IMG/VR virus record: IMGVR_UViG_3300032288_004964
Coordinates: 62,001 to 126,000 of that record
Length of the DNA stretch: 64,000 bases
Direction: 5' to 3' (one strand)
DNA from: a virus
Shown here: positions 1 through 64,000 of the stretch, piece after piece
Layout: each line of letters starts with the position of its first letter
Position numbering within the stretch: the stretch's first letter is position 1
Translations under genes and position numbers: made by a program
The notes under the pieces: model-generated
The model's input: the letters and a program-made list of their open reading frames with translations, nothing else
Databases searched by the model: none
What the model was told of the DNA's origin: nothing

Positions 1-729
1 GTTAGACCGGCACAAGTAAAAGAAATTCAATCATATTCTATGGTAGATGATAATAACTTCTATGATATTGTAGAAAAAATGAATGATATGTTGCAATCTT
101 GTGTTAGATTAAAATATCCCGATGGTAAGATTACCTCATTTTTAGAAATTAAAGATCAAGACCGTTTATTCTTAATCTTTATGATTAGAGAATTAACATT
201 CCAGCAAGGTAATTCACTAGCAGTTAATGCTAGATGTTCTTGTGGTAATGATATGCAAATTGAAATGAAGAGAGATAATTTTGTATTTCACGAGTTTGAT
301 GAGAAATTGGAAAGATTTTTTGACCTATCAACAAAATCATTTAAATTCAAAGTTCAAAATGGTAAAGATTATGAACTTTCTCCACCTTGTATTGGTATTC
401 AAAAATCATTTACTGATTATATTATTAAAGAAAATAATGAAAAAAGAACTCCTAATTTGGCTTTCTTAAAAATCATTCCTTTTATGTTGAATGGAAGATC
501 TTCTATTACAATTGATGGTATCAAAGCTAAACTTCAAGAATTTGAAAAGATAGATGATATCTCATTTCAATTCCTTAATGCAGCTGTTGGTAAAATGACA
601 TTTGGATTGAAGGAGTTAAAGAAAACTTGTAGCTGCGGGTTGGAGGTGCGCAGCGAAATGACATTTCCCAACGGAGCGTCAGGTATTTTCGTTATTCATG
701 ATGCCTTTGAAGCATATATTAAAGAATAA
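1..729 (+). CDS. T4 gp26-like baseplate hub protein, 5'-truncated by the window edge
   Basis: The frame is open from base 1, so the first visible ATG at 40 is probably internal. The residues before it (VRPAQVKEIQSY) match IKRADVEDIIEY in the complete paralogue at 54051-54818, which supports a start outside the window. The protein matches the T4 gp26-type baseplate family in layout. It carries two cysteine pairs (CSCG in the middle and CSCG near the C-terminus) that could form a small zinc site; the paralogue lacks them. The downstream small gene overlaps its 3' end by 32 nt, which is typical of tail-assembly gene pairs. The family call rests on remembered sequence patterns, not on a search. 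Confidence 0.6.
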   Translation, partial: VRPAQVKEIQSYSMVDDNNFYDIVEKMNDMLQSCVRLKYPDGKITSFLEIKDQDRLFLIFMIRELTFQQGNSLAVNARCSCGNDMQIEMKRDNFVFHEFDEKLERFFDLSTKSFKFKVQNGKDYELSPPCIGIQKSFTDYIIKENNEKRTPNLAFLKIIPFMLNGRSSITIDGIKAKLQEFEKIDDISFQFLNAAVGKMTFGLKELKKTCSCGLEVRSEMTFPNGASGIFVIHDAFEAYIKE

Positions 730-949
730 GTTACTTTTACAGAAACACTTTAATACACAAGAAATTTCAATGGATGAATGGCCTTATTGGTTATTAGAAG
801 AGAATATTAAAATAGTTAATGAAATCATAGAAGAAGAGGAAAAACAAAAGAAAAAGGATGAAGAAAAACAACAAGCAGGAATGCCTAACTTTAATCCTGG
901 ATCAATGATGAAAAATGCTTCAAGTATGATGGGTAATATTAAGAGATAA
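698..949 (+). CDS. Small baseplate/tail assembly protein
   Basis: The protein is 83 residues, starting at tandem ATGs (698 or 701) inside the 3' end of the gp26-like gene. A core like LLLQKHFNTQEISMDEWPYW followed by LLEENI resembles the small chaperone-like proteins that accompany tail and baseplate hub genes in large phages, where a WPYW/MPYW motif follows a short helix. The middle is highly charged (EEEEKQKKKDEEKQ) and the end is rich in Met, Asn and Gly. The overlap suggests translational coupling. An ATG at 770 is a possible later start, but it would remove the helix before WPYW. The function is inferred. Confidence 0.5.
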   Translation: MMPLKHILKNKLLLQKHFNTQEISMDEWPYWLLEENIKIVNEIIEEEEKQKKKDEEKQQAGMPNFNPGSMMKNASSMMGNIKR

Positions 950-950
950 A

Positions 951-978
951 AAAAGAGAGACAAATGTCTCTCTTTTTT
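951..978. terminator. Bidirectional intrinsic terminator
   Basis: A 12-bp perfect inverted repeat (AAAAGAGAGACA / TGTCTCTCTTTT, 2-nt loop) runs into a T tract. It lies between the converging small assembly gene and the tail tube gene and can serve both. Confidence 0.85.
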
Positions 979-995
979 GTTTAGTATTTTTACTA

Positions 996-1613
996 TTAGT
1001 ATCCAGAAATAAGTGGAGGGTTAATAGAGAAGTTATTATCAATATATTCATCAATCCAGTAATCTGCTATGAAGTCTGCATCACAAGACCAGATATCACT
1101 TCCTTCCCATTTAAGAGAAATACCACTTACTGATTTAATTTGACAGTTTTGGAAAGTTACCCTTCTAAGAACAAATCCTTTTTTATCATGTTGATTTACA
1201 ATAATAGTTCCAATAATGTCACTCTTATAATGTAAGTAACCTGTTTGAGAATTCCAAACTAAATCATACCATGATTTTAATGTATTCCAGTTTTCCATTG
1301 AACCTCCTTGATTAACATTAACTTGGAAGTTAATTTTGAAGTCAATAGTTGTTTTAGCTGGACCAGCTGCCATAAAAGCTCTAGTTGAATACTTGAACCT
1401 TTGTTCTTTAGTTTCAATTGCTTCTGTTAAGTTTACATCAATTGATGTTGCGTTTTCTAATAGCAATAGGGTATTTCTACCTTGTGCTTGTAATAAAGTC
1501 GGTAATACAAATGTTATTTCAAACAAATTAGTATATACTGGTTCTTCTGGTGACGTACCTGGTCCACCTGGTGAACCTACGTTTGAGATATTTGTAAAAT
1601 GTGGTAATGGCAT
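996..1613 (-). CDS. Tail tube protein (gp19-like)
   Basis: This 205-residue protein has a Gly/Pro-rich N-terminus (MPLPHFTNIS, then SPGGPG) followed by a beta-rich domain. Features such as NLFEITFVLP, FKINFQVN and the late W-S-C-D-A-D-F stretch match T4 gp19-type tail tube subunits (163 residues in T4). It lies next to baseplate genes and has a late-type motif 23 nt upstream, as expected for an abundant virion protein. The Pro/Gly N-terminal extension is longer than in T4. It could instead be a related hub-proximal tube initiator. Confidence 0.6.
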   Translation of the reverse strand: MPLPHFTNISNVGSPGGPGTSPEEPVYTNLFEITFVLPTLLQAQGRNTLLLLENATSIDVNLTEAIETKEQRFKYSTRAFMAAGPAKTTIDFKINFQVNVNQGGSMENWNTLKSWYDLVWNSQTGYLHYKSDIIGTIIVNQHDKKGFVLRRVTFQNCQIKSVSGISLKWEGSDIWSCDADFIADYWIDEYIDNNFSINPPLISGY

Positions 1614-1636
1614 ATCTTTTTTAATTATTTTTTATA

Positions 1637-1648
1637 AATTATATATTA
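1637..1648 (-). promoter_or_regulatory. Late-type promoter motif for the tail tube gene
   Basis: On the minus strand this reads TAATATATAATT, 23 nt before the tail tube start codon. It matches the TAATATATAC-type motif found before other virion genes in the window. Confidence 0.45.
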
Positions 1649-1726
1649 TTACTCACATTCTCTTTATCTCCATTTATTATAATTATGTTGTTAAAAATGC
1701 CATTTCCACTTTTTAATAGATAGATT

Positions 1727-2074
1727 ATGAACTGTAACTATAGATTTTGCAATAAAGAGATTAAATGGGGTAGACCAGACAGAAAGTTTTGTAATAAAAA
1801 TTGCAAGTCAAAGGAAAATGCTATAATAAAAGAACTAAAGTCACTCAGTAGAAGAAATAAAAGAAACAAAGAATTTGTTGAAAAATCAAATATTAAACAT
1901 AACTATAAATATAATTATGATTTAACGCTTTATGAAAATTGCAGAAGTAAAGTTAAAATAATATGTCCAATACACGGAGAATTTGAACAAACACCAAACG
2001 CTCATTTATACTCTGGTAGTGGTTGTGAAAAATGCGCTAGAGAAGCTAGAAGAAAAGAAACAATATCGCAATAA
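1727..2074 (+). CDS. Zinc-ribbon protein, probable homing-endonuclease remnant
   Basis: The protein is 115 residues. Its N-terminus holds a C-x4-C then C-x3-C pattern (CNYRFCNKE, FCNKNCKSK). Its C-terminal half contains KVKIICPIHGEFEQTPNAHL followed by GSGCEKCA, a zinc-ribbon pattern common in the N-terminal part of phage HNH/VSR-like homing endonucleases. No catalytic nuclease domain follows: the frame ends 15 residues after the last Cys pair. It may therefore be a decayed homing gene or a stand-alone DNA-binding module. It sits just before the gp47-like gene, an ordinary place for such elements. Confidence 0.5.
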   Translation: MNCNYRFCNKEIKWGRPDRKFCNKNCKSKENAIIKELKSLSRRNKRNKEFVEKSNIKHNYKYNYDLTLYENCRSKVKIICPIHGEFEQTPNAHLYSGSGCEKCAREARRKETISQ

Positions 2075-2102
2075 TTTCATATAAAAAGAAAAACTAGTTT
2101 TA

Positions 2103-3221
2103 ATGAAAGTTTTTATAACAACTGATTGGCATTTTGGTGTTTATCTTAATAATTTAGACAAATGGTTGAATATGATGGAAGATTATTTCTATAATTCATT
2201 TATACCATATATAAAAGCAAATGCCGAACCAGGTGATATTCTTATTCACTGTGGTGACCTTTATGATAATAGAACATCTATTCCTATTATAGCTTCTTAC
2301 AAGGCGGAAAAGATACTTATAGAGATATCTAAGATACTCCCACTTCACATTATAGTTGGTAATCATGATCTTTATAACAAAGGAACTAATGATATTAACT
2401 CGGTTAGATTATTCAACCATGTTCCTAATATATCTGTTTATACCGACACTACATCTATTGAAATAGGTGGTCAAAAATTAGTACTTATGCCCTGGGTTGA
2501 AAAAAGATTAGATATGATTAAAGAGATTGATAATAATCCAGGTGATTATCTTTTCTGTCACTCTGATTTAAATGGATGTTTAATGCACTTAAACTCTGTA
2601 GCCCACAGAAATGCTGATAAAATTGATGTTGATAACTTTGGAAAGTATAAACATGTATTCAGTGGACACATACACATTAGACAAACCAATAAAAACTTCT
2701 CATTTATTGGATCTCCCTATCAAATGGATAGAAATGATATGGGTGATCAAAAAGGAATAACTATACTTGATCTATCAAATGATAAAATTAACTTTGAACC
2801 AAATAAATACTCTCCAGTATTTAGAAGATTTAGTGTTTCTAATGAAGATGATATTGATAGACTAGATGAATTAAAAGATACTAAAGATTACATAGATTTG
2901 TCTATATCAAACAATCTCCTAATTAGTAATAGAAAGCTTCGCCGAAAACTAGAAGTGATGTTAGAGAAAGGTAATTTTGCTTCTGTTGACTATATTGATG
3001 ATATTACAAAAGAGTTAGTTGAAGGTGAAGAAGTGAATGAATCTGTTGAATTGGATGAGAACGGAATGGAGATATCTGTTCAATTAGAATATGAAGATTA
3101 TATTAAAGAATATATCTTAAAACAAAAATATGATAATGATAAATTCAAATCTGGAGTTATTTCTGAATTTGATGAAGTTATTAAAATCTATAATGAAAAT
3201 TATAAAGTAAAAAGTGAATAA
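2103..3221 (+). CDS. Recombination nuclease subunit, SbcD/Mre11 (T4 gp47) family
   Basis: This 372-residue protein carries the calcineurin-type phosphoesterase motifs in order: TDWHFG (residues about 7-12), HCGDLYDN (GDxxD), VGNHDLYN (GNHD), FCHSDLNG and FSGHIHIRQ (GHxH). In T4, gp47 pairs with the SMC-like gp46 ATPase to resect DNA ends for recombination-dependent replication. No gp46 homologue is visible in the window. The C-terminal third is acidic and not conserved in an obvious way. A bidirectional terminator follows immediately. Confidence 0.85.
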   Translation: MKVFITTDWHFGVYLNNLDKWLNMMEDYFYNSFIPYIKANAEPGDILIHCGDLYDNRTSIPIIASYKAEKILIEISKILPLHIIVGNHDLYNKGTNDINSVRLFNHVPNISVYTDTTSIEIGGQKLVLMPWVEKRLDMIKEIDNNPGDYLFCHSDLNGCLMHLNSVAHRNADKIDVDNFGKYKHVFSGHIHIRQTNKNFSFIGSPYQMDRNDMGDQKGITILDLSNDKINFEPNKYSPVFRRFSVSNEDDIDRLDELKDTKDYIDLSISNNLLISNRKLRRKLEVMLEKGNFASVDYIDDITKELVEGEEVNESVELDENGMEISVQLEYEDYIKEYILKQKYDNDKFKSGVISEFDEVIKIYNENYKVKSE

Positions 3222-3224
3222 AAC

Positions 3225-3252
3225 AAAAACCCATCTTTAAGATGGGTTTTTT
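3225..3252. terminator. Bidirectional intrinsic terminator
   Basis: An inverted repeat AAAAACCCATC / GATGGGTTTTT with a 5-nt loop separates the converging gp47-like and cupin genes. Confidence 0.85.
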
Positions 3253-3503
3253 ATTAACTTTATTTTCAAATCACCAGTTCCTTTTATTAGTCTATGATAA
3301 ATACCCATTGGTATAAATACTTCTCCTTTTATTTCTTTGGGTAATTCATTATCTATTTGAATCATCCAATCTGTTTTACCAATAGATTCGATTATTCTAT
3401 CTTCTCTATCACGATGCCACATAAATTCACCAGAATCAGTATCATTATGGAACTCTCTGATAAAGATATTATCACTTAATTTATTTTCTTGAAATGGTAA
3501 CAT
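3237..3503 (-). CDS. Small cupin-fold protein
   Basis: The protein has about 88 residues from ATG 3503. A TTG at 3512 that overlaps the upstream stop codon is the alternative start. The sequence EFMWHRDREDR, then DWMIQIDNELP and FIPMGIYHRLIKG, is the pattern of small single-domain cupins found in many T4-like phages. The two His residues and the acidic residue could bind metal. The substrate is unknown. It directly follows the leader-bearing gene at 3509-3928, probably in one transcript. Confidence 0.6.
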   Translation of the reverse strand: MLPFQENKLSDNIFIREFHNDTDSGEFMWHRDREDRIIESIGKTDWMIQIDNELPKEIKGEVFIPMGIYHRLIKGTGDLKIKLIKNPS

Positions 3504-3508
3504 ATGAA

Positions 3509-3928
3509 TCAATTATGCTTTGTAAATGAAATTTGTAAATGGTGAAAATTATCAACTTCCTTACCAAAGAAATACAATCTATGATTTTTATACTTTACAA
3601 GATTATGACTAGCTGGATCTTCCGTTGTAGAATAAAACATATTTAAAATATAAAAATCTTCGCTTTCCATGTAATCAATCATCCTTTCAAAAACTTCCTT
3701 TACATCATCATAGGTAAAAGACTTAGAACGTTCTTCATAATAGCCTGAATTTTGTACAACTCCAACAAATACTCTTATAGAGTCAGGACTAAGAACTCCA
3801 CCAGTTCCTTTCATCTCACGAACATCTACAAAATAACCTAAATCTGTTAGTTCTAATAAAATATCATTTAACTCATTAGTATTTTTATTAAAAGATTCAA
3901 ATATTTTATATTTTTTTAAGTGTTTCAT
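3509..3928 (-). CDS. Putative head-targeted protein of unknown function
   Basis: This 139-residue protein has no recognised domain. Its N-terminus, MKHLKKYKIFES, fits the shared leader seen on at least nine other proteins here (basic/aromatic start, then I/L-x-E followed by a small residue), which resembles the T4 capsid-targeting sequence. The predicted cut would fall after KIFE. A late-type motif (TATATATAGT on the minus strand) ends 2 nt before the start codon. The rest is a mixed alpha/beta protein with an aromatic C-terminus. Confidence 0.5.
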   Translation of the reverse strand: MKHLKKYKIFESFNKNTNELNDILLELTDLGYFVDVREMKGTGGVLSPDSIRVFVGVVQNSGYYEERSKSFTYDDVKEVFERMIDYMESEDFYILNMFYSTTEDPASHNLVKYKNHRLYFFGKEVDNFHHLQISFTKHN

Positions 3929-3931
3929 ATA

Positions 3932-5269
3932 CTATATATAAAAATAATCAGTATAATTATTTGACTTTAATCGGTATCTCATAATTTGTCTATCTATTCC
4001 CGATCCATCAACTGCTTTTGATATAGATTCATAAATAATTCCATTTATAGAGACCGATTTTAGTTTTGGTATGCCTGTTTCTTTTAACTCGACCACTTTA
4101 TCCAAATAAAACCAACTTGGATATGATTTTGAGTTAAGTCTCCAATTTATATAATCATGTGTTTTTTTTAATTCTTTTACAGCTTCTGTTATTGACCCAT
4201 ATTCTTTTCCTTCTATTGATATTCTTTCTTTTTTTGACAGATGTGGATCAACTTCAATAAATTTATTATACTTTATGTTTAGATCATTATCTTTGAATAG
4301 ATAGTTTTTGAAGTGAGATGACTTTAATCTTGAACGTATTAAAGACCTATCAATACTAAGTCTTTCAACAGATTCGGAAATAGATTTATATTCTATATTA
4401 TCAATGATTATTTCTTTTTTAGTCTCCTGGTCAAACTTTTTTCTTTTTTCTTGAAGTCTAATCTTTATTTTTAATTTTAAATCTTCGCCAATATATTCAT
4501 AAAATTTATATCTTCTTTTAAAAAATCTATTCGGTACACAATCAATATATAAAATTAAACCATCTATATCTTTTTCAATAATTAGTCTATCGATCTTATC
4601 AAATTCCTCATTTTCTCTAATTTTTAATTTTCCAAAAATATACCTTAAATCCTCCCCAAAGAACTCGTAAAAACCATAAGCATTTTTAAGAAAATTATGG
4701 TCTACTCTTTTTTTAATTAATGATAGTTCGTTTAGATAATCATCAATATTTCCAAATTTTATCTCGTTTCTAATAAATTCACATCTTTCTTTAAATTCAT
4801 CATTATATTTCTTCCACTTTTTTTCATTTTTTAATTTAGATTCTGTAGATAAAATACTCTTATGTATATTTTTTTTAAGATTTTCTTTGTATATCTTAGC
4901 TTTTTCCAAACCAAATGCTTCTTCATAGGTTTTACCCTTTTTGGGACTATTTTTAGATATCTTCTCTCTTATTAATTCTAAATCAGGATGATTAGATAGA
5001 GTATCTCCTCCATCACCACCAGGAGCGATATTATATCCTATTTTTCTATCAGTTGATTTATAATATGATATCCAATAAATCTCCTTCTTTGAAAGTACAT
5101 TATAGTCATCAGTTTCATCAATAATTTCTTTGATGAAATTTTCCATTCCATATTTTTTTAAAGACCTACTAATTATCAATCCTGATCCAAAATAGTTGGG
5201 ATCTGATGTGGTGTCTTTGCCTATATAAATTTTATTATTTACAAGATTGGTTATTTTATATATTTGCAT
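3932..5269 (-). CDS. GIY-YIG homing endonuclease with NUMOD-type repeats
   Basis: The protein is 445 residues. The N-terminal domain has the GIY-YIG signature as IYKITN...KIYIGKDT (residues 3-20), then FGSG, and ends with GYNIAPGGDGG. The C-terminal part carries three NUMOD1-like helix-turn-helix units: YKSISESVERL, YGSITEAVKEL and YESISKAVDGS, each followed by a basic R-x-R-L-K-S type segment. This is a free-standing (Seg-type) mobile gene, inserted between leader-bearing genes. Its own TTAATATATAAT motif lies about 21 nt upstream. No intron is apparent around it. Confidence 0.85.
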   Translation of the reverse strand: MQIYKITNLVNNKIYIGKDTTSDPNYFGSGLIISRSLKKYGMENFIKEIIDETDDYNVLSKKEIYWISYYKSTDRKIGYNIAPGGDGGDTLSNHPDLELIREKISKNSPKKGKTYEEAFGLEKAKIYKENLKKNIHKSILSTESKLKNEKKWKKYNDEFKERCEFIRNEIKFGNIDDYLNELSLIKKRVDHNFLKNAYGFYEFFGEDLRYIFGKLKIRENEEFDKIDRLIIEKDIDGLILYIDCVPNRFFKRRYKFYEYIGEDLKLKIKIRLQEKRKKFDQETKKEIIIDNIEYKSISESVERLSIDRSLIRSRLKSSHFKNYLFKDNDLNIKYNKFIEVDPHLSKKERISIEGKEYGSITEAVKELKKTHDYINWRLNSKSYPSWFYLDKVVELKETGIPKLKSVSINGIIYESISKAVDGSGIDRQIMRYRLKSNNYTDYFYI

Positions 5270-5322
5270 AATGATAATTTTTTATTTACCATTATATATT
5301 AAATGTCTTCTCCTCCCTTAAA

Positions 5323-5901
5323 TTACCAAAATCCCGGGTAGGATTTATTGTTCCACAAGTGACCAAATTTATTAATTCTACACGCCCAGTAACCAGCAGT
5401 AGTTTTGTCTTTTTTTGCGGGGCAATTCATGCGACTGGAAAATGCTTTTCTTGCTTTAGGATTACTAACTTTAGCAGTCAATCCACCTTTTATATCACCA
5501 AATGAAATCTTTTTAACCCTGCCAGTTTTAGGATTTTTAACATAAACATAATATTTTTTACCCGATCCGGTGTTTCTCATTGGGTAATTTAATTTAACTT
5601 CTTTTCCGTGATATTCAGCCTCATTTAGTTCTTCAATGTTTTCCATTGGTATATCTAAAGGAACTAACTCACCGTTGTACATTCCAAACTTACCAATATC
5701 AGTTGATTCATATAATTCTTTATCAACATCACATAGATTAACTCTACCTAAGTCAAATAGTTCTCTAGCTTCTTTGATAACCTCATAAAAAGCTTCTGAG
5801 CCTGGTCTGAATATATTTTCAGTAATAGGTTTATTATTCTCTAAATGATATTTAAGAGATTCTGATACATTTATAGATTCTGTGAATTTTCTAATTTGCA
5901 T
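5323..5901 (-). CDS. Putative head-targeted protein with conserved YW-C C-terminal domain
   Basis: This 192-residue protein starts MQIRKFTESINVSES, a variant of the shared leader peptide with a V-S-E/S site. The C-terminal 90 residues contain KKYYVYVKNPKTGRVKKISF, then a basic stretch RKAFSSRMNCPAKKDKT followed by TAGYWACRINKFG. I recognise that pattern from uncharacterised T4-like phage proteins, where it often ends head-associated proteins. The two Cys residues could bind metal. It is the last gene of a three-gene minus-strand operon (6431 to 5323) whose members all begin with related leaders. Confidence 0.5.
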   Translation of the reverse strand: MQIRKFTESINVSESLKYHLENNKPITENIFRPGSEAFYEVIKEARELFDLGRVNLCDVDKELYESTDIGKFGMYNGELVPLDIPMENIEELNEAEYHGKEVKLNYPMRNTGSGKKYYVYVKNPKTGRVKKISFGDIKGGLTAKVSNPKARKAFSSRMNCPAKKDKTTAGYWACRINKFGHLWNNKSYPGFW

Positions 5902-5910
5902 AGTTAGTTA

Positions 5911-6105
5911 TTATTTTAGTTCATTGAACTTTTCAATTTTGTTCTTTTTAACTTTTTCGAGTTCTTTTTCATCATGTTCAACTGGTTCAGTTTTGATATC
6001 AGGATTTAAATCCTTTTCCATTTCTAAAGAATCAGCATTAAATTCCATTTCTTGGTCTTTAGCTTTTTCTTCTTTAGTTTCGTTAAATCTTTTGATGTGT
6101 GTCAT
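5911..6105 (-). CDS. Small acidic protein with shared leader
   Basis: This 64-residue, highly charged protein starts MTHIKRFNETKEE, a weak version of the leader (IKRFNE). It contains almost only Glu, Lys and Asp with an acidic middle, so it is probably extended or helical. It sits between two other leader-bearing genes with gaps of 9 and 2 nt. By analogy with T4 it could be a scaffold or internal head peptide, but nothing in the sequence proves this. Confidence 0.45.
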   Translation of the reverse strand: MTHIKRFNETKEEKAKDQEMEFNADSLEMEKDLNPDIKTEPVEHDEKELEKVKKNKIEKFNELK

Positions 6106-6107
6106 TT

Positions 6108-6431
6108 TTATTTACTAATTTTTTTAAGAACTTTAGCGCATTTTTCATACTCTTCATTTTCTTCCAGTTCTTTAAGATATTCTCTTAATTGTTCTTTATT
6201 AGATAATTCTAATTTTAGATTAAATCTAACTTCACCTAATTCTTTCATATCTTTTACTTGTTTATCTATTATTTTATTAATAACATCTCTTTTGAATTGT
6301 GACATTTTTGCAAATTCATTCCAATCATTTACACCATTATCTTTTAGAAAGTGTAAAATACCATCGGTACAAGAAGTTATTCTATCTATTGTAGATTCAA
6401 GTAAAAATTGATTATAATTATTTATTTTCAT
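6108..6431 (-). CDS. Putative head-targeted small protein
   Basis: This 107-residue protein starts MKINNYNQFLLES, a clear match to the shared leader with an L-L-E/S site. The remainder is helical and charged, with no known domain. An exact TAATATATAC motif lies 5 nt upstream of the start codon on the same strand and would drive the operon that continues through the genes at 5911 and 5323. The divergent giant gene at 6505 has its own copy of the motif. Confidence 0.5.
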   Translation of the reverse strand: MKINNYNQFLLESTIDRITSCTDGILHFLKDNGVNDWNEFAKMSQFKRDVINKIIDKQVKDMKELGEVRFNLKLELSNKEQLREYLKELEENEEYEKCAKVLKKISK

Positions 6432-6436
6432 TAAAA

Positions 6437-6446
6437 GTATATATTA
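6437..6446 (-). promoter_or_regulatory. Late-type promoter motif TAATATATAC
   Basis: An exact copy on the minus strand, ending 5 nt before the start codon at 6431. It forms a divergent pair with the copy at 6473-6482. Confidence 0.5.
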
Positions 6447-6472
6447 TTTTTCCTTATCAAGAAATGTAAAAT

Positions 6473-6482
6473 TAATATATAC
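6473..6482 (+). promoter_or_regulatory. Late-type promoter motif TAATATATAC
   Basis: An exact copy on the plus strand, 22 nt before the start codon of the 1947-residue virion protein gene. Confidence 0.5.
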
Positions 6483-6504
6483 TTAAAACTATTAATAAGC
6501 ATAG

Positions 6505-9500
6505 ATGTCAAATCATAAAAATTTAATCTGGTACAATAAAGAAGGTGATTATTTAAATTTCCGATACAGTGATACAACTGACAGATTTGAGGGTAATATT
6601 CTTTTTCACGAAAATTCAACAGATACATTTAAAACATATGGTTTGTATATGTTCGAAAGGATACCTGCCTTTGAATATGAGGTTCCTGGTATTTTAACAT
6701 TAGCTAAATTTCAATTATTTAATGAATATGGTATGGATATTCATGGTGCTAAGTATGCTACTCAATCTGTTACATTAATAGAACCAGTTAATAATGATCC
6801 TGATTTCTTTTCAAAGTGGATATATGGTGTTAATTTTGAATCTAAGTTTCCTATTGGAACTCATATAGTTTTTGATACTCCTTTTTTAGAGTTTACCAAT
6901 TCTCAACAAACTTATATAGTTGTTGCTTCTAAGAAAAATGCTATTATGGTTATAAGTTTGATGGATAATCAAACATTTGAAACAACATTTTACACAACAT
7001 ATAGTGATCCAACTCAATATGGTAATATTTATATTTCTGGTTTAAATTTAATAGGTGTTTATAATTATATTGATAATTTTTATAATAATAATTTATCTAA
7101 TTGGAATGAGCCTAATTTTTATGATAAGTATACTAAAGGTAGAAGATTGAATATAGTAAATTCTACTAAGAATAAAAATGCTGATAATAGATTTACACAA
7201 AAAGTTGTAACTGTTGTTGATGATAATTTAACTGATACTATTTATTTTGAGTATGATTTACCTAGTGTATCTTTACCAACTAATACTGATTTAATTATAG
7301 AGCTTGTTACTAAAACTGATTTACCACTAATTTATACTGGTCCATTATCAATATCAACAAATTCTATTTCATTTGGAACATCTACGGTTCCTATAATATT
7401 AAAACCAGGTATAGTTTTTAAGATTAATGGATCTGTTAATAATACATCATTTTATACAGTAGATTCAATACTTAATTTTACATCTAACAATCAGTCTATA
7501 TACTATGCTACGCAATCTTTAGTTACCTACGATAATAGAATATATGAATGTATTCAGGCATATACTCAGAGTGGTGTATCTCCTGATATTAGTGAGTATT
7601 TTACAAATAAAGTAGGACTATCAACAGGATATGAAATAACTCCTGATAATACGGTATATTGGAAATTAGCAACATATATACCGGTATCAGAAACATTAGT
7701 TTCTGAGAATTTATTGTCTTCTCAAATTTATCTTGATAGTAATAAATTATATTTCACACAAGGATTTACTCAAAGTCAAGCAATAACATTAGCATCAGTA
7801 GCTGAGAACTATGCTGATCAATTTAAATTATTTAATGTTGATTTATATTATTCAGTTAATAAATTAAAAGCTGATTTAATGTATCCAACTAGATATGTAG
7901 ATGTTAATTATTATCATACACAAGTTGGTGCTACTTATAGTATAGGTAGTGGTTTTGTTATAAACTATGAAAGAGTTGTTAGAGTTGAGCAAGAGTTAGT
8001 CACTGAATTAAACTATGACATTTCTGAAAATTTTGATTATAATATAGTTTTCACTGATTTAGATGAGTATGGATTAATTATTAAGATTAATAAAATGGTT
8101 TATCAAGAAGAGATAGACTGGGTTTATTCTGGTATAGCTGTTGATATGGTTAGAACAATAGATAGAACACTTAGAAATTGGTTAACTAGAAATCATCCAA
8201 GATTAGTCACATTAGGTATATTTGCTACTTTACAATATATTGGATCTGGTTATTCAATCTTTTTTAATTCTATTAAATTAACTACTGAATATCCAAATGT
8301 TCCTATTGATTTCACTGTCCAAGTTGGTACAACTGCTGATTTTTATATAGAACACTCTAGAGTTTTATTTAATGAAATGGGTAGTTATTTAGGTGTTAAG
8401 ATAAACAATAGAGATTATAGTATAGGTGTTACTTATTCTACTTATCCAACTACTGTTGATATTCCAGGAACACTTCAATTATGGAGTGATGAATATTCTG
8501 ATACATTACAAGATTTTGGAATTTATACAACTATTATCAATAATATGATAAAGTTTGATGTTAAAGAACAGGATCAAAGATTAGAGTATGAATTTTCTAT
8601 AGGTAAGAGTACTTTACCTGGTCTTCCTGGCTATTCTATAATCAGAAAGATGAAAGGTAATGTAGGATTAATAATAACATCTAATCAAATACAACTTCCA
8701 GGTCCTACATATTCTTTAGAAGAAGCTGGATTTGCAACTGGTATGGTTGTTGCTATTAATAATACAATTCATCCATATAATAATCAAGAGTTTGTTGTTT
8801 TAGGATTAGATCCAGATAGAATAGATTTGAGTTATGAGGGTCCTTTCTGGGGATTGACAAATGATATTTGTAGTGTTTCCCCTTTTGTTAATATTGCGTT
8901 TAATCTTGGTTTTGGTGCTACTGGTTGTCCTACACCTGTTGGTCCTACTGGTGCTGGGGGCGGTCCATTTAATCAGTATCAATTTAGTAATTTAATGTTT
9001 AGTATCTCTTATAATCCTAATAGTTATATAATTAACACTTATAATCTAAGTTCATATCAGGGAACTTCTAATATGGTTGATATTACTTATGTTCAGTTAT
9101 CTAATTCCATTTATGCGTTGGGTGATGATATTACAGTAATGGATTCTTATTTTGCTGATTATTTAACTACTATTTCTCTACCGGGTAACACTCAAAGTTT
9201 ACATTTAAAGTTTAATAGTATTAATAATTATCTTTATTCATTATCTAAGAATATACTATATGTCATAGACCCATTATTGAATACCGTTATATCTACTATT
9301 ACTTTAGCAAATGATGCTTTTGGTATTGAGATAAACACATTTAATGGTGATATCTATATCTCATATCAAAATACAAATAGAATTGATATTTATAATTATT
9401 TAAATGTTCTTGTAACAACATTAACATCTGGTTTATCTTGGTCAACCGGTAAAACATATAATATGGCTTTTAATGAGTTTGAAAAAGACATGTATGTTAT

Positions 9501-12348
9501 TACTGATGATTTAAATGATATTGTTCTTAGAATAGATGGTACTACTAGAACACTTCAGACCACTTATGGTATTCCTGGATTGTCCAGTATGTTATCATCC
9601 GCTTACAATATCTATTATGAGCCGGTAAATGAATCTGTTTATGTTTGGGGTAGTGCTAGTCTATATAAAATAGATAATAGTTCTCCCATTTCTATTCCTA
9701 ATGTGATTACTCAGAATTTTAATGAAATACTATTTAATAATTTGACAGGTCAAATGTATATTTCTGACTCATCATTGTCATTTCAATCATTAGATCTTAA
9801 TACGAATGCTACTTTATTTAACACTGGTCCTTCTACATATGGTTACTTAGCTCTTAATCAATATGATAGTGATATTTATTTATCATCTCTTACTACAAAT
9901 ACTATTAAAGTGATGAGTTCTATTAATGGTAGTGTTTTATATACGGCTGCTTTAACTGACCAAACTACAAAAATTATTTATGATCCCGACAGAAAGAGTG
10001 TTTGGGCTATTCAACCTAATACAAACTCCATAATAGAGATAGTTGTTAATTTGACAAGTTTTATTTCTACTTATGTTATTCCTACATCAAATATATCCGA
10101 AAATCAATATGGTACTTTAGATCCTAATTATGTTCAGAAAAATGATCTTTGGTTGAAGACAAGAGACTATATTAGAGCTCCTAGAGAGAACTTCTTAGGT
10201 GAACCAAGAGTAACATATTATTACAGATGGATGACTGATAATGTTCCTGAGATTTTCTTATATGATTTCTCTGGTGATCAACTACCAATAACTGGATCAT
10301 ACGCATATATTGGTGTTAAGCCACTTACTGAAGTTAATCTTAATAAAGTCCCTAATAGAAATTTAAATAATATTTCTTTGCCTCAAGCTCAACAAACAAT
10401 ATTTGATAGAGTTTATTATAGCTTAGACCATATTGATGAAGAAACTACTAATATTTATTTAGATCCAACTCCAATAGAGACATTTATTGGATTTAATTCA
10501 CCACAAGAAGGTGCTATAAGATCTATACTACAATTATTTAAAAGAGAGAATGTTAGTTTTGAAATTAACACAAACTCTACTAATAATGATATTATAACAT
10601 TTAAAACATTTGTTGACATTGATGGCGTTAGTAGAGGTGAAATTAAGTTGAATATCGCATCAAGTAAATACTTTGTTTATGATAGTAATGGAAATAAAAG
10701 AGGTCTTAAGTCCGGTCAGTTATTAAGAATTGATGTTAAAGATAAAACAAATACAAAGAAGCAGTATATTTCTGGAAATAGTGGTAGAATATTTAGAATA
10801 AAAAATGTTTATAATAGAACTATAGTTGTTGATTTTCTAAGAACTTCAGATTCAATGCTATTTGAAACTACCATCATCAGTAACTATCCGAAGATTGGTA
10901 AAACAACATACTTAGGTGTGACGTTTACAGCCTTAGATAGAGAGATTGGTAGATTTAATGTACTTGGCCAAACAGAAGAAGAAGATGTTAGATTTAGGGT
11001 AGAGTTGGGTAATGTTGGTAAGAACATAGGTTCTGATGAGACATTTATTTTCAAAGAATATGATATTTATGAAGGTGGTATTGATTGGACCTACTTAAAT
11101 AAAAAGAGAAAAGAGATGTTAATGCAAAAGCACCTGATATATCCATATATTGGTTCTTATAAATCAATTATAAATGCTATTAACTTCTTTGGATATAATG
11201 ACTTAGAACTAAATGAATATTATAGAAATATAAATGAGGCATCTGATAATTTTAATAAATTATTTAAGGTGGAAATTCCAGATATTTTTGATAATACTGT
11301 TGAGGGTTGGACAGAAAATGACTTTATTAAACATACTTTTCCAAATCCTAATTATGAGACTACTAATTTATTTAATCTAACTTTTAGAATAACAGATAAA
11401 GAAGGTAATAATGTTTTACTCTATAGTTTAGCTGAAGTTCAGATTAAATTACAAGGTCTAAAGTATTGGTTACAAAGAAATATAATTCCATTAACTCATA
11501 AGATATTAGATATAACAGGAAGAGCTGACTTTGTTGGTGTGAAAACCATAGAACACCGTTCTTTTGATATACATCAATTTAATGTAAAACAGAATATGTC
11601 TCCAGTTTCATTTAAATTAAATGAAGCTTACTTGATGCCGGTTAATAGTGGATCAACTCAATATACTTGTGTACTAGATTTTAACTTATTATCATCTTCT
11701 ACATATTCAAGTAGTTTATCAACATATCCAAGTGCTTCTACCGCTTCTATTCCTGACTTTTATAATATTTCTATAAGAACTTATAAGACATATCCAGAAT
11801 GGAATCCATTTGTTACTTATCAAACTGGTGATAATATTATCTATTATAATAAATTATATCAATCTGTTATTGATAACAATAGAGTTAAGAATCCTAGAAA
11901 ATATGATTCTTCTATTGAATGGTCTTATCCATCTGGTACATATAGTTTTACAGTTGGTCAAGTTTATAAATATGATAGAGATTATTATGTTTATAGCGGA
12001 ATAGGAGTTTCATCTGCTACTTCATCAACATATTCAACAATTACACCTAATAAAGACAGTAGTAATTGGTTAAATGTTACAGAATGGAGAGAAATGGATT
12101 TTATGCCTGTTCAAAGTTTCTCAGAGTTTAGGGGAATTGATAATTTATATCCTTATAACTTTACAATAGATTCAAATATAGATCCTTTCTTAGTTATTGA
12201 AATAACATCTGATAATGGTTATGGTCAGACTTATAGAGATAGAAAGAACTATGAGATAAGAGGATTACTTGATATAAGAAATGGAATAGTTACCTATGAC
12301 CCAATTGGTCCATTTGTTCCAATTAATCAAATAACAACTTTACCTTAA
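6505..12348 (+). CDS. Giant virion protein, probable baseplate/tail component with beta-propeller insert
   Basis: This 1947-residue protein has no signal peptide and is rich in Asn, Tyr, Thr and Ser. Visible parts: an N-terminal and central beta-rich region; a short collagen-like stretch (GPTGAGGGP) near residue 815; about residues 825-1190 with repeated units of the type 'Y.LS..ILYVID...NTVISTI' and 'GDIYIS', which read as a YVTN/NHL-like beta-propeller; and a C-terminal region (about 1490-1700) with helical LIYPYIGSYKSIINAINFF. The size and the late motif fit a T4 gp7/gp10-like baseplate wedge or a fibre. A bidirectional terminator follows. The propeller may bind a host glycan or protein. 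Confidence 0.55.
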   Translation: MSNHKNLIWYNKEGDYLNFRYSDTTDRFEGNILFHENSTDTFKTYGLYMFERIPAFEYEVPGILTLAKFQLFNEYGMDIHGAKYATQSVTLIEPVNNDPDFFSKWIYGVNFESKFPIGTHIVFDTPFLEFTNSQQTYIVVASKKNAIMVISLMDNQTFETTFYTTYSDPTQYGNIYISGLNLIGVYNYIDNFYNNNLSNWNEPNFYDKYTKGRRLNIVNSTKNKNADNRFTQKVVTVVDDNLTDTIYFEYDLPSVSLPTNTDLIIELVTKTDLPLIYTGPLSISTNSISFGTSTVPIILKPGIVFKINGSVNNTSFYTVDSILNFTSNNQSIYYATQSLVTYDNRIYECIQAYTQSGVSPDISEYFTNKVGLSTGYEITPDNTVYWKLATYIPVSETLVSENLLSSQIYLDSNKLYFTQGFTQSQAITLASVAENYADQFKLFNVDLYYSVNKLKADLMYPTRYVDVNYYHTQVGATYSIGSGFVINYERVVRVEQELVTELNYDISENFDYNIVFTDLDEYGLIIKINKMVYQEEIDWVYSGIAVDMVRTIDRTLRNWLTRNHPRLVTLGIFATLQYIGSGYSIFFNSIKLTTEYPNVPIDFTVQVGTTADFYIEHSRVLFNEMGSYLGVKINNRDYSIGVTYSTYPTTVDIPGTLQLWSDEYSDTLQDFGIYTTIINNMIKFDVKEQDQRLEYEFSIGKSTLPGLPGYSIIRKMKGNVGLIITSNQIQLPGPTYSLEEAGFATGMVVAINNTIHPYNNQEFVVLGLDPDRIDLSYEGPFWGLTNDICSVSPFVNIAFNLGFGATGCPTPVGPTGAGGGPFNQYQFSNLMFSISYNPNSYIINTYNLSSYQGTSNMVDITYVQLSNSIYALGDDITVMDSYFADYLTTISLPGNTQSLHLKFNSINNYLYSLSKNILYVIDPLLNTVISTITLANDAFGIEINTFNGDIYISYQNTNRIDIYNYLNVLVTTLTSGLSWSTGKTYNMAFNEFEKDMYVITDDLNDIVLRIDGTTRTLQTTYGIPGLSSMLSSAYNIYYEPVNESVYVWGSASLYKIDNSSPISIPNVITQNFNEILFNNLTGQMYISDSSLSFQSLDLNTNATLFNTGPSTYGYLALNQYDSDIYLSSLTTNTIKVMSSINGSVLYTAALTDQTTKIIYDPDRKSVWAIQPNTNSIIEIVVNLTSFISTYVIPTSNISENQYGTLDPNYVQKNDLWLKTRDYIRAPRENFLGEPRVTYYYRWMTDNVPEIFLYDFSGDQLPITGSYAYIGVKPLTEVNLNKVPNRNLNNISLPQAQQTIFDRVYYSLDHIDEETTNIYLDPTPIETFIGFNSPQEGAIRSILQLFKRENVSFEINTNSTNNDIITFKTFVDIDGVSRGEIKLNIASSKYFVYDSNGNKRGLKSGQLLRIDVKDKTNTKKQYISGNSGRIFRIKNVYNRTIVVDFLRTSDSMLFETTIISNYPKIGKTTYLGVTFTALDREIGRFNVLGQTEEEDVRFRVELGNVGKNIGSDETFIFKEYDIYEGGIDWTYLNKKRKEMLMQKHLIYPYIGSYKSIINAINFFGYNDLELNEYYRNINEASDNFNKLFKVEIPDIFDNTVEGWTENDFIKHTFPNPNYETTNLFNLTFRITDKEGNNVLLYSLAEVQIKLQGLKYWLQRNIIPLTHKILDITGRADFVGVKTIEHRSFDIHQFNVKQNMSPVSFKLNEAYLMPVNSGSTQYTCVLDFNLLSSSTYSSSLSTYPSASTASIPDFYNISIRTYKTYPEWNPFVTYQTGDNIIYYNKLYQSVIDNNRVKNPRKYDSSIEWSYPSGTYSFTVGQVYKYDRDYYVYSGIGVSSATSSTYSTITPNKDSSNWLNVTEWREMDFMPVQSFSEFRGIDNLYPYNFTIDSNIDPFLVIEITSDNGYGQTYRDRKNYEIRGLLDIRNGIVTYDPIGPFVPINQITTLP

Positions 12349-12349
12349 T

Positions 12350-12379
12350 AAAAAACCTCTTATAATTAAGAGGTTTTTT
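12350..12379. terminator. Bidirectional intrinsic terminator
   Basis: A 12-bp inverted repeat AAAAAACCTCTT / AAGAGGTTTTTT with a 6-nt loop separates the converging giant virion gene and the ligase-like gene. Confidence 0.85.
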
Positions 12380-12380
12380 A

Positions 12381-13709
12381 TTATTTATTAGGTGTTTCGC
12401 TTGGGAGTGGCTTTTTTCCACCACCTTTACCACCTTTTTTATTCTTTTCTTCAGGTACTCCCTTTTCAAATTCAGAGTAAACATCAGGATAAACATCACC
12501 TTCAGCATCTTGGTCATATTTTATCTCAAAAAAATCACCAAAGTCAAGAAGACCAGCTCTTGTTAATTCAACCTCTTGTGCTTTGTTTAGATATTTTTCA
12601 ATATAAACATTTATATCATCAACAAATTTATTAAATAAAATAACTGTATTATCTGTGAATAAACCAATAGGCTTTTTTCTCTTCTTATTAAAAGAACCAA
12701 GTACAACTTTAAAAATGTATTCTAGTTTAGAATCTTCTTTAATATAATCTTTAGTTAGTTTATTATTAATAAGTTCTGTGTTAATTTTAAATTTATCTTT
12801 ATCAAAGAATTGAGGAACTACAAAATCAAATTCAATAAGATCTTGTTTAACTTCAGAAACATAAATATTAAATAATTTGGAAATCAAATAGATATAAATC
12901 TCATCTTTTTTCTCACCTTTTAGTTTAATATCTTCAATGTTTACTGATTGACAAAAATTTAAGAAGTTAATTAATATAAGAGTGTATATTTCAACAAAGT
13001 CAGTTGAATTATTATCACTAATTCTCTTATAAAGTGGATTTAATAACTCAAATGAAATATCTTTATCATCACTTCTGATAATTAACTTTTCTAAGTTTTT
13101 CTGGAAGTCTTCTTCCATTAAAAATGAATTAGTGGAAGTAGGATTTAATATTTTATAGAAGAAGAAAGCAAATGATTTTTCACCAAAAATATATTCTAAG
13201 TCATCATCACTAGTATTAATAAAATACTTAATAGCTTCTTTCATTCTCTCAGTTAATTTACCTTGAAATAAAATAGGAATCATATCAACATCAAATAACC
13301 TAGCATATTCATCTAACTCATCTATTGAAAATTCATACTTACCACTTTTATTAATAGCAGTAATAACTAAGTTGTTTTTAGGGACTTTAGAATATTCTAT
13401 ATTAGCTGGTTGATTATCAGGAAAGTATTCAAAACAAAACCACCATTTTTTATTTAGTAGAGATTTAACTCTTTGATCCAATGAATTAAAATAATTAATA
13501 GCAGGGTTGTAATAGTTTTGCATAGCTAAGTCAATTAGATTTATTGACTCATTTCCAATTGATTTTGGTTTGATAGTAAATTCATTACCATCCCAACTTA
13601 CCCAAATTTTACTACCTTGTATATCTTCAAATACTGTTATTTCAGAATCAAATAGATTGTTTATTAAAGTCTCATCATTTAACCCATTCAGTGTTACTAG
13701 TTTACTCAT
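12381..13709 (-). CDS. Conserved protein resembling an RNA ligase/nucleotidyltransferase without the motif I lysine
   Basis: This 442-residue protein has an N-terminal part that looks like the covalent nucleotidyltransferase fold: KIWVSWDGNEFTI sits where ligases have K-x-D-G, and KWWFCFEYFPDN resembles motif III. The nucleophilic Lys is Ser in this alignment, so the protein may be inactive or the likeness may be misleading. The C-terminal tail is low-complexity and rich in Lys, Gly and Pro. A motif TTAATATATAA lies about 40 nt upstream on the minus strand. I am not sure of the function; 'hypothetical' is a fair alternative. Confidence 0.35.
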   Translation of the reverse strand: MSKLVTLNGLNDETLINNLFDSEITVFEDIQGSKIWVSWDGNEFTIKPKSIGNESINLIDLAMQNYYNPAINYFNSLDQRVKSLLNKKWWFCFEYFPDNQPANIEYSKVPKNNLVITAINKSGKYEFSIDELDEYARLFDVDMIPILFQGKLTERMKEAIKYFINTSDDDLEYIFGEKSFAFFFYKILNPTSTNSFLMEEDFQKNLEKLIIRSDDKDISFELLNPLYKRISDNNSTDFVEIYTLILINFLNFCQSVNIEDIKLKGEKKDEIYIYLISKLFNIYVSEVKQDLIEFDFVVPQFFDKDKFKINTELINNKLTKDYIKEDSKLEYIFKVVLGSFNKKRKKPIGLFTDNTVILFNKFVDDINVYIEKYLNKAQEVELTRAGLLDFGDFFEIKYDQDAEGDVYPDVYSEFEKGVPEEKNKKGGKGGGKKPLPSETPNK

Positions 13710-13763
13710 AATTTTTATACTTTGTTTTTGATTTTTGTTTTATATCAAATTATATATTAATAA

Positions 13764-14078
13764 TTACTTATTACTTAAAAAATTGGTAATTATAATCAAA
13801 TCTTCTTCATAATTACCTGTTAGATTACTCTCTAATCCACCCGCTTTTAGATATTCATTATGTAATCTTATATAATCATCTTCAAAGAATAAGTCTTTTG
13901 TTAGATCATTTTTAGAACTACTATTTTCAACATCTTTAACATTAACTAATGATGTATCTGTTTGAGTAATTGTTTTATTTTGAAGTCTTGTTTCACCGTA
14001 AGCTGGCCCAATCGGACCTACCAATTCTGTTCCCGATACTTCTTCATTTATAAAATCATTAAATTTTTTAATCTTCAT
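13764..14078 (-). CDS. Putative head-targeted protein
   Basis: The protein has 104 residues if it starts at ATG 14078. The longer frame to 14132 adds 18 residues upstream of a perfect leader. From 14078 the protein begins MKIKKFNDFINEEVSG, one of the best matches to the shared capsid-targeting-like peptide (I-N-E site). This start overlaps the upstream gene's stop by 11 nt. The rest is polar with no known domain (GPIGPAYGETRLQ, then many Asn, Thr and Ser). Confidence 0.5.
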   Translation of the reverse strand: MKIKKFNDFINEEVSGTELVGPIGPAYGETRLQNKTITQTDTSLVNVKDVENSSSKNDLTKDLFFEDDYIRLHNEYLKAGGLESNLTGNYEEDLIIITNFLSNK

Positions 14079-14526
14079 CTTTAGTTGGTATTTTTTCAAA
14101 ATATTCATCTTGTTCTTGTAATGAATATTCATCTTTTTTGGTGTTATAGATTATATTGTAAAGGAATTTATCTTCTAATTTATGTTTATTGTCTCCTTTC
14201 ATGATAACTATACAAGATTCATCTTCAAATGAGTTAGTTATTCCAATTATTGGCAAACCTATTTTACCATTTCTATCATGTAAGTCACATATTACCTTTT
14301 TACCTTTCTCTAAAAGAGAAGATATTTTACTAAAAGTAGTATTTTTTGAAAGATATAAGAAGTCTTTCATATCATCATCTTTGGTGTTTTGATATAAATC
14401 TAAAAACCTTTTCTCTCTTTCTGATAATTTAGATTTACCAGAAACTTTATCCAATATTCTATTCATTTCTATTTCTTTAACAGATTCACCAAATAAATAA
14501 TATTTAAGTATTTTTTTAATTTTCAT
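14068..14526 (-). CDS. Putative head-targeted protein of unknown function
   Basis: This 152-residue protein starts MKIKKILKYYLFGESVKE, a basic aromatic leader with an F-G-E/S site, related to but looser than the others. The body is alpha/beta with a stretch ICDLHDRNGKIGLPIIGITN that looks like a small beta-barrel or RNA/protein-binding fold. The motif TTAATATATAA lies 25 nt upstream on the minus strand, divergent from the promoter of the 1080-residue gene. It is followed in the same transcript by the gene at 13764. Confidence 0.45.
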   Translation of the reverse strand: MKIKKILKYYLFGESVKEIEMNRILDKVSGKSKLSEREKRFLDLYQNTKDDDMKDFLYLSKNTTFSKISSLLEKGKKVICDLHDRNGKIGLPIIGITNSFEDESCIVIMKGDNKHKLEDKFLYNIIYNTKKDEYSLQEQDEYFEKIPTKDED

Positions 14527-14580
14527 ATTATAAAAATTCTTTTACTTTAAGTTATATATTAATTAAGGATATATGTTTTT

Positions 14581-14590
14581 TTATATATAC
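14581..14590 (+). promoter_or_regulatory. Late-type promoter motif TTATATATAC
   Basis: It ends 20 nt before the start of the 1080-residue gene. A divergent relative, TTAATATATAA, is on the minus strand at 14552-14562. Confidence 0.45.
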
Positions 14591-14610
14591 TATGTAAAAT
14601 TAATTTTTAA

Positions 14611-17600
14611 ATGGATAAGCAACTACTACAAGCTCTCGATAATCTATCTATCGCATTAGAGAAGATATCCGATACTCTAAATAAGAAGGATTCAAAATCA
14701 TCTACTGGGAAGGCTATGGAGAGTGGTAATTTTGGAGGTCAGCTAAAAGAGATAAGTAATGGTATTAAAAAATTGATATCTGATAATCAAAAAATTCTTA
14801 AGAATCAGGATACTATTATAGCTCTATCAAAGAAAAAAGAGTCTGATAAAAAGACTGGTGTTTTAGAAGAAGCGGGTGGTGATAAGAAGAAGGAAAGCAA
14901 TATTAAAAAAGGTGTTGGTACTATACTTTTAATTGCGGTTGCTGTTTTAGCAATTGGTATGGCATTTAAATTAGTTGGTAATGTAGACTTCTTATCGGTT
15001 GTTGGTCTGGCCTTAGCCATGACTCTTGTATCAATAGCTTTTGAAAAAATATCTAAGTTAAAAATATCTACAAAAGATGCACTTAACACTTCTTATGTTT
15101 TACTAATTATAGCTGGTGTTATAACAATATCATCTTGGATATTAGCCTTAGTTATACCTCTTAGTTTTGGTAAAGCACTAACCGCGATATTAATTGCTGG
15201 AGTGTTTACTATTTTATCATACGGATTAAAGAATATAATAACTGCTTTAAAGGGTGTTAATATATTTGCCTTAATGACAACTATGGAGTATTTACCATTT
15301 ATATTCTTTGCTTTATCAACCGCAATCGCTTTATCATCATATGTATTGGCATTGGTTTTACCACTTAGTTTTAGCAAGGCTATAACCGCTATTTTAATTG
15401 CGGCTGTATTTGCGGTAATATCTTATGGGTTGAAAAATATAATGACAGCTTTTAAAGGTGTTAAAATACTTGATATATTCGCAGCTGCTGAGTTTATACC
15501 TATGATATTTTTATCACTATCAACCGCTATAGCTTTGTCTTCATATGTATTAGCATTAGTTATGCCTATTGGACTTGGTCAGGCAATAACTGCTATTTTA
15601 ATTGCGGCTGTATTTGCGGTAATATCATATGGATTAAAAAATATAATGAAATCATTTGAAGGTATTTCGGTTGACTCAATAGCTGAAGCTATTGTTGCAA
15701 TACCATTTATATTTATAGGTCTTTCTTTTGCTATTGCTGCTTCATCTTGGTTATTAGCGATGGTTGTTCCTATAACATTTGCACAAGCTTTGACATCTAT
15801 AGCTATATCTGTTGTTTTTGTTGTCTTATCATTTGCAGCGTCTCTTATATTAAAGGCAATTAGTGGAATAAGCAATTCTAAGTTGATAGCAGCATCTATA
15901 ATAATGCCAATTTTATTCACTGCTATGTCACTTGCAATAATGGTTTCTTCATATTTACTTGCTCAGACACAGGAGATACCATTCATGAAATTACTTAGTA
16001 TTCTTGGACTAGCAGTGACCGTTGCTGTCGCTGCCGTGGTTCTTGGATTAGCAGCCATAATACTAAATAAATTAGGAGGGATAACAGATTATATAAAGGG
16101 TGGAATAGCAATACTTATAATATCTGCTACTATTATGGCAGCATCTTTAATTTTAAGTTATGGTACATATGATGAGGGTAAATATCCTAGCTGGGAATGG
16201 GCTCTTGGTGTTGGAATGAGTTTAGCCGCTTTTGGAATTGGTGCTGTTTTATTAGGAACACAAGTACTTAATCCTTTCTTCTATGCTGGGTTAGGTGTAA
16301 TTTTACTTGTATCTGCTACTATTCTTGCAACATCACTAATATTAGCTGAGGGTGAATATAATGAAAGTAAATTTCCATCAATGTCTTGGATGTTAGGTGC
16401 TACCGGAACTATATTAGCAATGTCTCTGGTGGCCGTTGCTATAGCATTCCTTTCACCTCTAATTGTACTTGGTTCTATTGCAATAATGACTGTTGCTCTA
16501 ACTATTATGTTAGTAGATAAAGCATTATCGGAAGGTAAATTCAAATCATATCCATCAGATAAATGGATGTTAGGTGCTGTTAAAACGATACTTGAAATGT
16601 CTATGGTGGCTGTAGCATTGGCTATCTTCACGCCTTTAATTATTTTAGGATCTATTGCTATAATGACATCAGCTTTAACTATAATGTTGATTGATAAAGT
16701 ATTTTCAGAGGGAAAATTTAAATCATATCCATCAGATAAATGGATGAGTGGATCTACTAAATCAATATTGAAGATTGCTATGATATCTGTTGGGTTGGCT
16801 TTCTTCCTTCCTTTAATTATTTTAGGAGCTATTTCAATATTATTAACAGCCGCAAGTATAAAAGAAGTTGATGATATACTTAGAGAAGGTGAGTATAAAA
16901 AATATCCATCAAAAGAATGGATTGATGGTGTCTCGGAAACACTAACAAAGTGGACGGGTCTAATGGATAATATTTCATTTGGAGATGTTGTCGGTGGTGC
17001 GATAGCTGACTTTTTTGGTGGTGGATTAGGTGACATAGCTGAGTCAATAGTATCAGTTGATAATATTCTAAAAACAGGAGATTATAAAACATATCCATCT
17101 AAACAATGGATAGACGGTGTGGGTCTTTCTTTAATGTCAATGAGTAGTATAATGGCCGGTGATTTAGAGGTTGATGACGATATACTTGGTGTTGCTGATA
17201 TGTTAGTTTTAATAGCAGCTAAGATAAAGGCTAATATTGCGGTATTCAATTCTAGTATTAATCCTGGTTTTATGAAATCAATAGCATCAAATATAACATC
17301 ATATGTTGAATTAGCTAAATATGTAGCTGGTAACTATCCAGGTCAAAAAGGTGGATTGGTTGGTGCTGTTCAGGGTATGTTATTTGGAGCAGATTCGACT
17401 CAAGATCCAATGGATAGAGTAGTTAATGGAATGGTTAAATTAGGAAATGCTTATGCTAAATTAAGTCAGTCTATACAGAATTTTGGTAATGCGATTAATG
17501 CTATTGATGCTGAGAAATTATCAGCTATTAAATCATTCACATCAAATGTAATTTTAATGTCTTTAATGGATCCTGATATGTTTGAGGACATGTTAGATAG

Positions 17601-17853
17601 ATTAGAGGATAAAGCAGGTGTATTTGTTGATGCTATAAATGAAATAGACTCGGATAAAGAGGATGTTAAAAAACCAGCAAGTGTTAATGCTGGCAAGGGA
17701 GCAAAAACACCACCAGATCCAAATCAACAAAAAATGATTCAGTTATTAACCGCTATGGATGCTAAGTTAGGTACAATTGCTAAAAACTCTGGAACATTAG
17801 CAGACTACACAAATGAGTTAAGAACATCTTCTGGTGTTAAAGTAAAAAAATAA
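14611..17853 (+). CDS. Repetitive multi-pass membrane protein, probable tape measure
   Basis: The protein is 1080 residues. The N-terminal about 105 residues are polar and helical (coiled-coil-like). Residues about 105-420 hold at least four repeats of a hydrophobic unit such as FFALSTAIALSSYVLAL followed by AITAILIAAVFAVISYGLKN. Residues about 500-840 hold about six copies of a second unit with the signature EGKFKSYPSDKWM, each followed by hydrophobic segments. The C-terminus is soluble and helical. Tape measure proteins of long-tailed phages combine coiled coils, repeats and membrane segments, and this is the best candidate here; T4 gp29 is shorter (about 590). An alternative is a phage inner-membrane protein. 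Confidence 0.5.
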   Translation: MDKQLLQALDNLSIALEKISDTLNKKDSKSSTGKAMESGNFGGQLKEISNGIKKLISDNQKILKNQDTIIALSKKKESDKKTGVLEEAGGDKKKESNIKKGVGTILLIAVAVLAIGMAFKLVGNVDFLSVVGLALAMTLVSIAFEKISKLKISTKDALNTSYVLLIIAGVITISSWILALVIPLSFGKALTAILIAGVFTILSYGLKNIITALKGVNIFALMTTMEYLPFIFFALSTAIALSSYVLALVLPLSFSKAITAILIAAVFAVISYGLKNIMTAFKGVKILDIFAAAEFIPMIFLSLSTAIALSSYVLALVMPIGLGQAITAILIAAVFAVISYGLKNIMKSFEGISVDSIAEAIVAIPFIFIGLSFAIAASSWLLAMVVPITFAQALTSIAISVVFVVLSFAASLILKAISGISNSKLIAASIIMPILFTAMSLAIMVSSYLLAQTQEIPFMKLLSILGLAVTVAVAAVVLGLAAIILNKLGGITDYIKGGIAILIISATIMAASLILSYGTYDEGKYPSWEWALGVGMSLAAFGIGAVLLGTQVLNPFFYAGLGVILLVSATILATSLILAEGEYNESKFPSMSWMLGATGTILAMSLVAVAIAFLSPLIVLGSIAIMTVALTIMLVDKALSEGKFKSYPSDKWMLGAVKTILEMSMVAVALAIFTPLIILGSIAIMTSALTIMLIDKVFSEGKFKSYPSDKWMSGSTKSILKIAMISVGLAFFLPLIILGAISILLTAASIKEVDDILREGEYKKYPSKEWIDGVSETLTKWTGLMDNISFGDVVGGAIADFFGGGLGDIAESIVSVDNILKTGDYKTYPSKQWIDGVGLSLMSMSSIMAGDLEVDDDILGVADMLVLIAAKIKANIAVFNSSINPGFMKSIASNITSYVELAKYVAGNYPGQKGGLVGAVQGMLFGADSTQDPMDRVVNGMVKLGNAYAKLSQSIQNFGNAINAIDAEKLSAIKSFTSNVILMSLMDPDMFEDMLDRLEDKAGVFVDAINEIDSDKEDVKKPASVNAGKGAKTPPDPNQQKMIQLLTAMDAKLGTIAKNSGTLADYTNELRTSSGVKVKK
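15382..15632 (+). repeat. Near-identical coding repeats in the membrane/tape-measure gene
   Basis: A stretch of about 47 bp (15382-15428) recurs at 15586-15632 with only about two differences, encoding ITAILIAAVFAVISYG both times. A second repeat family later in the gene (around 16525-16570 and 16715-16760) is also nearly identical over about 40 bp. This points to recent internal duplication or recombination. Confidence 0.8.
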
Positions 17854-17885
17854 TAAACAAATAATACTTATTTCATATAATTGAT

Positions 17886-18317
17886 ATGAAGAACATTTCT
17901 TTATTCAAGAAAATTAAACTTTTTAGAGAGTTTAAAAAGCAGATTAAAAACAGTAAAGAAGATTTAGAAAGAACTCTAAATATAAGAGTTGATAAGTCTT
18001 ATAGACTATACACTGTTTTAAACATACCTGAAGACTTGGTAGGTGAGGCTTATAGTCTTAAAAAATCCGATATTGATAGAATATCTGAAAATTTTACAAG
18101 AGAATATACACTTGGTGTGTCTAGATTTTTAGATACAAAGGGATTAAAAGAACTTTATGAGATATATGAGATTAGAAAAGTTGATAAATATTCTTATCTA
18201 ATTGTTATAGGATATTCTTTATTTAAAAGTAATAAGTATTATGATACTTTATATTATAGAGTTATACCTGGTGGTATTATACTTTCTATTATTTTATCTC
18301 TTATTTTACTACTATAA
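17886..18317 (+). CDS. Small membrane-anchored protein
   Basis: This 143-residue protein has a basic N-terminal amphipathic stretch (MKNISLFKKIKLFREFKKQI), a soluble middle and a C-terminal hydrophobic tail (PGGIILSIILSLILLL) that looks like a tail anchor. It follows the tape-measure-like gene by 32 nt. No family is recognised. Confidence 0.45.
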   Translation: MKNISLFKKIKLFREFKKQIKNSKEDLERTLNIRVDKSYRLYTVLNIPEDLVGEAYSLKKSDIDRISENFTREYTLGVSRFLDTKGLKELYEIYEIRKVDKYSYLIVIGYSLFKSNKYYDTLYYRVIPGGIILSIILSLILLL

Positions 18318-18369
18318 CTAAACTTTTTAATCATTTTCAATTATAAAAAAAAACAAAAACAAAATAAAT

Positions 18370-18801
18370 ATGGATAATTTCTATGAATTGTCGGAAGACA
18401 CAATATCTAAATTTTTAGAGGTTTTTAATAAAAAAACTTTCCCAGTTTCTATCAAATTTCAATTTGAAGGAGATGAAAAACAAAAAGAACTTATTAAAAT
18501 ATCAGTAATCCCACCAAAGTACCAATTTATAATTGGTAAGGATTTATTAGTATCAATTAATGAAGATATTCTAAATGTATTTGATGACGAATCAGTAACT
18601 ATTTTACTTGAACAAGAAATTGACAAAATCAATATGAATATTGAGACTGGTAAAATTAAACTTGTTAAAACAGATTTAAATACATTCTCATCACTTGTAA
18701 ATAAGTATGGTGTTGAAAAAGTAGCTAGAGCTAATAAGGTTGAAGAACTTTATAAAGAACAACAAAAAGATGCTGCTCAAGACGAAGAATTTATTGTATA
18801 A
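18370..18801 (+). CDS. Conserved phage protein of unknown function
   Basis: This 143-residue protein has the stretch DDESVTILLEQEIDKINMNI followed by a helical tail VEKVARANKVEELYKEQQKD. The layout is reminiscent of small phage proteins derived from metallopeptidase-like folds, but the HExxH motif is absent (LLEQEIDKI in its place), so I do not assign activity. It starts a run of three closely spaced plus-strand genes (to 19724) with A-rich leaders and no Shine-Dalgarno sequence. Confidence 0.45.
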   Translation: MDNFYELSEDTISKFLEVFNKKTFPVSIKFQFEGDEKQKELIKISVIPPKYQFIIGKDLLVSINEDILNVFDDESVTILLEQEIDKINMNIETGKIKLVKTDLNTFSSLVNKYGVEKVARANKVEELYKEQQKDAAQDEEFIV

Positions 18802-18815
18802 AAATATAAATCAAA

Positions 18816-19067
18816 ATGAGTATTACACACGGACAACATCACGGTCAAAACTATGTTTCGGCTTTGAAGAAGAAATATGAGTTTCAAATGGAAGAAGCAA
18901 AGGCAAATTTAGCACTTTACTTTTCAAATACAAATCTTGCAGCAATTGGAGAACACTCTGATCTATTAACAGAACATGATAAGTGGATTGAACAATATGC
19001 AAATGCTAAAGATAAATTAGAGACACTGATGTCTTTGTATGACACAGTAACCAATATTAACGGATAA
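18816..19067 (+). CDS. Small hypothetical protein
   Basis: This 83-residue, mostly helical protein (EEAKANLALYF; ANAKDKLETLMSLYDT) begins MSITHGQHHGQN. It sits 14 nt after the previous gene and 18 nt before the next, so it is likely co-transcribed. No family is recognised. Confidence 0.45.
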   Translation: MSITHGQHHGQNYVSALKKKYEFQMEEAKANLALYFSNTNLAAIGEHSDLLTEHDKWIEQYANAKDKLETLMSLYDTVTNING

Positions 19068-19085
19068 AAATAAAAAATAAATAAT

Positions 19086-19724
19086 ATGAAAATAGAAACT
19101 AATGTAATTAAACCAGAAATTAAATTTCTTGAGAATGATGTTGAAAATATCATCATTACTCCTGAATATGAATCACCGCTTGATTCTAAACTTCAAGGAG
19201 TTGAAGAATTTATGAAGGCTAATGGTGGTAAAGGAAAGTCAGAATCTGAAAAAGATGAACTTTATAAACAATCACAACAATTGTGGCAAGATTTAGCTCT
19301 TTGTTTAAGAGATACAAAATATAATTTCCATCTTAACAGACCACAGTGGAAATTTTTAACTGATTTAGTTCTGGTTAAACTAGAATATGATGTGAATACT
19401 GTTTTCTTTGCAATAGAACTAACAGATCTTTTGGGCTCTATGAAAGATGTTAAATATTCAAATGATAAAGACCTAATTGCTTTTCCAGTTAATGCAACTG
19501 AAATCACTTATATCTATCATTTAATATCAAAACACAATGTAAAGGGTTTATCAAAAGATTCTTATACATTCGCACAGATTCTTAAAAGAATTGGTGCTAT
19601 CAGTAAGGTATTTAATTACTATGATACAACAATTAAAAATCTTTCAACTGAAATCCAAGATTGGATTACTTCACTTGAAGATGGTGTTACCATAGAAGGT
19701 AAAGCAGAATCAGAAACTGTTTAA
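19086..19724 (+). CDS. Hypothetical protein, last gene of the 18370-19724 operon
   Basis: This 212-residue alpha-helical protein includes KGKSESEKDELYKQSQQLWQ and a later NRPQWKFLTDLVLVKLEYD. No known motif was found. An intrinsic terminator with a 13-bp stem follows the stop codon. Confidence 0.45.
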   Translation: MKIETNVIKPEIKFLENDVENIIITPEYESPLDSKLQGVEEFMKANGGKGKSESEKDELYKQSQQLWQDLALCLRDTKYNFHLNRPQWKFLTDLVLVKLEYDVNTVFFAIELTDLLGSMKDVKYSNDKDLIAFPVNATEITYIYHLISKHNVKGLSKDSYTFAQILKRIGAISKVFNYYDTTIKNLSTEIQDWITSLEDGVTIEGKAESETV

Positions 19725-19745
19725 TATAAATAAAATAGAAATTAA

Positions 19746-19775
19746 TAAAAGTGGTACTTATTAGTACCACTTTTA
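19746..19775 (+). terminator. Intrinsic terminator
   Basis: A 13-bp inverted repeat TAAAAGTGGTACT / AGTACCACTTTTA with a 4-nt loop, downstream of the gene ending at 19724. Confidence 0.8.
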
Positions 19776-19785
19776 TTATATATAC
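19776..19785 (+). promoter_or_regulatory. Late-type promoter motif TTATATATAC
   Basis: It directly abuts the preceding terminator and ends 5 nt before the ATG at 19791. Confidence 0.45.
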
Positions 19786-19790
19786 TAATA

Positions 19791-19994
19791 ATGAATTCAA
19801 TACATGTTACATCTAAAACAAGTTCTATTAGAGCTACTTGGACTCGTGAATTATCAGAGGATTTGAATATGTATCATGGGTTGGATTTTGAAGATGAGCT
19901 ATCTCAAATTCTAAAGAAAGAACTACTAAAAGAAAGATGTAGTGATAGAAAAAAATCTATTAATAAAATTTTCAAACTACAAAAAACATCATAG
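19791..19994 (+). CDS. Small hypothetical late protein
   Basis: This 67-residue protein includes SSIRATWTRELSEDLNMYHG and DFEDELSQILKKEL, a short helical pattern that recalls segments of phage head proteins; I cannot assign it. It has its own late-type motif 5 nt before the start codon and an upstream terminator, so it is separately transcribed. Confidence 0.45.
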   Translation: MNSIHVTSKTSSIRATWTRELSEDLNMYHGLDFEDELSQILKKELLKERCSDRKKSINKIFKLQKTS

Positions 19995-20014
19995 TAAATT
20001 TTGATATAAATACT

Positions 20015-21253
20015 ATGAATGTACTCAGTGTTGTTAATTACTCTAAAATAAATCCCAATATATCAGTTATTAAATCTAAACTAGAAAACAAAAACAATAG
20101 TTTACAATTTCTTCCTCAAATTTTAGATAATTTATCAAAAGATAAAAACTTTAATTATAAAAATCAAAAATTAAAATCAGCTTATGCAATAGATATTGTT
20201 CATAATTTGATTTTAAAATATTATTTCAAAAAAGAAAATAAATTTCATTTACTAGCAACTATTCTTAAAGAGAAGTATGGTTATCTTTATAACTACTACA
20301 TTGATTACTTAATTGAGAGAAATATTATATTACTTCTTTCAAATCACCAGAAAGGTAAAAGTTCAAGAGTGTATTCGATAAATGAATCAGTTCTTAGAGG
20401 CAAAATCACAAGATATAATAATAAAGACAAAGTACTCCTAAAGAAGTATAAATCTAAAGTATCTCAAATAGAAGAAAATGATATTGAAAGTTCTTTAATA
20501 GATGTTGATATTAAAAGAAAACTAGTTAGTGATTTATTTGGTATTCAAATAGAATTTGATAGGTCAATTTTCTATTTAGATAGTCTTAAAAATGAAGATA
20601 TGGATATTTATAATAGAAATAAATATTCAGTAGAATGTGTTAAAGAAGGTCATATATTTTATCACTTTGATAATTATGGCAGAATGCACACTAACTTTAC
20701 TATACTTAAGGCTTTTATTAGAAAGAATTGTTTATTAATTGATGGTGAAGAAACTTGTGAAATGGATATTAAAAATAGTCAGCCTCTTTTCTTATCAAAA
20801 TTAATACAAGATAGTAATACAAAGTGGGTTGATAAAGATGAATTTGAGTTATTCAAGAGTCTAACTATTAACGGTAACTTCTATCAATATATTATGGATA
20901 ACATTAAAACAAAAGATAGAGGTATGGTTAAAGAATTAACATATAAAGTTCTCTTTGGTAGAAATGGTGCTACTAGCAAAGCTGATAAGATATTTATTAG
21001 TTTATTTCCCACAATACATAACTTTATTAAGTTATATAAAAAAGATCATAATGATTATAAAATATTAGCCTATGATTTACAAAAAGCTGAATCTAGTTTA
21101 ATATTCAATAAGATAATTAGACAAGTTATGAACTTATATCCAGATATTAAGATTGTTACAGTTCATGATAGTATAATTGTACCTAAAAAAAATAAAGAAG
21201 AGGTTTTGGCTATTTTTCAAACTAAACTTTATGAAGAATTCGGATTAATATAG
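20015..21253 (+). CDS. Minimal polymerase with family A (Pol I/T7 RNAP-like) palm motifs
   Basis: The protein is 412 residues. Three ordered motifs match the A-type right-hand polymerase superfamily. Motif A is CEMDIKNSQPLFLS (Asp, then SQP). Motif B is RGMVKELTYKVLFG, which fits R-x3-K-x7-[Y/F]-G. Motif C is TVHDSIIVP (HD). The N-terminal about 170 residues look like a helical winged-helix-type module (KEKYGYLYNYYIDYLIERNI). No exonuclease domain is present. At this size it could be a primase-like or single-subunit RNA polymerase-like enzyme, or a repair polymerase. TATAAATAC lies just upstream, and the next gene starts 1 nt after its stop codon. Confidence 0.6.
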   Translation: MNVLSVVNYSKINPNISVIKSKLENKNNSLQFLPQILDNLSKDKNFNYKNQKLKSAYAIDIVHNLILKYYFKKENKFHLLATILKEKYGYLYNYYIDYLIERNIILLLSNHQKGKSSRVYSINESVLRGKITRYNNKDKVLLKKYKSKVSQIEENDIESSLIDVDIKRKLVSDLFGIQIEFDRSIFYLDSLKNEDMDIYNRNKYSVECVKEGHIFYHFDNYGRMHTNFTILKAFIRKNCLLIDGEETCEMDIKNSQPLFLSKLIQDSNTKWVDKDEFELFKSLTINGNFYQYIMDNIKTKDRGMVKELTYKVLFGRNGATSKADKIFISLFPTIHNFIKLYKKDHNDYKILAYDLQKAESSLIFNKIIRQVMNLYPDIKIVTVHDSIIVPKKNKEEVLAIFQTKLYEEFGLI

Positions 21254-21254
21254 T

Positions 21255-22211
21255 ATGAAAAAGATTTTATTTCTATGTGCTCAACCAGATGTACCTTATT
21301 TTCATTGGCAGGTTGAGGTTATGATTCATAACTTTATGAAAGTTGGAATAAATCCAAATCATATTGAGATTTTATTTTCATATGATTCATCTCCATCTAA
21401 TCAAGGCAGAGAACTAGCCAGTAGATATCCTTATGTTAGATTCTTCTTTTACAAAAGAACAATTTTAGATAATGGTGGTTATATACCTATACTTAGACCA
21501 GATATCATAGAACAACATTTTATGAGTTATCCAGAGTTATCTAATGAAACTATTTTTTATCATGATTCGGATATTGTATTCAGAGAACTTCCAGATTTTA
21601 ATTCTATGAATAATGATGATATATGGTACCTAAGTGATACTATATCTTATATATGTGCTGATTATATAAAATCTAAATCAACTGAATTATTTATTGAGAT
21701 GTGTAGAATATCCGATATTGATCCTCAATTAGTAGAATCAAATAATTCTAATTCAGGTGGTGCTCAGTATCTAATGAAAGGTGTTGATTCTGAATATTGG
21801 AGAGAAGTTAAAGAAAAGGCTTTAGCTTTATATAAATATATGTCTAATAGAGAAAACATTGAAAGAAGGTCATTAACACCTGAAAAACTAGTTAATTATA
21901 ATCCTATACAAAAATGGTGTGCTGATATGTGGGCTGTCCTATGGATGTCTCTAAAAAGAGGAAATAAAGTTCAAATATCCAAAGAGTTAAATTTTAGTTG
22001 GGGAACATCACCAATTTCCGATTATAATTCATGTAAGATATTTCATAATGCTGGTGTTACAACATCTAGTGGTGGTTTATTTTATAAAGGCGAGTTTATT
22101 AATAAGAATCCATTTGAAGAGGATCTTTCCTTTGTTAAAAAAGACACCGCATCTTTTAAATATGTAGAGGCAATTTTATATGCTAAAGATATGAGAAATA
22201 AGCCTTTATAG
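21255..22211 (+). CDS. Glycosyltransferase-like protein
   Basis: This 318-residue protein starts MKKILFLCAQPDVPYFHWQV and has the DxD-type motif FYHDSDIVF at about residue 103 in a GT-A-like context. C-terminal signatures (KWCADMWAVLWMS and CKIFHNAG) fit large-phage glycosyltransferases that act on protein or sugar acceptors. It starts 1 nt after the polymerase-like gene and opens the glycan locus that continues to 30125. Confidence 0.6.
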   Translation: MKKILFLCAQPDVPYFHWQVEVMIHNFMKVGINPNHIEILFSYDSSPSNQGRELASRYPYVRFFFYKRTILDNGGYIPILRPDIIEQHFMSYPELSNETIFYHDSDIVFRELPDFNSMNNDDIWYLSDTISYICADYIKSKSTELFIEMCRISDIDPQLVESNNSNSGGAQYLMKGVDSEYWREVKEKALALYKYMSNRENIERRSLTPEKLVNYNPIQKWCADMWAVLWMSLKRGNKVQISKELNFSWGTSPISDYNSCKIFHNAGVTTSSGGLFYKGEFINKNPFEEDLSFVKKDTASFKYVEAILYAKDMRNKPL

Positions 22212-22235
22212 TTTTTTAAATAAATATATACCTTT

Positions 22236-22385
22236 GTGAAAAGGTTTTATCTAAAATATAAACATGAGACTATAAATGTAGTTGATTTGAATACTTTAGA
22301 AGAAGCTATTTCCTATTTCAGTAAGATAAAAAAATTATCTGTAAGTAATTTGTTGAAAATCTATATTGTCACAGACCAACATTAG
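22236..22385 (+). CDS. Small protein starting at GTG
   Basis: This 49-residue reading frame (MKRFYLKYKHETINVVDLNT, then a helical basic tail) fills the otherwise empty interval between 22211 and 22404. AAATATATAC, a one-base variant of the late-type motif, ends 4 nt before the GTG, the same spacing as at other late genes. An in-frame TAA at 22221 excludes a longer protein. The composition looks coding, with charged and hydrophobic residues alternating as in helices. Confidence 0.45.
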   Translation: MKRFYLKYKHETINVVDLNTLEEAISYFSKIKKLSVSNLLKIYIVTDQH

Positions 22386-22390
22386 ACTTT

Positions 22391-22400
22391 TAATATATAC
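22391..22400 (+). promoter_or_regulatory. Late-type promoter motif TAATATATAC
   Basis: An exact copy ending 3 nt before the ATG at 22404. Confidence 0.5.
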
Positions 22401-22403
22401 ATA

Positions 22404-22940
22404 ATGAATCTTCAAGGTCAAAATATATCTTATGTTATTTTATCATCCGATAGATTAGATGATATGATTTCTATTCTTTATGCTAAAGAATATCAAGTAA
22501 TTCCGATTAAAGGATATTATAGGGGTCAATATGAGGATTCGGTTATGGCTTTTGGTATGGTTGATAATGATAATTTAAGAAAAGATGTTTTATTTTTATT
22601 AAATCATTTTCATCAGGATTGTGCGATTATAAAATACTTAGGTGAACCATCAGCTAGAAAGATTTTTAAAGATGGATCCGAAAAACCACTTGGTATAGTA
22701 ATGTATAATACCGATGCTGAGAATGTTTCTTACTTATACAATGGTCATTCATTCTCATTTATAGAACAAGTTAGATATTGGAAACCTACTAAGAAAGAAG
22801 ATTTCAGAGTGGGTATGATTGTTGAGTATTTTAATAAAGATAAATGGTATGAGAGATTAGTTGAGAATCCTCATGATGAGTATGAAAAACTTTATAAATT
22901 ACTTATAAAGTATGATAAAGTTAGAGTAGCCTCTAAATAA
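22404..22940 (+). CDS. Hypothetical late protein
   Basis: This 178-residue protein begins MNLQGQNISYVILSSDRLDD. It looks alpha/beta, with a possible Rossmann-like start (VMAFGMVDNDNLRKDVLFLL) and a C-terminal basic region. It has an exact late-type motif 3 nt upstream. It overlaps the converging gene by 8 nt. No family is recognised. Confidence 0.45.
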   Translation: MNLQGQNISYVILSSDRLDDMISILYAKEYQVIPIKGYYRGQYEDSVMAFGMVDNDNLRKDVLFLLNHFHQDCAIIKYLGEPSARKIFKDGSEKPLGIVMYNTDAENVSYLYNGHSFSFIEQVRYWKPTKKEDFRVGMIVEYFNKDKWYERLVENPHDEYEKLYKLLIKYDKVRVASK

Positions 22941-23721
22941 TCTCAAACCACTTTATACACCTTTCCCAAGACCCTGGAGTTTCTGACATAAAATAAGTAG
23001 AATCACTTATATTATTAATAACATTTAAACCTATTTCTGGTTTATTTATATTTCTCATCAATATAACCTTTTTAGGATTAATCAAATGAGATGGTATGAT
23101 ATCAATTCCTGATATATTACCAGTTACTGTTGTTCCATTATTTTGAATAGTAAATGTATTACTTTTCAATAAATACATATAAACATCTAAACCAACCAAC
23201 ATTGAATTAGCTGGTCCTATTCTGCTATCCATAGCAATCATACTATTCAACATCATTATCTTAGATACTATTTTTCTAAAATTAGAATTATCATTATCAT
23301 AACTTGATAAAGTAGGATCATTCTTAATAGTGACATTCATACTTTGATTATTAGATGAAGTCATTGGATTTAAAGTCAATGATTCTAGCTTTTTTACTAT
23401 ATCATAATAAAGTGATTGATTATCTATCAGTTTTTGAGATTTAACAGTCAAACTTTTCATTTGAGTTGATACAGACATTATATAACTTTCTTCTTCTAAT
23501 CCCCATTCATTTGACTCTTTTTCATTATTCCATTCATCAACTTTATTCTCAAGAATTGCGTCAATTGTTAAATCTCTTCTTTTACTTTTCAGAATATTTT
23601 TATAATCTTCTGTGTCAGAATAAACATATTCTAAATAGTAAATAATCCCGCTAGGTAAAGATGGTTTTGAATTTTCTGAGTAATTACAGACTTTTTCTAA
23701 ATCATATCGAGTAACTGTCAT
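22933..23721 (-). CDS. Protein with a gp23-like capsid signature
   Basis: This 262-residue protein's central segment FRKIVSKIMMLNSMIAMDSR is followed by IGPANSMLVGLDVYMYL. It resembles the 'IA..TRRG.GN....S.DV' core of T4-type major capsid proteins. The end has PKKVILMRNINKPEIGLNVI and a WFEI C-terminus. It is much shorter than gp23 (521 residues in T4) and lies inside the glycan locus, overlapping the upstream glycosyltransferase by 20 nt. It may be a diverged capsid-derived or head-decoration protein. The likeness is by eye only. Confidence 0.35.
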   Translation of the reverse strand: MTVTRYDLEKVCNYSENSKPSLPSGIIYYLEYVYSDTEDYKNILKSKRRDLTIDAILENKVDEWNNEKESNEWGLEEESYIMSVSTQMKSLTVKSQKLIDNQSLYYDIVKKLESLTLNPMTSSNNQSMNVTIKNDPTLSSYDNDNSNFRKIVSKIMMLNSMIAMDSRIGPANSMLVGLDVYMYLLKSNTFTIQNNGTTVTGNISGIDIIPSHLINPKKVILMRNINKPEIGLNVINNISDSTYFMSETPGSWERCIKWFEII

Positions 23722-24469
23722 ACTTATTCTTCATTCCATTTTTCTGAGCTTGTGCGTTAGACATCTTCATTATTTCATCTTTACTCATTGCTGATGTTTT
23801 TTGCAATAATTCTAGGTTTCTCTGATAGTATTTCATATCAGGTGCTGTTCTTGAATGATATAAGTGATAACATTTATTAGGAAGTTCAATCCAATTTAAG
23901 AAGTGTTTAACTTTTAGAGATACAAAATCATCTTCAGCTCCCCATCCAACGAATGATTCGTTCCATCCACCAATTCTCATGATGGCATCTTTTCTAAACA
24001 CACAGATACCACCACAAAGAGGAACCTTTTGATGGTCTAATTCGCCTCTACCAGGTCTATTAATTTGTAGTATTTGTTCAAATCTTAATCCAGATTCATT
24101 TTGGTCTAAATCAATAACTGATTTATATGGATTCACCATTTCATATTGTTCTATTGCTTTAAGAGATTCTATAAATTGATTAGGATCCATTATTAAATCA
24201 GAATCTGCAAAAACTATGATATTTGAGTTTGAGTTTTTAATTGCTACATTAAATCCCCAAGATTTATTATAAGGTAATGTTGATTTTAAGAAAATATGTT
24301 TAGCTTTAAGATTTAAGTGTGATATTTTTGAATGTTTATCTTGTTCAACTATAATAACTTCAGACCCGACAAATCCATTTACCCAGTCTAATGTTTTTCT
24401 TAGATTTTGTAATCTATCTGGTGAGTGTCTGTAACCTATTACATAAGTAAAAGCATGTGTATAATTCAT
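23702..24469 (-). CDS. Family 2-type glycosyltransferase
   Basis: This 255-residue protein has the GT-A fold markers: YVIGYRHSPDRLQNLRKTL at the start, FADSDLIMD (DxD, about residue 95) and a C-terminal GGWNESFVGWGAEDDFV, the galactosyltransferase-type (Glyco_transf_7C) signature. It should transfer a sugar from a nucleotide-sugar donor in the cytoplasm. The overlap with the downstream gene suggests they are expressed together. Confidence 0.8.
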   Translation of the reverse strand: MNYTHAFTYVIGYRHSPDRLQNLRKTLDWVNGFVGSEVIIVEQDKHSKISHLNLKAKHIFLKSTLPYNKSWGFNVAIKNSNSNIIVFADSDLIMDPNQFIESLKAIEQYEMVNPYKSVIDLDQNESGLRFEQILQINRPGRGELDHQKVPLCGGICVFRKDAIMRIGGWNESFVGWGAEDDFVSLKVKHFLNWIELPNKCYHLYHSRTAPDMKYYQRNLELLQKTSAMSKDEIMKMSNAQAQKNGMKNKYDSYSI

Positions 24470-24488
24470 TAATGATATTATTTTTTAA

Positions 24489-25217
24489 TTATACTATAGA
24501 TATGTTGATTTGTTTTGATTCTATAAACTTTTTCACATCTAACTTTCCACTTTTTTCAGAACTATAGAAATTAGACAATGGTAGTGTTTTATCATATCCA
24601 AGTAAATCCACAATTATATCATTATATAGCGATTCACCAAATTTAAGCCAAATGTTATAATCATAATTTGTCTCATGTGTTGTGTGATATATCAGTTCAT
24701 CTTTTATATGATATAGATTTAGACCATTTTTAACACAAGATATTGGAACCCAGTAGTCCCACCAAGGCATTCCAATTACATACTTGTCATTTTTAAAAAT
24801 GTTTGTATATTTAGAATCAAATATAAAGATATCATATCCATATATAAATGGATATTTTTTATCACCATCTAATTCATATCTAGTTCCTATAAAAACTCCA
24901 TTCTTTAGGTATCTTTTATTTATGTTAATTTCACTATCCTCTTTTAATTTAATATCTGAATTTATTATAGCAACTATACCTGATGATTTTTCTTCTATAG
25001 CTTCTAATATAGCGTCCAGCTTAATAAGTCTTTTATTTTTATAATTAAATGTATTATTCGTTTCTATAAATATTACATTAGGATATATATCTTTTATTTT
25101 TTCAATTTCTTCTTTTAGGTTAACTGAATAAACTTGATAATACTTAGACCAAGTATTAATTGAATGACTTTGAACTTCAAAGTTTCCATATGGATTTATT
25201 GTTGTAAATATTTTCAC
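24489..25217 (-). CDS. Glycosyltransferase-like protein, GTG start
   Basis: This 242-residue protein has AIINSDIKL in a DxD-like position (about residue 85) and MPWWDYWVPISCVKNGLNLY followed by HTTHETNY, features seen in phage and capsule glycosyltransferases. The start is GTG at 25217: the ATG just upstream is followed at once by a stop. GAATATATAATAT, a late-type motif variant, directly precedes the GTG. Confidence 0.6.
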   Translation of the reverse strand: MKIFTTINPYGNFEVQSHSINTWSKYYQVYSVNLKEEIEKIKDIYPNVIFIETNNTFNYKNKRLIKLDAILEAIEEKSSGIVAIINSDIKLKEDSEININKRYLKNGVFIGTRYELDGDKKYPFIYGYDIFIFDSKYTNIFKNDKYVIGMPWWDYWVPISCVKNGLNLYHIKDELIYHTTHETNYDYNIWLKFGESLYNDIIVDLLGYDKTLPLSNFYSSEKSGKLDVKKFIESKQINISIV

Positions 25218-25246
25218 ATATTATATATTCAAAGACTTCTTGTTTG

Positions 25247-25260
25247 TAATATATAAATAC
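25247..25260 (+). promoter_or_regulatory. Late-type promoter motif TAATATATAAATAC
   Basis: It ends directly at the ATG at 25261. It combines TAATATATA with TATAAATA, the T4 late promoter core. Confidence 0.45.
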
Positions 25261-25869
25261 ATGAATATTATTTCCTTTCCTAGAAGTGGACAACATTTGA
25301 TAGAGAGTGTATTAAGACACTTATGTTTACAACATAACATTGATTTTACTTACTGTGAATATTATGGTTGTTGTAATACAATTCCATGTTCAAAAGGATA
25401 TTTAGTTAGTAAAAACCATGATTTTTCCTTGAACTTAGAGATAAAAAAGGATGTTAAATACATTTTACTTTATAGATCTGATATGATATTACAACTAGAA
25501 TCTTATTATAGATTTGCGATTAGAAATAAAGATGTGGAATACAACTATAATGACCTATTAAACTTCATAAAATCTAATACTAACTATTATAATAAATTTT
25601 TAAAAAAATGGGTAGAAAACAGTTATGATAATATAGTTAAAGTAGAGTATTATGATTTTGTTAATTATCCTGTTAAATATTCTAAAATAATTTTTAATCA
25701 CTTTTTTCCAAATTGTGAAATAAAGGAAGATGTATTTAATGATTTACCTAATTTGTACCTATCTATACATAGAGGATTTAAATCAACTAATTTGAATAGC
25801 AAAATTCAAATTTTGAATAAAATGAATGATGATTTGTATAATAGAATAAAATTAGACTTAATCGACTAA
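25261..25869 (+). CDS. Sulfotransferase
   Basis: The protein has 202 residues from the ATG at 25261, chosen because the late-type motif occupies the bases just before it. The N-terminal SFPRSGQHLIESVLRHL matches the 5'-phosphosulfate-binding loop of PAPS-dependent sulfotransferases (x-P-[KR]-S-G-[TQ]-x). The segment ILLYRSDMILQLESYYRFAI matches the 3'-phosphate-binding motif (R and S). It should transfer sulfate from PAPS to a sugar or other hydroxyl. It lies in the glycan locus and converges on the methyltransferase gene with a 12-nt overlap. Sulfotransferases are uncommon in phage genomes. Confidence 0.7.
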   Translation: MNIISFPRSGQHLIESVLRHLCLQHNIDFTYCEYYGCCNTIPCSKGYLVSKNHDFSLNLEIKKDVKYILLYRSDMILQLESYYRFAIRNKDVEYNYNDLLNFIKSNTNYYNKFLKKWVENSYDNIVKVEYYDFVNYPVKYSKIIFNHFFPNCEIKEDVFNDLPNLYLSIHRGFKSTNLNSKIQILNKMNDDLYNRIKLDLID

Positions 25870-26430
25870 TTTTTGAAAAATACATTTTTTATATTCTATA
25901 TTAGTTTTCATATTTTCTTTTGTGAATTTATGAACAAATCCAGACTCTGAAAATTCACTAACCGGTTTATATTTTTTTGAAACTTCAGTATCTTCAAACA
26001 TAAAGTTTGAGTTGTATATCACAATAAACCCATCTTTATTTAATTTCTCATCTAACCGAATGATAATATCATTAAATTGATTAAAGTTATAAATATCAGT
26101 TGAGTTATTAATTGATGATGTATCTGGCCATCTACAAAGTACACTCATACAGAATATGATATCAAATTTTTCATCTGGTATAATATTTGATATTTTAATT
26201 CTATCTACATTTTTAGTATATTTTTTACTAGTTTTTATTGATTTTTCATCTACTTCAACTCCAAATATCTCAGAATTGCCAAAAAACATAGCTAGTGTTA
26301 CTAATTCTTCACCACTTGAGCTACCAAAGCTTAGAATCTTACAGTTATATTTCTTTCTATTATCATAACAAAATTTAAATATATCAGGGTATCTATTTAT
26401 ACCGGTAGTTGTCATTTTTTGATGTAACAT
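25858..26430 (-). CDS. SAM-dependent methyltransferase
   Basis: This 190-residue protein has a class I Rossmann methyltransferase pattern: ILSFGSSSGEELVTLAMFFG (motif I, glycines replaced by Ser), IFGVEVDEKSIKTSKKYT (acidic residue at the end of beta 2) and FDIIFCMSVLCRWP (motif IV region). In a glycan locus the likely acceptor is a sugar. It starts 1 nt after the upstream gene's stop codon in the same operon. Confidence 0.65.
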   Translation of the reverse strand: MLHQKMTTTGINRYPDIFKFCYDNRKKYNCKILSFGSSSGEELVTLAMFFGNSEIFGVEVDEKSIKTSKKYTKNVDRIKISNIIPDEKFDIIFCMSVLCRWPDTSSINNSTDIYNFNQFNDIIIRLDEKLNKDGFIVIYNSNFMFEDTEVSKKYKPVSEFSESGFVHKFTKENMKTNIEYKKCIFQKLVD

Positions 26431-26431
26431 A

Positions 26432-27052
26432 CTATTTATCTTTTAATATTTTTCTCATAGCTTCTGATTTAGTCATTGAATTATCTGAACAATGTTTAAA
26501 TGAGCAATGTATTAAACTTGATTCAATTGGAAAATCTTCTACTAAATTATATGATTTTATAAATTCATTTTTTTCGCTAATTAGATTCATCATAATAATC
26601 ATATCAGATGTATGTTTTTTTCCATTATAATCTATAAAATAATCTTGACCTCTTTCACAAAATATATTAAAGATATTACCATAATGTTCACTATTTCCAT
26701 AGACTAAACAAGGAACATGTCCTTGTAATATAGAAAGTGACTCATACTTAATAGCATCATTTGGAGTAAAACCATTGTTTACTACGTCATAATCCGACAT
26801 CCAACCTCCACCTATCTGACTCATAGCTTTCCACCTTATATAACAAGTTATTTCATAATCTATGTTATTTACAGTTGGTATTTTATAGATTAAGTTATAC
26901 TCTTCATCTGTTATCAACACATCTTTTTTTGTGAGAACAATTGGCTCCCATCCAAATTTAATCCAGGAACATTTCCATAAGTCTATTAACTCTTCTTGAT
27001 TTGATCCATTATTAATAAAATCAATATTTTCATAAAATGTATATACTTTCAT
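26432..27052 (-). CDS. Glycosyltransferase with GGWMSDYDVV motif (GT32/capsular type)
   Basis: In this 206-residue protein, YIRWKAMSQIGGGWMSDYDV (about residues 73-92) is the GG-x-Y/W-x-D-x-D pattern of OCH1-like/GT32 and related capsule sugar transferases. It overlaps the upstream gene's stop by 4 nt (ATGA), indicating coupling. Confidence 0.65.
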   Translation of the reverse strand: MKVYTFYENIDFINNGSNQEELIDLWKCSWIKFGWEPIVLTKKDVLITDEEYNLIYKIPTVNNIDYEITCYIRWKAMSQIGGGWMSDYDVVNNGFTPNDAIKYESLSILQGHVPCLVYGNSEHYGNIFNIFCERGQDYFIDYNGKKHTSDMIIMMNLISEKNEFIKSYNLVEDFPIESSLIHCSFKHCSDNSMTKSEAMRKILKDK

Positions 27053-28035
27053 AATTTATCAATTATTTTTTCATAAGAGTTATATTCAAAGTTTAAATTA
27101 GATTTTAACATGAACTTCTCTATTTTATCTAACATTGATGCTTTTAAATGATTGAATTTATCAATATCTTTATTCTCAAATACCTCATAATTTATTTGAT
27201 TATTTGAATATTTTGATATATCATAAAAGTTTTTAAATAAATTGGACAATCCTTTTAGTCTCCAGTCTCCTTCCCACCAAATAAATATAACAGGTGTATC
27301 AAGAGCTAAACAAGGAAGAGCCGTGTGTAGTCTTGATGTTATTACTAAATCCGCACTATTATATTCATCTAGCAATTTTACACAAGTTTCCATAGAGTCT
27401 TTGTATGTTCCCTCTCTTAACTCATATATATCATGGTCTGTGAAGATTGCATTATCTAATATATTTTTAGGTATTCTTCCCTTCATATTATTGTAATATT
27501 GATCACTTGGTATTTCATAGATAAAGTCTTTTTTAAATTTATTTAAATTGTCTTTACCCATTTGACTAACTGGTCCGTCTCCATTCCACATTCTATCTAA
27601 TTCATTTATAATTATCTTACCTGTTTTATTTTTTGGCTTATTAGATTTTAATAATAATGTTAAACAAGATGAAAAATATGAGTTTGTGTTGATTTCTTTT
27701 AACTTTTCATATGAATTAATATCTCTTAATCCAACTTCATTTGTTTTAAAAAAATTAGGCATTTCATCAAAACATTTAGGTTGTAAGTTTACTGATATAG
27801 GTAATATGTTTCTCATATTTTCTAAATATGAGAAATCACCAACAGCTGTATTTGTCCACCCATTGTATATCATGAAACTTTTCTCATCATATTTAAAAAT
27901 ATCATTAGTCCTATCTAACCTACCATTGTCTCTGTTTATTGTATGTGTCACTTCTGGATAGAACTGTAGTGTTGCTAATGATTGAATCCAATCACCCGCG
28001 TTTATTGAGCTGTAATCTAAAGAATAATAATTCAT
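27049..28035 (-). CDS. Polysaccharide pyruvyl transferase-like protein
   Basis: This 328-residue protein starts MNYYSLDYSSINAGDWIQSL (the N-x-GD pattern of the family). The C-terminal half has ADLVITSRLHTALPCLALDT followed by PVIFIW, the hallmark SRLHTALP box. These enzymes add pyruvate ketals to sugars, giving acidic glycans. It is coupled to its neighbours on both sides by 4-nt overlaps. Confidence 0.75.
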   Translation of the reverse strand: MNYYSLDYSSINAGDWIQSLATLQFYPEVTHTINRDNGRLDRTNDIFKYDEKSFMIYNGWTNTAVGDFSYLENMRNILPISVNLQPKCFDEMPNFFKTNEVGLRDINSYEKLKEINTNSYFSSCLTLLLKSNKPKNKTGKIIINELDRMWNGDGPVSQMGKDNLNKFKKDFIYEIPSDQYYNNMKGRIPKNILDNAIFTDHDIYELREGTYKDSMETCVKLLDEYNSADLVITSRLHTALPCLALDTPVIFIWWEGDWRLKGLSNLFKNFYDISKYSNNQINYEVFENKDIDKFNHLKASMLDKIEKFMLKSNLNFEYNSYEKIIDKL

Positions 28036-30125
28036 TTATCTAATAATATTTTTTTATCATATGTCTTTTCCATCCAGTCTTTTCCGGTAAATTTAAAATT
28101 AGGAGACTTTTCTGACATCCAATTATAAGCTATTTTTATATTTTTAATATTTGTTTCTGAAAACATATTTTCTTTTTTTTGCCAATATGATTCATGTTTT
28201 TCGTGATATGATACATTGGGTGTTTCACAGACTAATCCTTGTTTTTCAAATTGTTGTTTGAAAACTATATCTCCTTCTATACTTTTACCCATTGTTATTC
28301 TAAAAATCCAATCCCAACTAGGTCTACCTATTATTTGACCATCTGGTATATAGTCTCTCCATTCCCTCCACCATGATTTAGTTACTGCGAACAAATCAGC
28401 ACCTTTTGGATGATCACCACAATCTGACCATTTAGCTAACTCTACTTCCTCTTTACTCATTTCTCTTTCTAACTTAAATGGGAAGTCTTTTCTAAATGAA
28501 AATGTACACTTCCACCTATTACAAGATTCTACTATTTTTTCATATAAATCATCTGTTAAACATATATCACAATTAGTGTACATGACTATATCATTATCAT
28601 TTTGGCACATATTATATCCATAATCAAACAAATCTTTTATCATTGGTATCTCTAAATCATCTATCCTGTTATATCTTAAACAAGGAATAATTTTTTTATT
28701 TTCATATAATTTTTTCCAAGTTTTCTGTGCAAATTCTATTCTTTTATTGGTTTCAACATCATATGATTTGTACAAGGATGATACATGATATATAAATTGT
28801 TGACAATCTTCTATATCAGATTCCATATCCGTTTTTAATTTCTCTCCAAAAAACAAAATATCACTTAAAGATTCTAAAACATTCTTATGAGATTGACTAT
28901 GAAATAACTCATAGAATTCAGAATCTGATAAAAACCTATCTGTCTTTCTTCCTTTCCAGTTTTTATAAGCATCTCCTAAGTGTATAACTGACTTCTCAAA
29001 CTTACCTCTTTTTGTAAATTTGTCTCTAAATTGTAAATCACTCCATGCAGCATCATCTGAAAACTCAGGAAATGGTAATTCCTTATTAATATTTGAATTG
29101 TTAATATTAAATAGTTGGAAAAATCCTAATCCTTTATTTATTTCATATTTTCCTAATTTTTCTATTTCTATTTTACCTTCTTCCCAATCTCTATAAGTAT
29201 TATAATCTTTACATATATACCTATCTGATGTGTATAATAAATCAATATCAGTATCAATATTTATTTTTTGAGTTATTATGATATCAGCATCTAATAGTAA
29301 AATCCAATCTGGATTTTCAATTGATTTTATACCATCATTTATAGCTTTTCCTTTATTAAAAGTAGCTCCATTTTCATACATTCTATCTGTGACCACACAT
29401 TTAACTCCAAACTTATCACATATTTTTTGACACATTAAATCATCAGCTGATGTTACTACTGTTATGTCCTCAAAATATTTAATATTATTACTTAAAGAGA
29501 GTAATAAGTAATCATTATAGTTAACTGAGACTATAATAACAGATATTTTATTAATTTCATTTATTGGATTTACTACAATTGATTCTATACTATTTGATAT
29601 AGTTCTTCTAGATACCGGCTTTGAAACCTTAACCATTACTGATTCTTTATCTGGATTTATATTAGGTCTTTTATTTATAACATTAATATCTAATGTTATT
29701 TTATTAGAAATTATAGAATCTATTACATTAACATTATCTTCTATTTTAGAACTTGAATTGAATATTAATGCGTCTAGTGAATTTTTATTTTCTTTTCCAT
29801 TAAATTTTGAATTTACATAAATTAAATTTTCAATTAGGTTAATTTTATTAACTTTAAATAAACTATTATCAAATTTTGCAAACTTATTTGCCCATATTAT
29901 AGTTTTATTTGGATATATTTTATGTACAGCCTTTAGTAGCTCTATATCAGTACCTTTGTTTTCAAAAACAACAACTTTATTTTTATTTAAATTAAAATAT
30001 GGAAAATTAACAAAGATGATTATTCTAGATATCAATGAATTGGATATATTATAATCCAGTGAGTTTATAAATTCTGGTCCAAAATCATCAAATTCTTTTT
30101 CTGTTAATTTAATTACAAGTATCAT
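28032..30125 (-). CDS. Large two-domain glycosyltransferase
   Basis: This 697-residue protein has an N-terminal 190 residues without a clear domain. Residues about 195-400 are a GT2 domain: ISVIIVSVNYNDYLLLSLSN, GKAINDGIKS, then ILLLDADIII (DxD). The C-terminal half has a second nucleotide-sugar-like region with IVMYTNCDICLTDDLYEKIV. It is the first gene of the minus-strand glycan operon running down to 25858. The divergent retropepsin gene shares the 30-nt promoter gap, which holds GTTATATATAAAG. Confidence 0.7.
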   Translation of the reverse strand: MILVIKLTEKEFDDFGPEFINSLDYNISNSLISRIIIFVNFPYFNLNKNKVVVFENKGTDIELLKAVHKIYPNKTIIWANKFAKFDNSLFKVNKINLIENLIYVNSKFNGKENKNSLDALIFNSSSKIEDNVNVIDSIISNKITLDINVINKRPNINPDKESVMVKVSKPVSRRTISNSIESIVVNPINEINKISVIIVSVNYNDYLLLSLSNNIKYFEDITVVTSADDLMCQKICDKFGVKCVVTDRMYENGATFNKGKAINDGIKSIENPDWILLLDADIIITQKINIDTDIDLLYTSDRYICKDYNTYRDWEEGKIEIEKLGKYEINKGLGFFQLFNINNSNINKELPFPEFSDDAAWSDLQFRDKFTKRGKFEKSVIHLGDAYKNWKGRKTDRFLSDSEFYELFHSQSHKNVLESLSDILFFGEKLKTDMESDIEDCQQFIYHVSSLYKSYDVETNKRIEFAQKTWKKLYENKKIIPCLRYNRIDDLEIPMIKDLFDYGYNMCQNDNDIVMYTNCDICLTDDLYEKIVESCNRWKCTFSFRKDFPFKLEREMSKEEVELAKWSDCGDHPKGADLFAVTKSWWREWRDYIPDGQIIGRPSWDWIFRITMGKSIEGDIVFKQQFEKQGLVCETPNVSYHEKHESYWQKKENMFSETNIKNIKIAYNWMSEKSPNFKFTGKDWMEKTYDKKILLDK

Positions 30126-30155
30126 AAAGTTATATATAAAGAAAAATCATTTCCA

Positions 30156-30560
30156 ATGAAAAAAACTATAGGCAGATGTGAAAAAATTTCACTTGTGGAT
30201 TTAGGATTAGATTCTAAGGCTAAAATAGACACAGGTGCTTATTCAACCGTTATTCATGTTGATGGTGTTAAAGTTATAGATAATAAATTGCAATTTTGGA
30301 TTGGTGATAAATCAAACAAATTTACTTTTTATGATTATAAAAAAATAACAGTAAGAAGTTCCTTTGGAAAAAAACAAAAAAGATACAGTATTTTAACTAG
30401 ATTAAAAGTAGGTAATAAAGTTTATAAAATTTATGTATCTTTAACAGATAGAAAAAAAATGAAATATCCAATATTAATAGGTAGAAGATTTCTCCATAAG
30501 TTTGGATATATTGTTGATGTAACAAAGAAAAATATTTATGATACCACTAAAAAGGTGTAA
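30156..30560 (+). CDS. Retropepsin-like aspartic protease, RimB type (PF05618-like)
   Basis: This 134-residue protein has AKIDTGAYSTVIH (residues about 24-36), carrying the retroviral-type D-T-G-A active site, and YPILIGRRFLHKFGYIVDVT near the C-terminus, which fits the conserved 'PILLGRRFL...DVS' of the RimB/RloA2-like family. The enzyme would act as a dimer. Cellular relatives usually work with ATP-grasp amino-acid ligases of the RimK type, but none is visible here. A virion-protein or host-peptide target is possible. Confidence 0.7.
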   Translation: MKKTIGRCEKISLVDLGLDSKAKIDTGAYSTVIHVDGVKVIDNKLQFWIGDKSNKFTFYDYKKITVRSSFGKKQKRYSILTRLKVGNKVYKIYVSLTDRKKMKYPILIGRRFLHKFGYIVDVTKKNIYDTTKKV

Positions 30561-31056
30561 TTATATCACCGGTGATAGTTCCTCAGTATCTTATGGATTA
30601 GATAAGATAATTAATTTTCTAGAATTAGAAGGTAAAAATATTATTGTTTTTTTCCCTAAACCAAAATCATATTACAATTCTCTTACTTATTTCGTGAATA
30701 ATAGAAAAGAGTATGATGGATTTGATAACCTAAAGTCATTCATAGAAACCGAAGGAACTCTTTTTAGAGTTAATTTAATAATTTTAGATATTTGGCATTT
30801 AAGAAATTTAAGTAAAGAATATATTGACTTAGTAAAATCAACAGGAATTGATTTTATATTAGTATCTAGAAATTATCATTATACTTCTTCAGAAGATGTT
30901 TGTGATTATCACATAAAAAGAGAATCTGTTTCACATAGAAATTCAGACCAATTTTTCATAACAGATAAACTAAATGGTTGGACTACCGATTTAGATGCTC
31001 TTAGAATATCATATATTAGAGATATTAAAATAAACAAATTATTTGACAAAGAATAG
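30538..31056 (+). CDS. P-loop-like protein with degenerate Walker A
   Basis: This 172-residue protein begins MIPLKRCNYITGDSSSVSYG, where a P-loop would be expected but the GKS/T is missing, and continues with VNLIILDIWHL, a Walker B-like strand. The start overlaps the retropepsin gene by 23 nt. The layout recalls the intact P-loop protein at 34584. No family is assigned. Confidence 0.4.
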   Translation: MIPLKRCNYITGDSSSVSYGLDKIINFLELEGKNIIVFFPKPKSYYNSLTYFVNNRKEYDGFDNLKSFIETEGTLFRVNLIILDIWHLRNLSKEYIDLVKSTGIDFILVSRNYHYTSSEDVCDYHIKRESVSHRNSDQFFITDKLNGWTTDLDALRISYIRDIKINKLFDKE

Positions 31057-31110
31057 TTAAATTTGTTAAATGTTAAATTTATCCGTATATTTATATTAAA
31101 TATAAACTAA

Positions 31111-32202
31111 ATGAGAATTAGAAAAAAGTTTTTAAAACTTACAAACTACACCTATCCACATGGAACAGAAGGATTTTTGAAAGGATTCCTACCTCAAGGA
31201 TATCAAGAAGATGGATATGGTAATTATTACTATCTAATCGGAGATAATCCATCTACAATGTTTACTTGTCACTTAGATACTGCTTGTAGAGAACAAGAAA
31301 GAGTAAAACATATTTTCAGTGGTAATATGATTATGACTGATGGTAAAACAATATTAGGAGCCGATGATAAAGCGGGAATGGTTGTTATTCTTAATATGAT
31401 TGAGAAAAAAGTACCAGGTCTCTATTTATTTTTTATAGGAGAAGAAGTTGGATGTATTGGCTCTGGTTTATTAGCTGATAATTGGAGTAAATTTCCACAT
31501 TCAAAATCTATAACTAAAGTAGTTTCATTTGACCGAAGAGGTACATCATCTGTTATTACTCATCAATTTTGGGGAAGATGTTGTTCAGATGAGTTTGGTA
31601 AGATATTAGCTGGTAGATTATCTTCAACAAGTGATAGATTAATGTTAGATATTGATGATACTGGTGTTATGACTGATTCTGCTAAGTTTATGAGATTAGT
31701 TCAAGAATGTACCAATATATCAGTTGGTTATTATAATGAACATACATTCAAAGAGTGTCAAAATATTGAGTATCTACAAATATTGTGTGATGCTGTTGTT
31801 CAAATTGATTGGGAAACCCTACCAATTGTTAGAAGTGTTGATGAAATTGATTTTGAAGAAGAAGATGAATATGATTATATTGACTCTGATGATTTTGAAA
31901 TGAAAGATGAGTATGAAGAAGAATTCTTTTCACACTTTAAGTATAAAGATGGTGTTAAGAAAATGTTTATTTCAAAAAGACATATTTCAAAAGAAAGATT
32001 AATTATTTGGAATTGGATTAATTCAAGATGTGAATATAGTGGTGTTAGTTCTTTTACTTGGAATGGAAACTCTCTTCATATTGATAATGAGTTTGTTGGT
32101 AATAGAATTGACCTAATAGATATGATTAGTCAATTATCATCTGTTCCTACATCTGAATTATCTCCAGTTCCTACAAGGATATCAAAAAAAATCCTGATGT
32201 AA
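31111..32202 (+). CDS. M20/M42-type metallopeptidase with C-terminal extension
   Basis: The protein is 363 residues. Metal-site motifs appear in order: FTCHLDTA (H and D), LGADDKAGMVV (bridging Asp), IGEEVGCIGS (catalytic Glu and metal Glu), SFDRRGTSS and VGYYNEHTFKE (metal His). These fit di-zinc aminopeptidases/deacylases of the M20/M42 group. About 130 C-terminal residues form an acidic linker (DFEEEDEYDYIDSDDFE) plus a small unknown domain. It may process a peptide or acyl-amino acid. It ends in a terminator whose stem contains the last codons. Confidence 0.75.
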   Translation: MRIRKKFLKLTNYTYPHGTEGFLKGFLPQGYQEDGYGNYYYLIGDNPSTMFTCHLDTACREQERVKHIFSGNMIMTDGKTILGADDKAGMVVILNMIEKKVPGLYLFFIGEEVGCIGSGLLADNWSKFPHSKSITKVVSFDRRGTSSVITHQFWGRCCSDEFGKILAGRLSSTSDRLMLDIDDTGVMTDSAKFMRLVQECTNISVGYYNEHTFKECQNIEYLQILCDAVVQIDWETLPIVRSVDEIDFEEEDEYDYIDSDDFEMKDEYEEEFFSHFKYKDGVKKMFISKRHISKERLIIWNWINSRCEYSGVSSFTWNGNSLHIDNEFVGNRIDLIDMISQLSSVPTSELSPVPTRISKKILM

Positions 32203-32213
32203 ATCAGGATTTT
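32188..32213. terminator. Intrinsic terminator overlapping the peptidase stop codon
   Basis: An inverted repeat AAAATCCTGAT / ATCAGGATTTT with a 4-nt loop, between converging genes. Confidence 0.8.
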
Positions 32214-32218
32214 AATTT

Positions 32219-32407
32219 TTAACCTAGAATTAAACCAGGTGTTTTGTATTCTTTTTGAGAAACTATTTCTAACATTTGACTAGTTGATAGTTCTTTAGGA
32301 TTCCAACCTTTAGTTTTAGAGTATTCACTGATGAATTTTTCTCTTAGAAGATCTATTTCTTCTTTCTTTAGTCCTTGGTTTCCCTTAATTAGTTCTTTAT
32401 TTTTCAT
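32219..32407 (-). CDS. Small hypothetical protein
   Basis: This 62-residue charged protein (MKNKELIKGNQGLKKEEIDL, then LREKFISEYSKTKGWNPKEL) is probably helical with no recognised family. It sits 16 nt downstream of the membrane protein gene on the same strand. Confidence 0.4.
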   Translation of the reverse strand: MKNKELIKGNQGLKKEEIDLLREKFISEYSKTKGWNPKELSTSQMLEIVSQKEYKTPGLILG

Positions 32408-32423
32408 AAAATTAATTTATTTT

Positions 32424-32858
32424 TTACTGTAGTAAGAATATATATACAAATATTTGAATTAGCAAACCTAACACCATTAAAACAGTTCTTTTATTATATC
32501 TCATCAATCCAGAATAGAATACTGGTAAAGTCTTAGACTCATCTTTCCACTTCATTGGATACATTTTATCATCTAATTTATTTCTTGTTAAGTAGTAAGT
32601 TCCGTTGTGGAAGTAACTAAATAACATAACCATAGAAACTGTTGATATTAATGAATACCATCCTAAAGTGTGTACTAAAAATCCAGCAATTAGTAATATA
32701 ACAAGTGATCTTTGTAAAGAGAAAATTCTGTTAATTTCAAATTCACAAGTTCTTCTGCTATTATTTCTATAGTGCCAATAGAATCCTTCTCTGAATCCAT
32801 CCATCATTGAATAAGCTATCCAGATTAAATTTGCTAATAATAATGTAATTATAATCAT
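32424..32858 (-). CDS. Small multi-pass membrane protein
   Basis: This 144-residue protein has about four hydrophobic segments: near residues 1-17, 48-66, 67-86 and 125-143. The loop between the first two is basic (HYRNNSRRTCEFEINR). An exact late-type motif TAATATATAC ends 3 nt before the start codon on the minus strand. It could act in the host inner membrane (lysis, exclusion or adsorption control); nothing specific shows which. Confidence 0.55.
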   Translation of the reverse strand: MIIITLLLANLIWIAYSMMDGFREGFYWHYRNNSRRTCEFEINRIFSLQRSLVILLIAGFLVHTLGWYSLISTVSMVMLFSYFHNGTYYLTRNKLDDKMYPMKWKDESKTLPVFYSGLMRYNKRTVLMVLGLLIQIFVYIFLLQ

Positions 32859-32859
32859 A

Positions 32860-32890
32860 TTGTATATATTAAAATAATTTTGTATCTTTG
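32860..32890 (+). promoter_or_regulatory. Bacteroidota-type promoter (TTG-N20-TATCTTTG)
   Basis: TTG at 32860-32862 and TATCTTTG at 32883-32890 match the known -33 TTTG / -7 TAnnTTTG promoter of Bacteroidota in sequence and spacing. The ATG at 32895 lies 4 nt downstream, so the transcript would be leaderless or nearly so. The region also carries the minus-strand late motif at 32862-32871. Confidence 0.5.
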
Positions 32891-32894
32891 TTCT

Positions 32895-33374
32895 ATGTTT
32901 GAGTTAATAGGAAAAATAGAATTTGACCCAGTAAATGTTACTAAAAAACACAATAAACAAGCTTCTTGGAAGAAAACTGCTATGGTTAAATTTGACTGTG
33001 ATATTTGGGAATATTACTCTTGGTTTCTACAAAAAAGATTTAACTTATACTTAAATAAGCCTTTAAGAGGAACTCACTTAACTATTATTAATGATAAATT
33101 TGACCCAGAGACTGAACATTTCTATGACCAAGGTCGTCAATTATTTCACGGTAAAGAAATAAGAATACAATATGATCCTACTTTAATTAGAGCTAATGAT
33201 AAAGGACACTGGTGGATAAATGCTAAGTGTGATGATGCTAGAAATATTAGAAGTGTTATGGGGTTAACTCCAGATCCTTATTTTGGGTTTCACATTACTA
33301 TTGGTTTGGCTACTCACTTACAATTAGAACACTCTAAGTATATTTTAAAACAATGTCTAAAATACAATCTGTAG
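32895..33374 (+). CDS. 2H phosphoesterase-like protein, possible anti-CBASS (Acb1-like) enzyme
   Basis: The protein has 159 residues from the ATG at 32895; the longer frame needs a TTG inside the promoter. Two H-x-T motifs define the 2H superfamily: GTHLTIIN (His61, Thr63) and GFHITIGLA (His133, Thr135). Members cut cyclic or 2',3'-cyclic phosphodiesters; they include LigT-like ligase/CPD enzymes and phage Acb1 (T4 57B), which destroys CBASS cyclic-nucleotide signals. The size and the 72-residue motif spacing are close to Acb1, but the superfamily is broad. It heads a plus-strand operon of DNA-metabolism genes. Confidence 0.6.
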   Translation: MFELIGKIEFDPVNVTKKHNKQASWKKTAMVKFDCDIWEYYSWFLQKRFNLYLNKPLRGTHLTIINDKFDPETEHFYDQGRQLFHGKEIRIQYDPTLIRANDKGHWWINAKCDDARNIRSVMGLTPDPYFGFHITIGLATHLQLEHSKYILKQCLKYNL

Positions 33375-33380
33375 TTAATA

Positions 33381-33731
33381 ATGGATGATTTTTTTGATAG
33401 TTTTAAGGGTAGACCTAAATATGACCATAAAGTCAGAGTAGTTCATTTTAAGAAAGAACCTTTTGATATTTATATCGGTAGACTACCAAATGGTAAGTTC
33501 AATAAGTGGGCCTACCCAAAAGAACTACGTGATACTTTCCCAGAAGGAACTCCAAGAAAAACAATTGTAGATGCTTATGAACAGTATCTAATTTCTAATC
33601 AGGAATTAATGAATGACTTACATGAGTTAAAAGATAAAGTTCTTGGTTGTTGGTGTAAAGATATTGGTGGAAAAGGAAAATCTTGTCACGGTGATATTTT
33701 AGTTAAATGGGTAAAGAAAACTTGTAATTAA
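33381..33731 (+). CDS. DUF4326-family protein
   Basis: This 116-residue protein has the pattern FDIYIGRLPNGKFNKWAYP, then RKTIVDAYEQYL and the C-terminal LGCWCKDIGGKGKSCHGDIL with the conserved C-W-C...C-H-G-D. DUF4326 proteins are small and common in phages and plasmids; their function is not known to me. The Cys/His set could bind a metal. It is 6 nt after the 2H phosphoesterase gene. Confidence 0.7.
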   Translation: MDDFFDSFKGRPKYDHKVRVVHFKKEPFDIYIGRLPNGKFNKWAYPKELRDTFPEGTPRKTIVDAYEQYLISNQELMNDLHELKDKVLGCWCKDIGGKGKSCHGDILVKWVKKTCN

Positions 33732-33766
33732 AATTTGATATAATAATAGTATTAAATTTATATTAC

Positions 33767-34552
33767 ATGCCAGAATTAGCAGAATTAAAAATCATGTCTG
33801 ATTATATCAATCAGAATGTAAAAGAAAAAACATTTACAAAACTATATCACGTTGAAAAGGGAAATAATCCCGTAGATTCAAATCTAATTGAAAACTTCAA
33901 AGTAGAATCCGTTTCTAACGGTAAAGAATTAGTATTAAGAGTCTATCATGATGTTGCAGATCTAAAATTTTCTGTCTTTATGGGTATGTCTGGTAACTGG
34001 AAGTGGGTTCCAACTGAAAAATGGAATGATACTAAATTTATCAGAATGAGATTAGATTCAACAGATGGTCATTCACTTCTTTTATATGGTTCCTATATGG
34101 GTCCTAAATATAGATTAGGTGGATTTACTGGTGTTAAAAGAGGACCAGATCCAACAAAAGAATTTGATAAATTTAAACAAAATATATTAGATAATCTTCA
34201 TACTAAATTATTTGATAAACCAATTTGTGAAGTAATTTTAGACCAAAAATACTTTAATGGAATTGGTAATTATTTAAGAAGTACCATATTGTTTTATTTA
34301 GATGTCAATCCATTTGAATCTGCTAGAAAAGTTATTACTGACAATCCTAATATTTTAGATTTATGTAAAGATATTCCTCTAAAAGCATATGAGTTAAATG
34401 GTGGTCAATTACAAGACTGGATTAATCCGTTTGATACTGATTATGATGAATTCAAAAAGTGGGTTTTTTATCAAAAAGGACTTAAAGTAAAAGATAAAAC
34501 AGGTAGAACTTTTTGGTTCCATGATAAATGGAAAGATTTCTGTCCTTACTAA
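33767..34552 (+). CDS. Fpg/Nei-family DNA glycosylase of the NEIL1-like zincless-finger type
   Basis: The protein is 261 residues. It starts MPELAELKIM, placing the catalytic Pro2 and Glu3 exactly as in the family once Met is removed. The helix-two-turn-helix region reads LDQKYFNGIGNYLRSTILFY. The C-terminus reads KVKDKTGRTFWFHDKWKDF with no zinc-binding cysteines; it matches the 'RHGRTIWF' beta hairpin of human NEIL1 and viral Nei1. It should remove oxidised bases and nick the strand. The H2TH region and the zincless finger are both intact. Confidence 0.8.
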   Translation: MPELAELKIMSDYINQNVKEKTFTKLYHVEKGNNPVDSNLIENFKVESVSNGKELVLRVYHDVADLKFSVFMGMSGNWKWVPTEKWNDTKFIRMRLDSTDGHSLLLYGSYMGPKYRLGGFTGVKRGPDPTKEFDKFKQNILDNLHTKLFDKPICEVILDQKYFNGIGNYLRSTILFYLDVNPFESARKVITDNPNILDLCKDIPLKAYELNGGQLQDWINPFDTDYDEFKKWVFYQKGLKVKDKTGRTFWFHDKWKDFCPY

Positions 34553-34583
34553 ACAATTAGTATCCGTTTGGATATAAAAGATA

Positions 34584-35078
34584 ATGTTTGGTAAAAATTT
34601 CAATATAGTTATAGGAGATAGAGCTTCTGGTAGAACTACATTTCTATTTGAGTTGGCTAGACTGATTAAAAGTTTTGATAAAAAAATATGTTATGTCGGT
34701 GGTACTGATGAATTCTTTGAATTTGCTAATAATTCAGTAGAAAGGATTTATGATTCAGCTTTTTTCTATAAAAATGACATTAGACTATTTCAAAATATAA
34801 AAGAAATAACCGAAAGAGATAATTATGAATACATATTTGTGGATGATATAGATTATATCTCACATGATTGTATAGATATATTAAGTAGTATTAGAATAAA
34901 TAAAATAGCTACTTGTTTAACTGATAATTTACCAATCTTTAATCAAGATATTAATTGTTATGAAATTAAAAGCGATAAAAATACACTTTTATTAAAAATC
35001 GGAGAAGAATTAGTAAAAACAAAAGATATAATAACTACTTTAAGTAGAGACCAAAAAATAAAATCAGTATTAAAATGA
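34584..35078 (+). CDS. P-loop ATPase-like protein
   Basis: This 164-residue protein has Walker A IGDRASGRTTFLFELARL at residues about 10-27 and Walker B YEYIFVDDIDYIS at about 91-103. It is a small RecA/AAA-like core with no other domain. It overlaps the thyA start by 4 nt (ATGA), so the two are co-translated. Confidence 0.55.
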   Translation: MFGKNFNIVIGDRASGRTTFLFELARLIKSFDKKICYVGGTDEFFEFANNSVERIYDSAFFYKNDIRLFQNIKEITERDNYEYIFVDDIDYISHDCIDILSSIRINKIATCLTDNLPIFNQDINCYEIKSDKNTLLLKIGEELVKTKDIITTLSRDQKIKSVLK

Positions 35079-36130
35079 ATTCGGTAGATAAACAATATTT
35101 TGAACTATTAAACCACTTATTAAAGAATGGTGTTACTAAAAAAGATAGAACCGGAACCGGGACTATATCTGTATTTGACTATACTATGAGATTTAATATG
35201 TCTGAGGGATTTCCTTTATTGACTTCTAAAAAAATGTTTACTAAGGGTGTAATACTTGAGTTAATATGGTTTCTAAGAGGTGATACTAATATTAAATATC
35301 TTGTTGAGAATGGTTGTCATATTTGGGATGGAGATGCTTATAAGAGATATTCCATCATCGCTGGTGTGTCTACTCAAGTTCAAACCTTAACAAAAGAAGA
35401 ATTCATAAATAAAATCAAAACCGATGATGAGTTTGCTAAGAAGTGGGGTGAATTAGGACCTGTTTATGGTAAACAGTGGAGAGACTGGCAAGGGTTTAAG
35501 CAAGGTTGGGATTCTATGGCTAATACAGAATATTCTGGTGAGTTTGATACTAAAGGTGTAGACCAAATTTCAAACTTAATTAATGATCTTAAAAACAATC
35601 CAGATTCAAGAAGACTAATGGTTTCAGCCTGGAATGTTGGAGAATTGGATTCAATGGTACTTCCTCCTTGTCATTATGGTTTTCAATGTTATACACATGA
35701 AATGAATACATATGAAAGAAAGATGTGGTGGTGTAGTTCTTTAGGTAAGAATATTAGTTATGCTGAAGACTTAGAAGAAACTGAATTAAATTCATTAAAT
35801 ATTCCTAAAAGAAAATTAAGTCTTAAATGGACTCAAAGAAGTGTTGATTCACTACTTGGTTTGCCATTTAACATAGCTTCTTATGGTTTGTTATTACATC
35901 TTTTAGCTAAGGAAGTTAATATGGTTCCAAGTGAATTAATTTTCTCTGGTGGTGATGTTCATTTATATACTAATCATATTGAACAAGCTAAAGAACAATT
36001 AACAAGACAAACATTTAATCTACCTACATTAGAATTAACTAATACATCATTAGACAATCTAAAGTATGAAGATATTAAAATTCTAAATTACCAATCTGAT
36101 AAGGTATTAAAAGCAGAATTATCAAATTAA
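35075..36130 (+). CDS. thyA: Thymidylate synthase (ThyA type)
   Basis: This 351-residue protein has family motifs in order: RTGTGTISVFDYTMRF, FPLLTSKKMFTKGVILELIW, then FLRGDTN, GPVYGKQWRDW, RRLMVSAWNVGELDSMVLPP with catalytic Cys in PCHYGFQCY (about residue 199), FNIASYGLLLHLLAKE and SGGDVHLYTNHIEQ. It converts dUMP to dTMP with methylenetetrahydrofolate. It is longer than bacterial ThyA (264), mainly through insertions around residues 100-130 and 210-235. It supplies dTMP with NrdA (47780). Confidence 0.95.
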   Translation: MNSVDKQYFELLNHLLKNGVTKKDRTGTGTISVFDYTMRFNMSEGFPLLTSKKMFTKGVILELIWFLRGDTNIKYLVENGCHIWDGDAYKRYSIIAGVSTQVQTLTKEEFINKIKTDDEFAKKWGELGPVYGKQWRDWQGFKQGWDSMANTEYSGEFDTKGVDQISNLINDLKNNPDSRRLMVSAWNVGELDSMVLPPCHYGFQCYTHEMNTYERKMWWCSSLGKNISYAEDLEETELNSLNIPKRKLSLKWTQRSVDSLLGLPFNIASYGLLLHLLAKEVNMVPSELIFSGGDVHLYTNHIEQAKEQLTRQTFNLPTLELTNTSLDNLKYEDIKILNYQSDKVLKAELSN

Positions 36131-36138
36131 TTAAATAA

Positions 36139-36630
36139 ATGAGTAATATAACATCAAATAATTATTTAGACAACATAGTTGAACTAATTAAATCAATAGA
36201 TACTACTGAGTTAACAGACATAGTTGACCAAACTGCTATGTCAAAAGTAACAGAAGAGCAAAAAGTTTACTTTTGGATTAGACTTTATCTTAAAGATGAT
36301 AATATTAATGCTGAGATTGGAGATGATATTAGCATTAATTGGAAACAATCAGGTGAAAAATTAGTAACTAAGTTTATTTGTTATGGTAAAAAAGGATTAA
36401 ATAAAGATTACAATGATCAAGTAACAAATTATAATTCAGAAGATGATAAAAAATGCCTTTGTTTAATGATTGATACTAAAATGGTTAATTTTAATGATGA
36501 TATTCCTTTTATTAGATCTTTATTTAAAACCGGATATCACTATAAATATCAATTGGTGAAAAGAGAAGATTTACAATTTATTATTGACAAAAATGGAATG
36601 ATTTTAGATTACTTTGATTGTGATTTTTAA
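36139..36630 (+). CDS. Hypothetical protein downstream of thyA
   Basis: This 163-residue, acidic alpha/beta protein (TTELTDIVDQTAMSKVTEEQ) has no recognised motif. It is 8 nt after thyA and likely in the same operon. It overlaps the converging gene at 36627 by 4 nt. Confidence 0.45.
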   Translation: MSNITSNNYLDNIVELIKSIDTTELTDIVDQTAMSKVTEEQKVYFWIRLYLKDDNINAEIGDDISINWKQSGEKLVTKFICYGKKGLNKDYNDQVTNYNSEDDKKCLCLMIDTKMVNFNDDIPFIRSLFKTGYHYKYQLVKREDLQFIIDKNGMILDYFDCDF

Positions 36631-38234
36631 GAACAATCTGGGCAATCTACATTACCACTTCCATCACAAGAATAGCACTCAACCTGGCCTCTTTCATCAC
36701 AGTCAACACAACCTAATTCACCATCACCATCACAGTCTTCACATTTTATATAACCATCTTTACATTCGGTGCATTCAACTTTTCCACTAGCTGAACATTC
36801 ATCGCAATCAGTTTCATTTCCTTCTTCATCTTCGACATGACCAGTTCCGTCACAGTTAGAACAATCTATTTCACCTGAGGCATCACAATTAGTACACTCA
36901 TGTTGTCCTTCTCCAGAACATTCATCACATCTTGTATTTCCTCTGCCATCACATTCTATACAATCTACTTCTCCATCTCCTCCACAATCATGGCATTCTA
37001 TTCTACCACGACCACCACAATACTCACAAGAACCATTACCACCGTCAGTTTCTTCTAAATTATACTCATAACTTCCGTCATTATAATTTGATAATTTTCC
37101 TGTATTAGGATTATAATTTTTGAATGTATCCATATAAGGATAGTAATTATAATCATAACTTGGTAATTCAATTACTATTTCTTGCTCATCTACTGGTTTT
37201 CCATTTAGTAAAAACTTTGTAGCTTCATTACTATCTTGTCTTTCTTTATATAAGAATTCATTCTTAATTGCATATTCTTTGAATAATGTTTCATCTGCCG
37301 AATTATTAGTATAGATTCTGTCCATTATTTTTCTACCTAATTTATCAGTCCATAAAAGAGCTCTTCCTGTTATAGATGTTCCATCTTTTTTATTCATCAA
37401 AACAATCATTGAAACTTTTTCTGGATTTCTAACATAGATATCTAAGAATTTTTGACATTTTTTATGTCTCATACAAGAATTGCCTAATGTCCCATCCATA
37501 CTTTCATAATTTTCAGAAGAATAAAAATCTCTAATTTCTTCACCAGATACTATTTTAAATCTTAAGAAAGCTTCTTTTCTTATTTGTATTATTGATTTGT
37601 ATTTATTAACAAATTCTTCAAGATCTTTATCACTTACTTTCACACCTGCCTTATCCAATATTCTTCTTGCGAATCTACCTACTCCGATTTCACTTTTAAC
37701 TAAATTATCTGTTTGATAATCTAATCCTTGATCACCCATTATAATTTCACCATCACCATCACTATCAGTGTATTTAAAATGAACTACTCTAAGACCATTT
37801 GCATATGTATTTCTCCAGTATGATTTATTTGTGTTGCTTAAAGATGCCATCTCATCAGCTGTTAGTTCTTTTACAATTTGACCTATAGCTCCATTTAGTG
37901 GAATTCTAACATTCTTTATTTCATATTCTCCGTTTTTTTCTAAATTCTCAGATAAAGTATCATATGAAGTTCCTGGATTTATAACTTTTACTTTTAATGA
38001 TTTTAATTTATTCTCAGGTATAAATTTTATCATATCTTCTCTGTCTTTATCTATATCAATGTAATTCGTATTAACATCTACTTCCTTACCATTTAAAGAT
38101 AGTAGTTTACTGGATAAATCTGAATTGATATCATTAAGAACATTCATAAAGTCCTTAGTGTATTTAATATTGGCTTCTAAAAGTAGTTCTAATTTACTTT
38201 CATTTATAAAGTCAATGTATCTGTTAATTTTCAT
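36627..38234 (-). CDS. Putative head-targeted protein with GRAL-WTD domain and DnaJ-like zinc-finger tail
   Basis: The protein is 535 residues. The N-terminus MKINRYIDFINESKLELLLE is a near-ideal shared leader (I-N-E/S). The central region (about residues 170-410) includes IGVGRFARRILDKAG, LGNSCMRHKKCQKFLDIYV, GRALLWTDKLGRKIMDRIY and YPYMDTF. The same blocks occur in order in the protein at 43181-44506. The last about 130 residues hold about 12 C-x2-C-x-G/D-x-G repeats like the DnaJ zinc-finger domain (CEYCGGRG, CHDCGGDG and so on). A late-type motif lies 4 nt upstream. The role of the central domain is unknown. The Cys-rich tail could bind unfolded protein or nucleic acid. Confidence 0.6.
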   Translation of the reverse strand: MKINRYIDFINESKLELLLEANIKYTKDFMNVLNDINSDLSSKLLSLNGKEVDVNTNYIDIDKDREDMIKFIPENKLKSLKVKVINPGTSYDTLSENLEKNGEYEIKNVRIPLNGAIGQIVKELTADEMASLSNTNKSYWRNTYANGLRVVHFKYTDSDGDGEIIMGDQGLDYQTDNLVKSEIGVGRFARRILDKAGVKVSDKDLEEFVNKYKSIIQIRKEAFLRFKIVSGEEIRDFYSSENYESMDGTLGNSCMRHKKCQKFLDIYVRNPEKVSMIVLMNKKDGTSITGRALLWTDKLGRKIMDRIYTNNSADETLFKEYAIKNEFLYKERQDSNEATKFLLNGKPVDEQEIVIELPSYDYNYYPYMDTFKNYNPNTGKLSNYNDGSYEYNLEETDGGNGSCEYCGGRGRIECHDCGGDGEVDCIECDGRGNTRCDECSGEGQHECTNCDASGEIDCSNCDGTGHVEDEEGNETDCDECSASGKVECTECKDGYIKCEDCDGDGELGCVDCDERGQVECYSCDGSGNVDCPDCS

Positions 38235-38316
38235 ATAAGTATATATTTAATATCCTAATTCAAAATAACTTTTTTTATAAAAATGATATAACACATGTAA
38301 TAAAATAAAAAAATTC

Positions 38317-40017
38317 ATGCTCGTAGAGACACAATATTTAAGTAATAGTAAGAAATTAGTAGTAAGTTATGTTGATAAATCCGGTGAAATCAAACTAAAA
38401 TACTACAATTGGGATAATCCAATGAAGTATATTTCTTGTGAGGATAATGATCCTCTAAAGCATCCTACATTTAGATCTTGGGATGGTAAGTCTGTTAAAC
38501 AAATAGAAGTTAGTCACCCAGATAGATACGCTATTTATGAGTTTTTAGATGACTTGCCTGAAGCAGAAAGAAATGAAATATTTGAATTTAATTTACCAAA
38601 AATATTTTTTATAGATATTGAAACTGAAATTGTTGATGGATTCCCAGAGGCGGCTGATGTTTTAGACCAACATGGTAATGTTACTAAAGAAGGAGCATCA
38701 ACTCAAGTTCTTTCTATATCAATTGTTTATGATGATAAAATCATTTTATTAGGTCTTAAGGATTTAAGTGAAGATGCTCAATTAAGAATAAAAAATAACA
38801 GTAACAAATACTTTGAAAAGTTTGGTGCTGATTATAAATTCAAATATATCAAGTATGATGATGAGTTTGATATGTTATATGCTTTCTTCTACAAGATGAT
38901 TCCAAAAATGCCTATACTAACCGGTTGGAACTTCCTTAAATATGACTGGTTATATTTAGTAAACCGTTCAAGAAAAATATCTAAGTGGACTAATGGTAAA
39001 GAATATAAAATTGATCCAGCAGTTTCTTCCCTAACAAAAAGATTAAATAAAATCTGGTCAACTGATTTTGAAGTTCCTGCCCATAGAATGATATTTGACT
39101 ACATGCAATTGTATGAAGTTTGTGATACTTCTATTAAAGTAAAGGAATCATCAGGGTTGGACTTTGTGGCTAGTAAATTAGTAGGCGTTGAGAAAGTTAA
39201 ATATGTTAACTCAATTTATAAATTGAAAGAAGACTCTACTATTAACGGGTATTCTTTTAAAGAAGGTGACATTTGTAGAACAGAAGGAGATACTTATTAT
39301 ATGTATGTTGGTACTGAGAGAGTAATATTTACAAAAGAAAACTTTTCAAAGCATAAAAGTCTTTTCAAAGAAGTAAATGTTTCTAACCTACAGAAGTTAT
39401 ATGAAGAAGATTTTGAAATCTATATGTACTATAACGCGGTTGACTCGGTTTTAGTTCAAAAGATTCATGATGCTCGTAATTACATTTCAATTATTTATGC
39501 GATTTCATCATTGGCTAAGATAAGAATTGTTGATGTTGTTTCTCAAATGAATAACGCTCTTGGTTCATTAGCTATTACAGAAGGAGTTTTAAGAAATAGA
39601 TTCCGTGAGATGGATAATATTGTTCTTTTCCGTGATGAAAAAGGAGATGCTGAATCAACTATCGCTGGTGGGTGGGTAAAGGATCCTGTTGTTGGTATGA
39701 ATCAGTGGTGTGTTTGTTATGACTTTGCGTCACTATATCCAACAACACAAAGACAATTCTTTATAGCACCTGAAACATTTGTCGGTGTTCAAGATGAGAA
39801 AGATAAATCTAAATGTTCAAATGGTAGACCAATTGATTTGGATAAACATGTTTTATGTGTTAATGGTGTTGTTTTTGAGAAAAGAGTATCACCAACTTTA
39901 ACTATGTTAGAGGATGTTTATGCTGATAGAAAGAAGGCTAAGAAAGTGATGATGGATAAAAAAGAAGAATTGAAATCTATTATAGATGAGATTAAACAGT
40001 TAGAAGCAGAATTATAA
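38317..40017 (+). CDS. Family B DNA polymerase, N-terminal part (gp43A-like, split gene)
   Basis: This 566-residue protein is truncated compared with T4 gp43 (898). It has the N-terminal domain, 3'-5' exonuclease motifs (Exo I FFIDIETE near residue 100, Exo II GWNFLKYDW, Exo III YNAVDSVL) and palm motif A YDFASLYPTTQRQF near residue 470. It ends in the fingers helix (YADRKKAKKVMMDKKEEL). Motif B (NSLYG) and motif C (DTDS) are absent. A gene on the other strand begins at once, so this is not a simple frameshift. The remaining palm and thumb must be encoded elsewhere, as in Aeromonas T4-like phages with split gene 43. Confidence 0.85.
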   Translation: MLVETQYLSNSKKLVVSYVDKSGEIKLKYYNWDNPMKYISCEDNDPLKHPTFRSWDGKSVKQIEVSHPDRYAIYEFLDDLPEAERNEIFEFNLPKIFFIDIETEIVDGFPEAADVLDQHGNVTKEGASTQVLSISIVYDDKIILLGLKDLSEDAQLRIKNNSNKYFEKFGADYKFKYIKYDDEFDMLYAFFYKMIPKMPILTGWNFLKYDWLYLVNRSRKISKWTNGKEYKIDPAVSSLTKRLNKIWSTDFEVPAHRMIFDYMQLYEVCDTSIKVKESSGLDFVASKLVGVEKVKYVNSIYKLKEDSTINGYSFKEGDICRTEGDTYYMYVGTERVIFTKENFSKHKSLFKEVNVSNLQKLYEEDFEIYMYYNAVDSVLVQKIHDARNYISIIYAISSLAKIRIVDVVSQMNNALGSLAITEGVLRNRFREMDNIVLFRDEKGDAESTIAGGWVKDPVVGMNQWCVCYDFASLYPTTQRQFFIAPETFVGVQDEKDKSKCSNGRPIDLDKHVLCVNGVVFEKRVSPTLTMLEDVYADRKKAKKVMMDKKEELKSIIDEIKQLEAEL

Positions 40018-40665
40018 TACTCTAATTGTCTTAAAATCTATATTTGGAAGTTTTTCTTTTACTACTCTTGTTGCTTTTGTTATGTATTTAGCATTATCAT
40101 CGTAGAAAATAGCTTTTTTGAATCCAGTTTCATTAAGTATTTCAACTATCTTCTCACCTTTCCAGTGTCCAGCATTTTTAGTATTATCAGGTATCATGTG
40201 TAATCCAAACTTAGGAGTTTCTAATCCAAATTCTTTTAGTTTGGATTCTATTTTACTTCTTAGACTTTCGGGTCTTGCTGTTACAATACATTTGTTTTTA
40301 ATTGACGAGTATAGATTAGATAATTCTTTAATGCTGGTAGGTAAACTTATATCAGATAAATGAAAAACATTAGGAGTTACTAAATAAACTCTTTTACCTT
40401 TTCTTACCCAGTTACCAAATTCTTTAATTTCATCTTTAGGGTCATTTACATATATTCTACCATTTTCCCATTTTAAGTCTCTTAAATTAACTCCTATTCT
40501 TCCTACAGATGTTTTAAGCATATCACCAATACTTAAATCTTCTTTTAGAAATTCAATAGCTAGCTCTTCAAAACTTGGGGAATTAACAAGCGTGTCATCA
40601 AAGTCAAAGATGTATAAGGTATCTTTGTTTTCTAAAAACTCATTAAATTTTTTAATCTTCATCAT
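40012..40665 (-). CDS. Putative head-targeted HAD-family phosphatase
   Basis: This 217-residue protein has N-terminal MMKIKKFNEFLENK, the shared leader, directly followed by HAD motif I YIFDFDDTLVNS (DxDxT). Motif II is CIVTARPES, motif III is around HWKGEKIVEI and motif IV is AIFYDDNAKY. The style (VTARP, then FYDDN) resembles HAD domains linked to nucleic-acid end repair. If the leader works as in T4, the enzyme would be packaged and injected. It converges on the polymerase gene with a 6-nt overlap. Confidence 0.6.
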   Translation of the reverse strand: MMKIKKFNEFLENKDTLYIFDFDDTLVNSPSFEELAIEFLKEDLSIGDMLKTSVGRIGVNLRDLKWENGRIYVNDPKDEIKEFGNWVRKGKRVYLVTPNVFHLSDISLPTSIKELSNLYSSIKNKCIVTARPESLRSKIESKLKEFGLETPKFGLHMIPDNTKNAGHWKGEKIVEILNETGFKKAIFYDDNAKYITKATRVVKEKLPNIDFKTIRVL

Positions 40666-40834
40666 TGAATAATTTATCTATAATATCGGTATATCCACCT
40701 CCAAAGTGGGTTATACACATAGTATATATTTCTTCTTTGATCTCATATCCTTCTGATATAAGTGCATTTACATAATTTTCAACATCTTCAATTGTAGTGT
40801 AGATGTTAAATTCATCGTAGTCGGTGATTAACAT
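40652..40834 (-). CDS. Small hypothetical late protein
   Basis: The protein has 60 residues from ATG 40834 (MLITDYDEFNIYTTIEDVEN). The frame is open to 40882, but the extra codons overlie the motif AAATATATAGTATATA on the minus strand (about 40851-40868), so the shorter start is preferred. It overlaps the downstream HAD gene by 14 nt. No family is recognised. Confidence 0.45.
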   Translation of the reverse strand: MLITDYDEFNIYTTIEDVENYVNALISEGYEIKEEIYTMCITHFGGGYTDIIDKLFNDED

Positions 40835-40947
40835 GGTTGGTAGATTATTTTTATATACTATATATTTATAAAAAACCATCAAAAAACCTATTTTTCAAAC
40901 TATTTTCAAAAAAATTATATAATTTTATATAAAAAATTCCATCTATA

Positions 40948-42615
40948 ATGTCATTAAAGAAAGACCTACTAAAATATAAGCCCAGAAAGGAACAGAAAGA
41001 AGCACTTGATTTCATTGATTCTGAATATCAAAAAAATAAATTGAATAAGTTTTTCTTACTTAATTTACCTGTTGGTTCAGGTAAAAGTCATTTAGCCTTA
41101 ATGATTGCTGATTGGTATAAAAAGAATGTTAACAAGATGGCTAGAGTTGATATTATCACTAATAGTAAGATTCTTCAAGATCAATATGCAAATACATATC
41201 AGTCAATATCTGATTTGAAAGGTAAAGAAAATTATGAATGTGAAACTTATGCTTGTTCTTGTGCACAAGGATCGGAATTTAATAGATTAAACAAAACTTC
41301 TTGTGAAAGTTGTCCTTATTCTTCAGCTAGAGAATCTTACCAAAGTGGTGGTATTTCTTTAACAAACTTTTATCTTTATATTCTTTATGCTATCTATAAT
41401 CCTAAGTTAATGGAAAGTAGAGATGCTAGAGTTTTAATTGTAGATGAAGCTCATGAATTTGATGATGTTATGTCTGACTTTATTACTATTAAAATCACAG
41501 AGACTTCACTTAAGAAATACAAATTTGCAAGTGAGTATGACCTAATTAAAAGATTAAAGGCTGTTAAATCTATTACTGATTATGTTGAGTTCTTAAAGCA
41601 CTATAATACTGAGATAATAAGCACTATGGATTCGATGGCAAATGGTATGGCTTCTGTGCCTAGAAATGTAACAGAAGATAAAAGAGATTTAAAGATATCT
41701 AAGCTATTGAAAACTAAAAATAGCGATGTTAAAATGATGCAGTTAATTACTGATTTAAAACAACAACAATCAAAAATTGATGTTTTCTTAACTGAATATA
41801 AAGCAAATCCTAACAACTGGGTACTTGAAACAAGTTATAATGAAAAGTTAAGACAGAAAGAATTATCATTGGAGCCAATCTGGGCATATGATTACTTAGA
41901 TAAGTATGTATTTAGTCATTATGATATGGTATTTCTGATGTCTGGTACTATCTTAGATAAGAATCTTTTCTGTCAACTAAACGGATTAGATGTTAGTAAG
42001 GCAGTTTACTATTCTATTTCTTCACCATTTCCACTTAGAAATAGAATGATATATTACATGCCAATAGGTAAGATGTCCTATAAGTCTAAAGAAGAAACAT
42101 TTAAGAAGTATATCCCTTATATTAAGAAGTTATTAGATAAGTATAAGGGTAAGAAAGGTATTATACATACTAACTCATTTGAATTAGCAAATTGGATAAA
42201 AGATTCTATTAAGGACTCAAGATTAATTTTTCATGACTCATCAAATAAAGATGAAATGTTAAGATTGCACATTGAATCAGAAGAACCAACTGTAATTGTT
42301 AGTCCTTCTATGGATACTGGTGTCAGTTTTGATAATGATTCTGCTAGATTTCAAATAATTGCTAAAGTTCCTTATCCAAGTTTAGCCTCACAAAAGAATA
42401 AAATGAGACAATCTAATAATCCTGATTGGTATTCTTGGAAAACAGTTTCGGGTTTTATTCAAATGACTGGTAGAGCTGTTCGTTCAGATATGGATTATGC
42501 AGATACAATAGTTATTGATGGGGGTTTTGGTGATGTGATAAAACACAGTTCACACTTTTTACCTGATTGGATTCAAGAAGCAATTAAGAAAATTAACATT
42601 AAGATAGAAGCATAA
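40948..42615 (+). CDS. DinG/XPD-like superfamily 2 helicase
   Basis: This 555-residue protein has motif I LPVGSGKSHLALMI (about residue 40), motif II VDEAHEFDD and later motifs SGTILD, IIHTNSFELAN, PSMDTGVSFDND and FIQMTGRAVRSD (motif VI, R-x-x-R). Between I and II a cysteine cluster (CETYACSC, then CESCPYSS) lies where XPD/DinG enzymes hold a 4Fe-4S cluster. This is the pattern of DNA-repair/R-loop or replication-fork 5'-3' helicases. A terminator follows the stop codon. Confidence 0.85.
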   Translation: MSLKKDLLKYKPRKEQKEALDFIDSEYQKNKLNKFFLLNLPVGSGKSHLALMIADWYKKNVNKMARVDIITNSKILQDQYANTYQSISDLKGKENYECETYACSCAQGSEFNRLNKTSCESCPYSSARESYQSGGISLTNFYLYILYAIYNPKLMESRDARVLIVDEAHEFDDVMSDFITIKITETSLKKYKFASEYDLIKRLKAVKSITDYVEFLKHYNTEIISTMDSMANGMASVPRNVTEDKRDLKISKLLKTKNSDVKMMQLITDLKQQQSKIDVFLTEYKANPNNWVLETSYNEKLRQKELSLEPIWAYDYLDKYVFSHYDMVFLMSGTILDKNLFCQLNGLDVSKAVYYSISSPFPLRNRMIYYMPIGKMSYKSKEETFKKYIPYIKKLLDKYKGKKGIIHTNSFELANWIKDSIKDSRLIFHDSSNKDEMLRLHIESEEPTVIVSPSMDTGVSFDNDSARFQIIAKVPYPSLASQKNKMRQSNNPDWYSWKTVSGFIQMTGRAVRSDMDYADTIVIDGGFGDVIKHSSHFLPDWIQEAIKKINIKIEA

Positions 42616-42641
42616 AAAAACCCACCATATGGTGGGTTTTT
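42615..42641. terminator. Bidirectional intrinsic terminator
   Basis: An inverted repeat AAAAACCCACC / GGTGGGTTTTT with a 4-nt loop, between the helicase gene and the converging leader-bearing gene. Confidence 0.85.
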
Positions 42642-42649
42642 AGTTATAT

Positions 42650-43108
42650 TTATTTCTTTTTAGCTTTTGCTTCTTTTGCTGCTTTTTTCATTGGTTCCTT
42701 TTTATTACCGTCTTTATCTAAATCTAAGAAATCAGGTTTAGCTTTTTTACCACCCTTTTTTTCTTCTTTATCATCTTCTTTCTTATCTTCCTTTTTAGCC
42801 TTTTGTTTATCTAAGAACGCTTGAAACCCTTTATTAATTTTTTTCTTTTCAACTACTATAGGATTAACTTCTTCATCTCCCCAAGTTTCTTCTTCTTTTT
42901 CTTCTTCTTTTTCTTCATAGTTTCCACCACACTCACAATCAGTGCAATTACATCCACATTCTGGACAATTTTCTTCACCATTTCCAGGCATTACCTCATC
43001 ATTACCATCTTCTGGCATTACATTAGGCATTACTTCTTCAGGCTCATTTGTAAATCTATCACCAAGATCTTGTCCAGAGAAGTGTTCGAATTTTTTTAGA
43101 TATTTCAT
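42650..43108 (-). CDS. Putative head-targeted Cys-rich, Lys-rich protein
   Basis: The protein has 152 residues from ATG 43108 (MKYLKKFEHFSGQDLGDRF). The longer frame to 43156 has only a weak extension overlying the promoter. The leader resembles the shared peptide but lacks a clear I/L-x-E. A Cys cluster CPECGCNCTDCECGG lies near residue 65. The acidic middle is followed by a Lys-rich tail that includes DFLDLDKDGNKKE, an EF-hand-like calcium loop (D-x-D-x-D-G), and a KKAAKEAKAKKK end suited to bind DNA. It could be an internal DNA-binding head protein. Confidence 0.5.
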   Translation of the reverse strand: MKYLKKFEHFSGQDLGDRFTNEPEEVMPNVMPEDGNDEVMPGNGEENCPECGCNCTDCECGGNYEEKEEEKEEETWGDEEVNPIVVEKKKINKGFQAFLDKQKAKKEDKKEDDKEEKKGGKKAKPDFLDLDKDGNKKEPMKKAAKEAKAKKK

Positions 43109-43167
43109 ATCGGCTATATTATTTTTATAAAGTATATATAAATGTTTTATTTTCATTTTGTTGATTT

Positions 43168-43177
43168 TAATATATAC
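43168..43177 (+). promoter_or_regulatory. Late-type promoter motif TAATATATAC
   Basis: An exact copy ending 3 nt before the ATG at 43181. A divergent variant TTATATATACT lies on the minus strand at 43131-43141. Confidence 0.5.
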
Positions 43178-43180
43178 TTT

Positions 43181-52448: not shown

Positions 52449-53202
52449 ATCCATTATCTTCTCTATAAGCATTTACAGAATCATTAATTTCTTGTCTATC
52501 TATTATAAATTTCTTAGTTTCTGTATCATATGAAGCTACTCCGTATAAGTCTTCGCTAATAAAAACTCCGATTAGAATATACCCTTCTTCATCATCAGTA
52601 GTATCCATATATTTATCAAAGTCTATCCCTTCTTTTCTATAGATATTTCTAAGTTTTTCTAGTCCTTCTAAGTATTCTTTATCTTTTGTTGAAATGTATT
52701 TATTATATATGTCTTTTAATTCTTTTGTATTTATCTCATCGCTTAAAAATGTTATAAAAAATTTATGATTGATACTTTCCTTTGTATTATCTACAGATTC
52801 TGGATGACCTACAGATAATGATGTAACTATATAAGTATTATCTTTTAATTCCAATCCTTTTGATTCCGCTCTACTAATCATTTCATCAATTGAGATATTA
52901 ATTGTATTTAGATTATCAATAACTTTACTAAAATCATTTTTACCTGATTTTATATTATATTGAATCAAGCAGTTATATAACATTCTATATGTCTCATTAT
53001 CATCAACTTCAGCGTTGACTGCTTTAAGTTTTGAATCAACTAAATATCTATATGTTCTAGCTGAAGCAAATTCTTTAACATCAAATAAACTATCATTGAA
53101 TGTGTCTAATGAAATAGATTTAAATGTCAAGAAGTCTTGATAATCTTTAGATGTTCCAAAACTTTCATTTATAGAAAAGTCATTATATCTTTTTAATTTC
53201 AT
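52447..53202 (-). CDS. Putative head-targeted protein of unknown function
   Basis: This 251-residue protein starts MKLKRYNDFSINESFGTSKD, a clear shared leader (I-N-E/S). The rest is alpha/beta and acidic; a stretch DDEEGYILIGVFISEDLYGV looks like a core beta sheet. It overlaps the upstream methyltransferase gene by 4 nt (ATGA), so they form an operon of two leader-bearing proteins. Confidence 0.5.
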   Translation of the reverse strand: MKLKRYNDFSINESFGTSKDYQDFLTFKSISLDTFNDSLFDVKEFASARTYRYLVDSKLKAVNAEVDDNETYRMLYNCLIQYNIKSGKNDFSKVIDNLNTINISIDEMISRAESKGLELKDNTYIVTSLSVGHPESVDNTKESINHKFFITFLSDEINTKELKDIYNKYISTKDKEYLEGLEKLRNIYRKEGIDFDKYMDTTDDEEGYILIGVFISEDLYGVASYDTETKKFIIDRQEINDSVNAYREDNG

Positions 53203-54035
53203 TTCTTAAAATTATTATTTAATATTATCATTTTAGTATGAGTAGAATGTTTAATAACAATTCCAAAATCTTCCATTACTTTTTCTTTAATAAAAGGAAC
53301 TATAAAGTCTTCCTCGGATATTATCTTATAAGAAGAAGGTATTTTCTTTTTAACAGTTTCTAATGATACTGGTAAATAATTTTCATTTAATTCTCTTTCC
53401 CAGTTATCAATATATCTATACTTTAGTAAGAAATGAACAAATGTTCTATAATTATTATCTATTGAATCCCATCTATCTTCAAATGATTTTAAATAGTATG
53501 GATTAGCTAATTCTCTAACTTTTTTAACATCTTCTTCAAATGACTTTCTTTCACCTTTGTGTATTTCAACAGAAGGTATCATATCTCTAATAGTTATCCA
53601 TTTGAATTGACCACCAAATACTTGTTGTTCCCAAAACTTTTTAATTACACTTGAATGTGAGTAAGAATAAACTTCGTGTATAACAGAACTTAAGTTAAGT
53701 AAAGGTCTTTTATATCTTGACAATTCAGAAACTACCTGGTTCCAATTACTTGTTAGTAAGGCATCTTCACCTAATATAGATTCTGCTTTTGAAAGCATTG
53801 TGTCATCTAAGTCATATCCAATTAACTTAACATCTGGTTTCATATTTTGAACAAGTGAAAGAAATGTTCCATTAGCGCATCCAAAATCTACAATAACATC
53901 AAAGTCTAATTTGTTTACAAAGAATAACTTGTCTTGCATTGACATTTTCATTCCCTCAATATATTCATCAAAGTCAGCGATTGGTTTATCACCTACTAAT
54001 TCTTCAAGAAATAGTTGCCAATTTAGTATTTTCAT
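53199..54035 (-). CDS. Putative head-targeted SAM-dependent methyltransferase
   Basis: This 278-residue protein has N-terminal MKILNWQLFLEELVGDKPIA, a shared-leader variant (F-L-E/E). The class I methyltransferase core follows: FDVIVDFGCANGTFLSLVQN (motif I), VKLIGYDLDDTMLSKAESIL (acidic motif II) and RPLLNLSSVIHEVYSYS (motif IV region, with the N-L-S-S-V-I-H-E pattern of methyltransferases acting on small or protein targets). An exact TAATATATAC motif ends 3 nt upstream. If packaged, it could act on host molecules at infection onset. Confidence 0.6.
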   Translation of the reverse strand: MKILNWQLFLEELVGDKPIADFDEYIEGMKMSMQDKLFFVNKLDFDVIVDFGCANGTFLSLVQNMKPDVKLIGYDLDDTMLSKAESILGEDALLTSNWNQVVSELSRYKRPLLNLSSVIHEVYSYSHSSVIKKFWEQQVFGGQFKWITIRDMIPSVEIHKGERKSFEEDVKKVRELANPYYLKSFEDRWDSIDNNYRTFVHFLLKYRYIDNWERELNENYLPVSLETVKKKIPSSYKIISEEDFIVPFIKEKVMEDFGIVIKHSTHTKMIILNNNFKK

Positions 54036-54038
54036 AGA

Positions 54039-54048
54039 GTATATATTA
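54039..54048 (-). promoter_or_regulatory. Late-type promoter motif TAATATATAC
   Basis: An exact copy on the minus strand, ending 3 nt before the start codon at 54035. Confidence 0.5.
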
Positions 54049-54050
54049 AA

Positions 54051-54818
54051 TTATTTCCAGATTTTTTCCAAATCTATCTTAGAATTTATATCTATGACTT
54101 TGCCATCTTTTTTAAGTGAGTATGTTTGTATAGGTTGAAACATCTTAACTATATCCTTTACTTTCTTTTTTTCTTCAGGTTCCATATCAAAGTTGAATAT
54201 TTGAATAAGATTTTCTATCTCATTAAATGTTAATTTGTTTTTATCTCCTGAAAAGAAGGTAAAATTATAACTATAGTTATTAAATTTAGCAGCATCTGGT
54301 TTATTTGATTTACTAATTAAAAATTTAGTTAAACAGTTTTCTAATCCAATTGATGGTAAAGAATATCTATATCCATTGATTATAAATTCTTTATTCTTAT
54401 TATCATAATGTCTCATTAACTCTTCAGTTATTATAAAGTAGTTAAAGTGTTTAGTATTAAATTCTATAACATCATTAATTCCTCTTTCATCATCAAAGTA
54501 TTGTAATTTTATTGACTCACCTTTTGTGAATCTAACAATTTCAAAAAATAAGAAGATAATATCAATACTTTTGATATCATTGAATGTATAACCTTTTGAT
54601 AGCTTAATATTTTTCTCAACAAGATGTTTTAATTTATTAATAACAACACCAACATTATCTTTAACATAATTGTGTTCATATTCTATAATATCTTCAACAT
54701 CTGCTCTTTTGATGGAAATTTCAAAGTCATCTTTATAGAATAAACCTTGTGATGGTAATATCTTAGTATCTATCTTTTTTGTTAGGTTAAGAAGTCCTCT
54801 TAGTAAATCCATTAACAT
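54051..54818 (-). CDS. gp26-family baseplate protein (second paralogue)
   Basis: This 255-residue protein has ILPSQGLFYKDDFEISIKRA at the start and then IIEYEHNYVKDNVGVVINKL. It aligns with the truncated gene at 1-729 through the same order of segments, but without that protein's Cys pairs. The LPS-x-G-x-x-Y opening is typical of the gp26 family in T4-like phages. TAATATATAAT lies 19 nt upstream. Start ATG 54818; ATG 54812 is also possible. Confidence 0.55.
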   Translation of the reverse strand: MLMDLLRGLLNLTKKIDTKILPSQGLFYKDDFEISIKRADVEDIIEYEHNYVKDNVGVVINKLKHLVEKNIKLSKGYTFNDIKSIDIIFLFFEIVRFTKGESIKLQYFDDERGINDVIEFNTKHFNYFIITEELMRHYDNKNKEFIINGYRYSLPSIGLENCLTKFLISKSNKPDAAKFNNYSYNFTFFSGDKNKLTFNEIENLIQIFNFDMEPEEKKKVKDIVKMFQPIQTYSLKKDGKVIDINSKIDLEKIWK

Positions 54819-54870
54819 ATTTAAATAATATTTTATTATTATATATTATTTCAATGAGGTTATGTTCATC

Positions 54871-54880
54871 TAATATATAC
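54871..54880 (+). promoter_or_regulatory. Late-type promoter motif TAATATATAC
   Basis: An exact copy ending 3 nt before the ATG at 54884. Confidence 0.5.
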
Positions 54881-54883
54881 ATA

Positions 54884-55612
54884 ATGATAATTAATGATGA
54901 TTGTTTCAATTATATTACCACAATCCCTTCAAATTCAATTGATTTGGTGTTAGTAGATCCACCCTATCTTATATCTCGTTCATCTGGATTTACAAACTAT
55001 TCTGATGATGCTAATGATGATATGAAGACTAAATATGGTCAATTATCTATTGATTTTGGTGATTGGGATAAATCAGAAATTGATTGGAATAAATTATTTT
55101 CAGAATATTATAGAGTCCTTAAAAAAGGAGGAACTGTTATTTTCTTTTATGATATATGGAAATCAAATGAGATTAAAGAAGCAGCTGAATTAAGTAAGTT
55201 TAAACAACCAAGAGTTTGTCAGTGGCAGAAAACAAATCCTGTTCCTGTTAATTCTAAACTTAATTACTTGTCCAATGCCATAGAGTATTTCTTTACATTT
55301 GTTAAGAGTGGTAAACCTACTTTTAACTCTGAGTATGATAATGGTGTTTATAGATATCCGATTTGTCATGGTAAAGAAAGATCTGAACATCCGACTCAAA
55401 AGCCTTTAAGTTTAATATCTGACTTAGTTAAGAAACACTCTAATCCTGGTGATGTTGTGTTGGATACATTTGCTGGATCTGGAACTACTGGACACGCTTG
55501 TATTTTAAATGATAGAAAGTACATATTGATAGAGAAAGAGGAAAAATATTTTGAAATAATAAAACATAGATTAAAAAATCTATCAACAAATAGTAATTTT
55601 AGTAATATATAA
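54884..55612 (+). CDS. DNA N6-adenine or N4-cytosine methyltransferase (beta class)
   Basis: The protein has 242 residues from ATG 54884; the in-frame ATG 30 nt upstream lies before the promoter motif. Catalytic motif IV is LVLVDPPYLI near residue 25. SAM-binding motif I comes later, as VLDTFAGSGTTGHACILN, giving the IV-before-I order of the beta class. EHPTQKPLSLISDLVKKHS is the typical motif X region. No partner restriction nuclease is adjacent, so it probably protects phage DNA or acts as an orphan regulator. The target sequence cannot be read from the gene. Confidence 0.85.
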   Translation: MIINDDCFNYITTIPSNSIDLVLVDPPYLISRSSGFTNYSDDANDDMKTKYGQLSIDFGDWDKSEIDWNKLFSEYYRVLKKGGTVIFFYDIWKSNEIKEAAELSKFKQPRVCQWQKTNPVPVNSKLNYLSNAIEYFFTFVKSGKPTFNSEYDNGVYRYPICHGKERSEHPTQKPLSLISDLVKKHSNPGDVVLDTFAGSGTTGHACILNDRKYILIEKEEKYFEIIKHRLKNLSTNSNFSNI

Positions 55613-55631
55613 AAATAAAATATTAATTAAT

Positions 55632-56033
55632 ATGAGTATAATAGTAAAAAATTCACAACTTAATAATGAAACGGTTGAGGCTTTGAATATTTTAATTGAT
55701 TTAGATATAAATGCAACAGCTGCTTTTAGATTAACAAGAATAATTAAAGAATTGTCATCTATTGTTGATGATAAATTAAAAATGGAGAAAAGGATTCTTG
55801 ATAAATGGATTGAAAAAGATGAATTAGGTAACCCAGTTAGACCTAAAGATGAGACTGGTAATGTAGTTGAAGGAGCTGTTAATGTTACCAATGTTGAAGA
55901 ATTTACTAAAGAAATGAAGTCTCTTATGGAAATTGAGAATGAAATTTCTTATGATAAAATTAAGTTTGAAGAATTAAATTTAACAACTGCTAAGGTTAAA
56001 GATTTAATGAAACTAGAATTCTTATTTGATTAA
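55632..56033 (+). CDS. Small helical hypothetical protein
   Basis: This 133-residue, nearly all helical protein includes ATAAFRLTRIIKELSSIVDD, a mid loop NPVRPKDETGNVVEG and a C-terminal MEIENEISYDKIKFEELN. It recalls small proteins common in Bacteroidota phages, but I cannot name it. It follows the methyltransferase by 19 nt. Confidence 0.5.
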   Translation: MSIIVKNSQLNNETVEALNILIDLDINATAAFRLTRIIKELSSIVDDKLKMEKRILDKWIEKDELGNPVRPKDETGNVVEGAVNVTNVEEFTKEMKSLMEIENEISYDKIKFEELNLTTAKVKDLMKLEFLFD

Positions 56034-56035
56034 CT

Positions 56036-56137
56036 ATGCCATTTCCACATTATAACATATATCTCAGTTCTATTCTAAAAAGAAATAGAAGAAGGAAATT
56101 TATTGAAAAATTATTTTCTAAAAAGTCTGATAAGTAA
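56036..56137 (+). CDS. Very small basic protein
   Basis: This is a 33-residue reading frame (MPFPHYNIYLSSILKRNRRR, then a Lys-rich end). It starts 2 nt after the preceding stop codon and ends inside a terminator. The MPFPHY opening recalls MPLPHF of the tail tube protein. A real gene is plausible but the short length makes it uncertain. Confidence 0.35.
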   Translation: MPFPHYNIYLSSILKRNRRRKFIEKLFSKKSDK

Positions 56138-56152
56138 TTATCAGACTTTTTT
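56120..56152 (+). terminator. Intrinsic terminator
   Basis: A 14-bp inverted repeat AAAAAGTCTGATAA / TTATCAGACTTTTT with a 4-nt loop, upstream of the tail-fibre genes. Confidence 0.9.
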
Positions 56153-56170
56153 ATTTATACTATGATATTT

Positions 56171-56180
56171 TAATATATAG
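56171..56180 (+). promoter_or_regulatory. Late-type promoter motif TAATATATAG
   Basis: A one-base variant of the 10-mer, 20 nt before the ATG of the propeller tail-fibre gene. Confidence 0.45.
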
Positions 56181-56200
56181 TATAAAATTATCAATTTTTA

Positions 56201-58585
56201 ATGCCAAGTACTTATAGTATAAATGTTGGTTCATCCACAGAAGCTCATAGATTAGCAACAATTGAAGATGTTTTAAATTTACTTCCAGATAATTTAGAAA
56301 AATTAGTCAATCCTATTGATGTCAGAAGTGTTGTTTATTCTACTTGGGAAAACTCAGTATTTAAACAATTAACCGGTAGTGCTTCAATTGAATATATTGG
56401 TATTCATAGAAATGATATTTATAATAAAATTTATTTTGGTAAGAAACAATTATCAAGTAATGATATAATGAGTTCATCTCTTCTTAATAGTGATGTTGAT
56501 ACATTCTTTTATAACACAAAATCTGATTCTAATTTATCAAACCAATATACTAAAATAAGTATTTTATCTGGTACAAATTCTGGTTGGTATAATATAGCTC
56601 CTTATATGAGATCTTATATAGCAATCAGTCCTCCTAATCCTGTGTTAGCCCCAAGTATTATTGGGAGTTCTATTGCTGTTGGAAATACACCTCAAGGAAT
56701 TGCGTTTAACCCTATTAGTAACACGATGTATGTATGTAATGCTTCATCGGCTACTATATCTGTTATAGATTGTGTTACAAATACAGTTATTTCTACAATA
56801 ATTTTACCTGCGAGTTATCCTCAAAGAATAGCTTATTGTTCAGTAAATAATACAATGTATATCGGTAATGCTCCTCCATCTATTAATGGCAACAATGTAT
56901 TTGTTATAGATTGTAATACAAATACACTTGTAGCTACTATAATAGGTTGTGGAGTAGCTTTGGCATATAATCCTGTTAATAATAAAATGTATTGTTGTAG
57001 AAATCTTACAGGGGTATCAGTAATTGATTGTAATACTAATACATTTACGAATATCGCAACTCCAAATTGTTCTAATATAGATTACAATTCTTTAAGTAAT
57101 ACTATGTATTTTACCACAGGAGCAAGTGGTAATGTTGTAGTTATAAATTGTGTCACAAATACTATTAGTTCTACTATATCAATAGGAGTTAACTCAACAT
57201 CAATAGTATATAACTCATTAAATAACACAATGTATGTTAGTAATCCTGGATTGTCTAGTATAAAGATTATAAATTGTAATACCAATACTGTAACATCTAC
57301 TATAACTACTTCGGGAAATGTATCTACCATGATTTACATTCCATTATTTAATTATATTTATTTTTCCAATTTTACATTGGATACTGTTGATATTATAGAT
57401 TGTAATACTAATTTAGTAGTAAATTCTTTACCAATTTTTAGTGTTAGATATTTATCATATAATTACTTAACTAATATCATATATGTTACAAATCAAAATA
57501 CTGCTAATGTCACATTAATTTCTGCTCCTCCTCCAGTGGGTTATAGTTTTTCACAAGTTATTCAGTATAGAATTACTAATCCATCATCTGGTAATGTTTA
57601 TGTTACCACAGATTCTGGTAGAGTTTATATAAATGATATAGGTTTACCAACTATCAATGAGACAATCGGATCAGCATCAAACAATGCTATTTTAGAATAT
57701 AGTAATGGTAATTTAAGTTGGACATTCAATAATTATACAGCAGCATCGATTGGTACACCTGGTCTTACTTTATCAATCTTGGGAAATCCAATTACAGTAA
57801 ATGGATATAATATAGAATTAACAGATAGTAGACCAATTATTCAAGATTCATTTAATAGTATTCAAAGTGGACAAACATTTTCTAAAGCCACTTTGGTTGA
57901 TGTGATAGAAAGAATGTTATATTCTTATATACCACCAATTGTTAGTTTATCTGTAAGTCCTTCTATTGGTGAGAAGGGTAATCCACCCACTATTACTGTT
58001 ACATATACTATTACAAAGGAAACTGATCCTGTAATTAATTGTCAGTTTCCATCTGGAAATGTTATTGGATTTTCAAGTCCGGCTCCTATAAATGCTCCGG
58101 GAACTTCTATAGTGAGTGGTAATGTTACCGGAATAGCTCCTTTTGGGTTTACATCTTCATACATATTTCAGGTTACTGATTCTGGAGTTTCTAATGGTAA
58201 TGTACCAACTACAGTTAGCACTTCAGCAACTTTTAATTTAGTTTATCCTTATTTCTGGGGTATTACTTCCTCAAATGCGGTAAATGCTTCTCAAATGAAT
58301 TCCATACTTAGTGGTCTATCAAAATCAGTTAGTAGTAAGTCTAATAAAACTGCTATTTTTAATGGTGTTGGATATGTTTATTTTGCTTATCCAAGTAGTT
58401 ATGGATATTTATCTCAAATTTTAGATGAGAATACTAATCCTGTTTCATTTACATATTCTATATATAGTGGACCAGGATTGACATCTCCAGGTTATTATTG
58501 GTCGAATGTTTCATACATAGTTTATAAAATTGGACCAACAACAGTCGGATTTCCAAATTCAGTTAGTTGGCAATTTGATTATTAA
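56201..58585 (+). CDS. Tail fibre/adhesin with YVTN-type beta-propeller
   Basis: The protein is 794 residues. The N-terminal about 125 residues (MPSTYSINVGSSTEAHRLAT; FKQLTGSASIEYIGIHRN) are nearly the same as in the next gene and probably attach the fibre to the virion. Residues about 145-440 hold about seven propeller blades with the signature VIDC.TNTVISTI and Y.....TMYV. The C-terminal part has Ig-like domains ending in NSVSWQFDY, shared with the next protein's TDWQFKL. The propeller is a likely receptor-binding module. Confidence 0.7.
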   Translation: MPSTYSINVGSSTEAHRLATIEDVLNLLPDNLEKLVNPIDVRSVVYSTWENSVFKQLTGSASIEYIGIHRNDIYNKIYFGKKQLSSNDIMSSSLLNSDVDTFFYNTKSDSNLSNQYTKISILSGTNSGWYNIAPYMRSYIAISPPNPVLAPSIIGSSIAVGNTPQGIAFNPISNTMYVCNASSATISVIDCVTNTVISTIILPASYPQRIAYCSVNNTMYIGNAPPSINGNNVFVIDCNTNTLVATIIGCGVALAYNPVNNKMYCCRNLTGVSVIDCNTNTFTNIATPNCSNIDYNSLSNTMYFTTGASGNVVVINCVTNTISSTISIGVNSTSIVYNSLNNTMYVSNPGLSSIKIINCNTNTVTSTITTSGNVSTMIYIPLFNYIYFSNFTLDTVDIIDCNTNLVVNSLPIFSVRYLSYNYLTNIIYVTNQNTANVTLISAPPPVGYSFSQVIQYRITNPSSGNVYVTTDSGRVYINDIGLPTINETIGSASNNAILEYSNGNLSWTFNNYTAASIGTPGLTLSILGNPITVNGYNIELTDSRPIIQDSFNSIQSGQTFSKATLVDVIERMLYSYIPPIVSLSVSPSIGEKGNPPTITVTYTITKETDPVINCQFPSGNVIGFSSPAPINAPGTSIVSGNVTGIAPFGFTSSYIFQVTDSGVSNGNVPTTVSTSATFNLVYPYFWGITSSNAVNASQMNSILSGLSKSVSSKSNKTAIFNGVGYVYFAYPSSYGYLSQILDENTNPVSFTYSIYSGPGLTSPGYYWSNVSYIVYKIGPTTVGFPNSVSWQFDY

Positions 58586-58597
58586 ACTTTAAATAAT

Positions 58598-58607
58598 TAA
58601 TATATAC
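58598..58607 (+). promoter_or_regulatory. Late-type promoter motif TAATATATAC
   Basis: An exact copy, 19 nt before the ATG at 58627. Confidence 0.5.
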
Positions 58608-58626
58608 AAAAAAGATAAAATTATTA

Positions 58627-64000: not shown

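Follow-up and report, generated by a model that had tools for sequence, protein, structure and literature searches.

A putative exchangeable glycan cassette with a PAPS-type sulfotransferase in a 385-kb phage genome

A 9-kb locus in the 385-kb genome of a very large freshwater phage, probably with a Bacteroidota host, holds one clear GT2-type glycosyltransferase, four further probable glycosyltransferases, a protein of the polysaccharide pyruvyl transferase family (PS_pyruv_trans), a class I methyltransferase and a sulfotransferase (Table 1). The interpretation that we favour, with a confidence slightly better than even, is that the phage is a T4-related jumbo phage of the Bacteroidota type in which the locus acts as a swappable accessory cassette for a short, strain-variable acidic glycan, most likely carried on a virion protein. 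The locus occupies positions 21255-30125 of the window, the 64-kb stretch of DNA that was analysed, and both these bounds and the tight gene packing given in a preliminary description of the window were correct. All of the ORFs are intact. The "several" 4-nt overlaps of that description come down to two, at 27049-27052 and 28032-28035; in addition, one gene pair is separated by 1 nt and another overlaps by 20 nt, and the genes at all of these junctions lie on the minus strand.

Table 1. Features of the locus, with window positions, strand and the basis of each assignment.
Feature	Position	Strand	Basis and remarks
phrog_4417 protein, probable GT-A-like glycosyltransferase	21255-22211	+	PHROG E 4.9e-71; glycosyltransferase reading from sequence motif only; beyond the exchangeable core
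178-aa conserved protein, very weak SAM-lyase resemblance	22404-22940	+	Pfam PF23780 E 0.004, under cut-off
262-aa protein, weak T4 gp23 (capsid) resemblance	22933-23721	-	Pfam Gp23 4.3e-5, 23.5 bits against cut-off 24.4
GT2-type glycosyltransferase, galactosyltransferase-like	23702-24469	-	PF02709 1e-8, PF00535 1.4e-6, phrog_1721 2e-17
Probable GT-A-like glycosyltransferase, GTG start	24489-25217	-	NSD motif after hydrophobic strand
PAPS-dependent sulfotransferase	25261-25869	+	Predicted fold and conserved motifs; orientation opposite to neighbours
Class I SAM-dependent methyltransferase	25858-26430	-	Methyltransf_31 1.3e-7, Methyltransf_11 2.4e-5, both above Pfam cut-off
Probable glycosyltransferase	26432-27052	-	GT32-like GGGWMSDYDVV motif, motif reading only
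Polysaccharide pyruvyl transferase family protein	27049-28035	-	PF04230 4.2e-13
697-aa protein, probably two GT-A-like domains	28032-30125	-	phrog_1721 E 0.006 and motifs
Deletable core, 5.6 kb	24516-30107		Missing from relative L024
Centre of core	25858-28035	-	Three different genes instead in relative L004

Membership of the 25261-25869 protein in the PAPS-dependent sulfotransferase superfamily, as proposed in the preliminary description, is confirmed by its predicted fold and its motifs, although Pfam and PHROG families gave no match and nothing rose above a curated family cut-off. The best PDB match of the AlphaFold model (pLDDT 77, pTM 0.77) is SULT1C1 (Z 14.2, rmsd 3.1, 181 of 209 residues), and the 50 matches listed on re-alignment against the PDB are PAPS sulfotransferases or relatives of that fold. 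Across four relatives the 5′-phosphosulfate loop, FPRSGQHL (SF[P/L]RSGQHL), and the catalytic K-x-H, present as KNHD, are invariant or nearly so; at the 3′-phosphate site R79 is invariant, and the serine eight residues further on is not conserved. The relatives' copies also yield sub-threshold Pfam matches (PF13469, E 0.003, in L004; PF00685, E 0.02, in L027), and they are better suited by an ATG start at 25261 than by a TTG at 25240. A single-protein search of isolated phages gave no match, and a PDB sequence search returned nothing useful, its sole sulfotransferase match being a designed repeat protein. The protein represents a separate short family that is not closely related to the fibre-linked sulfotransferases of the same genome; a relative in an unrelated GC-rich phage is located among fibre-like genes.

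The match of the 27049-28035 protein to PF04230 (50.3 bits against a cut-off of 25.3) covers nearly the full length of the profile (1-278 of 280), and the gene is present in a single copy in the genome. Members of PF04230 have diverse functions. Pyruvylation is not established because of this diversity, and pyruvyl transfer by the protein is indicated at the level of the family only; its resemblance to CsaB is weak (E 0.05). The methyltransferase additionally shows a weak match to a pseudaminic acid-associated methylase, well under the cut-off of that family. Family models bear out both the pyruvyl transferase-like enzyme and the methyltransferase of the preliminary description.

Five or so glycosyltransferases had been proposed as well. 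The GT2 gene (GT2/GT7C, galactosyltransferase-like) stands by Pfam matches above cut-off, whereas the other four are probable on weaker signs, namely motifs, weak matches or a family without assigned function. That family is phrog_4417; relatives of the protein in the locus occur in 74 phage records, and in five of the six regions read they adjoin major capsid, major tail or fibre genes, the sixth region being unannotated. In the 697-aa protein residues 235-296 match phrog_1721 and include a DAD motif at 279, and a second D-containing strand motif was recognized by eye near residue 520; the protein had no match in a single-protein search of isolated phages, and PDB sequence searches with it and with the pyruvyl transferase family protein gave nothing useful. 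Neither 24489-25217 nor 26432-27052 has a family match above cut-off, and links to known glycosyltransferases were sought for both and not obtained: comparison did not support the former as kin of the second domain of the 697-aa protein, and BLAST with the latter gave no match to the GT32 gene found elsewhere in the genome.

The 178-aa and 262-aa proteins have no visible glycan-gene character. An identity as SAM lyase was rejected for the former, as the PF23780 signal is absent in an 89%-identical relative and in L024, and a capsid identity was rejected for the latter, as the window copy lies under the Pfam cut-off and the copies in L004 and L024 have no match. The 262-aa protein and the major capsid protein of the phage have an R-I/V-G-P-A stretch in common (hhalign p 0.006, but probability 6%). 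The gene of the 262-aa protein is the one that overlaps the GT2 gene by 20 nt, and the predicted structure of this protein is unusable (pLDDT 30).

Sulfation genes are also present elsewhere in the genome, where two further sulfotransferase genes come directly after GT9-like genes, in each case with virion or tail-fibre genes upstream of the pair. An APS kinase of the phage (Pfam 2e-65) lies beside one such pair, in which the sulfotransferase is a Sulfotransfer_3 gene and which follows fibre/virion structural genes. The occurrence of the phage's own sulfate-donor enzyme beside tail-fibre genes therefore points to decoration of the particle with sugar and sulfate. Among the 52 closest lineages (95%) of the GT9-like gene in IMG/VR, a sulfotransferase follows within 20 nt downstream in 36 and an APS-kinase-like gene is present in 15, and a Gly/Ser/Thr-rich ORF lies just upstream of the GT9-like and sulfotransferase arrangement in 26 of 36 testable lineages. 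Bacterial genomes scanned with the window sulfotransferase and with the GT9-like family contained no relative, and that route gave neither origin nor host. A tentative extension, to which we give somewhat less than even credence, is that many aquatic phages produce sulfated glycoprotein tail fibres by means of a dedicated module of a glycosyltransferase, a sulfotransferase, a small APS kinase for PAPS supply and a DUF2061 membrane protein, with two fibre-linked pairs in the present genome and with the swappable window cassette varying the outer sugar and the acidic caps between strains.

Inside the infected cell, the glycosyltransferases of the locus would join a few sugars from nucleotide sugars, the sulfotransferase would transfer sulfate from PAPS onto the chain, and caps would be added by the methyltransferase and by the pyruvyl transferase-like protein, in an order of reactions that we infer. 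PAPS would be supplied at least in part by the phage's own APS kinase, and the acceptor would most likely be a virion protein (tail fibres or capsid), resulting in a particle coat that differs between close relatives. With regard to the small acidic glycan envisaged in the preliminary description, a sulfated product is well supported by the APS kinase and the two additional sulfotransferases, and a pyruvylated one at family level. The case for virion proteins as acceptors, also raised there, is circumstantial: structural genes do not adjoin the window locus itself, whereas they do adjoin the fibre-linked pairs of GT9-like and sulfotransferase genes and the phrog_4417 relatives in other phages. 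A second glycosyltransferase cluster elsewhere in the genome, 17 kb in length, holds a UDP-galactopyranose mutase, a fucosyltransferase and a nucleotidyltransferase, implying that the phage carries out glycan work on a large scale; BLAST found no paralogues of the locus genes elsewhere in the genome. T4-type late promoters (TATAAATA), sought as a sign of late expression, were not enriched.

Loci for bacterial surface polysaccharides often include genes for sulfotransferases, methyltransferases and pyruvyl transferases. Such a gene set, the weakly CsaB-like character of the PF04230 protein and the variability of the cassette would all suit a glycan placed on the surface of the host, in its capsule, in LPS/LOS or on an S-layer glycoprotein, blocking superinfection or altering adsorption and leaving the particle unmodified. 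We consider this destination, which the preliminary description had included, unlikely. The proteins encoded in the locus and in the second glycosyltransferase cluster all lack transmembrane or hydrophobic segments, which disfavours an undecaprenol-linked polymer; both regions lack a membrane protein, flippase, polymerase, GtrA and undecaprenyl-phosphate transferase-like protein, and the other sulfotransferases of the genome are linked to fibre genes.

Exchange and loss of the core are seen directly in close relatives. In L004 the alignment to the window stops at 25233 and resumes at 28035, and the interval contains three other genes and a diverged sulfotransferase; the three genes stand in place of those for the methyltransferase, the pyruvyl transferase and one of the glycosyltransferases, and the sulfotransferase is inline rather than inverted as in the window. 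In L024 the core is gone and what is left of its two end genes is fused: codons 1-6 of the 28032-30125 gene remain at the junction, together with about 11 nt from the tail of the 24489-25217 gene. Both relatives retain the phrog_4417 gene and a GT2 gene of 94-95% identity, and identity to the L004 copies is 79% for 24489-25217 and 72% for the 697-aa protein. Since its centre is replaced in one relative and the whole is deleted in another, the core is dispensable and exchangeable, and a swapped centre together with a clean deletion that leaves a scar is what would be expected of a dispensable, variable surface trait. A search of phages with the DNA of the whole locus gave no match. Deletion of the core, replacement of its centre and inversion of the sulfotransferase would also be consistent with the locus genes being passengers of a hypervariable region, that is, acquired sugar genes without a coordinated product. 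This is improbable given the intact ORFs and tight overlaps, the presence of an identical locus in a separate 104-kb contig, and the long open frames kept by the relatives at 53-94% protein identity.

To our knowledge, there is no case of sulfated or pyruvylated DNA. Phage glycosyltransferases can attach a range of sugars to bases that carry modifications (Pyle et al. 2024, as cited in PMC12619734). Modified DNA was among the targets listed in the preliminary description, but a glycan that shields hypermodified phage DNA from restriction or CRISPR nucleases is very improbable here, as the 385-kb genome encodes a single protein of the thymidylate synthase family and this protein has the canonical Asn motif (LPFNIASY) and not the Asp of dCMP hydroxymethylase. 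A search lacking a positive control gave no Tet/JBP match.

A negatively charged and variable coat on the virion could alter adsorption, particle stability or diffusion, and the full, centre-swapped and deleted forms of the locus in close relatives constitute a natural experiment on the role of such a coat. Sulfotransferase genes of phages tend to be recorded as metabolic strays. Their position beside fibre genes in tens of phage lineages, several with their own PAPS-making kinase, provides a testable reading, namely sulfation of virion parts.

With regard to known systems, the 27049-28035 protein shares PF04230 with CsaB, ExoV and WcaK over nearly its full length, but its match is far under the CsaB cut-off and it has no phage relative among 50,697 records. 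We know of no sulfotransferase, pyruvyl transferase or APS kinase in the virion glycosylation of mycobacteriophages. In those phages, phage-encoded glycosyltransferases modify virion proteins of the capsid and tail tube (Freeman et al. 2023, as cited in PMC12619734); the phrog_4417 relatives have the same kind of capsid/tail-gene neighbourhood, whereas the window locus is larger, variable and away from capsid genes. The function of phage sulfotransferases, reported as isolated genes, "remains unclear" (PMC10580990, on OM43 phage genomes). The Sulfotransfer_3 proteins of marine phages (Synechococcus phages S-SKS1, S-SCSM1 and S-SRM01, and OM43 phages) are of the same superfamily as the two fibre-linked sulfotransferases of the present genome, with 27-31% identity, but here the sulfotransferases form a set with GT9-like genes beside fibres and an APS kinase is close by. 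Moraphages, T4-related jumbo phages of freshwater Bacteroidota, widely share four glycosyltransferase orthogroups and have variable islands, and sulfotransferases and pyruvyl transferases are not mentioned in their description (PMC12619734). Like the Moraphages, the phage that carries the locus is a low-GC jumbo phage, with ORFs that by eye resemble glutamine synthetase, DnaK and DnaJ.

The locus at window 21255-30125 comprises ten ORFs and belongs to a virus record totalling 385,333 bases, of which the window is positions 62001-126000. It had been proposed that the locus builds a small acidic, sulfated or pyruvylated glycan, and this chemistry is largely borne out, with a phage-encoded APS kinase strengthening it. 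The genes for the 697-aa protein (28032-30125), the pyruvyl transferase, the 26432-27052 product and the methyltransferase are tightly packed on the minus strand: two of their junctions overlap by 4 nt and the third leaves 1 nt between the genes. No further support was obtained for the glycosyltransferase reading of the three putative genes in the table.

Genes of the glycan locus in window coordinates
Product	Position	Strand	Basis
Phrog_4417 member (large phage family)	21255-22211		PHROG match
GT2/galactosyltransferase-like protein	23702-24469	minus	Family model
Class I methyltransferase	25858-26430	minus	Family model
Polysaccharide pyruvyl transferase family protein	27049-28035	minus	Family model
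Putative glycosyltransferases	24489-25217, 26432-27052, 28032-30125		GT-A-like motifs and one weak match

The sulfotransferase (25240-25869) matches no family model in Pfam or PHROG. Three distant relatives (35-53% identity) retain the motif FPRSGQHL (FLRSGQHL in one) and K-N-H-D. In Foldseek, an AlphaFold model built from these four sequences (pLDDT 77, pTM 0.77) consistently finds PAPS sulfotransferases (E about 2e-4), and re-aligning it to SULT1C1 gave a Z of 14.2 and an rmsd of 3.1 over 181 residues; the matches listed are all such enzymes or, like retinol dehydratase, related to them in fold. Judged by the relatives' sequences, ATG 25261 appears a better-fitting start codon than TTG 25240. 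A cysteine-rich stretch characteristic of the family, YCEYYGCCNTIPC (25350-25400), may be a metal site or form disulfides.

The locus recurs at 100% identity on a separate 104-kb contig, probably from the same virus population. In a close relative from another data set (L004) both ends of the locus are kept, with three other genes in place of the pyruvyl transferase, one glycosyltransferase and the methyltransferase, and the sulfotransferase is inline rather than inverted as in the window. Protein identity drops towards the centre (GT2 94%, 24489-25217 79%, 697-aa protein 72%, sulfotransferase 53%). A second relative (L024) lacks 24516-30107, with both flanks aligning to the window, and at its junction the 697-aa gene survives as a start codon plus six codons, fused to the remaining end of the 24489-25217 gene. 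The scar is of the kind expected from a deletion; for an insertion at this site, no such ends of both genes would have existed beforehand. The core of the locus, swapped in one relative and deleted in the other, is therefore dispensable and variable. A 262-aa protein (22933-23721) with a sub-threshold match to T4 gp23 capsid protein is kept in all relatives, including the core-deleted one; its gene shares 20 nt with the GT2 gene. A 178-aa protein (22404-22940) is strongly conserved (89%), and its SAM-lyase-like match is absent from its relatives. Directly adjoining the cassette is a retropepsin-like 'ATP-dependent zinc protease' family protein (30156-30560; PF05618, 1.6e-17).

Elsewhere in the genome are two Sulfotransfer_3 genes (2e-20, 1e-12), each after a gene termed GT9-like by eye because no Pfam family matches it. 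These pairs (16340-18046 and 177314-178998 of the record) lie behind virion or fibre genes; those upstream of the second score 2.8e-17 and 1.3e-39 against PHROGs for tail fibre and virion structural proteins. On the opposite strand the second pair is adjoined by genes for an APS kinase (2e-65), a cytidylyltransferase-like protein and a DUF2061 membrane protein, which form one small operon (179531-180768). No PAPS reductase was found in the phage genome, so the APS kinase looks to lie outside assimilatory sulfate reduction.

An IMG/VR search with an alignment of GT9-like proteins returned 306 relatives, and the best 80 of the 306 loci were kept (52 lineages at 95% identity). Because these are the best 80, the fractions describe close relatives rather than all phages: 41 of 52 lineages have a sulfotransferase in the locus, starting at most 20 nt from the GT9-like gene end in 36; an APS-kinase-like gene is present as well in 15 of those 41, and 16 lineages have DUF2061. 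Three APS-kinase-like genes scored 55, 56 and 73 bits (Pfam cut-off 21). Among the same loci, the upstream region was long enough to assess in 36 lineages, 26 of which have a Gly/Ser/Thr-rich ORF of at least 350 aa ending within 3 kb upstream; of the 89 ORFs of at least 350 aa in this phage's genome, 12 are equally Gly/Ser/Thr-rich. A marine Kyanoviridae genome (L038:5007-9573) has a fibre-like gene followed by genes for a 2OG-Fe(II) oxygenase, a sulfotransferase, a GT9-like protein (55% identity to this phage's) and a carbamoyltransferase. APS kinases of this kind are rare in isolated phages (five records, one a bacterial contig, most unannotated). In a T4-like phage (L027:5253-12572), an island of glycosyltransferase genes lies between uvsX- and uvsW-like genes and includes two sulfotransferases, one related to that of the window and one from a different family (PF03567, 5e-8).

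We infer the target of the glycan from gene context, and favour a virion protein among the acceptors put forward in the preliminary description (virion proteins, modified DNA or the host surface). Relatives of the phrog_4417 protein lie directly or one gene after the major capsid gene in phi9183 and iLp84, after the major tail gene in phiFL1C and PMBT8, and beside a tail-fibre gene in Chryseobacterium phage MA9V-3. In a GC-rich phage, a relative of the window sulfotransferase lies among fibre-like genes with PTPTPTAT repeats. Plausible acceptors for O-glycans occur in this phage's own fibre-like ORFs, in the form of Thr runs and Gly-Ser/Thr collagen-like repeats. Counting against a virion protein, the window locus is not adjacent to structural genes. 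Thymidylate synthase has Asn where dCMP hydroxymethylase has Asp; phage DNA is disfavoured as acceptor because the sole thymidylate-synthase-family gene in the genome has LPFNIASY. A lipid-linked host polymer is likewise disfavoured, since no hydrophobic segment was found in the proteins of either glycan cluster.

The second cluster (287389-304173 of the record, 17 kb) encodes a UDP-galactopyranose mutase (1.8e-78), a fucosyltransferase, a tandem nucleotidyltransferase, a class II aldolase, and GT61 and GT32 proteins. It also encodes a PRK-like kinase domain and an FkbM-like methyltransferase.

Glycosylation of phage virions has been described before, as have stray sulfotransferases in phages. 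No description of a fibre-linked glycan pathway in which a phage activates its own sulfate, paired with a deletable, exchangeable acid-glycan cassette, was found in the searchable literature; as this leaves out most subscription journals, the absence is weak evidence of novelty. The 385-kb record was read piecewise, and by eye the phage looks T4-related and of Bacteroidota, with a gp23-type capsid protein, UvsX-like, glutamine synthetase-like and DnaK-like proteins and Bacteroidota-type signal peptides. Large ORFs with such signal peptides (216908-221551 and 355752-360264) look like phage-encoded secreted or surface proteins. On the same reading by eye, the phage resembles the moraphages (PMC12619734) in general type.

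Follow-up and report, generated by a model that had tools for sequence, protein, structure and literature searches.

The first of two predicted genes for a T4-like DNA polymerase in a viral contig, and putative bypass elements in the partner gene of its relatives

Comparison with described split polymerases

The described systems closest to the locus reported here are those of the Lak phages and of the cultured phages PAU, PTm1 and MA9V-1 (of Sphingomonas, Tenacibaculum and Chryseobacterium, respectively). In these phages the N-terminal half of a family-B DNA polymerase (PolB-N) stops, as here, before motif B, and a separate gene encodes the C-terminal half (PolB-C); the genes are gp105/gp110 in PAU, ORF135/ORF138 in MA9V-1 and ORF236 plus ORF239/241 in PTm1, the last with an intein-containing precursor. 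The MA9V-1 halves have been entered as two different polymerases (PMC10537231). Lak phages and the largest phage genomes form one clade with predicted Bacteroidetes hosts, and the word 'split' is absent from the text of the paper on this clade (PMC7162821). The T4-type polymerases of Aeromonas phages 25 and 44RR are also made as two polypeptides, 43A and 43B, and in phage 25 the pair purifies together and has activity (PMC2988022).

We analysed a window of 64,000 nucleotides from a viral record of 385,333 bases (G000). One gene in this window is, judged from its sequence, the N-terminal half of a T4/RB69-type family-B polymerase. Archaeal family-B polymerases can likewise be encoded by two distant genes (Methanothermobacter; Nanoarchaeum, with a split intein), although they belong to a different lineage and the clade of the window's phage has no intein at the break. 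The initial annotation of the window had compared the gene with the Aeromonas phages. At the sequence level this analogy holds in that a T4-type polymerase is carried on two polypeptides, but it is a loose one: between 43A and 43B lies either a seg homing gene or some short untranslated sequence (PMC2988022), whereas here the two genes are unlinked and nothing is left at the break, as the annotation had also stated and as is seen in the relatives. Lak, PAU, PTm1 and MA9V-1 are closer relatives than the Aeromonas split. They differ from the present case in spacing, with the halves about 2–4 kb apart in PAU, PTm1 and MA9V-1 and tens to hundreds of kilobases apart in the relatives of the window's phage. 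Splitting of a polymerase is a known phenomenon, of which the case described here is a dispersed and ancestral variant; the interruptions in the partner gene are the more surprising result. An active site shared by two unlinked genes, in the largest known phages and in their cultured Bacteroidetes-phage cousins, means that such a split can be stable in the long term; it also accounts for truncated or duplicate polymerases in the annotation of these phages.

The N-terminal half and its surroundings

The features of the locus are as follows.

38317–40017, + strand: PolB-N, N-terminal half of a family-B DNA polymerase (566 residues, ATG to stop), with the N-terminal domain, the 3'-5' exonuclease, the first palm segment (which includes motif A) and fingers helix 1; the stop is at the fingers tip
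38605–38631, + strand: Exo I region, FFIDIETEI (residues 97–105; from sequence)
38917–38949, + strand: Exo II region, LTGWNFLKYDW (residues 201–211; from sequence)
39430–39453, + strand: Exo III region, YNAVDSVL (residues 372–379; from sequence, aligned with YNIIDVYR of T4 gp43)
39718–39741, + strand: motif A, YDFASLYP (residues 468–475; aligned with FDLTSLYP of T4 gp43)
39892–40014, + strand: first fingers helix and natural C-terminus (...MMDKKEELKSIIDEIKQLEAEL; helix 526–565 in the model)
40012–40665, − strand: convergent downstream ORF (217 residues), overlapping the polymerase stop by 6 bases

PolB-N matches the Pfam family DNA_pol_B_exo1 (E = 7e-7) and the PHROG DNA polymerase families 262 and 2062 (E = 4e-57 and 1e-54), the match to phrog_2062 reaching position 497 of 502. 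Its match to Pfam DNA_pol_B (E = 1e-9) covers profile positions 18–155 of 453 only. The best solved relative is T4/RB69 gp43, by sequence (PDB) and by fold. An AlphaFold model built from a 23-sequence alignment is of moderate quality (pLDDT 63) and ends in a 40-residue helix; RB69 gp43 was the top match in a structure search with this model. The set of exonuclease motifs is complete. In the same alignment Asp100 and Glu102 of Exo I, Thr202–Phe206 and Tyr209–Trp211 of Exo II (TGWNF and YDW) and Tyr468, Asp469, Phe470, Ser472, Tyr474 and Pro475 of motif A are invariant; motif A contains one of the aspartates that bind metal in the polymerase active site. The initial annotation had placed the end of the gene in the fingers after motif A, with an opposite-strand gene over its end, and both points hold: the stop lies 91 residues past motif A, at the fingers tip, and the overlapping gene is the convergent ORF listed above.

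An in-frame insertion of approximately 58 residues (residues 300–357; 39214–39387, + strand) precedes Exo III. It is limited to the window and loci L011, L012 and L045 and is modelled as a small β domain, with a pLDDT of about 80–89 over most of its length.

The convergent ORF has weak matches to polynucleotide-kinase-like and DUF2608 families (Pfam and PHROG) and is syntenic in LR745206 and LR756502, the closest named records, which are uncultured phages of 635 and 642 kb, respectively. Two large ORFs that are distant relatives of each other (36627–38234, − strand, and 43142–44506, + strand) flank the replication region. The former contains a long series of CxxCxGxG-type repeats resembling a DnaJ zinc finger and has no match in Pfam or PHROG.

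The separately encoded C-terminal half

The initial annotation had proposed a bipartite replicase with its second gene at a distant locus, to be sought in the rest of the genome. When all 385,333 bases of the record were searched with PF00136 and phrog_262, PolB-N was the sole match and no other PolB piece was found. The missing half was found in relatives: separate C-halves are present in LR756502, LR745206 and dozens of viral contigs. According to phrog_262 matches, the N- and C-halves lie at 232965–234323 (+) and 130625–131992 (−) in LR745206 and at 254087–255361 (+) and 120543–121892 (−) in LR756502, i.e. 101–132 kb apart on opposite strands. The annotation had also noted that no ORF of the window carries SLYG or DTDS. 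The absence is borne out by the search of the record, although SLYG was the wrong string, as the relatives have NGSYG together with YGDTDS or YADTDS.

PolB-C of the ~640 kb relatives comprises 474 residues and begins with a lysine-rich helix, the second fingers helix, directly after which comes motif B (NGSYG) ALKLVLNGSYGAF. The break therefore separates the two fingers helices. Motif C reads IYGDTDS (YGDTDS/YADTDS across the relatives). The match to PF00136 (E = 3e-21) starts at profile position 138, and that of the N-half stops at 155. AlphaFold gave a poor model of PolB-C alone (pLDDT 55).

The N-halves were collected from 40 loci (the window, the two phage records and viral contigs), one of which is cut by a contig end and several of which are near-copies. 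Every full-length N-half among them ends at the same helix. C-halves were found at 39 loci in one search and at 43 in another that overlaps with it; those of full length start with MTKEEKIKKIE...YYNALQLALKLVLNGSYG. Both halves are present on contigs 3300025770_000870, 3300023210_003077, 3300042261_002385, 3300027969_000042, 3300049793_000366 and 3300023174_000033, where the listed coordinates place them roughly 40–170 kb apart. At lower similarity the split is also found in LR756504, LR756501 (735 kb), LR756500 and the Lak phages, as well as in the cultured phages PAU, PTm1 and MA9V-1. Distances between N-halves and between C-halves are correlated across seven genomes (r = 0.75, Mantel 63/5000). 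The split is ancestral to this huge-phage clade, and the two genes encode an old and stable two-gene replicase rather than a product of decay. A TonB-dependent receptor-like protein is encoded near PolB-C in a ~635 kb phage (L049, 16723–18705).

Gene order between 11 and 102 kb of the window's record corresponds to that between 156 and 234 kb of LR745206, with internal inversions; this order, and the end of the LR745206 C-half near 132 kb, would place the partner gene about 13 kb past the left end of the record. A second viral contig, G011, is a reverse match to the record between about 6 and 38 kb, with 86–91% nucleotide identity over most of the alignment. It extends past the left end of the record and carries PolB-C at 67.8 kb, which is about 34 kb beyond. 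The partner gene of the window's phage is predicted to lie off the contig, about 13–34 kb past the left end. It is absent from the record because the record is a fragment; the UvsW-like helicase and the 396-residue ORF that flank PolB-C in LR756502 and LR745206 were not found in it either. Loss of PolB-C from the phage was considered and rejected on the basis of synteny with the relatives and G011. The segment from about 6 to 10.5 kb of the record (L090) is a long degenerate internal-repeat array with dozens of overlapping self-similar matches to G011.

In family-B polymerases such as RB69 gp43, motifs A and C provide the metal-binding aspartates and motif B binds the incoming nucleotide. With motif A in the N-half and motifs B and C in the C-half, neither half would polymerize alone. 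We propose that the two genes encode one T4-like replicative DNA polymerase whose chain is interrupted at the tip of the fingers, a hairpin of two helices. The exonuclease, fingers helix 1 and the aspartate of motif A would come from PolB-N, and fingers helix 2 including motif B, the aspartates of motif C and the thumb from the distantly encoded PolB-C. The enzyme would work solely as a non-covalent heterodimer joined through the palm and the fingers helices; both this mode of assembly and the activity are predictions from sequence. We assign a probability of about 0.93 to the reading that a single T4-like polymerase is encoded by two genes, of which the window carries the first, with an ancestral split and the partner beyond the left end of the record.

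Three other explanations were weighed. The lack of a second half on the window's own record would suit a truncated pseudogene, with a contiguous polymerase elsewhere doing the work. However, the catalytic motifs are intact and conserved, the end point is common to all full-length relatives and the C-halves are kept and conserved. A contiguous polymerase, which the initial annotation had named as the sign of a decayed copy, was sought in 11 records no shorter than 115 kb (G000, the two ~640 kb relatives and eight others) and was not found. Decay, already refuted for the relatives, is highly improbable for the window. A replicase of the Nanoarchaeum/PTm1 type, in which inteins at the break would ligate the halves after translation, deserves equally little credence. 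Motif C inteins are present in L078, L081–L084, L145 and Lak, and PTm1 is annotated with an intein-containing split polymerase, but no intein lies at the fingers break: a plain helix closes the N-half, and Met followed by a plain helix opens the C-half. Read-through or recoding of the stop at 40015 is the least credible of the three: stop codons are reassigned in some huge phages (Lak; PMC8346664), but motifs B and C are absent downstream in any frame, the convergent gene overlaps the stop, and the relatives end at the same residue with the rest encoded elsewhere, a position of PolB-C that already excludes recoding.

Inserts in motif B of the partner gene

T4 gene 60 contains a 50-nt gap with a 5' stem-loop and a connection to a homing endonuclease (PMC5009743, PMC11194080). 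A comparable feature was found in PolB-C of the relatives. Among the distinct C-half alleles of the close group, motif B is uninterrupted in 14 and interrupted in 24 by an insert of 38–48 nt, of any length modulo 3. The insert usually consists of a stop, then CCCCC, a stem-loop and GGGGG, then a short tail; the stop is within two codons of the take-off point in most alleles (exceptions L069 and L144). There are three insertion sites: before the Lys of KLVLNGSYG (site 1, n = 16), after the Tyr (site 2, n = 7) and after the Val (site 3, n = 1, L084). Take-off and landing codons are synonymous in all 16 site 1 alleles (CTT or CTG with CTA; GCT with GCA or GCT) and identical at site 3 (GTT/GTT). 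They are unmatched at site 2 (TAT or TAC versus AAC, AGC, GAC or TAA). The nearest relative found with the second half, G011, has in its motif B region the site 2 insert of L069. The loci with inserts are listed below.

L051–L053, L060, L061, L063, L066, L067, L069–L072, L074–L078, L081–L087
L139, L142–L144, L168, L169, L171, L191

The hairpin pattern was scanned for in 11 carrying or sister viral contigs, G000 and the two ~640 kb phages. Each carrying record has it a single time, within PolB, if two terminator-like hairpins in or beside gaps between convergent genes are set aside, and it was not found in the four scanned records without an insert on the record. A genome-wide repeat was rejected on the basis of this single intragenic copy, and sequencing error was rejected because distinct sequences occur across many independent assemblies. 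Eight carrying records contain no second PolB, by which the interrupted genes were rejected as pseudogenes beside a good copy. The insert has no Rfam match.

Several observations bear on whether the inserts are skipped. In interrupted site 1 alleles, the coding sequence upstream folds into a stem-loop that extends up to the take-off codon (−19.6 to −29.4 kcal/mol, compared with −3.6 to −14.5 kcal/mol in uninterrupted alleles). An outer helix pairs codons 11–13 with the last bases of the insert. Three site 1 helices show compensatory changes at a level reached by none of 500 shuffles and far above slid controls, in related sequences from which the structure was itself partly derived. Most site 2 alleles have a different stem-loop that ends at their own take-off point. 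From the insert to the next AUG, dN/dS is 0.07–0.10, compared with 0.05 in uninterrupted alleles. The insert alleles are dispersed over the protein tree, which forces at least 8–9 changes. Downstream of the insert, L059 (uninterrupted) and L061 (site 2) differ in amino acid at eight of 428 codons, and L067 (site 1) and L069 (site 2) at one of 436 residues; with sequences this close, the insert does not inactivate the gene.

Homing genes adjoin the second half in many relatives. In most carriers a divergent homing-endonuclease-like ORF starts about 70–80 nt upstream of the PolB-C start codon. An adjoining homing endonuclease accompanies 15 of 24 interrupted genes (two as remnants) and none of 16 uninterrupted genes (Fisher p = 4e-5, kinship ignored).

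The RNA structure, the downstream selection, the scattered alleles, the lack of another copy, the homing ORF and the likeness to T4 gene 60 make translational bypass the likeliest reading of the inserts, and a probable one, followed by removal from the RNA and, last, by a third peptide. With the T4 gene 60 and mobA cassette, PolB-C of the relatives shares a gap of ~40–50 nt, a stop near take-off, a 5' stem-loop, an adjoining homing endonuclease and, often, synonymous take-off and landing codons. It differs in the gene concerned (motif B of a replicase), the hairpin, the three sites and the 24 alleles, and its bypass is putative. We lean towards a mobile cassette of homing endonuclease plus bypass element that targets PolB-C, leaving a ~40-nt hairpin gap at one of three sites in motif B which ribosomes would skip.

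Removal of the inserts from the RNA, or re-initiation that would split PolB into a third peptide, is the less likely alternative. Insert length and reading frame vary freely and the site 2 codons match poorly, both of which would suit it, bypass being itself a reading of the sequences. However, the inserts match no Rfam family, and no known splicing system works with gaps as short as about 40 nt. The conserved KLVLNGSYG codons, on which purifying selection acts, would be lost on re-initiation, since every AUG lies downstream of them. A further point against the alternative, and one shared with T4 gene 60, is that the upstream stem-loop extends to the take-off codon.

If translational bypass is correct, the carriers would make their sole polymerase from a pair of distant genes and would need programmed bypassing to express one of them. 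T4 gene 60-like bypass elements would then have their first family, with numerous natural alleles varying in gap and codons. T4 gene 60 would go from a near-singleton to a comparative system, with 24 gap alleles beside uninterrupted sisters, and the rules for take-off, landing and RNA structure would be open to direct test.

Motif C (DTDS) of PolB-C carries inteins in several huge phages, Lak and PTm1 (L078, L081–L084, L145, L152, L154 and L156); some of these inteins are split over two ORFs with a gene between. In L060 a phage-encoded translation initiation factor IF-3 (7518–7949) lies just upstream of the interrupted PolB-C.
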